Source: Lepraria neglecta (Eukaryota; Ascomycota; Lecanoromycetes; Lecanorales; Stereocaulaceae). Taken from it: 64,000 bases of DNA. The notes under the pieces were generated by a model. The model ran no database searches, was not told the origin of the DNA, and worked only from the letters and a program-made list of their open reading frames with translations. The stretch spans positions 1,123,501 through 1,187,500 of the forward strand of contig CM065646.1 of NCBI GenBank assembly GCA_033220425.1, in the 5' to 3' direction. The number at the start of each line of letters is the position of its first letter. Within the stretch, counting starts at the first letter, position 1. The translations under genes were made by a program, and so were the position numbers. Shown here in pieces: positions 1 through 64,000 of the stretch.

Positions 1-778
1 AGCCGAGAATAAGCGCAGTCTTGGCATCTCCAAGGCTCAATGAATATCATTGGGGTCTAAGATAAAGTACGCACATTGTTTTCACAGAGCATCTCCACGT
101 AGCTCCCTGCGAATCCAAAGCAAATATTGTCAAATCTATCCTTTGCCTCCGACCCTGCGTTTTACGAAAGCGAACTTCTGGGAATTTACCACAACTTTGC
201 GGCAATGTAGCCACTGCACCAACTGTGTTTGAGCGGAAAGAACTGTTCCAATCTCATGAAGGTGACATTTTTGTGAAGGTTTCTGTTTCGAAGATATTTC
301 CTACAGCTCTATCTGAATACTTGTTGATCTACATCATACCCTGATATGCCTCTATGGAGCGCAGAATAAACGCGATTATTGGTAGAATACCTTTAAAATG
401 GATCAGAAGTCAAAATCAAGAGCGTGAATACTGAGGCAAGATTGGTTTAATAAGCTCCAACTGTAACAGCTTCAACTGCAAGAACTCCACACTTGACCAT
501 TACACATGATGGTTCACTTACCATGTGTACCTCCCTTGATCAGCTTGTGCAACTTGTGCCCGAAAAGGTCGTTTGATCTGCTCAAAACAAATTTTCGTTG
601 GTGGCGATGGCACTAAGACCTCGCTCAACAACAGAGAGGCGACTGAGGCGTCTGTACTACAATACTCTTGTATCATGGGTCCTGCGTTGGTGACTAGTAT
701 GTGTTATCAGTCAGTCTGACACAAATTGCAAAGCCCGAACCAAGCTATTGACATATCTTCGACAGAACCCAGATTTCC
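1..778. other. Gene-free left edge
   Basis: I see no convincing coding region here. Reading frames are short and lack a start in good context or splice signals. The last part is the upstream region of the proline-rich repeat gene. Confidence 0.5.
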
Positions 779-784
779 TATAAA
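779..784 (+). promoter_or_regulatory. TATA box of the proline-rich repeat gene
   Basis: TATAAA lies about 135 bases before the ATG. It is followed by a pyrimidine-rich stretch and then an A/C-rich, G-poor leader ending in ATCAAGATG. This is the usual layout of a well expressed filamentous-fungal promoter and supports the small ORF downstream as a real gene. Confidence 0.5.
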
Positions 785-915
785 TTTAGTTTCTTCTTCT
801 CTCTCAAACTCCTTTACAACCCTCACCATCAATCAAATCACACCAAAAAACCTCAACACCATCACATACAAACAAAATCATCCAACAACTACACGAAACA
901 TAAAGAACCATCAAG

Positions 916-1320
916 ATGTCGAGCGCACTGAAAGCTCATACCCTTCGCTACTCGTCGAGAATGCCGCGGTCCGGCCGAGCTGCCTCTTATCTTCCGGGTA
1001 CTGATGGTCATCCGCTGTCTCATGGTAAGTCAATACAAGCTCTCGCCCTACATTTGCTGAATAACACCTATGAAGCATGTCACCACGGACCTAATCCAAA
1101 CCCCCCTGATCCTGATCCCATACCCGGCCCACCACCGCCATGGGAATCGCATTTGATAACCGGACGTCACCACGGTCCAGATCTTAATGGTCCAGATCCT
1201 ATACCTGGTCCACCACCCCCCTGGGAGATGCGTTTGCCGACTCACATTTGTCAAACATACTACCACGGCCCTGATCCCATTCCCGGCCCACCAGCGCCAT
1301 GGGCGATGCAAGTTGTCTAA
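916..1320 (+). CDS. Small proline-rich repeat protein, HHGP...GPDPIPGPPPPWE repeats
   Basis: I do not recognise this gene. Start ATG is in the context ATCAAGATG after a TATA box and a leader typical of fungal mRNAs. A likely 51-nt intron spans 1025-1075 (GTAAGT donor, GCTGAAT branch, AAG acceptor). Its length is a multiple of three and it has no stop, so spliced product is 117 residues and unspliced 134. The N-terminal ~36 residues are rich in Ser and Arg without acidic residues, compatible with a mitochondrial presequence; no secretory signal is seen. The rest is three repeats starting HHGP (YHGP in the third) and ending in GPDPIPGPPPPWE or a close variant. Repeat copies differ mainly at third codon positions, which argues that the peptide is selected. 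No Kex2 KR sites separate the repeats, and no peptide-modifying enzyme gene is adjacent. Function unknown. Confidence 0.6.
   Translation: MSSALKAHTLRYSSRMPRSGRAASYLPGTDGHPLSHGKSIQALALHLLNNTYEACHHGPNPNPPDPDPIPGPPPPWESHLITGRHHGPDLNGPDPIPGPPPPWEMRLPTHICQTYYHGPDPIPGPPAPWAMQVV
1081..1305 (+). repeat. Three in-frame peptide repeats of the proline-rich gene
   Basis: Copies lie at about 1081-1146, 1168-1227 and 1261-1305, each preceded by a different linker. The 11-codon block DPIPGPPPPWE has six synonymous and no amino-acid differences between copies 1 and 2. Copy 3 is shorter, lacking the middle Asn/Pro segment, and has two replacements (second-last Pro block to Ala, final Glu to Ala). Confidence 0.8.
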
Positions 1321-1562
1321 AATCCGGATATTTGAGCCCAATTCTGGCGAGAAGGCCGTTCTATGAGTGTAGAACCGCAAGTCTTGGGCTCAAGGGAAGC
1401 TACAAAGAGGACTTTTCTAACTCAATCAACAGTTGCCCAATTTTGAGGGCTTTCATGCATGCTCTTGCGAAGGTTGGCACCCGTCATGGGAGCCAGAATA
1501 GTGAAATAATGTACACATTTGTTCAAGCATGATATTCATAAACACAGTTGTCGAGTGGATCG

Positions 1563-2045
1563 AAGCTGCGACTGCTGTCTACAAGCAATTACTTAAGTCA
1601 TCAATACATCAATTTAGAGTAAGGCGAAGCTGTGAACATGGCACTCAGCTGGCCATGTGGACTGTGACTGTAGCATTCAATTGGAAATCTCGGCAGTAGA
1701 CACACCATAAGTGGATGTATCAGAGCTGCGCACCCAATCGAAAACTGAAGCTCAAGACATACCATGATCAAGTACGATGAGGCTGCGAATACCAAATTTA
1801 CGCAAGTACCTAAGCTGTGAGTGCGTTATTATGGGTTAGAATAAAACTGCAAACATAACAATCGTTTTATAGTTTGAACTGTGAGTGCCTTCTGATCGAG
1901 CGGAACCAAGCTGCGAATATTTCACTTATCCAGCGATGAAAGCATTGATTCTTCTTTGATCAAGTAGTACGAAGTTGCAAGTAGGATGTTCTTGCAAGGA
2001 AGAAAGTTGCGAAAATGGGTATTGATTGCTTACAAGAGCTGCTTA
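1563..2045. repeat. Degenerate ~32-bp tandem repeat (minisatellite relic)
   Basis: The motif AAGCTGCGAAT and its variants recur near 1563, 1627, 1724, 1780, 1812, 1845, 1877, 1908, 1971, 2003 and 2037. Most gaps are one, two or three times ~32 bases. Several copies share a longer core, roughly TGATCAAGTA followed by CGAAGCTGCGAAT. The array fills the space between the proline-rich gene and the 3' end of RSM22 and may overlap the 3' UTRs. Confidence 0.55.
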
Positions 2046-2082
2046 ATACTGTACAGATGATGGAGGAGAGAGAGAAAGAACA

Positions 2083-4449
2083 TCAATAGTCCTTTTGCAC
2101 TTTCCTCTTCCCCTTATCCCTCTTCGGGGACTTCCGATACTTAGCCCTAGGGGCCCTTGGAACCCTATCTTCCATGCCCTCCTCCTCAGCGCTAAGAACA
2201 TCTCTCGTCTGCTTTTTGGACTTCTTCAGGCCCACCCTAATATTGCGTTGAATCCTGGTCTTGGCGCCCAAAGCCCATAGGTCTCCCCATTTCGACTTCC
2301 GTGCATCTCGATAGGCCTGTTTGCTGAACGATTTGGGCACTGTCCAGCGTTCTATCTTGCCTGCAGGGGTGCAGAGGTCGAGTATCACATGGCCGCGTCG
2401 CTTGATTGGTGGAAGGATGGTGCGAGGCAAGCTGTGGGTGCTCACGTGCGGAACACTAGGCTGAGTGTTCTGCGTTTGATCCTCAGTAGTCTCAGACTCC
2501 ATATCCCCTTCTTCATATCCTTCGAACGCTGCATCCGTTGCTGGTTGGCCTTGTACAATACCATCGATCTCCCTCTGATCCACGCCACGCTGCAAAGCGA
2601 CGTAGCTGAAGAGTATGTCTTCGTGATTGCGTTCTTGTCGACCAATAATACGTTGCAGATAGTGGGGACGTACGTAGCGCTGCAAGAAATGACAGTAGTC
2701 CTTTCGTCCTTGGCTTGAGCCAGCAGTGATATACATTGGGCACTTTCCGTGATTCGTGCATGGAGCAATGATCATACCCTTCTCCTTAGGACCAAAACGG
2801 TTCTCCGATGCGTCTTCGATAGTATGTTCAACTTCCTCGGCACCGGGAGAGGCAATGTGGTACTTCAAAAGCGTTTCTCTAGCGCCAGCTATAAGCTCGA
2901 AGCCGCTGGGTACACCTTTCTCCATCAAAATGAGCACCCCGCCCCTTGGGTCCAGTAAGGACCAGAAATTCTGGACTTGATTCTTCCGCATGTAGTCTTC
3001 TTTCAGAGTCCACAGAGTGTGTGGAGCAAGGATAACATCGTATTGCTTTCTTGGTTGAGGATTGGTCGACTCGAGGGAGGGATGATCTCGTGATGGATTA
3101 TAGTCTGGAAGGCGTGGAATAAACGTAGTGTCCTCCAATAGATGGCTGACACGATTTCGTAGGGCGGCAGATCCAGTTACCACAGTCGACTTTCCGTACG
3201 GAACTTGTTTGCCATGGGGTGCGCCACCAGAATGCATGAGTTCCCATTCAGCACGAAGGATCTCTCGCCAGGCAAGGATACCAGCTCCTCCTGCGCCAGC
3301 ATCTAATATGCGAGGACCATCTCCTTTTCGCATAAGATTACGTAGCCATTCTGATCCAAGGCGCTTGCGGACCTCTACTATTGTGCTCATAATAGTGGCA
3401 TAGGCCCCAGGCATAACCGCAGCCATGTAGGCATTAGCCTCCATCTCGCCCATCTGGAATTGAGATGCTTGTAATGCAATGGGCTGCTGCTTGACATGAG
3501 CTCTTGGTAGGGTTGCAGTGGAGTTCGGTAGTCCAGGTCCACCAAAAGTCTTCAGTGCCATCTCCGTAAGGTGCTTGTTGGAGGCATCGGAAAGAAGTGC
3601 TGTGATTGGATCAACAACGGTATCTTTAGATATCTGAATCGTAGCTGGTGAGGTGCCAAAGCGTCCAGCAGCCGTCAACGGATGCGTCCTCACGGAATCG
3701 CCTCTGACAGAATCCCGGTCTTCCTCCTCAAATTCCTGAACGTCTTCATCCTCGAGGTCCAAGTCGTCTATCAAATAATCTTCCTCTAGCCCTTCTCCAG
3801 TAGTAGGTTCTTGCACCGTCCGGGCCTCATCAACCTCTTTTACTATTTCTGATGATCTTGCAGCAGCAATGTCTCGAAGTATCGCCATACGCGTTCTAAA
3901 GTCTTCCTGAGTCTGGTTATCTTCCTTAGGAGTTCCTTCGAGGCCATTATCTTCAGCTAGCCCCTCTTCGTTGTAGAGAACCTCCTCCAATCCACCCTCT
4001 GCATTTTCCCTCATGAGCACGTTTTCAGGCAAGTCATCGTCCTCAATTTCCACGCCTTGGAGCAGATCGACATCCTCGGGCGATGTGGTCGCTGATGGCG
4101 GGCCATAGAGTCTTTCATAGATTGTGTACTCTTCAGGGGAAAGGAAGTCTTGTGGCAAGGTCTCTCCAAAAGTCTGCCGCGCCTGACGTACTATCGCCTC
4201 CATCTGCTCTGGCGTTCTCGGCAGGTCGGTCTCGTATATCTCATCTTGATGGACAGAGGCTCTGGATATTCTCCCGGTGCTGAAGACGCGTGTATGGGAC
4301 TGCAGTCCTCGTCGATATCCATGTTGAATCAGGATTTTGCTCCCATGTCCAGGCACCCTAGTTGTGGACGAGAATCCATTCGTAAAGAGCGAAAGAAGCT
4401 GGGACGAGCATGAACGACAAATACGCTGTCTTACAAGAGGAACGAGCAT
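2083..4449 (-). CDS. RSM22: Mitochondrial small-subunit ribosome factor Rsm22 (METTL17 family)
   Basis: Single-exon protein of 788 residues. It begins with an Arg/Ser-rich mitochondrial presequence (MLVPLVRQRICRSCSS...) and a long acidic linker (about residues 150-250). The methyltransferase-like fold follows, with a glycine-rich SAM-site region RILDAGAGGAGILAW near residue 390. Further on is the cysteine motif CTNHGKCPMY and then DYCHFLQRY, the conserved Cys cluster of Rsm22/METTL17 proteins, known in the family to hold an Fe-S cluster. The C-terminus is very basic, as expected for rRNA contact. Family members are needed for mitochondrial small-subunit assembly and translation. The first ATG is used because the presequence starts immediately. 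Length is usual for filamentous fungi. Confidence 0.93.
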   Translation of the reverse strand: MLVPLVRQRICRSCSSQLLSLFTNGFSSTTRVPGHGSKILIQHGYRRGLQSHTRVFSTGRISRASVHQDEIYETDLPRTPEQMEAIVRQARQTFGETLPQDFLSPEEYTIYERLYGPPSATTSPEDVDLLQGVEIEDDDLPENVLMRENAEGGLEEVLYNEEGLAEDNGLEGTPKEDNQTQEDFRTRMAILRDIAAARSSEIVKEVDEARTVQEPTTGEGLEEDYLIDDLDLEDEDVQEFEEEDRDSVRGDSVRTHPLTAAGRFGTSPATIQISKDTVVDPITALLSDASNKHLTEMALKTFGGPGLPNSTATLPRAHVKQQPIALQASQFQMGEMEANAYMAAVMPGAYATIMSTIVEVRKRLGSEWLRNLMRKGDGPRILDAGAGGAGILAWREILRAEWELMHSGGAPHGKQVPYGKSTVVTGSAALRNRVSHLLEDTTFIPRLPDYNPSRDHPSLESTNPQPRKQYDVILAPHTLWTLKEDYMRKNQVQNFWSLLDPRGGVLILMEKGVPSGFELIAGARETLLKYHIASPGAEEVEHTIEDASENRFGPKEKGMIIAPCTNHGKCPMYITAGSSQGRKDYCHFLQRYVRPHYLQRIIGRQERNHEDILFSYVALQRGVDQREIDGIVQGQPATDAAFEGYEEGDMESETTEDQTQNTQPSVPHVSTHSLPRTILPPIKRRGHVILDLCTPAGKIERWTVPKSFSKQAYRDARKSKWGDLWALGAKTRIQRNIRVGLKKSKKQTRDVLSAEEEGMEDRVPRAPRAKYRKSPKRDKGKRKVQKDY

Positions 4450-5654
4450 CCTAGGATCGTGGATTTGACCTAGCAGAAGTGGTCGTTCAGCGGAAATATT
4501 TTGGAGCTGTACCTTGGCGCAATAGCATACCTATTTAGGCCCACCTATAGGGCTGAGGCCTACACATTGAATTTTTTCCTTGTTAATATCGACTAATCTA
4601 CTAATTATATCCACTTAAAGTACTCCTATCTACTCCTACCATGAAGGGGTACAGGTGACATTCTGTCTATAGGGCTCTTGACTTGTTGAGAAGGTTGCTA
4701 TGTTCCATCTCTCTCTATATTAAAGGAGGAGGCCTGCGCTGGTACGATGCCTGCTCGCTGTACCAGTCTACTCTACCACAGTATCATAGGGCTTCTTTCG
4801 GTGGTACTTTCGGGGCTGCTTTCGGGTAACTCTGCCTATTTATATAGTGGTTGAATAGGGTTGGAAGGTATAGAATACGAAGAGTTTAGTGGTTGTGGGT
4901 ACTAATTTAGGGGCTCGCTTATGGGGCTCGCTTATGGGGTCCCCATGAACTTATTTTTTGTTCTTGACGAGGAAGCGAAGCTAGGCCAGCCGCTTTTTGC
5001 TATTCGAGGGTCGAGGCTGCATCATAAAGACGAGAAACGGATACTCTGCTAGGTCATGGGATAGCTAGAAAACTGCCACAATACTACTATTCCTGTAATT
5101 GTCTATCTAGTACGACTCGAGACCCCAAGGAGGAGAGCATATAAATTGAAAAGTAGGTGTGCTACTCAGTCTTCCCTTTCGCGGAGCGGTCTTCCTATGA
5201 ACAGAAACCCCTGTTAAGCACTGCTAGGGCTTGCTGTGCAAGTTCTCTGGCAGGAGCAATGGCACCGAGATAAAGAGTTGTCGAAGCGAGCGAGTCATGT
5301 CCAGCTTTAATGGTTTGAGTATTTGTTAGGGCTGTTCAGTCTATTACGGGCTAAATACTATAATGGTGCATTGATTTATTACCTCGCGAGCTCTGAGAAT
5401 AGATTTTGTTCGATAAACTGCAGCGTATAGGGAGTACTTGAGTATAGATCTTTCTTCAGGAGGGATGGGAGTAATTCACCGTTTAATCAGACAAGATCTG
5501 CGTTATAGCGGTTACTTACATCTCGAGATAATACAAAGATAATATAATAAATCGTGACATGGAACAAAGAACAAATGAGATCTCGGATGCTGCCAAAGTA
5601 AGACCAAGAACGACAAGCATCATTACGGTCGCTCCCTTCTGTCACTGGGTTGCC
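4450..5654. other. Gene-free, repeat-like AT-rich stretch
   Basis: No open gene is visible. Around 4527-4575 the block CCTATAGGGCTGAG followed by ACATTGAATT resembles the end and subterminal sequence of the mariner element at 18.2 kb, so part of this is probably a decayed relative. Two direct copies of GGGGCTCGCTTAT lie near 4912-4940. On the minus strand near 5230-5335 a short frame reads TIKAGHDSLASTTLYLG, a weak echo of a tyrosine-recombinase C-terminus. Confidence 0.35.
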
Positions 5655-6264
5655 TTAGACACCAAGAACCACACCGAGCCCAATGATCATGACTGAAGAC
5701 AACCCAAGTGCCCTAGAAGACATCATCGCCTCGGACTTTGCTTTTGTAGATGGGGCTGCAGTCGTGAATGGACTGCCTGAGGTTAGAGAGGCAAATTCGA
5801 AAATCAAATTGTATTCATCTCGAGACCTACCTGCTAGCCGAGCTCGTCGTCAATCCAGAGCCACCTGGTGTGGTACCACTTCCCTTTCCACCAGTATTCT
5901 CAAAACAAAGCAAATCATTATCCGGCTGTCCCTCCCAGCACGCAATAGCTTGCTGATCTCCCCACAGGTCATCTGCATTGCAAGTATAGTACCATTCCAA
6001 CAAGAGCACGATATCCAGGTTCGAGTTGATGTTGGATAGATCGCAGGCTTGGCAAGTGGTCATTTCTGTGGCGCTAGAGCTGGAGACACACATGCAGTGA
6101 ACGCTTTTGGTGTCCATTGTGTTGCCGACTGCGGTGATGTTGGCGCTGGTGGTCTGGCATGACTTGAGGGCCGCGCTGTAGGAATCACAGGCCGAACATT
6201 GGGCGGTGATGAGGTGGGGCAGATGAAGCGTGAAGAGAGCTATGGAAAGAACGCGATGTTTCAT
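5655..6264 (-). CDS. Small cysteine-rich GPI-anchored surface protein
   Basis: Two exons, 6264-5831 and 5772-5655, joined across a 58-nt intron (donor GTAGGT, branch CTCTAAC, acceptor GCAG), give 183 residues. Residues 1-20 (MKHRVLSIALFTLHLPHLIT) form a signal peptide. The mature part has ten cysteines in pairs such as CSAC, CMC and CQAC. A Gly/Ser/Thr-rich stalk follows. The second exon supplies a hydrophobic tail ending SSVMIIGLGVVLGV, a classic GPI-attachment signal. The intron was chosen because only this acceptor produces the tail; the alternative CTCAG acceptor four bases earlier gives a hydrophilic end. It is likely displayed on the plasma membrane or cell wall. It has more cysteines than the eight-Cys CFEM pattern and I do not assign it to that family. 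Confidence 0.7.
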
Positions 6265-7643
6265 TTTGTCTGGTAGGGGAGAGTAACAATCGTAGATAGA
6301 CGGGGTGCGATTGGCCGACAGACTCCAGTGGCAAGGCTTCAAGTGATGAATGCTCTCAAAACTTGGTGGAAATCTCCCACCTTTGTATGCGAACCCGAAG
6401 CTGCCCCCAAGATCATCCGCATCTGCATAAATTTCATTATTGCGAAAACAGCCCCCAAATCGGCTTTCCATACCCCTCTTGTGACAAGTATACTTAGACA
6501 CGGCAACCTCTGTGCGTGCTGAAAATGCAGCTAACAATTCACATTCCTATTTCAAATCCAAATGTTTGCAATCGAAATCATCTTAAGCGCTCAGTATCTA
6601 GCACGTTGCTCAAAGAGGCCAGATTCACCGCTGACGGTGGCTTTTTATCTCTTTTGCTATTGGGTCCCAAGCAACCGTGATGTTGTATCCCATTGTTGCT
6701 GTCGCTTACGAACGTGTCCTATAAGGGTAAAGAGTCCACGGTCTAGACAACCCATGGGGGCCAGCGGTTAGCATTCAATGATACATGCCCGGCGGGAGCG
6801 AGGTTCGGGGAAACCATCATTTGAGAACTGATAGCGAGTCGCCATCAACGACCGACCGAGAAAGGGCGCGAGGTTATAATGTTTATCCTGATGGCAAGCG
6901 GGATGTATTAAATTGAAGAAAGAATGAGAGAGCACTTCGTTCGGAGATTAAGGTAATTCGGGGATGGCGCCCCCTTCTGAAGAAGAAGCGAGCCAATGGT
7001 AGAATAGTAAAGCGGGTATGAATTAGTCAGCAAGATAGTTGGTGGTTCTGAAGGTTTGATCGCGTGTCCGTTTGTACCAAGTATACCCCAGTTTGAGTCG
7101 CATCACTTTCTCCACCTAAATCCGCTATGGATACTCACCTCGTACTTTAAGACAATCGACTCGGAAAGCTTACTACTCTCATTTTTGTCTCCTCCGAGAA
7201 ACGCCCAGTGACGCCATCCTTGGACTACTCGCACAAGATTCCTTTCTATGGGCTTGCCAAGCACACTCCCGCAAGCGTTCCACATCTGATCCGACCATCC
7301 AGACCTCTAGATGAAGTTTCCGGCAGCGACAAGGTTTCTTCAGCAACCCGGTAGTAGGTCATCAAGACGATGCGCTGTACTCATTCTCTCCATTGCCTCC
7401 AACCCAATCAAGCTTCAATGTTCTTCAAACTTTCATACACTACAATACAGGGCTGGACTACGCTCTAGAGTCTACATCATTCTAGATCTTAGTACAGGTT
7501 CCCACATTGAATATCATCTTAGGACACTTTCGGCCAATTTAAGCGTTAGTCGACTTCACCATGTCGAGCAACGGAGCGGAATTTCCTAGAGCTCCCTCCG
7601 ACACCAGAAATGCATTTCTTGACTCACCTAGACTCGCAGGGGA
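6265..7643. other. Largely gene-free region with one exon-like fragment
   Basis: Only one weak coding sign is seen: on the minus strand at about 7130-7270 an open segment containing WNACGSVLGKPIERNLVR ends at a good donor (GAG|GTGAGT). No matching downstream exon or start was found, so it may be a gene relic. The rest holds short frames only. Confidence 0.3.
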
Positions 7644-7848
7644 CAAAAATATCCGCACACCAAAGAATTTGAAGACCCTCGATAACTTCACAACGAATTG
7701 CTCTACCAAGAAACTTTTGCTTTATAGTTTCAGAATCTCAGCGAGACTGATAGATCTTCCCGCAAAATCGATCCCATAAGGCAAATATTAGCTGAGTTAT
7801 CGCACTTGACAAGCTAAAGAGATCTCTTAGCATGTGCGGATATTTTTG
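7644..7848. mobile_element. MITE-like element with 16-bp terminal inverted repeats
   Basis: CAAAAATATCCGCACA at 7644-7659 is repeated exactly in inverted orientation at 7833-7848, enclosing about 205 bases with no long frame. Size and structure fit a non-autonomous DNA transposon. The target-site duplication is not clear because flanks have diverged. A 72-codon ORF beginning at 7561 runs through the element and is therefore not believed. Confidence 0.5.
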
Positions 7849-8234
7849 GACAACTCTCAAGAATGGGGGTACTTATCTGTCTTGATGTTTTCATGTTCTT
7901 ATTCATGCCAAGTCTCTTCTTAGTGATGACCGAGGGAATTCAAAACATATTCCAGGATTACAAAAATCCATCAAGTTCTCTACTTATCTCACTGACTATA
8001 GCTTAACACAATAGGAAATCGAGTTCGCTAAGTCGTCCGACCCCATCAAGTAGTATACTACATGATCAACCAGCATGTTCGACTGACCAGGTCGGATTTA
8101 TTTGACAAAGCTGACAGAACAGAGACAATAGTGTAAATGAAACACATGTAGAAGTAGGAGGAACTACGATACCTGGCAGATAAACCCACTAGTATCTCCC
8201 ACAAAAGCCAGATTTGACTGCTATTCAAGCGGAT

Positions 8235-9000
8235 CAAGCATTACTGCCTGTGTTCTTTGTTGCCCTTACAGTCGGCCTGTGCATCTCATCTAACTCAATG
8301 AGCCCGTCGCGGTTGGCATCAAAGCTATACACCCTAATTTAGCTAGGGGGCTAGTGAGCGGGAGAGATGTCGGTCACGGGTGGGATATCTCTATGGCATT
8401 CCCTCGATTCCCACCCCATTCTTCCCATTCATTCCTTTTGCTTCTCAGCATCTGCATATACGATTGTTTTGCCCACCCACCGCGGGCCCTTGTTTTTTTT
8501 TTTGTAAATACCTTGGACCCGGGACTCTGTCGCCTAGAAAGAGGGGGTTTCTTAGCATTGGAGATGCTGCAGGAGGTCCTATTTGTGGCCTGCTGTATGC
8601 GGACTAGCTGCTAGACGGCCAATTGAGATATACATATTGATGCTTTCATGCTGCTATTCACCTGTACACGACAGAGCACTAGCAACGTTCACAACGTGTA
8701 AGCATCAGGAGCTGTACTGATCAGTATAGTGGTGATAGACGGCGCGTCTCTTATACTTTGGAGGGTGCCCGAATGCATAAGAGAATGGATGGATGTCTGA
8801 AAATGCTTACCGCCATCGCAGTTGCAGCAGAAGATATTACATGGGCCATGACCGCAGAGGGCATGGCTTCAGTACCACTGGCACAGTATTGGGTAAGGGT
8901 AGTACTGGGATGGACATGGACCACTAGTCGGATTGCAGCAATCGGCTTTCGCAATGGCTGTAGACACTGCTACTTGTAATGTAATGGGAAGAAGTTGCAT
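8235..9000 (-). pseudogene. Degraded small secreted Cys-rich protein with EF-hand
   Basis: On the minus strand an ATG at 9000 opens a short hydrophobic leader followed by ADCCNPTSGPCP. Further on is the block CGHGPCNIFCCNCDG, typical of a family of small secreted fungal proteins, ending at a GTAAGC donor. About 450 bases downstream, after a TTAG acceptor near 8336, an exon-like segment encodes VYSFDANRDGLIELDEMH, a complete EF-hand loop (D-x-N-x-D-G-x-I-x-x-x-E), and then a stop. In the family as I recall it the Cys-rich head precedes an EF-hand, so both pieces probably belong together. The head is not continuously open and no clean middle exon could be found, so I call it decayed; an unusual intron pattern is the alternative. 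Confidence 0.4.
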
Positions 9001-9498
9001 TTTGCGCTTCGAAGTCTGAATTCACGAGATGGGAAAGTGGGTATTGTGAGATCAAAGAAGTATCGTCTGCAGCGTAGAAAAAAATCAAATGTTAGACTCT
9101 CGGGTTCCCCTTCTCAACAAGATAAAGACATCGTTGCTCAATAGATAACACAGACCCATAGATTGGGGATTATTTTAGATTGGAAAGCTGATAGCATTCT
9201 GTTCATTGCTGAATCACCCGGTTTTCAGCTTCTACCCTCACACAAAAAGAATGTGGCGTCTGAATGATGAGCATCTTCTGTCGTCACTGGTTCGTCAAAT
9301 TGACATTCCATTTCCCGAATTGGAGTCGACAGACTTGGCCAACTGATGCTTACATTTTGTAATTCCATATCAATTCCAGATACGTTCCGCAAGACAGCCC
9401 CACATGCATCAGCCAGATTTAGCATCAGATCTTTTTCTTGACTCGTAAGCGCTCATTATGTCTACCATTTTGCGACGACTAATACTACGTAGAAATTA
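9001..9498. other. Gene-free stretch
   Basis: No gene, RNA or repeat could be supported. The only frame of note is a 66-codon minus-strand one without family resemblance. Confidence 0.4.
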
Positions 9499-9500
9499 TA

Positions 9501-9709
9501 GTAAACGGGGAATCAAAGCGCCTATCCAGCTCTTTTAAGCTATAAATTCTATATATAGGGTATAGCACTCTAAGGATATCGCAAAGAGCGTTAAAATTTA
9601 GATATTTATTCGAATTTATCCTGCTTTACGACAGCCCTAAAGCGCTATACCCTATACATAAATCTTATAGCCTAATAGAGCTAAACGAGCCCGTTAATTC
9701 CCCGTTTAC
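9501..9709. mobile_element. MITE with TA target duplication (Tc1/mariner-type)
   Basis: GTAAACGGGGAAT at 9501 is mirrored by ATTCCCCGTTTAC ending at 9709, with TA on both flanks (9499-9500 and 9710-9711). The inner arms also pair imperfectly for about 65 bases, including GGGTATAGC on the left and GCTATACCC on the right, so the 209-bp element can fold into a long hairpin. It has no coding capacity. TA duplication plus inverted repeats indicates mobilisation by a Tc1/mariner-superfamily transposase. Confidence 0.75.
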
Positions 9710-9711
9710 TA

Positions 9712-10804
9712 GGCTCCCAGAGCAGCGTTGTTTGCTACTATAGCTGGTTTTCCAAAATTTTGGCCCATTTCGCGCGCCTTCCCTAACCCCCGGAGCGCCC
9801 CCAAAATTCCGATTTTCTCGCGCCAATGGTTTTGAAATAAAGCCCAACACGCCCTAAGGACGCCGAGCCTGTAACAGCCACTGGCGCCACTGATATTCTA
9901 GATTCCTCCAAGCGTACAGTAGATAGTACAGGTTTAAACGAGGATAGGGAAGGTATGTACAGGTTAGAGAAGGCCCGCCGTACAGGTTAGTGCGCCGGTC
10001 CCTGTCCCTATAGGCGCGTAGTCTGTGTGCAGGTGAGTTACTTCATCCGATAAAGCGTGCTATTATCCGGTTAGCCTGCCCCTCCATCGGTTTTTGGCCA
10101 CCGTCACGACTCAGGGATAGTCCTGTATTCACTCTAATGCTGTTTGTATCACGTGATGGAATTGAGTAAAATTACCCAACTTGCCCAGCACACAAAAATG
10201 TATCCACAGGTGCTTCCTACGCCCCCAAGTAACCGAAGATTCTCTGTGTGTAAGAAAAGAAGTCTACGAAAATGATATCAGCCCTTAATATCCGAATCTA
10301 ATGTGCAGTAGAAAATGGCTTCGACGATACTAATAGCTGCTATTAAAGACTATGTAACAGCTGCCTAGAATCCCGCACCTTAGAAGGATACTTAAAAACC
10401 CTAGAACATTGGAGTCCCACGAAATACTTCGACTAGCCTATCGTTGAGGATATCTCCTCAATGTTTCCCGTGAGGTAACGTTGACGTTAATGACCAAAGA
10501 AAGAGTGCCCATATAGCCTGTCGCGGCTCTTCACAATAACGCATCGCGCACGAATAGCAGAAGTGAAATAATCAAAATAGAACTTGTTGAGCGGGCGTAA
10601 ATTCTATTTGGTCGTTATCAATAGCCTGGTAGAGGGTCTTACGGATACCGTCGCTTTCTAAAGATGCAGAGAGACACGTTCTGGACAGTCTCTTTCCTAG
10701 CAATAACTTAATGACCGCCACAATATCTTCTATCCACGCTGTGCCAAAGAGTGTCCGTTCGCCGATGAAGGCAAGAGTACATTGTCCAATCCAGCTTCTA
10801 AGCT
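9712..10804. other. Gene-free, repeat-rich stretch
   Basis: It contains the palindrome CCAAAATTTTGG near 9752, three spaced copies of GTACAGGTT between about 9930 and 9990, and at 10016-10038 the motif TAGTCTGTGTGCAGGTGAG, which matches the dispersed repeat found at 13.5 and 58.1 kb. The remaining frames look non-coding. Confidence 0.4.
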
Positions 10805-12763
10805 TTACTCCAATACAAAGCTCCTTTTGTGCCAGTGGCTCGGTTCTTGACAAAGACTTTTTCCGCTTCGCGTTTTCCGCGTGCTGCCCTTCAGTGCTTC
10901 CCCGTACATAACCCCATGGAAATAGCAGTCTCCAACAAGCCTAAATTTCCCACGGCTTTGGCGTAGCAGAAATGAGACCCGGCAGCCGTCAAGCAATGCA
11001 ATAATATCGCCTATTTCGGCTTCGTCCGGTACCAGGCACATGTATTTCCTGTGGGTGAGTGCAAACCGACGATTTCTGCACGTACACGCCATTTCTGAGA
11101 GGAATGGAGAGGCTTCAGTTTTGTAACGCAAAAGAAACTCTTCAAAAGCTTCAATATTATCGGTAGACTTAAGGAAGCGTTGACTTGCCCTCAAGAAGCG
11201 CCATAGATTCTGGAAATGTTGCCTAAACTCGAGTGGGGCAGGCCGCTGGTCCTTTGCCTGGTCGGCGGTTAAAGTCCTCCAAAGTGCATCGCTGATGGAC
11301 GTCTCCAGAGGATCATACGAAGATTCAGCTGCCAACTGGTTGCACTCCCTGTATCAATGGAGAAGCTCTGACTCTGGGCCCAGAAGCCCTGATCCTTTAC
11401 CCTTGGAGCTAGGGAAGATCTTAGATACCTTTTTGATATCGTTGAACTAAACACCTGACATCCATAAAGTCTCGTTCTTGCCAAATTATAGATCTTGCTG
11501 CGTGAAAGGGCTTAGGGAAGCACTAAAGTCTTCACGTATTCCCTCTGATACATGCTCCGTGGGCTCTGGAAAGTAAATGCACCCTATCTCTGGATTTTTG
11601 GAAACCTCTTTAATTTATTAACACTAGATTCCTTTTTTGAGACGCTCCAATCAAGGACCCAGGTGGGGAGATTGGGAATAGATTTGTGTTCGCTGTAAGC
11701 TTGTTGTAACACGTCCTGAATCCCGGTTGAGGCAATCATGGCTTTTGCTGCGTCTACGTAGACTCTCTTCACAGGCTGAGTGTAATCGATCTCGAGATGC
11801 ATGACTGGACCGTTGCCTCCGTATTTCGGCTTTTTCCTGTCTCTCGCTAGATTGAACAACGCGTATAATTTGTCACGAGGATCTGTAGCACCAGCGTATC
11901 TGCTCATGGAAACCAAGTCTACAAGGTCCAATTGGCCTAGTTGAGCTATTTTGAACAGAGAAAGCTGCTTGGTGGCATTGAAGTAATCCCCGCCCCCTTT
12001 AGGCAATTGGTGAAGAATACCTAGCTGTTCAAGGGCATCTATAGCATCTGTGAATACAGTCCAATTATTTGCTCGCTTGCCGCAGTATATAATAGTGGAA
12101 GAAGTCTTGGCAAAGACCACTTCCTGGATAATCCATGTACGGGAAAACCAAGGCCTCTGTAGCAGATGATAAAGAGCCGTCAAGTCTTCTTCATATTGGG
12201 CAATATATCTTCGCAGGGCAAGCCAGCTTTCTGTTAGAGACTCAACCGACTTTGCCGAGACGAGTGAGGAAATGAAAGGCTTTATCACTTGCTCCATTGC
12301 CAGCTCCTAGCCACACTATGAGCCGGGTTGCTTCCTGGTAAATGATATTCATAAGCAAGACTTGTTCGGCCCTCTCTTGAAAATTGGTCTGATCAATGCA
12401 GATCGCATCTATCCAGAGACGTCGTATTTTTCTATGTCGCAAATAAAGAAGAGCTTCGTGTAAATTTTGGGTGACTTCGAGAATCTGGCCATTGCAAAGA
12501 ATTGGGGCGGTGTGAGTTGCACTACCCCAAGCGTATGACAGTGCTTGGTACCCTTCCTTGTTTGTGGGCTGCGGCTATTGAGCTTCCTGCTCCAGATGAG
12601 CATTCAACAGGGTACAATTGATGGTAGTACACAAGTTTCCGGGATGTAGATCGATGATACGGATTTCTCTCTTCGACAGGGGCTCATATGTGAAGCGTTG
12701 ATGATGAGAAAGCAATGTGCCTAGCAATTGTTTAGACTCGGAATCTAGCAAATTCCCTCCCAC
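10805..12763 (-). pseudogene. HET-domain (heterokaryon incompatibility) gene, broken
   Basis: The minus strand carries successive HET-family segments in the right order: YEPLSKREIRIIDLHPG, then YQALSYAWGSATHTAP, RRLWIDAICIDQTNFQER, a later PWFSRTWIIQEV block, and a C-terminal YMCLVPDEAEIGDI...GCRVSFLLR...VMYGEAL block. These are the hallmark motifs of fungal HET proteins, which trigger cell death on fusion of unlike individuals. The segments lie in more than one frame and are interrupted by at least one in-frame stop and several frame changes that introns do not explain, so the gene is not functional as it stands. No ATG is seen at the front. It neighbours an NLR gene, another allorecognition-type family. 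Confidence 0.85.
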
Positions 12764-13444
12764 GGGGGATTCATAGTGTATCTATCATCATGGGTTGTCT
12801 GTTGCTTCATCTTTCGCGAACAGAATGGACCAAAACAATAGGACAACTCTAAAGACATTGCAAGTTGAGACATCTGAGCTTACGTCTTATCCATATAACG
12901 ATTGCCGATTGCATTAAGTTGAGAATCGCTGTGTGCACGTACGCGAAAGGTTTCAACCATGTTAGCCTTTCATAGAGGCGAAGTGAACCCTGCTTATGTC
13001 AGATTGAAGTCAAACTCGGGAGATCAACGATCACGTACAATATCAAGAATACCAGCGTCGATAAATTACCCGGCCAGCGGGATGTCATCATAGTCAGAAT
13101 ACCTTACCATAACGAGCTTCAGAACACTACTATATGCTCCGCTTTCCCTTGATTTACAGAATTGTCGATCCGTATCTGCCTGATATCTTCTATAAAACCA
13201 CGCCGCAGATGATGTCCAGAGCCGTATGACGATGCTCTATACTTCTAATAAGATGAGAAAGCAAAGGAGTTAAGCAACGAGAAGTAATGTTAGTCAAAGG
13301 CCGGTGAGGGTAAGCCTACATTAGGCAACAGGTCGGCTTAACGAGACTGGCAGCTAAAGCCGAGCCCAAGGCAAGCTTCCGTATGCTGCGCTCTTGTGTT
13401 GTCCCACGTAAATCAATTTGGGCACTTAGATAGCAGTCCAGCGC
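12764..13444. other. Gene-free stretch
   Basis: No supported feature. Short frames only and no family motif on either strand. Confidence 0.4.
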
Positions 13445-13610
13445 TCTAGGCAGCTATGGAGTTGTTTTGAAAATTAAAATTACCGATCAACACCGTTAGG
13501 ACGGTTCCACATTCCAGGTGCTAAGAATAACAAGTGAGAACGCCTCGTAAAACGGGGTGGAGATAATATCGAATCGGACGCCTTCTCACCTGCACACAAA
13601 GTATCCGCGT
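13445..13610 (-). repeat. Dispersed repeat, copy A
   Basis: Read on the minus strand it aligns over about 165 bases with copy B at 58100-58249 (plus strand). Shared blocks include TTTGTGTGCAGGTGAGAA, TTCTCACTTGTTATT and TTGATCGGTAATTTT in the same order and spacing apart from small gaps. It has no coding capacity. The family is unknown; part of a transposon is likely. Confidence 0.7.
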
Positions 13611-14418
13611 TTAATAACTCTAGAAAGTCGTGATCGACGAGACAGGCGATACCGACGATGACATGAACGACCCTGCCGAACATCACCGGTTTCTATCACT
13701 GGCCCAATCGGCTCCTCGGCCTGTTTTCAGATATCCCTATAAGCGAAAAGTCCAGCAACGGGAGAATATAAGCTTAAGTCGATCCAGTGAAGTTGGTGAC
13801 AGCCAAGGTATACTTCGATGATATATTTTAACCCGACACCAGGCCCTAATAGACTATGGGTAACCCTATCGTGGTTGAAGATAAGTGTATAGAGACCGAT
13901 GAAGCCGGCGCTTCCACCAGGGCCAGCATTGAGTCTGAGATTGATACTGCGTATCTCTACAGATGTAATTCGAGGGAACAGCCAACGACGCACGGTCCCT
14001 TGAATGCTTGTGCAATTACCGATGCTACAACCGAACCTACTACCTCGTCCCTTGATCGCCGAACCTCTCCTAGTATCGCTCTCCCCCAGCATCAAGAAAA
14101 GCAGACTATTCACGGAGGCGATCACGGAGTAACAGCGACCGTCAATCCCCTGAGCGCTACTACGGCCACCCTACCTTTCCCCGAGCAGCCTTAGGACTAT
14201 AGAGGTTCAGCACTGGATAAAGAGGAGTGGGAGATTATAATAATCGTTGGCAAGAGACGGACGAGAAGGGGCTATAATACAAGGTGCGCTGGAAGAATAC
14301 ATGGCTATATAAAAGCGGTTTAGGAAATATACAGGAACTGCTGCGCGAGTTTGAGGCCAAAGACCAGGCGCAGGGAGGCAAACCGGGGAGACCGGCACAT
14401 ATGGATAAGGGTCTATAA
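13611..14418 (+). pseudogene. Chromodomain-containing relic
   Basis: At 14213-14418 the plus strand encodes chromodomain-like sequence: EEWEI followed by GKRRTRRG, then YKVRWKNTW and a helix IQELLREFEAKDQ. Upstream frames (13630-13821 and 13856-14194) are Ser/Thr/Glu-rich low-complexity sequence that may be its N-terminal part. The domain is broken, with about one break within it. Chromodomains of this kind occur in fungal repeat-associated proteins and at the ends of some retroelement integrases; the origin cannot be decided here. Confidence 0.45.
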
Positions 14419-14954
14419 CCGTTGGTAACTTTGGTTTGTTCGCAGGGGAAGTCTAGATGTTCTTGATTCCATCCGAAGTGATCAGTCCCAAATTTCAAGT
14501 CGGCCATATCGAGTCTTCGCTCGTCCCGCCGTCATGTTTTGACCTCCCTTTCCACAGTGTTGCGTCATTGGACTTGGCGTGCTTGCTTCTCCCCTACCGG
14601 TGCAGTATAACACGATAAGGCGGAACATGGTCAAATTTCATTTGAATAAGTGGTTGTGTAGATACTGTTGAAACGTCAGGATTCGGATGATTTTCGTAGG
14701 GCTGGGCGATTATTTTGTTTGCCATGCAATATTTGACCGTCCCTGCGTCCCTCAGTGGGGCATAAGCGCCTAGACTGCGGCGTCGTCCCTATGTAACGTC
14801 TCGAATTGCGAGACTAGCAAATAGCTGTTGGTTAGGCTCTCGCTTTCTGCCTAATGGCCCTCTAGAACAGATTCGCTTGTTCCTGATGTCTTAAATGTAT
14901 CTCTGTCTTTACGCCTTCTTCAACATGCATAGGTTCCGCAGTATTCATCCCATT
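14419..14954. other. Gene-free stretch 3' of the NLR gene
   Basis: No supported feature; probably holds the NLR 3' UTR at its right edge. Confidence 0.4.
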
Positions 14955-17900
14955 TTATCTATGCTCATCAGTGCATCTCTTCGGCCTCCGCGTACCTCCC
15001 TGGCTCTTCAATATCGACGCCAGGTTATTCATACTCGTCAACGTGTCCGGATGCTCCTTTCCCAGCACCTTCTCCCGTAATTTCAATACTTGTCGGTGCA
15101 TCTCTTCGGCTTCTTCATATTTGCCCTGGTTATCCAGCACCGACGCCAGGTTATTCATGCTCGTCAACGTGTCTGGATGCTCCTTTCCCAGTACCTTCTC
15201 CCGTAATTTCAAGCCTTGTCGGACCAGCTCTTCGGCTTCTTCATATTTGCCTTGGTTATCCAGCACCGACGCCAGGTTATTCATGCTCGTCAACGTGTCT
15301 GGATGCTCCTTTCCCAGTACCTTCTCCCGTAATTTCAAGCCTTGTCGGACCATCTCTTCGGCTTCTTCATATTTGCCCTGCTTATCTAGTACCCACGCCA
15401 GGTTATTCATGCTCGTCAACGTGCCCGGATGCTCCTTTCCCAGCACCTTCTCCTGTTGTTTCAACACTTGTCGGTGCATCTCTTCGGTTTCTTCATATTT
15501 GCCCTGGCTCCTCAATATCGACGCCAGGTTATTCATGCTCATCAACGTGTCCGGATGCTCCTTTCCCAGTACCTTCTCCCGTAATTTTAACACTTGTCGG
15601 ACCATCTCTTCGGCTTCTTCATATTTGCCCTGGTTATCCAGCACCGACGCCAGGTTATTCATGCTCGTCAACGTGTCTGGATGCTCCTTTCCCACCACCT
15701 TCTCCCGTAATTTCAACACTTGTCGGTGCATCTCTTCGGCTTCTTCATATTTGCCCTGGTTGTCCGGCACCAACGCCAGGTTATTTATGCTCATTAACGT
15801 ATCCGGATGCTCCTTTCCCAGCACCTTCTCCTGTAATTTCAACACTTGTCGGTACATCTCTTCGGCTTCTTCATATTTGCCCTGGTTGTACAGCACCGAC
15901 GCCAGGTTATTCATGCTCCTTAACGTATCCGGATGCTCCTTTCCCAGCACCTTCTCCCGTAATTTCAACACTTGTCGGACCATCTCTTCGGCTTCTTCAT
16001 ATTTGCCCTGGAAGTACAGTACCGACGCCAGGTCATTGATGCTCCGCAACGTGTTCGGATGCTCCTTCCCCAGCAACTTCTGATATATCGTCTGCGCTTC
16101 CATAACCTTCTTGTATGCAGCTCCATACCGTCCTTGTGCCTCGTCATAGCTTGAAGCCTTGTGGAGGATATTTGCACGTTGCAACTGACAATTTTCCGTC
16201 CCGAAAACATACTCCAGCACGACCTGGACATGGGGACTGATAGTCTCCCAGGTGACCCAGTTTTCATAATCTTCATTAAGAGGGCAATTGGCAAACACCG
16301 CAGTCAGCGCTTTCTCTTGCCATTCCACCAGAACACGTTGAAGCTCAAGCCATTTTCGGGTTGAAAGCTGCACCAGTCGATGTATGGTAAAGACTGCTCC
16401 ATTTTCTTCTTCGGAAACCAGAGAGAAAGCTTTAAGCGTTCCGATCCCAGTGTCAAAGTCAACTTTACGCTCACCTTCCTGCCGGAGAAGGGTATCTGAA
16501 ATCGCCTGTCGATCCAAGACGGCCATAAGAGACAATATCTCGGCTGCTCGTGGCTTCTGCTTTGTGATCTGGTCAAAAGATATTTGCCAAGTCAGGAAGA
16601 TTGAGTTCTGTATCTCTGGGTCTCTTCCAGGATCGTAGTAGTCTTGTTCTAACAGGTCATTTGCATCCGATTCGCCAGACCGTAGCAGGTCTAGATAATG
16701 TACAAGAGAGACCTCCTCCTCACTGATATATGCAGCGGCCTGGGTGATGGCTAAAGGCAGGAAATTCAGAGTCTCTAAAAGGTCCATCGACGCTGCCTCG
16801 TCCCGTTCACTATTTCTCGGCAATTTGTTTCGCAGCAGTTGCTTTGCATCTTCAGCTTCAAATGGCACAACGGCAACCGGCTTCTCTCGGTTCATCAACC
16901 TCTCTCCAACCCGTCTGTCTCTTGTCGTGACGAGTATGGAGCCAATTGAGCTTCGTGGAATGTAATTGACTAGTGCGGATAACCCTTGCTGTCTGCTATG
17001 TCGTGACGAGCCTTGGCCATTAGCGCCAAACAGCACCTCCTTGTCATCCGCGTTATCTAATACCATAAGCCAAGGGCCGTTGCCATCATCACTGAGCCAC
17101 TCCATAACAATCTCAAGGGTGTTGACATCCGGATCATTGAGTCCAGGTAATTTCAGCTTCCTCCCGATTGCTTTGTACGCCTCATCGAATCGAGCAATGT
17201 TACTGCTATGGACCCAGAACACCTGGCCTTCAGGTTGCTCGTCTTTGTAGCGGTAACAGTATTCGATGGCAATCTGCGACTTACTGTAAGGAGTCAGCTA
17301 GGCCAGACTATCCGAGGTAAGTATGATCTTACCCAACACCTCCGATTCCAGCGAGCACAGCACGACGTTGCTGCTTATTTAATTTCAGCTTGATTTCGTT
17401 CAGGATTTCTGCACGACCGACGAACATGTCGTCGCGATGGAATGGCACCATGAAGACCGGTTTTTGAGGCAGATTTACTGGACTGCCGGTAGAGAGCTGA
17501 GGCGTTTCCCGTATCGGCAATTCCGAGTTACTCGTCGCTTGGTGAAATGTCAACAAGTGGATGTAGTGTTCTAGTATGGAGTTAATTTGCTGAACTTCAT
17601 CGTCGTGGGTAAGACTCTTGATAGCAAGCAGGCGTCTTTGCCAACTCGATGTCTTCTCAGCAGGTACATTCTTATGGAGAATACGTTCAAGCAGCTTGAC
17701 CTGCTCAAGACACCCGTCAACCACCGGCTTGAGCGCATTCGCGGTCGCGTCGTTAAAGTGACCAGCATCGGCCTGCTTTTGCGTGCGTTGAAGCGTATCA
17801 ACGATTAAAGGCAGCTGAACCTTGATACTGCGAAAGGTTTTTGGCACCTCGTTGATGTCTGACTTGAATTCATCCAAGCGGTTGAGAACCTTCGTTCCAA

Positions 17901-17958
17901 AATCAACAAATTGAACGATAGCGGAGACTAGACTGATGACTGCTAGTGCTTCGGCCAT
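14955..17958 (-). CDS. NOD-like receptor: N-terminal SesA-like domain, NB-ARC, TPR repeats
   Basis: Exons 17958-17333 and 17283-14955 with a 49-nt intron (GTAAGA...TTACAG) give 984 residues. Residues 1-130 (MAEALAVISLVSAIVQFVDF...) match the N-terminal domain found on fungal NACHT/P-loop NTPases. The NB-ARC part has a P-loop GIGGVGKS near 204-211, split by the intron, then GPWLMVLDNADD (Walker B), ILVTTRDRRVG and LPLAITQAAAYI (GLPL-like). From about 614 to the end are eight full 42-residue TPR units plus a partial ninth. Fungal NLRs of this layout are proposed to sense non-self and drive incompatibility or immune responses. The partial last repeat leaves the TPR consensus abruptly and stops, so the C-terminus may be shortened by a frame change. 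The start was chosen by the conserved MAEAL. Confidence 0.88.
14958..16070 (-). repeat. 126-bp tandem repeats encoding TPR units
   Basis: Each unit encodes GKEHPDTL...NNLASVL...QGKYEEAEEM followed by about 14 residues ending KVL. Eight whole copies plus a partial ninth are present. Neighbouring copies are nearly identical in DNA, especially the two around 15120-15370, which points to recent duplication or gene conversion. Because the unit lacks stops on the other strand, the array also leaves a spurious antisense frame open. Confidence 0.9.
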
Positions 17959-18158
17959 GATGAGGAGATGAATGTTAAGAAACCAAACTGATTTTATGCT
18001 GTCTTCGCAGTAAAACCAGTTCCACAAGGGAATTCCGGCTCTAAGAAGTAATTGAAGTTGGGCCTTTTCTAGCTCTAATACAAATACGGACTAGCGTAGG
18101 CGGAGAGAAGGAAGGTCTGCCGAGATTGGCAAAAGCATCTAAATAGGGGCCCTCGGTA

Positions 18159-18688
18159 TGAACAAAATAGTTCGGGCTCAACCCTATAGGCCACCCCTGT
18201 AGCTTGCCCCTATTACATTGAATTATTTACTATCTACCAGCTTGCTTCGCCCCCTTCAAGGCGCTGGATATCCCTAAGTCTCTCGGGCGCAGAGAGCACT
18301 AATTTATTAATTTAGGGTTGCGAAACCCGATCCCAGCCCTCCCTGAGCAGCTCCCTTAGGGTCTCCTGGTCCCAATAAGGGCGTTTTCTTTGGTACTGCT
18401 TAGGGCCCTGCCAGCAGGTCTCGATAGGGGCTAAATCAGGCGAATCGTGGCAGTTGAAAAACGTCTCTACCCCGTGATCCCTAAACCATTTGACTACAGG
18501 GTTCCGATATCTGGCTTCAGGGTCCCCGGAGCCCCCGTGGCCTGAGACCCTATCCTGCTCTAAAACTTACCCTATTTCCTTACTAGTACCCTATTTTTAA
18601 ACCTCTACCTCCAAGGCGAGCTATAGGTGGTTGATGGGGGCGAGCTACAGGGTTGGCCTATAGGGCTGAGCCCGAACTATTTTGTTCA
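18159..18688 (-). mobile_element. Internally deleted Tc1/mariner transposon
   Basis: TGAACAAAATAGTTCGGGCT at the left end recurs inverted at the right end, and the inverted repeats match over about 56 bases. TA flanks both sides (18157-18158 and 18689-18690). The 530-bp element keeps only the C-terminal part of its transposase gene, so it cannot move by itself. It sits about 200 bases upstream of the NLR start codon and 130 bases past the end of the kinase pseudogene, so it may carry or disturb regulatory sequence for either. Confidence 0.88.
18312..18545 (-). pseudogene. Tc1/mariner transposase C-terminal fragment
   Basis: About 77 residues remain open, including WFRDHGVETFFNCHDSPDLA and then PIETCWQGPKQY. 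The SPDLxPIE block is the signature around the last catalytic acidic residue of the DDE/D transposase domain. The N-terminal DNA-binding region and the first catalytic Asp are missing because of the internal deletion. The frame ends in a natural stop. Confidence 0.85.
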
Positions 18689-18817
18689 TACCGAGATCTA
18701 CCAAGACTACGCTATCTAGTGGAATATGTTGTCATTGCTGTCGGTAGAGAAAGCGCTCATGTTCTTAATCAAGGAGTTGTCACAGGACCCTTGCATAGGA
18801 GAATTGCTACTTGCTAT

Positions 18818-19596
18818 CTATACCGTGGGCGTCTCCAATATCGCCTTCAATGACATCAAAATCCCCTCCACGGCCCACTGCAACGTCTGCTCTACATCAA
18901 CATCCATCCTATCCTGCACATTGATTCCCAATTCCCAGCACTTGTCTTCATGGACACTTCCCTCGACATTAGATTCATGAAACAACACTCTATGCAGCTC
19001 CACGTAGTTCCGCCAGACCATTTTCTCAAAGTAATCCTCAGTTTTCCAGAATTCCCCTCCTTTGCTTCAGCCCCATAGTGCGGTCGTGTCATTCTCCTAT
19101 GCTTTGCTTCCTTGTGACTTCACTTTACAAACAAACGCGTGTCCAATCTCTTCCTGATGTCAGGTATGTTGTATAGCAGAAAGCCCTCCACAATGACCAA
19201 TCTCTTGCCCTCAACCTCATCTTCAAAGACCCTGCTGGCTCGGACCTGCTCCCTCAAGTCTTCCAGCATATTCGAATCCATCATGCGCAGCGCTCTTGTA
19301 TCTTGTCCAGGGAATACGTCTGCCTGCCAACTATTGAACCCTTCAGGAGTCGTGCCTTGTACTTTCACATAATCTAGTACTTCCCCCATTCTCATAAAGT
19401 CAACGCCAGCAGGGCCGTCCGCATCAAGGTAGCCATTGACCGTTGGAATCTGGTCGAACTCTTTGCAGAAGTCGTCGCCGTGTAAGATCAGGGAGACATG
19501 CGGGCAGAAGATGTGGGTGAGAATGTGGGGCAGGGTAGTCTTGCCTGCAGCTGCCGGACCTGACAGGCCAATAAGGAAGACAGTCGATTGGGGCAT
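18818..19596 (-). pseudogene. NRK1: Nicotinamide riboside kinase pseudogene
   Basis: An ATG at 19596 opens MPQSTVFLIGLSGPAAAGKT, with the P-loop GPAAAGKT, then HGDDFCKEFDQIP and DADGPAGVDFMRM, and later VIVEGFLLYNIPDI. This is the NRK/uridine-kinase-like fold that phosphorylates nicotinamide riboside for NAD salvage. After RLDTRLFVK the frame meets a TGA, yet the homologous sequence simply continues (SHKEAKHRRMTRPHYGAE), then changes frame once to NYVELHRVLFHESNVEG and runs to a natural stop. Neither break is removed by a plausible intron. The first 158 residues could still be translated, but they lack the C-terminal third. Sequencing error is the alternative. Confidence 0.75.
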
Positions 19597-20039
19597 TAGT
19601 ACATATAGTAAGTAATTTGCTTCTTGATGATTGCATAACTAGATCCTTTGGAGTGCGAGCTCACGGTTTTCAGCTGGGTATTAAAGCACAAGCAGACACA
19701 CATCGCCCAATGCAGCCCTCATACGAGCAATAGTATGAGCGATGGTTGGCCATCATTGCATATTGAAGGTTGAACGTCCGTTGCGTTGAGTCATTACAGC
19801 TAAGTTGCTTTCCACCGCGGCTGAAAAATGTTTTCATCCAATGTCTTGGCGGCAATTCACTAGCGTCTCGCTAAGCCTTTCCGCTCACACGACAGAGGAC
19901 CAATTTCTTCGACAGCTCCTCATTGACTCATTCACCACAACTACAGTCTCTTCCATCTACACATCAAAAGCTCTAAAAAGTCCTCAACTAGAGAAAGCAA
20001 AAGACAACACACCTAGAACATACAAGACGAACCGCCAAG
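19597..20039. promoter_or_regulatory. Divergent upstream region of NRK relic and RPS27
   Basis: The right half is a CT- and CA-rich leader typical of ribosomal-protein genes, ending in CGCCAAGATG. No TATA box is evident. Confidence 0.4.
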
Positions 20040-20472
20040 ATGGTAAGCCTCCGTCTGAAATGGGCACCATGACTTCACCCAGCGCCACCTGCTAACACAG
20101 TCTCCTACAGGTTCTCGCAATCGATCTTCTCAACCCAACGCCCGCTGCTGAGGCGAGAAAGCACAAGCTCAAGGTATGCCACTATTTTCAACCCCAAAAT
20201 ACGCCCTCTCGACCTCGTAGACGTCCGTCCCTCCCTACGTTACACCGCTTTATCTTCCATTGAGGCACCACTGACACCCAGTTCAATAGACTCTCGTACC
20301 CGCACCCCGCTCCTTCTTCATGGACGTCAAGTGCCCCGGCTGCTTCACAATCACAACCGTCTTCTCACACGCCCAAACAGTCGTCATCTGCGGCGGCTGC
20401 TCGACCGTTCTCTGCCAGCCAACAGGTGGCAAGGCGCGATTGACCGAGGGGTGCTCGTTTAGGCGGAAGTAG
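20040..20472 (+). CDS. RPS27: 40S ribosomal protein eS27 (S27)
   Basis: Exons 20040-20042 (the ATG alone), 20111-20173 and 20290-20472 give 82 residues, the usual length. The protein reads [19 protein letters not shown] and continues through a C4 zinc ribbon, CPGC...CGGC with 14 residues between the pairs, to the conserved basic end. It is a structural part of the small cytosolic ribosomal subunit. An intron directly after the initiator codon is a common arrangement in fungal ribosomal-protein genes; donors GTAAGC and GTATGC and acceptors ACAG and ATAG are all standard. Confidence 0.97.
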
Positions 20473-21834
20473 ACGATGGGAGGAAGTCAGTGATGTTTAC
20501 ATGATTCATAGAGGCAGGATAAAAGATGGTTATCTACGGGCGTTTGCATTGTGATACCGGATATCTTGCTTTTGAGCACAGTACAGGAAAATGGAAGTGA
20601 TGGTGGTGGTGGATGATATTGCAAAGGAGATGTATGCTAGGAGCAATCAAGGCATATTGAAATCATAATTGGCTGCGCTATTTTGTAGTGCTTGATATGT
20701 CATAATATCAGCCTATCGGTCTTTCTTGCCTTCTGTTCCCAGTACCAATGGATTCCTCGCTTTTGCCTTCGAATCGCGAACCAACGTGTTCAACGAGCAA
20801 ACCCGTAGTTAAGACCTTTACAGTTCCATACTAAGCTCTGTCTAAATTGTTCTAGATGCATTTGCTTGGTTGCCCATGTTCAAAGTAAAGGCTAGTTGTA
20901 GCGGGAGTTCGTAGAAACGAAATCTGCCCGCAGTGCCGCCGACAAACTTGTGCCTCCACAGACACTCCCTCAGTCGAGACTTATACAACAATCAGACGCC
21001 AACCAGGCCTGATTTGCTCAATGTTAAGTACCTTGGCCTGACCTGGACGCTTATTAAAGGCTTTCCCCAGCGAGGGTCGGGTATCGTTCCTTCATCTCAA
21101 CACCCACAGCCATCATGGACAAAAGAGCAGTTGGTCTGGACCCAAAAGCCACCGGCTGCAACTCAAGCTGTGATGTTTCGAGCGCCCATTCGGCTCATAA
21201 GCAGCCGTCTCATCATCCAATATCGCCACAAAATATCTCAGGATGTCCCTGCAGCTACAAAAGCAGTGTGCATTAGCCTTTCTACACCTCGTAGTGATGC
21301 ATCTTGAGAATCGCACTCGGAACTGGACAGCCCGAATCGGCTACAGCATGTTTCTTGCTAGAGTAAGAGATTCGAAAGCTGCTCCAAAGACTACCTAGGA
21401 AGCACGACGATGCCTTGCTTCCTGCCCAGCCCTGCTTTCGCGCCGTTACGAAACCCAACAGCCGGTGTTGGTAGGCTTTGCACTTAGCTTTACTTAAAGC
21501 CAGAGCCAGAGGGTGCCATGGAAGGCTCCTCGTGGGGATGAGCGTTATCTTTCTGATCCTATCTAACAAACAACGGCTTTTCCTGGTTTCCAATCCCTAT
21601 TGGGGCGAACAACGGCTGAGCCCATAGTACGAAGAACCTCATGAAGCCATGTTCCTCCAAATTATATTACTACAATCACGTTTCCGTCCTAAAGATATGC
21701 AGGTCACATCTCATTGATCTATTACTTTTCCTTACCTTTTCCCTACCATTACTTTGATTTTCGCCTTTAACCCCAGAGCTTTTAAAAATGACCCCTCAGT
21801 CAGCCACAAATTGCCTTTGGTTCTTCACTTACTT
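20473..21834. other. Gene-free stretch
   Basis: The first part is the RPS27 3' region. Beyond it I see no gene; the longest plus-strand frame (about 20933-21307) lacks an ATG start and any recognisable motif. Confidence 0.4.
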
Positions 21835-22760
21835 CGTTTTCAGTCGCGCGCAGAGTCTTAGCTATTTTATTGATGACAGTTGCGACAAAATCCGGATTGG
21901 AAATGTTATGACCAAAGCCATCTACATGCACCGTCGTGCTACTACTCGATTGTGAGATCCGTATGATTACAACCATGCCGAGATGTTTCAGTGGCTATTC
22001 AAGGCCTCGGCAGAAGACGGTGACGAGATTGTGGGCACAGTGAAGTGCACGTCTCAAGAATGCGTATATCTCGAAAATGTTAACAGAAGTAGTGGTTCTC
22101 GATACTCTTGGCGGTCTTAGGCCCCCAGATAAAAAAGAAGCCTCCGAGTTACGGGTTTACTGTGGCGACGATAGGTAAGTGGCCTATCATGTATCGGTGA
22201 TCGTGAATGACAGAATATATTCAGATTGGGAGCTCGGGGAAGCAATGCACGTTGGCAGCCACTGGAGGACATTGATTTGCAACCTGAAGAAGTAGCAGCA
22301 GGCCTAGTACGAAACTCGGAGAGGAGATAGCAAACTCAACGAACGCGAAGATCCAACTGAACTAGATGTCGGTGTGGGAGCTACCTTAGCTCCCAATTGC
22401 AAGATAGCACAAGCTACTTATCCCGGCTGCTCCACATGCCTTCAGGTAAGCAATCAATCCCGTGCATTTCTTACATCTTTAGTTGTCACTAACACCAAGT
22501 GTATCGACTAGGCACACCAATCCAATCCTTCTACATAACCTCCGACAACAACTACGACACAACAGGCTACTACGACCGGCACTTCACAGGCTACAACGTG
22601 CCCCCGAACTCCGACATTGGCACTCCCGTGGGCACTTTTCATAATTACCGGTGCCCAGCTCGCTGAGACGCAGAGTCAATGCTATACGTTTAGTAGGGCC
22701 GGCGCGACGCAGTGGCAGTATGCTATTGTGCCTCAGCCGGATACGAAGGGTCAGTGAGCT
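21835..22760 (+). pseudogene. Degraded secreted-protein-like sequence
   Basis: Plus-strand fragments include YFIDDSCDKIRIGNVMTKAI and AEMFQWLFKASAED near 21860-22040, with a layout reminiscent of secreted fungal metallopeptidase-like or uncharacterised proteins (a leader, then a D-x-SC motif). Near 22510-22740 another segment reads SFYITSDNNYDTTGYYDRHF and a following part contains QSQCYTFSRAG. The pieces are interrupted and I cannot say whether they form one gene or two. No function is assigned. Confidence 0.35.
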
Positions 22761-22939
22761 GGTCTTGGGGAGGTATGACTACGCGGGTGGATGAGGTGGT
22801 GCCTGTGATTGGGTGGTGTGGTGTGTTGGGGTGAGGAGGTTATGTCATATGGTGCTGGTGGCGGGGTCTTTGTGCTGGAGATTTGCGCACAAGACGTATA
22901 TGAATAGTCTGGCTTTGTATGAGTATCATAACAGGGATT

Positions 22940-24080
22940 TAAAGACCGCTCTTGCATCGATCGATTAAACCCCACAACAGCATCCATCATCTCCCCATAC
23001 GGCTCATCAAAAGGATCAACAATGCCCCACCCCCCTTCCCCCCTATTATCAACATACCTACACCAACAAAACCCCACGCACCACTCCCGCCTCATCAACA
23101 ACCCAAGCGTGCTCACATAATCCTCTCCCCTCTCCCCTCTCCCTCTGCCCTCTCAACACTGAAGCCCGCTGCGGATTCATAGCCGTAGCGCACCAATTTC
23201 CAATATCAGCCACCAGCACCGGCTTCCCGCACTGTTTCTGCCACTCTTCCACATCTTGCACCATTCTCGCTCGAGAGGGATCAGAAGGTTCGCAGAAATA
23301 CTGCACGGATCGCACATCGACGTGCTTCTTCACAGCCTGTAATTATCCCCCTGGGGATGCCCCTATTCCCATTAAATCGATCCCCGAAAATCAAATGGTT
23401 CGGATCCACGGCCCTCACTACCGTGCAAATCGTAGAGTAATACCCCTCCGCCACTTCTCCAATCTTCTCTTCCCTCTCTACCTCACTCAAGCCTTCTAAA
23501 GTAGGCCAGTCCCCCTTCCCACTTCCATGCTTCACCCATGAGGGAATATCGACGAGGAATTACCCAATGCATAATTCACTATCCCTATGGACGCTGCAGA
23601 TACTCCGGCCAAGATACTCGCACCACTCTTTGAATAGTCTCCCATTCACATCTCGGAAACGGGATTAGCATTCCAGTCTTGGATTTCCATTACGGGAAGT
23701 TGGATAGAATACGGCATTCCGCACTCCTCCAACTCATACTGGCTCTAGCCCGGCGTTGAATGCAGAAAAGTCTACCTCGTGGTCGAAGGCTGAACCTAGC
23801 GAGTATTGCTCTTCAGGTAGATCGTCCGGCCAGGAGCCTTCGACGACGAATTCGGGCGTCCAGCCTATGGTGTTGAAATTGAATGATTGCAGGCGTTGGA
23901 TGGTCTTTATCAGGAAGTCTTTCCGCGTGGGATATTTGGTGTCGAGGATGGAAATATTGTGGGAGTGGAGGAGGTTGGATTCGTCGATGTGGTTGAGGCC
24001 GATTGTTGTGAAGGGGTGGTCTGAGGTGAGAGCAGGGTGAGGTTGTTGGGGAGAGGTGGAAGAAGGGCATTGTTGGGGTT
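22940..24080 (-). pseudogene. Glycoside hydrolase-like gene (clan GH-A, agarase-like), broken
   Basis: On the minus strand, in order: GLNHIDESNLLHSHNISILD near 24000, SFNFNTIGWTPEFVVEGSWP, a segment ending DIPSWVKHGSGKGDWPTLE, then VVRAVDPNHLIFGDRFNGNR, KKHVDVRSVQYF, CGKPVLVADIGNWCATAMNP and finally GFCWCRYVDNRGEGGWGIVD. The dispersed DPNHLIFGDRF, KPVLVADIG and WCRYVDN blocks match the strands of a (beta/alpha)8 glycosidase such as agarase- or beta-galactosidase-like enzymes; in relatives the KPVLIGE-type block carries the nucleophile Glu, which is not obvious here. Stops and several frame changes interrupt it, so it is dead as it stands. The exact family is uncertain. Confidence 0.6.
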
Positions 24081-24408
24081 TAGGGACGAGGAATGGGGGA
24101 AGATAGGAGGATGTGGGAGGGATTGCTAGGATACTTATATGATAATGTCGTCAGTGATCCGTTTGTCCGCGGAGAAGCAATTCCTGAAAGGTAGGGAGAT
24201 TTGGATGATTTGAGGTTGAGGGTGCAGGCACGATGGGTATAAGCACTGTGTAAAGGACCATTTGGAGGAGATAATGACTGGTTTGAGAGGCCAGTTTTGG
24301 GTATAGGCTCGACTGTGCTGTCTTGCACCAGGGAGAGTTACCCCCGTCATTCAAAAAAAAAAAAAACTTGCGCGTCTCATGATCTGTCAAGTAGAGATTC
24401 AAGGGTAA

Positions 24409-26666
24409 CTATCCCAACTCGTGCTTGCAAGTATGGCGGACACCCACCGGCTCTTGACGTCCTCCAGGTACAAATGCCGAGCTCCATCCTCGAATTAGTG
24501 GATTCTCACCCTCTTCCCAGCAACTCCAACTACATCCTCGTCTCAAGAACGGCACTGGCCCCCGGTCTTGAGCCAATACTCTGTTACGATCACTAAGGGT
24601 GCTACCCCTCGACTCGCAATACCACCACTCCACCCACTCAGTTCTAGGGACGATATACTCGCGTTTGCAAATAGAACAAGTCTGACCGCCGGCTTCTTTC
24701 AGCCTGAAAGTCTTCTTGAGTAATTCTGTCAAGTGAACAGGGGAATCATCTGGTAGGAGGAAGGGTAGCTGGCTCAGCTGCGGGGATTTGTAACATGCGC
24801 GAAGCGCGATTTCGAGGAGAGAAGGAGCAGAGCTTGCTAGGTCTTCTGGTGGTGGGCCAAGAAACTCGCCGTCTGCTGCGGGTTCAGACCAGTGTTCTGG
24901 CAGAGATGATGGGGCTGGTGACCAGTTGTTGCGATGCGAGGAGCCATTGATGTCTAGAAAAGCAATCCGAGTGGATGCTACCTGGCGATTATTGGCGATA
25001 GAGGCTTTGCGGTGGGGGTTCCAGTTCCAAGTGGACGGGACAGGACGGATGAAAGGGTTCGGATACAGCATGAACTTTTTAAGCGATTGGCTCAATATCA
25101 GCTGGAGGAGTTCCCAGGGAAGCCAATTGAGCTGGTTGCTGCCCAGGTTAAGTTCCCGAAGGTTGGTTAATTTCCCAATTGATGGCAATACATCAGTCAA
25201 GTTATTCGACCGCAGGCTGAGAACGTCCAGATTTTGGAGGAGGAACACCTCCCCAGGTACGTCGTCAAGCAAGTTATTCGATAAATATAGGCGTAAAGCC
25301 GGTACTAAGGGCTGATACCGTAGCGCATGGTCATGTTTTGGTTGTGTTGTGTGGTATTGTAGAGGTCTGAGTGTCGGAGTCCGGATCTGCTGCAGTTGCA
25401 TTGTCCTATTCCCCCAATTAACTGCCGTAGACCTGGGATACATCCCTTCATTCTGGAACATTTCAAGATGAACACCCAGGAGTGGCTACTTACGAAAGGT
25501 CAACGACCTCTCCCCCTAACTCGACGCATGCCATCACCTTTTTCAAAGCGGCTTCTTGCCAAGCATGATACCCTTTCAAATTTTGTGGCTGATTCTGCCT
25601 GCGCAAGGTTTGGAAGTCAGCATTTGCCGTTCAAGACCGGGTCCAAGTGTCTGAAGAGGTGCAGAACCCCCGTATCTACCCCCGAAGATATACCTGGTCC
25701 TCAAAATGGCAGATTCACATACCAATACGGGAACACAGGGCCGTCAAAGCTGTCCGGATCTTCGGTAGTTTGTATGGCCTTATGGACGAGAGCCACATAT
25801 CCGTCATCGTCGTGTGGTTGATTCCCCTGCCCAGCGCCTGCTTCATAGGCTAGTTCCCCATCTTCGCCATCAATTGATCCACCCACCACCATGACCCGTA
25901 GTGCCTTCCGTACGGCTTCATCCCGATCAGCTTCGGCTTCGGCTTCAGCTTCGATTTCATCACTCATTACGGTCTCATCACCTGGACCATCCCCAGAGTC
26001 AGCACGCCTTCCACAGGGTAGGGTCCCGAAGTCTGAACGAAAGTTTGGGGATCACCCACTGCCCAGCCAAACACCACTATCAAAATTCCTCTGAAACGGC
26101 CCCCTAGGTTTCGGCATCTTGCGCGGTGATCGTTCAACTTTAATGGTTCTCAACCCTCGCTCTTCCTCATACCACGGTCCTCGATGCAGTCTTTTATGCC
26201 TATGCTCATCGATGTAGAGCTCGGAGGAGGAAGCGAGGAGATCATCGCTGGAGAAAAGCGGAGCATCACTGGAGCTGGCGAGCCATTCGTCACGTTCACG
26301 TTTCTTAGTCACGGAGGGTGTGGTTCTAAGCAAAGCCGTCCGTCAGCTTCGGTTCGTAATCCTGAGGTGGTACCATCTTTGGGCAAGAGCCCCTCGAAGA
26401 TTGCAGGTCCCTGGGATCGCTACCTTGTCTGATGCTTGCTTTTCTGGGAGGAAAGCCCTTGGGGAGGTGTAATAGAAAACTCACCGCTCGGTTCTGGCCG
26501 GTAATAGTGGTAATGTAGCGGCTCTCAGCCTCTCGGTACTGTCCTGCAGTTCATCGTAGAGATCGTAGGTGGTGTTTGAGGCTATGCTATCGAGAGATTC
26601 TGAGGACGTTTCCCCAATGCTGCTGTCGAAGACCTGCCATCCTCGCGATCTGTTTGGCAAGTTCAT
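24409..26666 (-). CDS. Leucine-rich-repeat protein
   Basis: Five exons (26666-26485, 26325-26060, 25981-25723, 25598-25494, 25405-24409) join in frame to 602 residues; donors are GTGAGT, GTGGGT, GTATGT and GTAAGT, with TGCTGAC branches in two introns. The N-terminal half is polar and acidic, with an EAEAEAEAD stretch. WQNQPQNLKGYHAW and MACVELGGEVVDLS lead into LRRs: LRLYLSNNLLDDVP, NLDVLSLRSNNLTDVLP and NLRELNLGSNQLNWLP. Near the end CSICKREYI and FLRRGCSWSC form a Cys pair cluster, probably metal-binding. I know this architecture from ascomycete predicted proteins; its role is undefined, perhaps a scaffold. The intergenic spacing gives no operon-like clue. Confidence 0.82.
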
Positions 26667-27476
26667 CTTCGCGCTGCGGGTCGTTAAAGCAAGGAATTGA
26701 CCCAGGCGTGAGCTTCCCAAACGAACGCGGTGCAAAAGTAGTCCTTAATTTCTTGACTTAATTTCGCGGTGTCATTATTAACATGTGCCAGTTCTGAAGC
26801 CCAGTGCCCCACAGCGGTGAGTCCTTGCCCGAGCAATCAATTCTCCGTGCAATTCTCACCAACCAATTGGCGCAGCTTGAGATTAGGCATTAATGAAGAG
26901 TTTATAGATAGCAATATCATGTGAGTGCGCATGAAGAGAGAATCGACTGTTTACGACGCGTGGGACGAATGTTGACATCTCAGGATCGGCAAACTGTGAC
27001 GTAGGCTTGGCATTGTCTTGGCATCAGACAGGGGTCTTAAAGCCTCTTCAAAGCTTCTGGAGGTACTCAAGGCTTTTTTGGGATTTTCTGTCACGTTTGA
27101 TCTAGGATGTAATCTGAATTTAATATGCTAAGGAGTGTGCTATAGACCATAAGGAATCAGCTGAAGAATTGGAAGTGCTTTCCCTCAAAGCTCTTTTCCC
27201 ACCAGAAGACCGGTACATCCTGTTAGTAAATACCTAATCTCTAAGCACGCAACACAGCAAACCTGCGAAACTTGGATGAGTACACTCGCTCCTTCTTGGC
27301 ATTTTTGTCATCGTCAAGATCGTCAACCTCCTCATCGTTGTTCCCTTGCTCCACCTCGACACCGGCTGCAGCCTCTGGGCCCAGCGTCCCGAGCTGGATG
27401 TAGTAATTCTATCGAACGAGTAATCAGCATACTCGAACGAGCTTGGAAGTCAATATCACCCCTTTTGGGGTGCAGC
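26667..27476. other. Gene-free stretch between LRR and HsbA-like genes
   Basis: It contains the LRR promoter on the left and the 3' region of the HsbA-like gene on the right. A minus-strand acidic frame just after that gene's stop (about 27250-27415, GVEVEQGNNDEEVDDLDDD) could be an alternative last exon, but does not join in frame. Confidence 0.35.
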
Positions 27477-28004
27477 TTACATCGACCTTATTTCCAATTC
27501 ATCGGCGGAGGTCTGGACAGCCTCCTTTTGTGATTTTGCTAGAAAGGCTTTGGCCTTGTCGCCCAGAGTGTCGAAATATGGCTGTAGTGCGTCGGCCAAC
27601 TGCAGTGAGACGCATTGTTAGTATTTGGCCTGTAAGAGGATGTTATGAGGTACGTACCGGATTGATGGCCTCAAGCAGCGCGTCATTGTCATCCTTCATC
27701 ATGGTCGCTGTGCCCACTAGGGCATCGATGTCTTCAATTATCATGGTTGTAATGTTGTCGTTATTCGTCACGATGGTCTAGGTATATTAGCGCTGACAGG
27801 GACCGTATTGGTTGAAGGACTTGCTTTGTAGTTGACTTCGCCGTTGAGGACGTTGACGCCATTGGCATAGTCGTTGGCTCTATTGATTGAGTTCGTGAGG
27901 TCTTGGATGGCAATGGTGATTTGCTCGATTGTTTGAGCAGCGAGAACATGAGTGATGGGCCCTGCAAGGATCGCTAGGGCGGAGAGATGGTTGATGAATT
28001 GCAT
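27477..28004 (-). CDS. HsbA-like secreted surface protein
   Basis: Exons 28004-27825, 27777-27658 and 27599-27477 give 140 residues. A signal peptide (MQFINHLSALAILAGPITHVLAA) is followed by helical repeats without cysteines: IEQITIAIQDLTNSINRA, then a central helix and LADALQPYFDTLGDKAKAFL. This pattern resembles hydrophobic surface-binding protein A and related cell-wall galactomannoproteins, which coat hydrophobic surfaces. The first intron would use a GC donor (AAA|GCAAGT) with a TAG acceptor; the second has a normal GTACGT donor and an ACTAAC branch. At 140 residues it is shorter than most family members, so a further exon may have been missed. Confidence 0.6.
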
Positions 28005-28848
28005 GTTGAAGGACTTGAGATTGAAGTTCTCGGCTTTTTGATATGTGGAGAGGTAATGAGGAGAAGGAGAGCTTTTACATCCTCCTATGTAGGATTCTGG
28101 TTCCTTTATATATTACAGCATTGGCCAGATCAAGTGGAGTGGCCAGAGGCTTTTTTCCCAACATTGAAATATTGTCCGTCGAGGGTAGTCGTTGAGAAGG
28201 ATGTGAACAATCGGCTGAGCAAGTGCGAAGGCAGCCTGCGTTTGCGGTTTACCTAAAGAATACAGTATCGGAATTGGAATACTATATCACGAAAACCAAG
28301 GGCCGGAAGAGGCAACTTGAAATGCAGTCAAGTGCTCTGATAGAGCACAGACACCAGGGATAGAATGGCGAGGTGGCCCAATACGACTTCTAAAGCAGGG
28401 CAAGCTCAGTGAAGGTAGCAAAGGAAATCATTTTCAGCTTAGATGAGGCTACACAACTATCGTGTCGTGCCCCTACCTGAAGCGATTATTGGTCGAGTGG
28501 ACAAGATGCTCCAGCATGCCTTGCGTTCACTAATTCCAGAATCTTGGTCTCAACGAGAACAGCAAATTTGGCTTGCCTAATTTCAAAGGTTAGAATGGTT
28601 GACTGATCCGGCCCTTCCAGTACTAGCTCCTCTACCACCATTCCTAGCCCTCATACCGCCATCCTAGGTAGAATTAGAGAAAGTGGATCAATCGTGAGTA
28701 TGGACCAAAGTTCGGGAATTAGAGCATCGTCATGTCGTTATTGTACGTAAATCGATGTGAAACGTTAAAGAGCAAAAGTCTACTTTTCCGAGGTCAAGAC
28801 CCAAGCTCTTGCTTGTCCTATGTAACCAAAGCTCCATAGTCACCTTCC
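28005..28848. other. Gene-free stretch
   Basis: On the plus strand near 28255-28340 a short open piece reads TVSELEYYITKTKGRKRQLE, coiled-coil-like, but it soon meets stops and no other exon fits. Nothing else is supported. Confidence 0.35.
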
Positions 28849-29599
28849 TCACATGACAACGCACCTAGAGCCTTCAGCATCAACATCCTTCAACTGAGTA
28901 TATAGCGCCGAGGTCGAACTATTCAAAGCGTCATTCAGTAGCGGTACAAAAAGGTTGTTGAATAACGAATTCTTGTCCTGCTTCACATTATACATCTGGT
29001 CAAGGCTATCCCATCGGATGAGTACCACGCAAGCCTTCAAGCTCTCTTGCTCATGCTGGATCTCACTTACTGTCCAACCATGGGCCATTGACGTAGGAAG
29101 CTTATGCGGTGAATCGGCCGAGAGCAATTCTGCTATAAAACAGCCGACTTGCGATTCGAATGTGAAGAGATCTTCCTTGGGGAGTGAGGTTGGGAAAAAT
29201 AGTGTCATCATCTCTGTGGGTCCTTGAGTAGAGATGGATCCTCGGAGCGATACGGAGTGGATGGCGAGAGAGGAGATGGCGATCCATGAGAGGGTGGCTT
29301 CAAAGGTTGGACTTGCTTTGAAAGCTTCTGCAGAGTGGATGTCGGCCCATACTTAGTACATTGTCAGCGGTGCTCGATTTTGGGCAAAAGTAAAGCAGCA
29401 AAAGGTAAAGCATACTAACGAACAGGTCTAGCTTGTGGGAAGAATGGAAGTCTCGACCCCAGAGCGTTTGTAACCAGCCTTTTTGCTCCTTGATATGGCG
29501 CATAGCTGTCTTCCATCTTTTTCCATCTTTTGAATAGCTCTTCTCGAAGGTACTGTCGTTGGGGATGGTGAAGGAGATTATTTGGACTATTTGCTCCAT
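28849..29599 (-). CDS. Small ABM-type dimeric alpha/beta-barrel-like protein
   Basis: Exons 29599-29416 and 29351-28849, joined across a 64-nt intron (GTATGC donor, GCTGAC branch, AAG acceptor), give 228 residues. The start MEQIVQIISFTIPNDSTFEK, followed by SKDGKRWKTAMRHIKEQKGW and LQTLWGRDF, has the strand-helix-WGR pattern seen in antibiotic-biosynthesis-monooxygenase-like proteins of fungi. A second half with SQVGCFIAELL and WDSLDQMYNVKQD may be a second copy of the fold. No catalytic residues can be named and no biosynthetic genes lie nearby. Function unknown; the fold assignment is tentative. Confidence 0.6.
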
Positions 29600-30128
29600 T
29601 CTGACTGAGGGAGTAGACGTAGATGAAGCACGAGGTTAAAAGGCTTCAGAACCAGGAGGAATGCTCAAATTTGCAAAAGATCTTAGGAATCATGTACCTG
29701 AGCGCAGTGTTCTTGTACATATAGAAACCTCTATGGGAGAAAAGATAGGAACGATTACTATTTCGAAGAAGAGCAGCGGGTTATAGGCCACTAGTGACGA
29801 AGATTATTAGAACACGCAAGAACACTCAGCCAAACCCCGATCCAGATTATCTCGAGATTGATTGAAGATGCTGTACTATTGGAACGTCTGAAGCTCGATG
29901 ATGAATACGAGAAGCTGTGTTCTAGATAGCGTGCATCTATTCTTAGAGAATACAGCCCTGCTCGTGTAAGGCAACCATATTTCGCATGCCAAGTCTTGAT
30001 ATGATCGAATGTTGAAAGGTCAAAAAGACTTTGTCCCGAGGTTTCAAAGTGCAAAAAAATTGAGGATATACTGAATTCCGGTACCTAATAAGATATTAAT
30101 AAGAGAGGTCTTGCGATATCGACAGATA
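29600..30128. other. Gene-free stretch
   Basis: No supported feature apart from the likely promoter of the alpha/beta-barrel-like gene at its left edge. Confidence 0.4.
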
Positions 30129-30216
30129 ACTCGTACCGGGAATCGAACCCGGGGCTGTCCGGACCATCAAATGGAAGTTTGAAAGCGGACGATGTTAACC
30201 CCTACACCATACCGGA
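30129..30216 (-). tRNA. tRNA-Glu (UUC) with intron, possibly decayed
   Basis: The D arm, anticodon arm (stem GTCCG/CGGAC, loop CTTTCAA, anticodon TTC) and T arm (CCGGG-TTCGATT-CCCGG) are all intact. About 17 extra bases just 3' of the anticodon look like a canonical tRNA intron. The acceptor stem, TCCGGTA against TACGAGT, pairs at only four of seven positions, so the gene may be a pseudogene or a copy whose 3' end was altered. Confidence 0.75.
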
Positions 30217-31627
30217 TGAACCATCAACAGAAAATTCATTGCTTAATTATTTATATGTTACAATTACTAATTGTACCACCTGCTACTTGGGGAAAGTCTG
30301 CCCCGAGAGAATGCCTTCGGATCCGGTCATTACATCTTCTACCGCACTAAGACAAGTTGACAGTCTGCTCCATAGTAGTGCCTGTCCTATCTAACCCATT
30401 AAACCTGTCATTAGTAAAGTACTCTACAGCTTTACGATCCTGTTGAGCTTTGGAGATTACCCCAGATTCTTTTCCAGACCCTGCTCAGCATTCAGTGTAG
30501 CTATTTCGCCTCAGGATCTAAGGACTACGAAAGTGCAAGTTTAACATTAGAGTGAGACAAGGCACCTGAGAGTTCGTTTGGAGCGAGGGTCATATGCATC
30601 CATACCCAGTAGGATAAAGCCGAAGGTGATGAAAAGTCCACTAGCGGGCAGTGCATGGGGCAGACTGATGTGCACATTCGTGATTCGGCACAAGGATTAG
30701 GAGACACGTCAACGGCGTCAAGCAGCCTGTCGCTACTCCGCGCCTCATGGCAGTGTTGGATTGAGGATTGGTCTCTGGCAGCAAAAGGTGAAGGAATTAT
30801 TCGCCTGTGAATGCTTGGTTGTGCTTCAATCTGCATCCGGTTGCAACACAGCCAAAAAGAGCAATGTCCTTTGCTGTAAGCATAAACTAGCTAGAATAGT
30901 TGTCAATCTTTGTTAGAAAGAGGGGATCTACTTTGCGCCGTTGTCAGACTTGCATTTTTCTTTAGGTGCGCGCTTTCTCCGCCCCTCACCAATACCGCAT
31001 CTGGCCTAGGCCCGAATCGACCCGTGTTCCTTTGAAGGCTTCCATGCTGCACACTACAACCATCCATCTGCAACCACAATCCCTCTTCCGAAATCAACAC
31101 TTCGGGACATACCTTCCCGCTACTCAGGAAGTTAGCCCTTGGGTCTCATCTTGACATCTCTCATCTCCTGTCAAGTCCACTCCGGACGCGTGCCTTGACC
31201 CTCCGATCGGAAGACCCACAACAAGGCTGGCCTGATCCTTTGACCCCAGTCTTTCCTGTCAGCTTCAACTCTGTAGGTGCGTGATCCACAACCCTAGCTA
31301 AATTCCTACATCATCCACACATCACCCACCTTGACAGATTGCTGTCCGGTTTGATATTCTTATTTCGGCAATCCCGGAACACTCATGATCACCCTGCACT
31401 GCGGCTCTCACCGCTATCCTGACTGCATCCTCACTTCAACACCAACACTAATTTAGTCAGCCACAACAGGCCCAACATCTTCCACATCATCACCTTCGAT
31501 ACATCCTCCTTAACCACCTTCATTCTTTCGACCCCAAACCTGACGTGGGTTGGTCACCTGAACATCTACATTTTCACCGGTCTGACAAGATCATATCTAG
31601 TGACTGCACCAGTCAGGCAACGTCAAG
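30217..31627. promoter_or_regulatory. Intergenic region and long leader of casein kinase I
   Basis: From about 31260 onward the sequence is CA/CT-rich and G-poor, like a long 5' UTR leading to the ATG at 31628. No gene is supported further left. Confidence 0.45.
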
Positions 31628-33315
31628 ATGACTACAATGGTACGTGTACCTATCCTTCCCTTGATGGCTCACTCAGTGGTCGTATCCTCCTCACACCACC
31701 CTCGCTCCTCTACCTACCTCATACACTGGCATTGATGCTGTACAACGTCGCCGTCTCTGGCCTTGCAGCCTTACCTAAAGAAATAACCCATGCTGCTTCT
31801 ACAGAAAAGGCATATACAACATCTTCACTGATCCTCCTTGCTCTATTGTGGGACTGCAGACTGAATAGTGATGCTGACTTCTTGTGACACAGGATCTCCG
31901 CGTGGGGAACAAATACCGTATTGGACGCAAGATCGGCAGTGGTAGCTTTGGTGATATCTACCTTGGTGAGACAAGTCTTCTATCATTGCTGGACACAATC
32001 TAATATGCTTGAATAGGTACTAACATCATTTCCGGTGAGGAGATTGCCATCAAATTGGAGAGCGTCAAGGCCAAGCACCCGCAGCTCGAATATGAGGCCC
32101 GTGTCTACAAATCTCTTGCCGGAGGTGTCGGGATCCCCTTTGTTCGCTGGTTCGGTACCGAATGTGACTACAATGCTATGGTGCTCGACCTACTTGGACC
32201 CAGTTTGGAGGATCTTTTCAACTTCTGCAACCGCAAATTTTCCTTGAAGACCGTGCTACTGCTCGCGGATCAGCTCATCTCTCGTATTGAGTACATTCAT
32301 GCCAAGTCCTTCATCCACCGTGATATTAAGCCGGACAATTTCCTCATGGGCATTGGAAAGCGTGGAAACCAGGTCAACGTGATTGATTTCGGATTGGCCA
32401 AGAAATATCGGGACCCTAAGACTCACTTCCATATTCCATACCGTGAGAATAAGAACTTGACGGGAACCGCACGTTATGCCAGCATCAACACTCATCTTGG
32501 TGTTGAGCAATCCCGTCGTGACGACATGGAATCCCTTGGATATGTCATGCTCTACTTCTGCCGTGGCTCCCTCCCCTGGCAAGGACTCAAGGCTGCCACC
32601 AAGAAGCAGAAGTACGACCGTATCATGGAAAAGAAGATGACTACACCCACCGAGGTCCTCTGCCGTGGATTCCCCAATGAGTTTGCCATCTACTTGAACT
32701 ACACCCGTTCCCTCCGCTTTGATGACAAGCCGGACTACTCCTACCTCCGCAAGATCTTCCGTGACCTTTTCGTCCGCGAAGGATTCCAGTATGACTACGT
32801 CTTTGACTGGACCGTCTACAAGTATCAGAAGAACGCTCAGGCCATTGCGGCGAGCAATAACCAGACAGCTGTGCAGGAGGAGGAAGAGAAGCCAGCTCGT
32901 CGTCATGCTGGAGGTACGAACGCTGCTACCGCTGGCATTGCCCCTCCTCAGAACACATCCTCAGCTAGCAAACCAGGTGGTATTTCAAGCCAACGACGTA
33001 AAGTCATCGAGCGTGCTCCAGGCGGCGTCGACACCCCTGATACGAACCGTGCAGTAGGTGGAAGTGATAGGATGTGAGTTTGCCAATCATGGTTCCTGGG
33101 TAGGAACTCTCCTCCTCTGCCTTTGCCGTTTGATCGATGCATCACGCTAGGCGTGGAGGACTTTTGAAAACCGAATTCTAACTAATGCTATAGTCTTCGA
33201 CGCTAGGCTACGCTCCTCTTCCAAGGGAGTCGCTAGTGCTGGTATCTCTGGGTCTGGCAACGGCGTCTACCGTGTGAAGCGGGAGAATCATAGCGGAAAC
33301 GGCGGATGGTACTGA
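31628..33315 (+). CDS. ckiA: Casein kinase I, delta/epsilon (Hhp1) type
   Basis: Four exons (31628-31639, 31893-31965, 32017-33073, 33207-33315) give 416 residues. The kinase domain starts [19 protein letters not shown] (P-loop) with IAIKLES supplying the Lys. Next come the catalytic loop [22 protein letters not shown] and the CK1-specific segment [20 protein letters not shown]. The tail is Ala/Gly/Arg-rich and ends GNGGWY. Orthologues act in DNA-damage response, circadian FRQ phosphorylation (Neurospora CK-1a) and growth. The first intron follows only four codons. If the last intron (GTGAGT, 133 nt) is retained, translation stops at once after SDRM, giving a shorter tail. The last acceptor was chosen at GACGCTAG because the earlier TATAG leads straight to a stop. 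Confidence 0.96.
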
Positions 33316-34598
33316 TCAGTTTCTTTAGGTAACGATTTTGTTGGTTCATCCTTCGTGCCAGTGGATATCGTTACCGGTCGGCCTTTATCATCACCACTCA
33401 CTATGGAGCTCCACCATTGGCCTCCAGGTATTTGCAACGACATACATGGATATTTCCATTGGGCTTGCACTCTTCATTCAACCGATTCATCTCATTCTGT
33501 TACCTCGGCTTTCCTTGTCTCGGCCGTCATCGATTTCACTGGAATCATTGTCGATCAAAGCGTTCGGACCCAGCAAACCTCACCGAACGCTTGATTGCTA
33601 AACCCTGTGGAATGACTCGGCACGAATGGCACGCCGCTGGCTAGCGATGGTTTTTCTTGCAGTGTTTCTCAAATGCAAGGCCGGCCTCAGCGTGGACAGA
33701 CATACATCGGTATTGGACGCTTCCCAATAGACCCTTTTCAGGGCTCGTCGACACCTGCAATACCAACTTACGGCCTATTTTCCTACATTGCACTAATGCT
33801 CTTCTTCACCACCACACGCACCCCACCCCACTCAAGCAGCAGGTACCAATCATTTTCCATCATACACGATCATCATGCATTTTCCTTGGCATGCATAGCA
33901 AAACGAAAGTGTGAAACGCAGCGATTGGGAGAAGTTACAAGATTGTTATGTGACGGACGAAATGATAAAGCGAAAGATCTCATGGCTTTACTGGTGCTCA
34001 AAAGGCCGGTATGCAAGACAACGACCTTGATCTGATATGCTATGGACGGTTTCAAGAATGGCTAGTTTAAGTTCATGGATTAAGGGCCGCGTCCGGGGTG
34101 GTAATGCTGCTATGCTTGCTTCTTACGAGGATGAGCCTCTGAACTCAACAGGGCTTGATCAACGCTTTTGAGCTAATTTAGATACTCTCAATCAAGGCAG
34201 ATCACAAGTCTTTCCCCTGAATAATTCATGAGTGATCAGCAATCGCGTAGACCATGTAGATTGCCACCAGTCCTATCTAGTAGTCTCTTGCAACATGAAC
34301 AGCATTCAAGTTCCATTCCGGATCCCTCTTTCTCTCGCAGGTTGCGGGCTATATTGGAGCAAATGATATCTTAACTCGTTCCTTTCCCAGTCAGGTAAAC
34401 TTTTTCTTTCCTAAAGCTTACTGACTGCGTCAGAGATCGAAATTCGTAGCCCATTGATTCCTCCAGTTCCTATTATTTGCCCCTTCCATTTGTACCTACG
34501 CTGCCTATATGTCACTTCATGCAAAGAATCTCTCTCGTCTCTTTCAAAAGAATTGCCCGCACCTGCCGTCCCATTTTTTCTATTTCTCGTCCGCAAAA
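33316..34598. other. Gene-free stretch
   Basis: It probably holds the kinase 3' UTR and the promoter of the HAD-like gene. Open frames here lack motifs. Confidence 0.45.
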
Positions 34599-35579
34599 AT
34601 GTTAATCGACAAAAGCCGGCCTGTACTCCTTCTGCTAGACTGGGATGGTACACTCACCCTCAAATCTACCCTCGGACTAATCGCGTCTATATCGACACAC
34701 CCGTCCATCCATCCTAATCTCTCAGGCTTGTCTAAGGCTTATAGCGACGATCTGAAAATCCATGAGCAGAAATACCGCCTTCAGAAGAAGGATAGAAAGT
34801 CCCTTAGCGACGAGTTGGAGTATCTCGAAAGCTTGGAGGCAGTGGAACGGGCGAGCATCCAACGGATTGAAGCATCTGACATCTTGAAGGACGTTAGCGC
34901 CAAGGATGTGGATGCTGCTGCTGATGACGCCGTTGAAAGGCGCAAGATTGTGCTGAGAAGGGGGTGGGAAAAGATGATTGAATCAGTCCAGCAACGCAAT
35001 GGAAGAATGGGCATCATCAGCGTAGCATGGAGTGCGCACTTCATCTCCACCGCCTTGGCCCTATCTGCAACCACTCCACCCACAAAAAGGACGGCTATCA
35101 AGCTTGACGAAGTTGAGGTTAGAGCAAATGAAATCCTGGCAGATGGTTCAGGACGCCTGGACCGGTATTTTCTGAGTGAGGATAGGGGGATTTGGACGGG
35201 GGATGGGAAGGTGAGGGTTATGGATGAGATGATTGATTTCTTCATAGAGAGCGAGGGCGAGGGTGCGAAGCCGAGAGTTGTGTATGTGGGAGACTCGCCT
35301 ACGGATTTGGGGTGTTTGATGAATGCGGATGTTGGGGTTTGTGTCAGGGATGGGGATGGGGGGTTGACGGGTGAGCAGGAAGCGTTGAGGGAGGTGCTGG
35401 AGAGGGTTGGTGTGGGGTGTGTGCATGTCAGAGAATTTAGGAAATGGAGCACTGGAGAGAAGAGTAGAGGAAGAATTGGGCAGGCAGTGGGAGAGGGAGA
35501 GAATGAAGGGCAGAGGACCTTGTGGTGGGCTAGAGATTTTGAGGAAGTGTGTGAGAGTGGGGTTTTGGATGGGCCATGA
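34599..35579 (+). CDS. HAD-superfamily hydrolase-like protein
   Basis: Single exon of 326 residues from the ATG in GCAAAAATG; an upstream in-frame ATG at 34509 would add 30 poorly conserved-looking residues and is less likely. Near the start LLLLDWDGTLT is HAD motif I with the nucleophile Asp and the acid/base Asp. Around residue 140 GIISVAWSAHFI supplies the motif II region, and VVYVGDSPTDLGCLMNADVG near 230-250 is motif IV with the Mg-binding Asp pair. Between them a long charged helical cap is present. Fungal relatives are predicted phosphatases of unknown substrate. The 3' end faces the 3' end of the Tea1 gene. Confidence 0.85.
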   Translation: MLIDKSRPVLLLLDWDGTLTLKSTLGLIASISTHPSIHPNLSGLSKAYSDDLKIHEQKYRLQKKDRKSLSDELEYLESLEAVERASIQRIEASDILKDVSAKDVDAAADDAVERRKIVLRRGWEKMIESVQQRNGRMGIISVAWSAHFISTALALSATTPPTKRTAIKLDEVEVRANEILADGSGRLDRYFLSEDRGIWTGDGKVRVMDEMIDFFIESEGEGAKPRVVYVGDSPTDLGCLMNADVGVCVRDGDGGLTGEQEALREVLERVGVGCVHVREFRKWSTGEKSRGRIGQAVGEGENEGQRTLWWARDFEEVCESGVLDGP

Positions 35580-36145
35580 ACCGCTCTGGAAAGAGATATG
35601 TTGCTCCACTTGCATGGTGTTGCGGAGGACGGTGGTGAGAAGGAAACACAGGAAGAGAAGGAAAGGGGGGGAAAGACTGGGACTTCATTCCGTTTGCCCA
35701 TGAGGGACGGGAAGGTCTGGAGATTCTGGATATTTGGGACGGCTGTACTGCGAGCAGTACGGATGCTGGTCTTTGTAATGGAGAATATGGCAAGTGAGGT
35801 TCCCTGGACGGAGCGAGAAGGCCAGGGCTGAGAGAATGTATGTATATGAACAAGATCCTGAGTAAGTTATATTGATATGCTGATGATACGCGGTAGACCG
35901 TGCCTTATTCAAGACACGTAATATACATTAAACCGCAAAGAATGTCACAAAAGATATGCAGACACGCCTCCAGCGCCGAAGATTCGAAAAAGTTGGAGCG
36001 ACTAGTGCTTTCAAGAGCTGGCTCCTCTTTGTGAAATTAACAGTCCATGTCCAATCACGACGCGAGCATGACACATTATGAAATAGATCGACAAAATGCA
36101 CACGGTACTACATATTGTATCATTACCTAACGACCCTTCTGCTTG
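35580..36145. other. Convergent 3' region of HAD-like and Tea1 genes
   Basis: Only 566 bases separate the two stop codons; no further gene is seen. Confidence 0.45.
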
Positions 36146-39100
36146 TCATATCACATAGCTCTTGCTCCCCCTCTTTCCAGCGTACTCTTCCTCCTCATCT
36201 TCATCACTGCTCATTCCCACCAAGCCCCCTGGCATCTTCTCATGCGGTCTAATGATCGCACTGTCTCTCAAACCCTCCCCTTCGCTGTCAGTACTGCTTC
36301 TGGCACCTTCCTTCTCTGCCTCCTCTGCATCAAGCCTCTTCCGCCAATTAGCAAGGCTATCGCTCATCCCGCCTGCACCAGAAGGTGTAGTGGGTGTAGA
36401 ACGCTCAAAGTCGAATTGATTGCTGAGGCGGTTTGTGCGGTGCGTATCTGCCCAATGGGATCGGAGGATCTCGAGCTCGGAAGCAAGGCTGTCGAGGGCA
36501 AGGGAGTTGCGGCTGAACTCAGGAGCTTCGGTGGGGCCAGTGCTTTCGTGGGATTGTGTCGGTCTCAACGGATTAGGCATGTTGACGCTGGAGGCAGTAC
36601 TTATGTTGCTCATGTTACGATCGTGATTACTGTGACCATTTAGCTGTTGAGATTGGCGGCGGTAGTTGCCAACGGATGTGCCGACTTGATCGAGAAGGAG
36701 CGTCACTTTTTGCTCTGCATCTTGGGCTCGCGTCTCGAGCATGGAGTTCTCGTTTTTGAGTTGATCGAGCTCGGAGCGGGCTTGTTGGGTTGTTTGCGTC
36801 AACTGCTGCTGAACTTGCTCGTTGCTTTGCCGGTATTGATCGCGTTCTTGCTGCACGGCATGAAGCTCAGACCGGACTTGGGCCATTTGAGCCTCAAGCT
36901 GAGTTTGTGATTCTTTGACGCTTCTCTGTATACCTTCGATCTCCCGTTGCAGAGATTGGCGTTCCTGCTCCCACTCGGCAGCTGCCTCTGGTTTTATGGA
37001 CCACTCTGACCTAGACCGTTGGGCAGTGTCAAGGTCGCTCTGCAGACGCTCGTTTTGCTTCTTGTATTTGGTGAGCTCGTCCTTCATGCGCTTGAGCATC
37101 TTTTCGGTGCCCTTCACATAATGCACTGCAGACTGATAGTCACTCTCGAGGAGCTCTAGCTTCTCACGGTACGTCTTGTCAGCTTCCAGCTCTCTCGTTT
37201 CGATCGATGACTTGGTCTCTTGGTGAGCGCGTTCGCTGGCTTCCAGTTGCTGCTCGAGCTCCTTCAGACGAGAATTATCTGGCGTATCGAGCCGTAAAGA
37301 TGGACTATCCATGTTTCTGGACCTGCCGTGCTCTAATATACCTCTCTCATCAAGAAGCTCTTTCAGAGCTCTGTGCTGTACCGACATTGCATTTGCGTCT
37401 TGCTGGTGGGTTTCAAGCTGTTGCTGCGTTGCAGCGTGCCTAGCCTGCAAAGCTTGAGACTCCTTGACGGCTTCCTGAAGCTGCTTGCGAACATTCAGGC
37501 TTTCCCGGCTAGACTGCTCCTGATAGGCTTCGAGTCCTGCGATTCGCTCCTCTGCCCTTCGAAGCTTCTCTGCGGCATCATCTGCAGCTGCTTGGTTCTG
37601 CCTAGCTAAAGCGTGAGCCTGCTCGACTGATTCTTTCAGTATCGGCACACGCTCATCCTCAAGCGTATTGTTCTGGTTGGTAACACCGCGATTGCTGAGC
37701 TTCTCAAGGCCAGCTGCGACAGCTTCACGATGTGTTTTTGCCTCAGCTGCGTGGGTGGTGGCCATTTCTTCGGCATCACGAAGCTTGCGTGTAGTATCGT
37801 CAAGCTCTGCAGTCCGCTCCTCATGCTCAGCTCTTAGCTGTAAAAGCTTCTGATCCACGAGCTCTCGTTGCCTTCTCTCATCTTCCAACTTTCTCTCCAG
37901 GAGGCTCGCCTTTTCAGTCGAAGCTGTGACTGCCTCTCGAAGCGACGCGAATGTGATGCTGTGTTGCTTGGTATTTTCCATAGCCTCTCCTAATTTACGC
38001 TCTAGATCTTCCTTGACGACTTCAAGTAGCTGCGCTCTGGCATGAGCTTCTGATTTTGCCGCTGCTTCTTCTCGAGCGGTTCGCCCAACCTGATGCAATT
38101 CGGTTCGCAGACTCTCGACCTCTCCAGGATTGCGAGATTGGTCAAACTCTGCTGCTCGCTTCTGTGCCGCATCTGCAGTGCCCTCTGCCAACTCTCTTGT
38201 CCGCCTTTCGTTCTGGATTTCGTTGTTGAGGGAGGCAATGGTGGTGCGAAGTCCTTGCTGGGTTGCTAAAGCTGCAGCTAGTTTACGACTGATATCACTC
38301 GATCGATCATCGTTGGTGAGGTCTCTGGATGTCGTCTCAGATTGTGGTGTACCAATTCGACTGCCACCATGAGCAGCGAACTTAGCTTTAGCGTAAGCTG
38401 CTTCGCGGATCGCAGTGTCTCGTTGTGCCTCCAATTCAGCTACCTCTTGTGCTGCAGCATTCTCCCGCGCAGTGACCGATTCTTGAACTTCAGAGAGCTG
38501 GGAGCGGACAGCTATTAGCGCCTCTATCAAAGGTTTGTCGTCGTCACCGAATGACTGAACAGCTTTCTCGTCAAGCGTTGGGCTTTGTGATGCGTTTGAC
38601 TGGTATCCCCCCTTTCGGGCCAATGCTAGCTCTGATGCATACCACGCATTACGACTTTTCGCAGCTTCAAGCTCTTGCTTCAAGTCATCTTGCTCGCCCC
38701 GTAGGCCCTCATGCTGATCTTGCAGACCTTCGAGCTGGTTTTGGAGTCCTCGGTGTTGACTTTGAAGCTGCTCGAGTTGCTGGCGTGGAACCGAGTTCTC
38801 ATCCTTTTGTATTCTGTTGTTCCGCATCGAGCTGTCACTGGAGTTGTCGTAACGATTGTAGAAGGATCGCGGTTGTTGGGAGCCAGCTGCAGGAAATTGA
38901 TCGATTTCATCCAACGGAGCTTCTTGTGCAGCCTGACGGGATCTTGATCTCGCAGATGAGTCGTAGTTTTCCGCTTCGTCGTCATCAGCGATTTGATTCA
39001 TGAGTCTGGAAGGCTGCTGTGTTGGCTGTTGAACGGGTTGCTGCATAGGTTGCTGTGTGGGAGTTCGACGGCCATTGACCACGGGACTCATGGCTCGAGC

Positions 39101-41181
39101 AGTTGGACCCTGCCGAGGACCTTCTCGGCCTATTGGAGATACTATAGGTGGTATGGCATTCTCTTTCTCATAAGGCTCCCCCCGGCCTGGATCGATGGGC
39201 GGACCATAGCCACGATTTTCTCGCGTTGGGGTCCTACTTCTGGGTCCGTTCATTTGACCACCATTCATCGGACCATTTGCTGGCGGCAAGGCACCGTTGG
39301 GTCTTGGCGCTTGCTGTTGTGGAGGAGGTCCTGAGGGTGCTTGCGCCATTGAAGCGCGAGGAGGCCTTGAGCCTGGACCAGGTGGAGAAGGACCATTACC
39401 CATGCTCATGTCCTGACCTCGTCCTCCGGGTCCAGGACCAGGACCAGGACCAGGACCAGGACCACGAGGTGGGCCGGCCATACTCTCTCTCGAGCCGCTC
39501 ATTTGTCTTGTGGGACCGTCCGGACCAGGACCATTGGGGCCGTTGATCATCCTGTTTTGGGGTGCCATTCCTCGCTCCTGACTAGGTCTGCGGTTCCCGG
39601 GTACACGCTCTCCGGAAGGTGTTTGCTGTATTTGCTGGTCGTTCGGGTATCTGATTTTCTCTGTGTTCAGAACATAGACCAAGCTCAATTCTCCGGCATC
39701 TCGAGGTGCAGAGCTAGGCTCTCCTGCAAGGACAACAATCTGCTTGCCAAACGCGGTCATGCTGTGGCCTGACCGAGGTGACGGCGAGGGTCCCATATTC
39801 TGGAAAGTGTACCAGCGCCGGGAAGTGATTCTGAACGCTGCCAGGTCGCCCAAGTCTGTGCCGTCTTCCGTGCGGCCTCCAAATATATACATCACGTCGC
39901 CGACCAAAGCAGCTGAGTGTCCTTCTCGCGCAGCGGGAATGTAGCCAATGCAGTCGAGCTGCGTCCAAGTGACTGATTTAGGGTCATATGTCCAGACATC
40001 GTTGAACCACTGAGTGCCGTTCGTGCCACCAAACCTGCGAATTGATTAGCTCGACCATACGGTTGATGGACAATGCTCTTACAGATATAGTCTGTCATTC
40101 CAGCCGACGATGGTATGATTGGTCCTAGCTGGAGGTACATGGCCTTCTGGAGGCCCTCCCTCATTGCTATTCTGAATGAGCATCTCCCACCTACTGTTCA
40201 AATTTTGCAAAGCATTCAGATCGAATGCTAGGAGATCATTAAAGAAGACGCCTTCGACCTGGCCGCCGAAGACGTAGATCTTCGAACCGAGGATGTTCAG
40301 TGTATGACCATAGCGGCCTGCTGGCCTTGGTCCTGGTGGCATTGATCTTGACCAGTGGCGAGTCGCTATCTGCGTTAGACTAGTAGCAGCTCGGGCTGGG
40401 GGGATCCACTTACAAGTATTTAGGAGGTAGAGAGTGTCATCAAGCTTGTCCCGCTCATCCAATTTTGTATCCCCGCCGAAGACAATAAAAGCGTTGCCGA
40501 CAAGTAAGCTTGCATGACCGACGCGGGGACCTGGGCCTTCGAAAGTTGTTCCTACAGGGTAACAAGCAAAGTTGGATCCTCCAGCCTCAATCATCCAGAG
40601 ATCGCCCTTGACTGTTGATCCATTGACAAGTCCTCCCATCAGATACATATCTCCTTCTTTTGACGAGGTGGCACTGACCGCTGCGCCGTATCGAGGAAAG
40701 GGGTTTGGCTGTGAGGATGTGAATGTGAGTCGTCGTTGGGACCATGGGTAAAGCGCAGCAGGATTGACGCCAGGAGGAGGACCACTGGGGGCAGGTCGTA
40801 GAGCATGCTGAACAGATAGATCGTTAGCAAATCCTCTTCTCTTTGAAGCACGTGAATTGAAAACGTTGGACACAGCCAAGCTGCATATCTTAGAACCTAA
40901 TAAGTAGTCGCATCAAGACATACCGAGAGGTCAGAGTCCAGTCGCCCCCGTTGACCTTGAACATGTTCTGGACTTGGTGTAGTCGTATCATCAATGGACT
41001 GGGCGGAATTATTGATGCTACCTCCTGGCGGAGGGGAGATAACCCCAGCGCCCCTCTCTTTCGCTCGTGCGCCATTGACAGTGAGTATTGAAGTGGCTGA
41101 TCCTGCAGTATTTTGCACGTCCGATGGTCGTTGTGGAGGACCAGCCTGCCCTTTGCTCTTTTTGCCGAATAGAAATGACAT
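36146..41181 (-). CDS. teaA: Cell-end marker Tea1/TeaA, kelch and coiled-coil protein
   Basis: Exons 41181-40924, 40807-40414, 40365-40083 and 40034-36146 join in frame to 1607 residues. The N-terminal MSFLFGKKSKG is followed by kelch repeats from about residue 100 to 400: FPRYGAAVS, GHASLLVGNAFIVFGGDTK, YGHTLNILGSKIYVFGGQVE, NHTIVGWNDRLYLFGGTN and GHSAALVGDVMYIFGG. A Pro/Gly-rich linker with a GPGPGP run follows. A very long coiled coil then reaches almost to the end. This is the layout of fission-yeast Tea1 and Aspergillus TeaA, which ride on microtubule plus ends and mark the growing tip to recruit formin. Two introns are 48 nt; the one in the kelch region (40413-40366) has no in-frame stop, so retention would add 16 residues. 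Confidence 0.93.
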
Positions 41182-43229
41182 TGTTGCGCCGCTTTGATGC
41201 AGATGTACCGATGTACTCCAACGTCAACTGCCAGCCGCGACCGGGGTACCGGTATTGAGGGATCAACGTCTCAACAATTCTGACGGAGATAGTCAAGTTG
41301 ATGTGCGGTTGCGACGCCGACTGGGGGTCGTAAGTCGAATATGGGAAGATTCAGGAGCGGAGACGGATGGTGCAGCTGTACAGACCGCCGGAGCTAGCTC
41401 CTTAGGTGCGTCATGAGTATAGGAAGCAGTGAGATTAAGAAGGGAGTGTAACGAAGACCACTGTTAATACCAGTCATGCAGTCTTTGACAATGCCAGGGG
41501 TAGGGAATGCTGAGGATGAGGCTGGTCGGCTGCTACACTCTGGATATTTTCCAATGAAGTTCCTGGCTTTTTAGCGGGTCTTGGCATGCTATAGTCGTTC
41601 CGCCACGCCAGGGACAAAGACGTTTCGCTTTACACCTTTCTCGACCTTCAATCTGAATCTACAGTTACACGAATGCTACCAACAGACATAATGGACATGA
41701 GTGTATCATTACATAGTTATCATCGTATACCAACCACCTGATCCAGAAATGTTTTGCGGTTAACATTCGTTTCAGGAGGTTGAGACCCCTGAATCTGAGA
41801 CAGGCTAGCGATAAACGCCCCACATTGTCGCGAGCTGATGTCGACCAGCAAACGTGTTCTTCACTTTCCTGCCCTGCTAGCAGAGGCATCATCACTGATA
41901 CGCTACTTATGATGCCATGTTTACGGTTGGGACGATCTCTCAGAAGTCCTTGAAACCTTTGCGTTGCACCCACTGTTCCTTGCTATTGCTCTACTGAAGA
42001 GCACATACTTCGTCGGCTTCGGCCACTAGGCAGGTCAGAAAGCAGTGCTCGGCCTTCAATAGGAACTTGCAGCTTTTTCTCCGTCTCTCCATGCCAATTC
42101 CGTTAAGTCCTGCTTTGTCTTCGATATAAACTTGCCATTTCGCGCCGTCCGCCACGTTCCAGCGGGCCTCCTTGCTTGTACATAGTTGCTGCATGGGCGT
42201 TATTTCCAACTGAAGAGTTTCAATATTAATGCGCTACCTTGTATGACATCCTGCGAGTCTTTAGACCTGGCTGGGAGTATATTCATGTTTGAAAAGCCCG
42301 GGATATCTCATTCCATTCCCTTCAAGCTGCAGGCTTCGTCACTCATCAGTTGTGTCTCTAACCACATATTTCTCAAAAGCAGGTCACAAATCAGTATTGA
42401 AAGCAAGGTAGGGGAAAGTGTTCGTTGAAATAGGCTTCACGTGGTTGGAGATACATACACAGGACACGAACATAAGATTACTTCTATGGCTTGCAAGACG
42501 ATATATAGCGATTCTATCTCGAAGACCGAATTCAGGTGTTTGCAACCAGCAATTCGCATATCTGTCGGTGATGAACACTATGCAGACCTTTGTCACAATT
42601 AACGCTCCCATTAGACTGTAGTATACAGTAGAGGCACTCTGTCCCAGACTTGAAAGCGTGAGAATTTAGGCGCCCAATTTGCCTTGCAATTCTCACACGT
42701 CAGCTTTTCAAAGTGCAATTTCAATATGGTATTCGTAGACACATGCCAACCTCGCGGATGTCAAATTGATTCGGACAATCCCCAACCTGACAGCCAAGGT
42801 ATCTGACAACAAAGCTGTGAACAGTTGGAGACGTTGGGCTCAAGACCCAAAAACATTTCCAATCATTATTCTATAATGCGAGCTATCATAACACAAGTTT
42901 GACCGGAATATTTGTAGCGGCGGACTTTAAGGGCAGGGTTTCCGGCGCTAATGCTGCAAGCTGCCCGCCGCATGCTCTCCATGTGGACTTGCTTGACACA
43001 AAATATTAATGTAGGCGGAATGTTGTCTCAGGATCAGTCTCGACCCTCCAACTGTCTCTAAGATCGGCTGTGGACCAGAGTGAAGCAAGAATCCTCCTCT
43101 TCTATGGTCAACGAGGCTGAAGACTGGTATACGGGGCCTGCCAATGAGCTGACATCCGCTGGAGTGGGTAGCCCTTTGAAGCCAGAGTCAAGCAATACTA
43201 ACATTTGGGTGTTCGTTGCAGGAGTCAGA
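41182..43229. other. Long intergenic region between Tea1 and KOG1
   Basis: No gene is supported in about 2 kb. At the right edge a likely intron of KOG1's leader runs from about 43169 to 43220 (GTAGCC donor, ACTAAC branch, TTGCAG acceptor). An upstream ATG at 43104 is in frame with the KOG1 start across that intron and would add 22-23 residues. Confidence 0.45.
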
Positions 43230-46200
43230 ATGGCCGTTATCCCCTCTCCGTCACATGCACAGCAGACGCTGCCCTCGCACACGGCTTACGAGGACTTTGC
43301 TGGACCCTCCAACCAGACGAACCAACCTTCCCAAGGCCCTTCAAATCGGCCGCAGAGGGGTACCACCCTTGTTGGAGGACTTGCGAGCCTCCCGAATGGC
43401 CAGAATAGAAGGACCAATGGCTACGCAATGGATCTGGCTGGGACACATCCGGATGGGGAACTACCGGAGCAAACGTTGTCTCGCTCGCGGACGGCAGATA
43501 ATGAGACCTTGGCTCACCGGCCAAAGCCTCAGCTGACACGGAGGAGGACCGACTATGAACGAGACCGCCAATCGGCTTTTGCTGCAGAAGAGACTGGTGA
43601 GCTTAGACATGGGTGGGAAGATCAATACAATTCGAGCGAATTCCTCGGCCTACTCAGTTCGGTAGGTCTCTAGCCTCACGTCAGTTCATTGTCGCTTCAT
43701 TAGACTAATTAGCGAATACTGCAGGCCTTCTACATGTATTTCACCGACAAACGCCATGAGAGCGGAGGAAAGCCGAAAGAAGACACCAATACAAAACCAC
43801 CTGAGAAATGGCGCGACAAGGACCGTCACAAAACGGTCTCCGCAGCCCTTGTATTATGCCTCAACCTTGGCGTAGATCCGCCAGATATTGTTAGGACCAA
43901 CCCTTCAGCGGCAATGGAATGTTGGACAGATCCAACTGCTTCCTCAACCTCGAATTCGAAAGTGATGGAGCTGATTGGCAAAAAGCTTCAACAGCAGTAC
44001 GAGCGCATGAGCATGAAGACAAGATACAAGCAATATCTAGATCCGTCTCAAGAAGAGGCCCGGAAGTTCTGTACGTCCCTTCGTCGAAATGCGAAAGATG
44101 AGCGCGTACTATTCCACTACAATGGTCATGGTGTGCCCTTACCTACGCCATCTGGCGAATTCTGGGTGTTCAACAGGGACTACACTCAGTACATACCTGT
44201 GTCAATGTACGAGCTACAGTCATGGCTCGGTGGTCCCAGCCTTTATATCTACGATGTCTCCCGCGCAGGTAACATCATCGCCAACTTTGATCGATTCATC
44301 GAAAAACACGAAGCGGAGAACACAGAGATCAAAGAGCGCGATGCGGACGCCCAATTACAGAACTATGGCAACAACATCCAGCTTGCTGCTTGCACAAAGT
44401 CTGAAATGCTACCCACAAATCCGGATCTTCCAGCTGACCTCTTTACGTGTTGTTTGACTACACCCATCGATATCTCTCTGAGGTTCTATATCCTAGAAAA
44501 CCCTTTACCGTCGTCGCTGTCACTGAAGGATGCCATGAGGGTACCTGGAGCACCATCAGAGCGAAAGACTCCAATGGGCGAGCTGAATTGGATATTAACC
44601 GCCATCACCGATACTATAGCATGGAATACGCTGCCGCCAGCGCTTTTCAGGCAGCTTTTCCGTCAAGACCTCATGGTCGCCGCACTTTTCCGTAACTTCC
44701 TTGTTGCCCAGAGGATCATGAGAGCATACGGATGCCATCCAACATCTGTGCCCGAGATCCCCTGGTGCCATGATCATCAACTTTGGGAAGCATGGGACCT
44801 TGCGATCGAGATGGTCCTATCACAGCTTCCCAAGATGCTGGCTGCCGAAGAAGGCGGATCACCCTACGAATTTGAGCATTCTTCCTTCTTTGCGGAGCAG
44901 CTGACAGCTTTTGAGGTTTATCTCTCGCAAGGCGCTCCACAGCAGCTAGCACCAACTCAACTGCCTATAGTACTTCAAGTTCTTCTCAGCCAAGCCCATC
45001 GACTGCGAGCCTTGGTCCTCCTCAGCAAGTTCTTGGATCTTGGACCTTGGGCTGTCACACTTGCACTCACGATAGGCATCTTTCCCTACGTTGTCAAACT
45101 CCTCCAATCTCCCGCGTATGAGCTCAAGCCAATAATGATCTTCATATGGGCACGCATAGTGGCAGTGGACGTAGAAGCTGTTCAGCAAGATCTACTCAAA
45201 GACAATGGCTATCAATATTTCACAAACATGCTCTTCCCACAGGGCGGAATTGTCCCAGTGTATAATGTCTCTGAACACAGAGCCATGTCTGCATTTGTCG
45301 TCGCAATGTTTTGCAGAAAATTCCCTCAAGGCCAGAACGTATGTCTATCGCCCGAGTTGATTGATGCATGCATTGGTCACCTCCAGGATCCTGAGAACCC
45401 TCTTCTTCGGCAATGGTCTTGCCTCTGCATCAGCATGCTCTGGGCTGACTTTCCAGAGGCTAAATGGGTTGGCATCCGATGTTTCGCACACCATCGGATT
45501 TGTGCACTTGTGATCGATCCCGTACCAGAAGTGAGGGCGGCAGCCATACATGCGTTGACAAACTTCCTTGGGATCCCTGACCTGACGGAACAAGTAGCAC
45601 AAAACGAAGAGACCATTGCTTCCGCGCTGATGGCTATGACCGCAGATGGTAATGCTATGGTGCGGAAGGAGCTTCTTGTTTTCTTTTCGACTTTCGTAAA
45701 GCGATATCAGAACAAATTTTTGGTTGCCGCCTATGAAACACTGGTGGAAGAGCGGGACACTCTCATGCAGGCTGGCTACGATGAGCATACAAGCAAGCCA
45801 ACTGTGAACGGAATCCACCATGATGACGCCGAGGACAGCCAATCGTCGAAGATCTCTCGAAATACAGTTCAAGGCTCTATGTGGCTTCACCTTCTCGTCA
45901 TGTCGGTTGATGCGCACCCAGAAGTAGCCCAAGCGGCTAGTGTCATCATCGATTACGTTCATGAGGTACTACTAGATTCACCTCTTTCAACACAAGCCCA
46001 GCAAGTGGTCGATAACATTATTGGGCTTACGCGACCAACAGCTGGTGGGTCTCGTCAGCCCTCGGCAGCTCCGAGCAGTAGAACACCACATCCACTAGCT
46101 TCAGCAGGTCCCCAAGGCCACCAAAAGAACGAAGGCTACTTATCTGTTGGGATCAGACGCAATGCGAGCGTGGCAGCTGCCCTCAAGTACCTTGGCCTTG

Positions 46201-47828
46201 GTGGCTCAGGTTCGTCGGACAATTTGTCGTCAGCGCCAGACTCTGTCCATCAGACCGCCCAACAGAAACGCTTTTCTGGTCCTACGCGTCACGGCATTCC
46301 TGCCGAGTGGAGTACTCCGCCTAACCAGAACGATCACGCTTCAACAACCATGAGATACCAGAAGGCTAAAACTCCATTGCCTAAGGGCTTCAAAAAGCGT
46401 GATGGCAATGAGCCTCCAACGTTGCCATTGAAGAGCGTCTTTTTTGAGTGGTCTATTGAGGTACTTAGCTATGCTCTCTTTGAGAATATTCTGCTCTTGC
46501 TTACTTGCTTATAGTACTTCCGAGAACCCCAAATGAAGCCCAATGAGCCGGACGAGCCAGGAAGCGATGACTACAATGAACGATTGTGGAGGAGAGGCCG
46601 TAATGAGAGGACTCTAGCGACAACGCAACCATTGAAAGGGCTCGCAGGTAGCAAGCCATGGAATATACCTACCGCTTTCTTCAACAACGGGAGCCAGCCC
46701 ATGAAGATGTGCTTCCATCAATTTGAGGATCATCTTGCAATCGCCGATGATCGTGATAGCATCAGGTAAATCAAGCTCGTCAATCTGATCTCGACTCCAC
46801 TTCTAATGAGATTATAGTATCTGGAATTGGCAGACCAGTGCTCGATTGAGTCGCTTTTCGAATGGCAATCCCAAAGGCTCCCGCATAAACGAAGCACGCT
46901 TCATCAACGAGGACGATCAAGCTTTACTCATGACAGGCTCTTCAGATGGCGTGATCAAGATATTCCGAAGTTACGAATTAGAAAAGAACGTGGAATTAGT
47001 ATCTGCTTTCCGAGCACTTACCGATCTAGTTCCAAGCACAAAGAACGCAGGACTTGTGCTCGATTGGCAACAAGGCCAAGGAAAACTCCTGGTAGCCGGG
47101 GATGTGAAGGTCATCAGAGTGTGGAACGCCGCAACAGAGATCTGCACCAACGTAACACTCCCCCCCCCTTTTGGCCCCAAACGCGTACATGACAAACGTT
47201 GACAAGAGTCTCAGGACATCCCCGCTCGCTCCGGCTCCTGTATCACATCCCTAACCTCTGACCAAGTAGCCGGCAACGTCTTCTGTGCAGGCTATGGCGA
47301 CGGCGCTATCCGCATCTTTGATACTCGCGAAAAGCCCCAGTTGGCGATGGTCAAATGTTGGCGTAGGCACAAGCAGTGGATCACTAATGTGCATATGCAG
47401 CGTGGGGGCTTCAGAGAGCTTGTCTCTGGAAGTCGAAATGGGGAGGTCAAGCTTTGGGATATCAGGAAGGATGATCCAGTTAGGGAGATTGTGGCTACAA
47501 CGGATACGATGAGGACGCTGAGTGTGCATGAGCATGCACCGGTGTTTGCCACGTAAGCATCTCACTCTAAATCCCTTCTTCCGGCAACTAGCTGACCACG
47601 CTTTCCTTAAACAGCGGCTCAGATACCCACGCCCTAACGGTCTTTAACGTCAACGGCACCCCCATCAATACTATCCATCCCTACGCCCCCTTCCTGACGT
47701 CCTCGAAGAGCAGCCCGATAGCTTGCACGGCCTTTCATCCACATCGGATGATGCTTGCGGCAGGCAGCCTAGGCCATGGGCATGTCAACGTCTTTACTTG
47801 TGTTGGCGACGGAACTGCTAAGGGGTAG
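43230..47828 (+). CDS. KOG1: TORC1 subunit KOG1 (Raptor/Mip1)
   Basis: Six exons (43230-43661, 43725-46460, 46515-46765, 46818-47151, 47215-47552, 47615-47828) give 1434 residues. The N-terminal conserved caspase-like region contains VLFHYNGHGVPLPTPSGEFW and SLYIYDVSRAG, followed by HEAT-like helices and C-terminal WD40 repeats (LLMTGSSDGVIKIFRSYE, NVFCAGYGDGAIRIFD, ELVSGSRNGEVKLWDI). KOG1 is the scaffold that brings substrates to TOR kinase in TORC1 and so couples nutrients to growth. Most fungal and animal relatives read YDCSNAG where this has YDVSRAG. The start at MAVIPSPSHAQ is a choice; the upstream ATG at 43104 is an alternative. One intron carries a run of ten C. Confidence 0.96.
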
Positions 47829-48416
47829 GATTCCGTTACAACTTTGAAACACTGTGGCAAATTCCGCCTTTCCTTGCAATGAATGAACTTCGTGGGGACG
47901 GAAGTTGGTGTATTTGATGGGGGTTCGATAAGGAACATAGTGATTTGATGGTCTTCAACATCTATGACTGATGATTAGCAAGGCGTTGGAAAGGACTGCA
48001 GCATGGCGAACGGGATTTCAAATCCCCATTCATTGGCGTTGCATGGCACGATTCCCCTGAGTGGATAGTCGGTGGATGAATGCATAATGTTAACATCTTG
48101 CACTCCTCACGTCCACCTCGAAACGTTGGATGACTTGTGCGCTGCTTACCAACATTTTGAAACAGCCGATGGGCTAACGTCCGGCAGAAGTTGTCATATG
48201 TTGGATAGGGTGTGGTGTAGATACGTCTCAACTCTCGGCTATCTATCCTTTATTTAAGTCCTCTTGCTTATTGAGACTGCATATATCATGAGGCTTTTCG
48301 TAACTCATGCAAATATAGCAACCCAGACCATGTTTCGGGGGCCCGTTACAACATATCTCGAGCGTATAAGCATTACCACACCCTCCCAGCCCCTCTTCGT
48401 CTGTCTCTACGCCCTC
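47829..48416. other. Convergent 3' region of KOG1 and DPS1
   Basis: No gene supported; likely 3' UTRs of both neighbours. Confidence 0.45.
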
Positions 48417-50221
48417 TCAGGGTGCTAGCCTCCCAGGGTCCCTAGGAAACAGTGTAGCCTCCCGAATATTATTCAGTCCCAAAAAGTACTGCACAATGCG
48501 ATTCAACCCCAACCCCCCGCCCCCATGCGGCGGACACCCGAACTTGAACGCATCAGTATAATGCCTGAACCCTTCACTCAGCGGGTCCAAGCCCTTGTCG
48601 CGCATCGATTGACACAGCTCGGCGTAGTTGTGCAGTCGCTGTGCGCCGGACATTATTTCCTGCCCGCGCATGAAGAAGTCGTAGCTGTTTGTTAAGGCGG
48701 GGTTGGTGGAGTCGGGATGTGTATAGAAGGGGCGGAGGGTACGGGGGTATTTGTCTATTGTGTAGAAATCTGTGTGGTGCTTTTCTGCTATGATTGCTCC
48801 AAGGGCCTTCTCCTGGGCAGTACTATGCGTCGGGCGAGTTAGGCCGGAGGATCATATCTGGGACTAAGGGGGGAAGAAGTGGCTTACTCGATATCCTCGT
48901 GCTCATCTTCTCCAACGTCATAGCCTGATTCCTTCAGGAGCTTCTTCGCTTCTGCAAACGTGATCCGTACTGCTTCGTCTCCAGGAGGTAATTGGAAGTT
49001 GCCAGCTTCGGGGTAACCAGCTTTCTTGACGATGTTAACAAGATGTTGGCATTCTTCTCGAGTTTGCAGGGCGCGGATAATGAAGATCATGAGCTTTTCG
49101 CCGAAGGACAGGACTTCGTGGTAGTGGTTCATTATTGTCATTTCGAAATCGAGGCCGGTGAACTGTGCGATGGATTAGCTGGACTCCATGCAATGAACAG
49201 AAACTGCCCCATTGGCGGAGAGAAGACGTACTTCAGTTAGATGCCTCTTCGTATTCGAGTTCTCAGCCCTGAACACCGGCCCATTAATACACACCCTCTT
49301 CATGTCCCCAGCGATAGCCATCTGCTTAAAGAACTGCGGACTCTGCGTAAGATACGCCTTAGTGTCGAAGTACTTGATCTCGAAGACTCCAGCTCCACCC
49401 TCGGTAGCAGCACCAGCCATATACGAAGGCTGAATCCATTTGAATTTGTGCTTCCTCATGTATTCCGCGAATAGAAATGACACCTCGCTCTGTAGATCGA
49501 TGATGGCTTGCTGTGCCGGTGCTCGTAGAGAGATGACCCGGTTGTCGAGTCGAGCTTTCAGGCCCACGTTTATGACACCCTCTTTCTCGACATCTCCCTC
49601 CTCCTCTCCAGGTGGAGGCTGGTTGCAATCTTTCCGCTGTATAGGCATCTGCTCTGGCGCTCCTGACACCATGAAGATCTCCTCCACATGCAACTCGTAC
49701 TTCGTGATACTCGTCGACTTGATCTCCTCAAAGGGCGTCTTCACGAGACCTGTAATTCGCACAATTGACTCGGTATTGATGCCCCCACACCATTTGACCA
49801 TTTGCCTTGAGATCCCCTGCCCGCCTCCTTCTGCAACCACAGCTTGTATGGTATGATCGCCTTCTCCGATGACAAGGAAGCTGAGCTTTGCCGATTGCTT
49901 TCGTGTGCTGTGGACCCTAGCTTGTACGGTGACTTTCTTGTTCTCTTCGGCTGCATTGAGGTCGCCTAGGTCTTCGAGATATTGGCCTGGCGGGGTTGCA
50001 GGGGAGGTATATGATATTGGGCCATAGAGGTGGGCGGCGGTGTCACTGGCGGCCGCTTTGTCTTTTTCTGCCTGCTCTTGCTGCTGTCGTTTTGCAGCTT
50101 TCTCAGCCTTCTCTTTTTCTTTTGCAGCCTTTTTCAGGGCGTTCTTGCTGGGGGCTGCTCCTTCGGCGCCTTGCTCGTCTCTTGACCTCTCAGGTAAACT
50201 TGATTCAGGTTGTGAAGCCAT
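48417..50221 (-). CDS. DPS1: Cytosolic aspartyl-tRNA synthetase
   Basis: Exons 50221-49232, 49162-48888 and 48822-48417 give 556 residues. The N-terminal Lys/Ala/Glu-rich helix (KNALKKAAKEKEKAEKAAKR) is the tRNA-binding extension of eukaryotic cytosolic AspRS. An OB-fold anticodon domain follows (VTVQARVHSTRKQSAKLSF). The class II core has motif 2 at FRAENSNTKRHLTE, directly at the first splice junction, and motif 3 at GGGGLGLNRIVQYFLGLNNI with the ending FPRDPGRLAP. It charges tRNA-Asp. Introns are short (69 and 65 nt) with CTAATCC and CCTAACT branches. Length and architecture are normal. Confidence 0.96.
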
Positions 50222-50470
50222 TGTGTAATTCTAGAGGTGGTGGTGCCTAGGTGCAGAAGGTGCAGAAGTGGTGGGTTTGGAAGGTGTCTACGCGATGAAT
50301 CACAAGCGAGTCATAGCTAGAGTTTGGCACAATCTCGTCATCACATGACTGCAAGGCTATCCAAAGTCATTATAAACATTATCCAATCCTCTGAACTCAT
50401 AACTACATGCTGAAATGGTATACACATGAAACGGTTCACTCCAAAATAAACAGAACGCCAATATACTCCT
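50222..50470. other. Short spacer between DPS1 and the bZIP gene
   Basis: About 250 bases hold the DPS1 promoter and the 3' end of the bZIP gene, which is on the same strand upstream. Confidence 0.4.
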
Positions 50471-51539
50471 TCAAATCAGCTCATCCCCAGCAGCTCCAAC
50501 ACTGTCCTCAATCGCATTTATTACATCTTCTTCCGCAAAAGTAGGCCCACCACCATCACACATAGCCTTCTCCTTCAGCCTATCGGCCACTTCTCCCAGG
50601 TCCACCAGTCCTCTCCTGTATAGCTCATGGCTTTGTATCAAATCCCAAGTAGCACCCGTCGAAAGCAGACGCTCGCCTGTGGTAGCAGAAACGGCAATCC
50701 GATGTGAGATGGGTGCGTCAGGATTGATACCGGCATTGTGATCAAACGCAGCGTTGAAGGTGGAGGGCGAGTAGATCATCGGTCCTGGAGCCAGTACTTC
50801 TGGGCTAAGCGATCCACGATCGGTATTTCTGGGTTGGGGCTGCTCTTGATGTTGTAATCTTAGGGGTGTAGTTGTTGCGCGGAGTATCTCATTCTGTGTA
50901 GCTACCCTGTCAAGCTCTCGCTTCAGGCGCTCGTTATCTGACATGAGGTCTGTGGAGTGGGCTTCCATGGACTTGAGCTTGAGCTCGAGGTCTTTAACAT
51001 GGCGTTCTTTTCGTTCACGAAAGGCTCGTTGTCTGGATTGTTATGTCAGTAACTCAGCTCACAGGGTGCTCTGCGGGGGCCATACGCTGCTCTATTCTGA
51101 GCCTTCCTCCTGCTCTGGGCAGGTGTCAGGTTGTCCTTGTCTTCATCGCTGCTGCCCCGGCCTGGAGCCTGGTCATACTCTTGATCCACACTCCCGTCAT
51201 TCGGTAGAGAGCTCGAGCTGTCATAAGGCAGCATGTGTGAGATCGAGGGCCGATGTCTTGATTGAGGAGGGGAGGCCGGCAGAGGAATTATAGAATTTGC
51301 ATTGAACTGGGGGGTCTGGTCGAAGAAATGGGTGAAGGCGTTTGGATCATTGAAGGCATCCTGCAGCAATAGATAAGCATTTAAACCAGCGCGTGGAAGA
51401 TGGGAAGTTGTGCGTTGGTGCTTACGAGAGGGTCATGTTGGGGCTCGTCCTGCGGCGTATATGGGTGTTCTGGCTTTCCTGGTAGACTGAAGTAGGGATA
51501 AGGTTGAGTCGGAGGAGCGTAGTATGACGAGTAGTCCAT
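50471..51539 (-). CDS. AP-1-type (Pap1/Yap-like) bZIP transcription factor
   Basis: Exons 51539-51426, 51360-51086 and 51032-50471 give 316 residues. The start is MDYSSYYAPPTQPYPYF. The basic region NRAAQRAFRERKERHVKDLE has the Pap1/Yap signature NxxAQxxFR and is split by the second intron; a leucine zipper (LELKLKSMEAHSTDL, ERLKRELDRV) follows. The C-terminal half is polar, without the paired cysteine-rich redox domains of Yap1, so this is more like the small regulators of the family than the main oxidative-stress factor. It presumably binds TTAC-type sites in the nucleus. Confidence 0.9.
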
Positions 51540-52502
51540 GATTGACGATATAAGTTGTAAAGTGGGGTGGGAAAAGAGTGACGGAGTGGGACAAGAGTAT
51601 GAGGATTGTGTCTGGCGGTGAGGGTGCTTTATTAAACAAGGCTCGCGTACACTTTGGAGGGGTAGTTTGATAGAGATCGCCAGTACAGTGGAGTAGTTCT
51701 CAGCCGCGGCGTTCCATTCGCTTTGTAGCCCTGGCGATCGGTCTCTTATTTCCGGGTTGAAACGTCGTCTACTATTAGAAAGGATGATAATTCCTCAAAA
51801 CGGACCATGAAACATGGATGGGCAGGAGTCACTTTGGTGGGGGCCACCTTCTGATGGATGTGTGATTGAAGTTTTGAAGATGCGGATTTTATTAAAATGC
51901 CTCTACCAAATGAGATACTCCCACGGATTTACTGTATGCGGAGCTACGACGGTTCGAGCAGCGATGGAATGTAGCCGGTGGGATGATGGTCTCGAACAGG
52001 CGGAACAACTCTGTCGCCCTGCAGAAAGAACAAGCGAATACCAACGTCTTTCCACCCTCCGCAATGCCACAATCCTTGTTCCCTGTACTAGCACGTGCAT
52101 CAGCTGTCATGTCATTGGAGCCTGCAAAGCTTAGCAACCTTAATATAACGAACGGTCGTAGAGGCGGTCAAGCGTAGGAACCAAGCAAAATCGACAGCAC
52201 ATACATTTGTGGAGAAGTCTGCTCAAGCCAAGGCTGCTCTTTCTATTTCGATGAAGAACCCCTATCTCCCCAGATCTGATCATTGGTTCTTCTCAATTCC
52301 CATTGCTATTCGCATTTACTACTGCAGTGTCAAGTCCACATAGACCCTGGAAGGGCTTCTACCCCTCCTCAATCCATATTGTAGGTGTCTCAAAGTATGT
52401 CAAACGCCCCAAGGCTATTTTGAGAAGAAGGGACTACTAGCATGGCTCCTTAGATCCAACGTCGACAATCGCTTTTGGAAACCACCATTATTCTCTAGCT
52501 CA
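51540..52502. other. Gene-free stretch upstream of the bZIP gene
   Basis: No supported coding region; several short overlapping frames on both strands have no motif. Confidence 0.4.
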
Positions 52503-52727
52503 CTAAGCAATTTTGACACGGTGCTTGGCACGATTAGCATCCACTTTTGCATTGAGCGATTCTCGCCACCTGGATTCTGGTAGACTTACCAACAACCCTT
52601 GTTGGGGCTTGACCTTGGAGAAAGGCATTTCGTGGCCCTGCAAATGTTCGCTCTTCACTTTAGCACGCACCATTGGCGCGGAAGACTGCGGGATAGCCTC
52701 TTCAAAGACAGTCTTGAATGTTGCCTG
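52503..52727 (-). other. Possible small exon of an unknown gene
   Basis: A 75-codon minus-strand frame reads SSAPMVRAKVKSEHLQGHEM and PFSKVKPQQGLL, at which point a strong donor (TTG|GTAAGT) occurs; a branch (GCTAATC) and acceptor (TTGCTTAG) follow about 80 bases later. No ATG at the front and no clear next exon could be found, and the frame abuts the end of PLP2. It may be part of PLP2's 3' UTR. Confidence 0.25.
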
Positions 52728-52780
52728 CACTCATTGGGATCCTTGGCAACGGTTTGGTGTACTTGGTGCAGAAACGGTCT

Positions 52781-53711
52781 TCAGTCCCAATCATCGTCAT
52801 CTTCGGCCTTTGCAGCATTGATGTTGCCAGAGCGGATGCTCCTGTAAGGGTCCTCTCGGTCGGTCTGAGCCGAGCTGACTACACGGTGGTCTTTTGGCTT
52901 CAGAGCACCGACACCAACCAATAGGTTCTGTACATCTACATGAGGCCATTCGTTAGTAATCGAGATAGTGAACGAGAAGCCACTATTCGCTATCATGCAT
53001 ACCTCGAATCGTAGTATCCTGTCCGTTCAATTCCCTTAATGTTACAACCTGCTTCTTGATATCTCCATCGCGATATATTAAAATCGTTGGCGTGTTCCGT
53101 TCCGGATAGCCTTCAATGCACATGTCCGCCCTGATCTCACAGAACTTGATGTCTCCAAACTTTCGTGCCATTTCCCGCCACAGCTCTGTCAGCAGTCGGG
53201 ATTCGATATTCGTGCCAAGTGAGGAAGTCAGGTGGACTAGTACAAAAGCTTTGTCGGAGGCCTCAGTCACATCCTTCGAATAATCTGGCTTCTGTAAGGG
53301 GTAGACTTGGTTGAAGACGCTCGCCGTGGCTATTGTAGACAGCTCCGCCATACGCTGATTACTGTCATGCTATGTGTTTAGCATGTTGTCTCAGAAGCAT
53401 TTGAGGCTGTCGGGACCGACTGGTACTTCTCCAAAAAAGCCTCATCCTCTTCATCTTCTAATTCGTTCAGCTCGTCAAGGTCCTTATCTTCAAGCCTGTT
53501 CTCGTGGGCTTGCTTCCGGGCTTCCTCCAAGGCTTCCTGTATGATAGGCGTAGGAGATGGAGGCTTCTCGGGAATAACGCCATGCTTGCGGAGGATGTCG
53601 TTCCTGAACGATACACTGTTAGCTTTGGCCGACGATAGGAGTCAGTTTAGCTAGCTACCATTCAGTATCAGCATTTGGGTCATCGATCGGGACATGAACT
53701 CGCTGGTCCAT
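52781..53711 (-). CDS. PLP2: Phosducin-like protein 2 (thioredoxin-fold chaperonin cofactor)
   Basis: Exons 53711-53659, 53603-53421, 53361-53003 and 52935-52781 give 249 residues. It begins with the PhLP2 signature DPNADTEWNDILRKHGVIP, then an acidic helical segment. The KYHNQRMAEL junction is followed by a thioredoxin-like domain (FVLVHLTSSLGTNIESRLL, FCEIRADMCIEGYPERNTPT, ILIYRDGDIKKQ) and an acidic DDDDWD end. Family members assist the CCT chaperonin in folding actin and tubulin. The second intron has a weaker GTCGGT donor, chosen because only it restores the expected KY-x-x-QRMAEL sequence. The gene is divergent from SEC21. Confidence 0.93.
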
Positions 53712-54054
53712 ATTGATATGATGAAAGTAGAAGTAAGTAAAGAGGCCTTGAAGGTTTCTTAGTGTTGCCTAACATATTCCTAAAAGTTTGATTAGTCAGC
53801 ATGGCTAAAGACCACAGGAGATCTGGCGCTGTGAGCTGCCAAATTTACAACGGGGCATACAACGTCACTTGTTCTCTTCGCGGCAATTCCAAGGCAACCG
53901 CAATTAACAGGAGTGGAAGACACGTATGGATTGAGTGCTCGAAATGCTGTAGCTCCGCGTTGGATCCTGGAACGGCTTGTCACCAGCTTGAAAAAAACCA
54001 ATTGTGGGATAGGAACATAAGCGCAATAGCCTCGAAACTGGCCAAATACCAATC
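53712..54054. promoter_or_regulatory. Bidirectional promoter of PLP2 and SEC21
   Basis: The two start codons are 343 bases apart and point away from each other, so both promoters lie here. No TATA box is obvious, as is common for housekeeping genes. Confidence 0.6.
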
Positions 54055-57000
54055 ATGAGTTACAGCAAGAAGGACGAAGATGCCGACCAGGCAATTGTCA
54101 AAGTGGACAGGACCGCCGTCTTCCAAGAAGGTAGGCACTCCAAGCCCTTTCACGACCACCCAAGAGTGATAATATACAACCAGCCCGTCTTTTCAACTAC
54201 TCGCCCATATCCCCTCGAAAATGCCGGATACTCCTTACCAAGATCGCTCTCCTACTCTTTACGGGGGAATCTTTCCCTCCCAACGAAGCTACAGACCTCT
54301 TCTTTGGCATCTCAAAGCTCTTCCAAAACAAGGACCCTTCCCTTCGGCAGATGATGTACCTTATATTCAAAGAGCTGGCTAGTTCCGCGTCGGACGTCAT
54401 CATGATGACACAGAGTATCATGAAGGATACCGGTGTGGGGAGTGATGTCCTATACAAGGCAAATGCAATTCGGGCGCTCGTTAGGATTATAGATGTATGC
54501 CATATGAACAAATTCGGGGTGAAGATACTGACATGCAACAGGCAACTACTGTGCAAGCAATCGAGCGGCCCATCAAGACCTCAATCGTCGATAGGAATCC
54601 CTCTGTCTCATCTGCTGCGCTGATTTCATCATATCACCTCCTCCCGATAGCTAGAGATGTGGTCAGGCGATGGCAGAGCGAAACACAAGAAGCAGCATCC
54701 TCGTCCAAGTCCTCCAGTGGTTTCTCCCTTGGCTTCTCCACCTCAGGAAGCCAGCATGCACTACAACCTAGTACCCATTTCATGAATCAATATCACGCCA
54801 TTGGTCTGTTATTCCAGATGAGGTCGCATGATCGGATGGCACTGGTCAAGATGGTACAGCAACTCGGGGGTGCTGGTGTTGTGAAGAGCCCCGCAGGCAC
54901 AATTATGTTGGTCAGATTGGCAGCGAAGCTCATCGAGGACGATGCTAGTCTTCGAAAACCTATGCTGCAGCTTCTCGATGGCTGGCTTCGACACAAGGCT
55001 GAGATGGTCAACTTCGAGGCTGCAAAGGCCATTTGCAACCTTCAGGATGTCACTGATGGAGAGATGACGCAAGCCATTCATACTCTTCAACTTTTCCTTA
55101 CTTCTCCTCGCGCTGTTACGAAATTTGCTGCTATACGGATACTGCATAATGTCGCCTCGTTCAAACCCCAGTCTGTTCAATCATGCAACCCGGACATCGA
55201 AACTCTGATATCTAACTCTAATCGTTCCATTGCTACATTCGCCATCACAACTCTTCTCAAGACCGGTAACGAAGGCAGTGTAGACCGATTAATGAAGCAA
55301 ATCTCTGGCTTTATGGCAGATATCACCGATGAATTCAAGATCACGATCGTTGAAGCGATACGAACCTTATGTTTGAAGTTTCCCAGTAAGCAAGCTGGTA
55401 TGCTGGCATTCTTGAGCGGTATCCTCCGTGACGAGGGAGGTTACGAATTCAAGAGGAGTGTGGTGGAGAGCATGTTTGACTTGATTAAATTTGTACCAGG
55501 CAGCAAGGAGGATGGTAGGTCTCTTGAATTCTTTACGAATGCTTACGCTAACGATGCAAGCTCTTGCACATTTGTGCGAATTCATCGAGGATTGCGAGTT
55601 TACTAAGTTGGCCGTCCGGATATTACATTTGCTTGGTGTAGAGGGTCCCAAAACACCGCATCCGACCAAGTACATCCGCTACATCTACAACCGTGTAGTC
55701 CTCGAGAATGCCTTGGTCAGGGCTGCGGCAGTCACCGCCCTGGCCAAGTTTGGCGTTGGACAGAAGGATCCTGAAGTCAAACGAAGCGTTACCGTGCTTC
55801 TCACCAGGTGTCTTGACGATACAGATGATGAAGTCCGAGATCGTGCCGCTCTCAATCTAAGGCTGATGACAGAGGAAGATGATATGGCAAATCGCTTCAT
55901 CAAGAATGGTACGATCAGTCATGTTTACAATAGGAGATCCTACTGACTATGGTCCCAGAGTCAATGTTTTCACTGTCAACATTCGAGCACCAGCTGGTCA
56001 TGTATGTGACTGCAGAAGATAAGGCTACTTTCGCAACCGCATTCGACATCTCAACCATTCCAGTGGTCAGCCACGAGCAAGCTCTCGCCAATGAACGAAC
56101 CAAGAAGTTGACCTCAGCAACGCCAACACTGAAAGCGCCGAGCACGGGGCCGAAAAAGGCACAAGCCAATGGCACTTCGGACAGTGCTACTGCTGCTCTC
56201 GCCGCTGCACAGAAGCACTCAGAACGTTTGATGCAAATTCCAGAGCTGAAAGCATATGGCCATGTGCTCAGCTCATCAGCTCCTGTTGAGCTCACCGAAT
56301 CTGAGACCGAATACGTCGTCAGCGTTATTAAGCATATTTACAAGGACAACCTGGTGCTACAGTACGAGATTAAGAACACCATGCCGGAAGTGGTACTGGA
56401 AGAAGTATCTGTCATTGCTACCCCGGCAGAAGACGAAGACCAAGCTCTAGAGGAGGACTTCACAATCCCCGTATCGAAAGTCACCATGGCCGTACCCGGA
56501 ACAGTCTTTGTCAGTTTCAAGAAAACAGCGGATGTGGCTTATCCTGTCACATCATTCACGAACGTGCTCAAATTTACGAGCAAGGAGATTGATCCCACTA
56601 CTGGCGAGCCAGACGAGAGTGGCTACGAGGATGAGTACCAAGTCGAGGACTTGGAGCTTTCGGGCAGCGATTATGTCATACCTGCCTTTGCGGGTAGCTT
56701 CGACCATGCGTGGGAACAGACTGGTGCGAATGGCGAGGAGGCTTCTGAGACATTGCAATTGAGCAGTACCAAGAGTATAGCAGGTGAGTGGTGAACTTTC
56801 TCTTCCATGTTTGGGGTCTGAAGCTAATGCCATTCTTCTAGATGCAACCGAACAACTTACCAAGGCTCTCTCCCTCCAACCCCTCGACGGCACAGACGTC
56901 ACTCTCTCAACCAGCACCCACACTCTGAAACTGTACGGCAAGACGCTAGGCGGAGGAAAGGTTGCCGCATTGGTGAAAATGGCTTATTCGGCGAAGAGTG

Positions 57001-57074
57001 GCGTCACTACGAAAATCACTGTCAGGAGCGAGGAGGAAGGCGTTGCGGATTTGCTCGTTGGGAGCGTATCTTAG
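54055..57074 (+). CDS. SEC21: Coatomer subunit gamma (gamma-COP)
   Basis: Six exons (54055-54130, 54184-54494, 54542-55514, 55561-55908, 55959-56783, 56842-57074) give 921 residues, the normal size. The start [20 protein letters not shown] is followed by the adaptin-type helical solenoid ([48 protein letters not shown]). After an Ala/Lys-rich hinge comes the appendage ([36 protein letters not shown]) and the final TBP-like subdomain. Gamma-COP is part of the COPI coat for Golgi-to-ER transport. Introns are 46-58 nt with good CTAAC/CTGAC branches. Confidence 0.97.
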
Positions 57075-57584
57075 ACTGTACGCATTTCTGTTAGGTTTCT
57101 CGCAGGCATGTAGTGTGAGACATGATCTATGTAGAGCTTCAAAACCACGTCTGTTCACAAAGGTAGAGCAATTCAATTGAACGGACTCGTGGTAGTAAGA
57201 ATAAATTGGAATCCCTGCCAATTTGCCGGTGCTGCCCGCTTATAAGGACATACCCTTGGGACTTTACCATGCAATAACAGCGCGGCCATAGGTTCTTATA
57301 AAAACATTCCGCATACAAAGCCATAGAAGTCCATCCTTTATGGCAGGTTGTAATTGCAAGTCATGTTATAAATCCAGTAACATAGGCTCTATCCCAGGAG
57401 TAAATCCCATCCCACCTTATTGTTACCGCGGCGAGCCAGTCACCACCCAAACTCCTCAACCCTCCTCTCCCAATGCCCCGGCACCTGCAATCACACCCAG
57501 AACCTCAAAAACAGCCCCACCCACCCCTCCATATCCTTCCTACCTAAATGCACCCCATCCCACTGCGCCATCAATCTCGCCATC
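57075..57584. other. Gene-free stretch 3' of SEC21
   Basis: SEC21 3' UTR and spacer. A plus-strand frame beginning MAGCNCKSCYKSSN near 57340 has no further support. Confidence 0.4.
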
Positions 57585-57960
57585 TCAGCATCTATCGTCC
57601 CACAATGCGGCCCCGTGCTTCATGCCTCGAAAAAAAGGCTGCCACTTGAAGAGCTGTCTTGTTGCTTCCATGGCTGTGAATGCGTCGTCTTGGGATAGGG
57701 TTTGGAGAACGGATAGTATAGGGGCGTGGGTGTACCTTGTTAGCTGTTGCTGCTCTTTTTCCAGCCGGGTAAATAGGGCGCCGACTGTTTTCTTCTTGCG
57801 CATTTATGTAGATTTTGTTGATCACTACGGCGAATGTCGGGCCGGCGATTGTGAGTGGATTGGGTAGGTATCTGATGACGCTCTCCTCGAGGAAGGGCCA
57901 TTGTCGGCCTGCTTGCGAGTTTGCGAAGAGAACATTTGGTTGGCCTGCAAGGCTGTTCAC
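57585..57960 (-). pseudogene. Truncated unknown gene next to a dispersed repeat
   Basis: On the minus strand an open segment reads NSLAGQPNVLFANSQAGRQW and PFLEESVIRYLPNPLTI without an ATG, and in a neighbouring frame KKKTVGALFTRLEKEQQQLT continues to QDDAFTAMEATRQLFKWQPF. Both look protein-like, and could be exons of one gene, but no start exists: just upstream the sequence changes to repeat-like DNA at about 57961. I do not recognise the family. Confidence 0.35.
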
Positions 57961-58099
57961 GGTTAACCAACTACTAAGGGCCTTGGCGGTTTAAACCGTT
58001 GGTTGGCTCTTTTTTCCTTAACAGTCGGTCCAGTTTAAGGTCCTAATTGGTCTATTTTAAACCGTTTTACGGATATATAGCAACTTTAGATAAGACTAG
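57961..58099. repeat. Repeat-like DNA flanking copy B
   Basis: AT-rich sequence with inverted AACCAAC/GTTGGTT and two TTTAAACC motifs lies between the truncated gene and dispersed repeat copy B. It may be the other end of the same element. Confidence 0.35.
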
Positions 58100-58249
58100 A
58101 CGCGAATAGTTTGTGTGCAGGTGAGAACGCGCCCGATTCGCGATGGTCTCGACGAGGCCTTCTCACTTGTTATTTTTAGCGCTTGAAATGCGAAATCAAT
58201 CTAACGGTATTGATCGGTAATTTTCAGAACGATTTGATGGCTGCCTAGA
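58100..58249 (+). repeat. Dispersed repeat, copy B
   Basis: It aligns with the inverted copy A at 13445-13610 through TTTGTGTGCAGGTGAGAA, TTCTCACTTGTTATT and TTGATCGGTAATTTT. Just downstream, CTGCCTAGACTG is tandemly repeated, which copy A does not share. No coding capacity. Confidence 0.7.
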
Positions 58250-58906
58250 CTGCTGCCTAGACTGCTGCCTCGATATCCGAATGGGAATTTTCACAGCTTT
58301 GAGTGTTATCCATGCATCAATTGTTGAATGGTATCCTTAAGATAAGAAACTATCTAGGGGGCAAGACACCTTATGTACATGGATATGGCGCTAATGGTGT
58401 ACCACCCCTGTCAAGGGGTGGCTGGGAATGAGGGTTTGATATTGCTTTACAACACCCGTGAAAGAGGACGAATGGCGCTCCCGAGGGACCCAGACCCGCC
58501 CGGAAGATGCTGCTCTAGCGGCCGCGCGACATTCAACCTTCCCTCCTGTCGACTGGCCGCTTTGAATAACGCTCTCTTACATGTTCCACTCCACAGTGTC
58601 CATCAGCGGCTCTTTAGAGAGAGCATAAAAGGAACCAACGTGTTTGCGCGCTGCTAACTCTAGCTTTCCTGAACAAGAAATCGTGATATCTCGATGTAAG
58701 CAAAACGCAATTGGTGATAGTTCACTTCACGGGAGGGGAAATGACCATTACATTCAAGCAAAGAATCTATGTACGTAGAAAACCGTGACCATGATTTGCA
58801 ACAGTCGACAGAATTCCTCCAGCCCAAGGCTACTCCTTAGACCCGACTTTGACTCATAATCCAAACTTCGTCTCATCATTAGTCATTTGAACAATAAAAG
58901 CTCACA
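58250..58906. other. Gene-free stretch
   Basis: No supported feature; short frames only. The right edge is the 3' region of the membrane-protein gene. Confidence 0.4.
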
Positions 58907-61295
58907 TCACATTATCTTCTTCAAGGCCTCGTAGTCCTTCCCGGCTGTTCCAAATTCTCCGCTATCAGCAGCATTATCTATTACAGCCCCCAACACGCTC
59001 CCAATGCCCAGCGCAGTCCAGCCTTCTTGGATCTTGCTACTCGCGACCCACAGCCATCCACCAGCCGATGTTTGCTGCATGCCTACCTTGCTCGCCCCTT
59101 CCTCCTTGGTCTCTGGTCTGTGCTCGCCATAGAGCTGCTGGATCTCCTTCACCGCCTTCTCTTGATTTGCACGCGGCTCGAAAAGTCCAGCGGCCAAGCC
59201 GTCGACAGTAAGTCGTGCCTTGATCTCTTGTGCTTCGGACGGACTTGTCAAAGTGGCTGCTAACACGGCGACGATGATTGAAGCGAGCGCGTAGAACGCT
59301 TTCAAGCTGACGAGGAAGTAAAGTGGGATCTTGGGAACTCGGGTTAGGAGCTCAGTGTTGTTACGTGACTGTTCAAGGATACATGTTGCAGGGCTCATGA
59401 CGCCGGCACTCAAGGCAACCGCAGCGTGAGAAAATTCATCGGCAAATTTGTCGGCAAGATCTTGTGGGGTGGTCTTGTAAGCCGCGACAGCTGAGGCATC
59501 CTGTAGGGCTAGATGGCCTAGAGCAGAGTTGATAGCGAAGGGGGCGCTGAAGATAGCACCGTAAGAGTCTGGGGCGAGTTCCGGATAGAAGCCATATTTT
59601 TGCTTATTTTGGAGGACCATTCCATTGACCCAAGCATAGTTGGTCTTGTATATTGTGGTGGAACAGTTCAGGATGAACACATTATCGCCGGATGGATCTA
59701 CCTGCAAGTACTTGCCTTCCTTCATTCCGTCAAAAGTTTGGCTTGAGGTGTCGATGGGAGGAAATCCTTTGGACCAGGTTAGAAAATGGACTGGGTTTTG
59801 AGCGCTAAAAAGCTCCGTGGATTGACTTCCAAAACCAATGGGATTTTGAAGATCGGAATCATTGAAGAATTGAATGCCGACCATGGACATGTTGCCGGGA
59901 GTCATCGCTAATGTTGGATCCACACCGACTTGACCGGTATAGGTGAATGAAGGTGATTGATAGCCGTTACATGAGAATCCTCCGTTGGTAGAATTTATCA
60001 GGCAATTTTGCGTCACTACCTCACATTGTGTCGTGACGGCCGTGGTATTTGCAAGAAAATCAAGGGATTGCCCGGTGCCGACACTACCAAGGAAATAGTA
60101 CTGCTGGGCGCCGTAGTCTTTTTGATCGGCCATGTAAGAAGTATTTTGGATGAGATTGATATCGGAATTGCCGAGCAGCGTTTCTGCGGATTGCTGAGCC
60201 CCTTTTATACCTTCTTTAAGTGAAGTTCCTCCTCCTGTTGTGATGTTCCAGTCGTCGATGCTGCAAGGGTAGCTACACAAAGTCTGAGAGCTTGAGGGAC
60301 ACGGCCTTTGCTCCCAAATGGGGTCACCGCACATACTAGGATTGAGATTACGTCCATAAGCATTCACTGGTGCGGGGTGGCGTGATAACAGCACAACATT
60401 CATAGGTTTCGTTGCAGCTGCAAACCATGTGTCCGCCGCCCCAATGAGAAGTCTGCAGAGTAAAGAATTAGTTGAATGTTCAAAAGAGCAGAGTCTTCTC
60501 AAGAGTACGAATCATGACACTATGAAGATGTTGCCATTGCAACAACACTGGCCATGAATATGGAGGAACATGGACAACGTAGAGTCGCTAAGAAGTCAAG
60601 ACTTACGTGATGATGACGATAAAGCTTAGCGCTCCAAAAGCGAGTGGGATTGGCTGGACAAGGTGTTCGTGGTTTTGCCACTTATAGACAATAGTGTCCC
60701 ACAAGGGTATAGGACCAGCTCCACTCAATAACTTGATTAAGATTGACATTTGATGAGGTGTCGGCAGCTGGCCAGGCTTGTTGTTCTTTGTAGCATTCAA
60801 GATGCGGGCACCAGCGAAGAAAGCGATGACGGCCATTGAATATCCGGTAATGAAGGGAATAAATTTGCTAGACCAAGCTGCAATCGTCGCCAAGACCGCA
60901 GGATTGAGGCGAACATAGTAAGCAGCGTCGCCTCCTGTAGACTCGAATTCGGCAGTTCGGTTAAATGTGATGGTATCAGAGACGTTGCCAGTTGTAGGAG
61001 TTTGAAGCAACTGCCATCCTGGATCAAGATTCACGCGATGGTAGAAGATCAGCGTGAGCAACAACGTCGACACCACAACTACCGGTATACATGGTAAAAA
61101 TGCACCGAAGAGTAGATCTGGTAGCGCGCCTCTGATACTCGTTGTCAGTCCATGCTCCTCTGACGGACTTTTTGGGTTCTCGAGTTCCGTTATCATTTTT
61201 CGAGGAGTGCTCGAAGCTTTCTCTCGCAGATCCGGGAGCTTTGAAGGAGACACCGGAGATGAAGACGGTTGAGCCATAGCAATTCGTGTGCCCAT
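58907..61295 (-). CDS. Multi-span membrane protein of unknown function
   Basis: Exons 61295-60607 and 60452-58907 with a 154-nt intron (GTAAGT...CTGCAG) give 744 residues. After a Ser/Pro-rich cytosolic start come membrane segments LPCIPVVVVSTLLLTLIFY, FIPFITGYSMAVIAFFAG and AFGALSFIVIITLLIGAAD. About 430 residues of probable extracellular domain follow, with scattered cysteines and many N-glycosylation sequons (NTS, NTT, NCS). A last span SLKAFYALASIIVAVLAATL then leads to a cytosolic tail. I know this architecture from uncharacterised filamentous-fungal proteins. A downstream ATG at 61277 is an alternative start. The role is unknown; a surface or vacuolar membrane location is inferred. Confidence 0.8.
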
Positions 61296-62440
61296 CACTT
61301 GGGAAAGATATCGAACGGACAAACTTGGAAAGTTGACTGAAATACTTGAAGAAGGAAGCTTTGGAATTGCAAGAAGCAAACTTTGAACAGGAAATGGCGG
61401 CTACAGAATGATGATCTTGACCTCCTTATCAAGAAAACTGCACTTGCGCAAACTTACTAGAGCCCGATCAGCGCCCCACACCAGCAACTGAAGATATTGC
61501 GCGTGTGATTGCGGAATGAGGCTGGGAATGCATGTATAAAGCACGCTCACTTTAATTGGGCGAATAACAACAGGCGGTGGCTTGCACAAATTCAGCTGAA
61601 ACCTCGACGCATATCGGTGAGTAGGTTAATGCATCCTGTACCATGCTCATGATTGGAGAACCAGAAGATAGTTATCCAGGAGGGGCTGCGCGGGGAGAAT
61701 GGCATTGTTGGCGTTACCGACAAATGCTGTCAACTAGAAACGGTCTCGACTGGGCCTTGTCCTTGGCACGAAGCGGGTGGCTTTCAAGTCCAGAACAGAT
61801 TCTGCCTTCTAAACTCCGCCGTCAGGCAAACCTTGATCCCAAAGGGGTCGAGTCAACTCAGTATGTAGTCAATCAATGGGTTAGACAGTCTGTCAAATCG
61901 CCGTAGACGCACGAGGCACAGACAAACCATTGCCTTCAGAATGGGAAAGAATCGTAGATGATTTCGGAAGACAGGCTTTCAAGCAGCTCACCCAAGTGAA
62001 GGGCGCAACGACTGGCGTGCGCGACGCTAGCTTGTGCAAGGAAAGAGTGGCGCTCACCAGAGGCCCAATTGGGGATGAGGTTGGGGTAAGTCTTTGTCTA
62101 CTCGGCAGGTGAAGGCGAGTTTTGACTACCGCACAGGCCGCTTTTAGGCTGAGCAGGGCCCCACCCTTGGAACTGATGAACTCACCTGTCCAGTTACCCA
62201 AACCCCCACGTCTAAACGGGCCGAAGCCATTGTAGAACTACATACAGCTTTGCCAAATACAGCCATTTTGCGAATTTCCATGATCAATAAATTATGAAAT
62301 GACTAGAGATCGTTTCAGATCATGATAACAATTTATCTTAATAAGCAGAGTCTTAACACATACAGCAAGGTGGGCATGTGCTCCTCGTAATGCGAGGTTG
62401 TCTATTCAATTCCCACAACTCCCCCTCCGCCAGCATTCCC
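61296..62440. other. Gene-free stretch
   Basis: It holds the membrane-protein promoter on the left. A minus-strand frame at 61893-62201 begins GNWTGEFISSKGG but lacks an ATG and contains a GTGAGT donor-like site; it is not supported further. Near 62380, CCTCG and CGAGG form a small hairpin. Confidence 0.4.
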
Positions 62441-62446
62441 AATGGT

Positions 62447-62600
62447 ATACGCACTACACCGACACCGCCGGTTTAAATAGTGCGTATCACTTCTGAGGTG
62501 GTGTGGTATCGCTTTCGCGGTGTTCTGGTATAGTGCGTGATGGATCTGAGGCACCATTGGTATATATGGTGCCTTTGGTGCATATAGTGCATAGATAGAA
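62447..62600. repeat. Cluster of short inverted and direct repeats
   Basis: ATACGCACTA (62447-62456) is inverted as TAGTGCGTAT (62478-62487), and TAGTGCGT recurs at 62531; these two direct copies are 53 bases apart and share a downstream CTGAGG. GGCACCAT (62550-62557) pairs with ATGGTGCC (62566-62573). No coding capacity is seen. Confidence 0.6.
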
Positions 62601-62659
62601 GCTGTTCAGGAATAGACGCTTCTGATTGGTCAAATTTGGCAGAAAAGCGATTAGTAAGC

Positions 62660-62810
62660 AAAAAAGGATTTGAATCTTTCTCGTTGCCTCAGTACCTTAG
62701 ACGTGTATCTACCAAGCCCCTGCGGGTTGACCGGAGACCTCGCTAAGCCCCTATCGGGTTAGCGACTACTGACTTCGCAGCCAGGTCTCTACACGTCTAA
62801 GCGCAAACTT
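62660..62810 (-). ncRNA. Candidate structured RNA with Pol III-like signals
   Basis: CTTAGACGTGTA (62696-62707) pairs perfectly with TACACGTCTAAG (62790-62801). Inside, GAGACCT (62734-62740) pairs with AGGTCTC (62783-62789). Two hairpins share the form AAGCCCCT...CGGGTT (62713-62729 and 62741-62764). On the minus strand the element is followed by GATTCAAATCC (62676-62666), close to a Pol III B box, and directly by a T6 run. The folding would hold on either strand; the minus strand is preferred only for the B box and T-run. It lies beside the RIP-like tract, so it may instead be the terminus of a transposable element. Confidence 0.4.
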
Positions 62811-62829
62811 TCGTTCCTTTACTTATAAA

Positions 62830-64000
62830 CTCCTTAAAAACACGGCGCCAAATACCAAAATTCTAACTACGATACCCTTACTCCTATACTCAACGCTCGG
62901 CGCGAGATCTAATTACGACGATTACGTATTATACGTAAAGATTCTCGAAGTTCGTATAGGGGTTTCTAATAGAATACTTATATAAATTAAAAAATAACTT
63001 AAGTAGAAAAATATTCTATTTGTAAAATTAGTCGACGCGTTATTTACTTATCTATACGCCTTAATCCCGCGGTAGAAAGTAAAGATTATATTTAAATAGT
63101 AGAAATCTCGCTCCGAGTATACTTTTTAAGACTAAAATCGATAGTTTTTGTTGCGAGCGCGTATATATAGCAGCTACTATCGTATCGCAAGCCTCAATCG
63201 TTGTATATATAGCAGGCCTTAATAGTACTTCTTAGTACGACTACGTACGTCTTAGCCCGCGTAGTGGCTTGGTACTAGAAGTAATACTAAATATTGTATA
63301 TATATGCTCCTTCTTCTCCTTTAGCTTAGTTATCTTAGTTAATTAATACCTATATAATTCGCTCTATACTAGCTACCTAATACTATAACTAAGCTCCAAA
63401 TTACTTATAAGCTTGTACTAGTTATAACTGCGAGTCGAAACAAAGTAACTATAGCGGTATAGAACCCTGAGTAATCTAAGGACTCCTCTATACCAAAATA
63501 CCCAACCTATAATACCCCCCCCTCGGCGTTCTAATTCGACAACCTATAAGATATATAGTAAGCCCTCGCCCGTAAATCGCGCTCTAAGTAAGTTTCTAGT
63601 ATAGTTTAGCTATATATCGCGTAGTAAGAGTAGGTAGTAATCTATATAAGAGAAGAAGAAGAAATATTAGGATACTAAATCTATATATCCTTAAGTTAAT
63701 AGAGGACTAGCTAAAATATAAGGAGATTATTAATAAGGTATTAAAGATACGGCGTACTTCGGTACTACTAGTAGATATACTAGATAGAGCTAAAGAGGTA
63801 AAGACTACTTAGGAAGTAGTTAGTATAGCTTAGTTATAGTACTAGGCTTAATACTCCCCCCTCGAGTTTTTTAAGATACTAAATAAGCTAAGATATAAGC
63901 GGGATACGGCCCTATATTACTTAGATAAGTAGGATATAATAATTAAGCGAGGATAGAAGGTAGTAAAGATAGGCTATAATACTTAATATTAGAGAAAGGA
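62830..64000. repeat. AT-rich RIP-mutated repeat tract, continues past the window
   Basis: The tract is extremely TA-rich, with CpA and TpG rare but CpG still present, the pattern left by repeat-induced point mutation of CpA. No frame is open for long. The element family cannot be named; it is a fossil, broken in very many places, and runs off the right edge. Confidence 0.75.

Follow-up and report, generated by a model that had tools for sequence, protein, structure and literature searches.

Near the start of the window, the 64-kb stretch of Lepraria neglecta DNA that was analysed as a whole, an open frame of 134 codons is listed at 916-1320 on the plus strand. Taking out a putative intron at 1025-1075 leaves a two-exon gene of 117 codons. 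This is likely an undescribed gene for a proline-rich orphan protein, and its product belongs to a kind, the small disordered proline-repeat protein, that is already familiar; the mechanism proposed for it below is a guess. The features of the locus are as follows.

779..786, plus strand: TATA box TATAAATT, read directly from the letters, putative promoter element
~789-806, plus strand: pyrimidine tract 3' of the TATA box, read directly from the letters
806..915, plus strand: C+A-rich 5' leader, with no ATG from the TATA box to 916, by composition count and from the letters
916..1024, plus strand: exon 1, 36 codons and one base, encoding a basic N-terminus, from the spliced translation
1025..1075, plus strand: putative 51-nt intron, GTAAGT...AAG, from sequence only
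1076..1320, plus strand: exon 2, which holds repeats 1-3 and the stop codon, from the spliced translation
1081..1146, plus strand: repeat 1, HHGPNPNPPDPDPIPGPPPPWE, from the translation and a DNA-level repeat search
1168..1227, plus strand: repeat 2, HHGPDLNGPDPIPGPPPPWE, from the translation and a DNA-level repeat search
1261..1305, plus strand: repeat 3, YHGPDPIPGPPAPWA, shorter and the most divergent, from the translation and a DNA-level repeat search
1331..1394, plus strand: possible 3'-UTR stem-loop with arms TTGAGCCCAA and TTGGGCTCAA, from folding, a lead only

The gene lies in a housekeeping setting between RPN5 and RSM22. RPN5/PSMD12, which encodes a proteasome subunit, is upstream and divergent (PSMD12-CSN4_N, E 3.7e-40), and its first ATG is likely at L005:9879, about 1 kb from the ATG of the repeat gene. 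RSM22 is downstream and convergent (Pfam E 4.5e-30), and its top PDB match is a solved RSM22 (E 2.7e-33). A sirohaem-synthase-like gene was found ~8 kb upstream, where TP_methylase and the sirohaem-synthase central and C-terminal families were matched.

The original prediction described a TATA box and a typical fungal leader in front of the coding region, and both are present. Well-expressed genes of fungi typically have a C+A-rich leader. The C+A content of this leader is 0.827 over the 110 nt before the ATG, and among 127780 windows of 110 nt, taken from both strands of the 64-kb window, only 6 were equally rich, a number which includes the leader itself and its overlapping neighbours. The combination of a TATA box with a leader that is rich in C+A and lacks an ATG supports a real gene. 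The putative intron has a length divisible by three and is free of in-frame stops. The sequence therefore offers no proof of splicing, and retention would yield a 134-residue protein. Measured against RSM22 usage, the synonymous codon choice of the spliced gene pointed neither way (-2.0 bits over 111 codons). For exon 2 the score was near 0 in the gene frame and fell below this in all five alternative frames; this comparison was discounted as evidence because stops are penalised in the other frames.

The 117-residue translation contains three proline-rich repeats, as had been predicted, and these were recovered at the DNA level as three 49-nt copies starting at 1107, 1188, and 1266. The distances from start to start are 81 and 78 nt, which places the repeats 26-27 residues apart with variable linkers between them. 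The motif common to the three is (H/Y)HGP...DPIPGPP(P/A)PW. Repeat 3 lacks both PPPP and the final E, having PAPW in the core and YH in place of HH. Proline accounts for 29 of the 117 residues, and the protein contains eight overlapping PxxP sites, 10 histidines, and two cysteines. Its first 29 residues include five Arg or Lys and no Asp or Glu. Exon 2 (80 residues) was modelled with AlphaFold2 from the single sequence, giving a mean pLDDT of 60.6 and a pTM of 0.14, with two helical turns of three residues each, no helix of four, and no strand of three residues. Such a low-confidence model fits a disordered chain, but it would equally fit any orphan modelled without an alignment and proves nothing on folding.

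The strongest claim of the original prediction concerned the core DPIPGPPPPWE, in which copies 1 and 2 were said to differ by six synonymous and no replacement changes. This count was confirmed, and all six changes fall at codon position 3. Core pair 1-3 has two synonymous and two replacement differences and core pair 2-3 has six and two, in a block of 11 codons with about 8.3-8.7 synonymous and 24.3-24.7 replacement sites. Extending the core by the HHGP head gives synonymous/replacement counts of 8/0 (pair 1-2), 3/3 (pair 1-3), and 8/3 (pair 2-3). Synonymous difference is near saturation in core pairs 1-2 (6 of 8.33 sites) and 2-3 (6 of 8.67), and the copies in these pairs therefore look old, with the peptide kept. 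Judging from the sequences, pair 1-3, which is closer at synonymous sites, could reflect a later duplication or conversion. Outside the core, the spacers of copies 1 and 2 diverge freely; over 28 aligned codons, with about 20 synonymous and 64 replacement sites, the two copies show 13-15 synonymous and 15-17 replacement differences, depending on gap placement.

When six neutral substitutions were simulated in copy 1 at transition weights of 1, 2, and 4, the peptide survived unchanged in 11, 2, and 6 of 100000 runs, respectively, although this simulation is biased in that the block had been chosen for its identical peptide. For this reason, the test was redone in all six frames on the 49-nt alignment, which is chosen by DNA identity. 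In the gene frame, amino-acid differences were found at 3, 6, and 4 of 16 codons for pairs 1-2, 1-3, and 2-3. Random controls were as low in 9 of 4000 cases for pair 1-2, 748 of 4000 for pair 1-3, and 0 of 4000 for pair 2-3, figures which belong to a set of 18 tests with three interdependent pairs and small counts throughout. The claim that the repeats exceed what random DNA would show thus holds for pairs 1-2 and 2-3 but fails for pair 1-3, where no frame-specific conservation was found in the gene frame. Over the same 49-nt pairs, third codon positions, read in the forward frame, account for 7 of 11 (1-2), 6 of 12 (1-3), and 11 of 15 (2-3) differences.

In the other two forward frames of this alignment, residue retention was not above random. 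One reverse frame was mildly low in all pairs (474, 242, and 222 of 4000 controls) and for pair 1-3 was below the gene frame, which may be a shadow of the forward-frame signal. A reverse-strand open frame at 1048-1380 was also considered as the coding unit and rejected; it has no Pfam match, and forward-frame third positions carry 6 of 6 differences in core pair 1-2, along with the shares given above for the 49-nt pairs. For this tiny orphan gene, selection at the protein level is suggested by the internal repeats alone and not by orthologues.

No known family had come to mind in the original prediction, and none was matched by the 117-residue protein in Pfam, NCBIfam, or PDB at a maximum E of 10, a setting at which most matches with E above about 0.1 are still removed by the HMMER filters. 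Neither protein search nor motif patterns revealed a second copy in the genome (42.0 Mb, 11 contigs), where the searches for paralogues score best candidates only. In fact, both genomic matches to GPPPPWE and all three to DPIPGPP lie inside the gene itself. The looser pattern PGPPxPW has six matches, three in the gene and three elsewhere, compared with two for the reversed control; being close to this control, the matches are at chance level. No relative was confirmed in two scans of a viral collection (4 and 23 pattern stretches) or two scans of a prokaryotic collection (67 and 14 stretches), collections which are non-fungal and silent on fungal orthologues. Similarly, no known RNA was found with Rfam over window positions 1-5000 at E up to 1, and a literature search with the peptide strings returned titles on other subjects. 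Should the motif be kept in orthologues, the gene would define a new family of fungal proteins with proline-tryptophan repeats, for which a partner or an effect on translation would be directly testable.

Taken together, a real gene under selection is given a probability of about 0.85. What its product does is far more tentative, and the preferred suggestion, a multivalent polyproline scaffold, is put forward as a possibility that falls short of an even chance, with a binding mechanism that is wholly conjectural. The gene would be spliced and, as far as searched, single-copy, and its expressed product would be small, largely disordered, and non-secreted. Each repeat would probably form a rigid polyproline-II rod, DPIPGPPPPW, with tryptophan at its end and the histidine pair at its head. 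Each rod is predicted to dock weakly on a partner, at a surface that recognises proline, and avidity would arise from having three such rods separated by variable linkers. The scaffold is supported by the residues kept frame-specifically in pairs 1-2 and 2-3 while the spacers are free, and by the number of prolines and PxxP sites; against it stand the lack of such conservation in pair 1-3 and the incomplete core of repeat 3. The class ligand patterns tried for WW, SH3, GYF, and EVH1 domains (PPxY, [RK]xxPxxP, PxxPx[RK], PPG with a large hydrophobic residue after it, and [FWYL]PPxP) had 0 matches each in the protein. Consequently, the partner cannot be tied to any one domain. The protein resembles the proline-rich disordered scaffolds that carry polyproline-II ligands in its proline-rich repeats and its PxxP sites with an aromatic residue. 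It is unlike them in having neither the class-defining patterns nor a sequence match in Pfam or PDB.

Several other readings were weighed against the scaffold. A chance open frame or a non-functional young gene would account for the empty searches of Pfam, NCBIfam, PDB, and the viral and prokaryotic collections, for the uninformative codon score, and for pair 1-3. This reading is nevertheless unlikely, given that pairs 1-2 and 2-3 are conserved in a frame-specific way and that promoter, leader, and intron anatomy is present. There is likewise a small chance that the product is a mitochondrial protein, whose basic, acid-free N-terminus would be a cleavable presequence and whose proline repeats would act inside the organelle. 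The charge of residues 1-29 and a hydrophobic moment of up to 0.78 at residues 11-21 are consistent with this, but 11-residue windows over residues 1-14 show a moment of 0.12-0.13 only, and a search of PDB chains with E up to 10 found no relative. Histidine and cysteine might instead make the protein a metal binder, in which HHGP and nearby residues (SHACHHGP, GRHHGP, and HICQTYYHGP) hold copper, zinc, or nickel. The content of both residues and the HH pairs heading repeats at residues 39 and 68 fit such a role; however, it is rather improbable, as repeat 3 carries YH for HH and most residues common to the three copies belong to the proline-tryptophan core, with one histidine among the common residues. 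A role as precursor to short peptides, either secreted or modified, has in its favour three similar units with variable spacers between them. Kex2-processed repeat proteins (KEPs) have been mined, as outlined in PMC7329392, with two requirements: a signal peptide for the ER, and three or more repeats set between dibasic sites. The original prediction held that the lack of KR sites and of a signal peptide argues against a standard dikaritin-type precursor, and the protein indeed has no KR, KK, RK, or RR among its 117 residues and no hydrophobic N-terminus, the best 17-residue Kyte-Doolittle mean for windows starting at residues 1-25 being -0.12. UstYa (DUF3328, PF11807) has 42 matches in the genome, counted exon by exon and therefore a lower bound, but none is near the gene; the nearest match found ends at C1:428093 and the gene starts at C1:1124416, ~0.70 Mb apart. 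With no signal peptide, Kex2 site, or UstYa neighbour, and in housekeeping surroundings, a KEP or dikaritin precursor was rejected: the protein is like these in being a fungal product with three similar short repeats and unlike them in all of these respects. Even a precursor that dispenses with Kex2 and a signal peptide is very unlikely, given the absence of dibasic sites, the N-terminus, the neighbours RPN5 and RSM22, and the distance to UstYa. Borosin enzymes are akin to the TP_methylase family. A borosin-like precursor was also rejected; the TP_methylase gene upstream also matches sirohaem-synthase families and was read as a housekeeping enzyme. As a separate observation, several of the UstYa matches lie close together (for example, near 3.98 Mb on C2, 0.52 Mb on C5, and 0.1 Mb on C10), and several cyclised-peptide clusters could exist elsewhere in the genome. 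The 42 UstYa matches, together with an NB/TPR-type gene, would fit a filamentous ascomycete.

A further alternative places the function in translation itself. PDP is an eIF5A-sensitive pause motif, and PPPPW, perhaps along with PDP, would make ribosomes pause at low levels of eIF5A hypusination or of polyamines, so that the nascent chain is a regulator and pausing its function. PPW is found at residues 57 and 84 and PPP at 55-56 and 82-83, each in two of the three repeats, and PDP at 47, 49, 76, and 102. That the amino acids are selected and the codons free also fits a nascent-peptide signal. A review assigns to PPW the control that polyamines exert, via eIF5A, on the AZIN1 upstream coding region (PMC8705083), and a preprint describes eIF5A-dependent stalling at a proline stretch of yeast Tim50 (PMC10769225). 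Like the Tim50 mRNA and the upstream coding region of AZIN1, as these sources present them, the repeat gene carries PPP/PPW-type sequence that eIF5A helps ribosomes pass. It is unlike them in having three repeats with further conserved residues, the third without PPW but with PAPW. HHGP and DPIPG would be left unexplained by a simple proline pause, and no regulated frame was identified, although plus-strand open frames are listed downstream at 1299-1532 (77 codons) and 1529-1699 (56 codons). Pausing is for these reasons highly improbable. More speculative still is a translated sensor, in which PPPPW-type repeats are kept for eIF5A- and polyamine-dependent pausing, the output or the fate of the mRNA reports hypusine status, and the stem-loop and a 32-nt array belong to the same transcript; its chances are very slim.

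The possible stem-loop lies directly 3' of the stop codon, and the 10-nt ends of its arms are perfectly complementary. Positions 1330-1395, a stretch chosen after the inverted repeat had been seen, fold with -27.7 kcal/mol (z -3.9, 0 of 200 shuffles). The opposite strand folds about equally (-25.7 kcal/mol, z -4.5), and the signal fades in longer folds (z -1.9 and 12 of 200 at 1321-1420; z -1.0 and 35 of 200 at 1321-1500). A 3'-UTR element at 1331-1394 is thus a lead only. Further downstream, the convergent intergenic space before RSM22 contains a degenerate array with a 32-nt period and a core like AAGCTGYGAA (window 1473-2112). Of 47 sliding windows placed over 1-3200, 7 had 32 as their best period, and Tandem Repeats Finder at its default score did not list the array. 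Over 1540-2060, a stretch chosen post hoc, the score was 0.356, compared with a maximum of 0.305 in 500 simulations. A DNA search of the genome with 1540-2040 returned only itself.

Elsewhere in the window, a TPR-type (NB/TPR) gene was found on the minus strand at 14955-17222 (TPR_12, E 4.9e-149). It contains a tandem array with a 126-nt unit at 15015-16081 (8.5 copies, 90% match), and an open frame of 370 codons lies on the strand opposite this array. The last kilobase of the window (63001-64000) has a G+C content of 0.34, compared with 0.436-0.574 in the other 63 one-kilobase windows.
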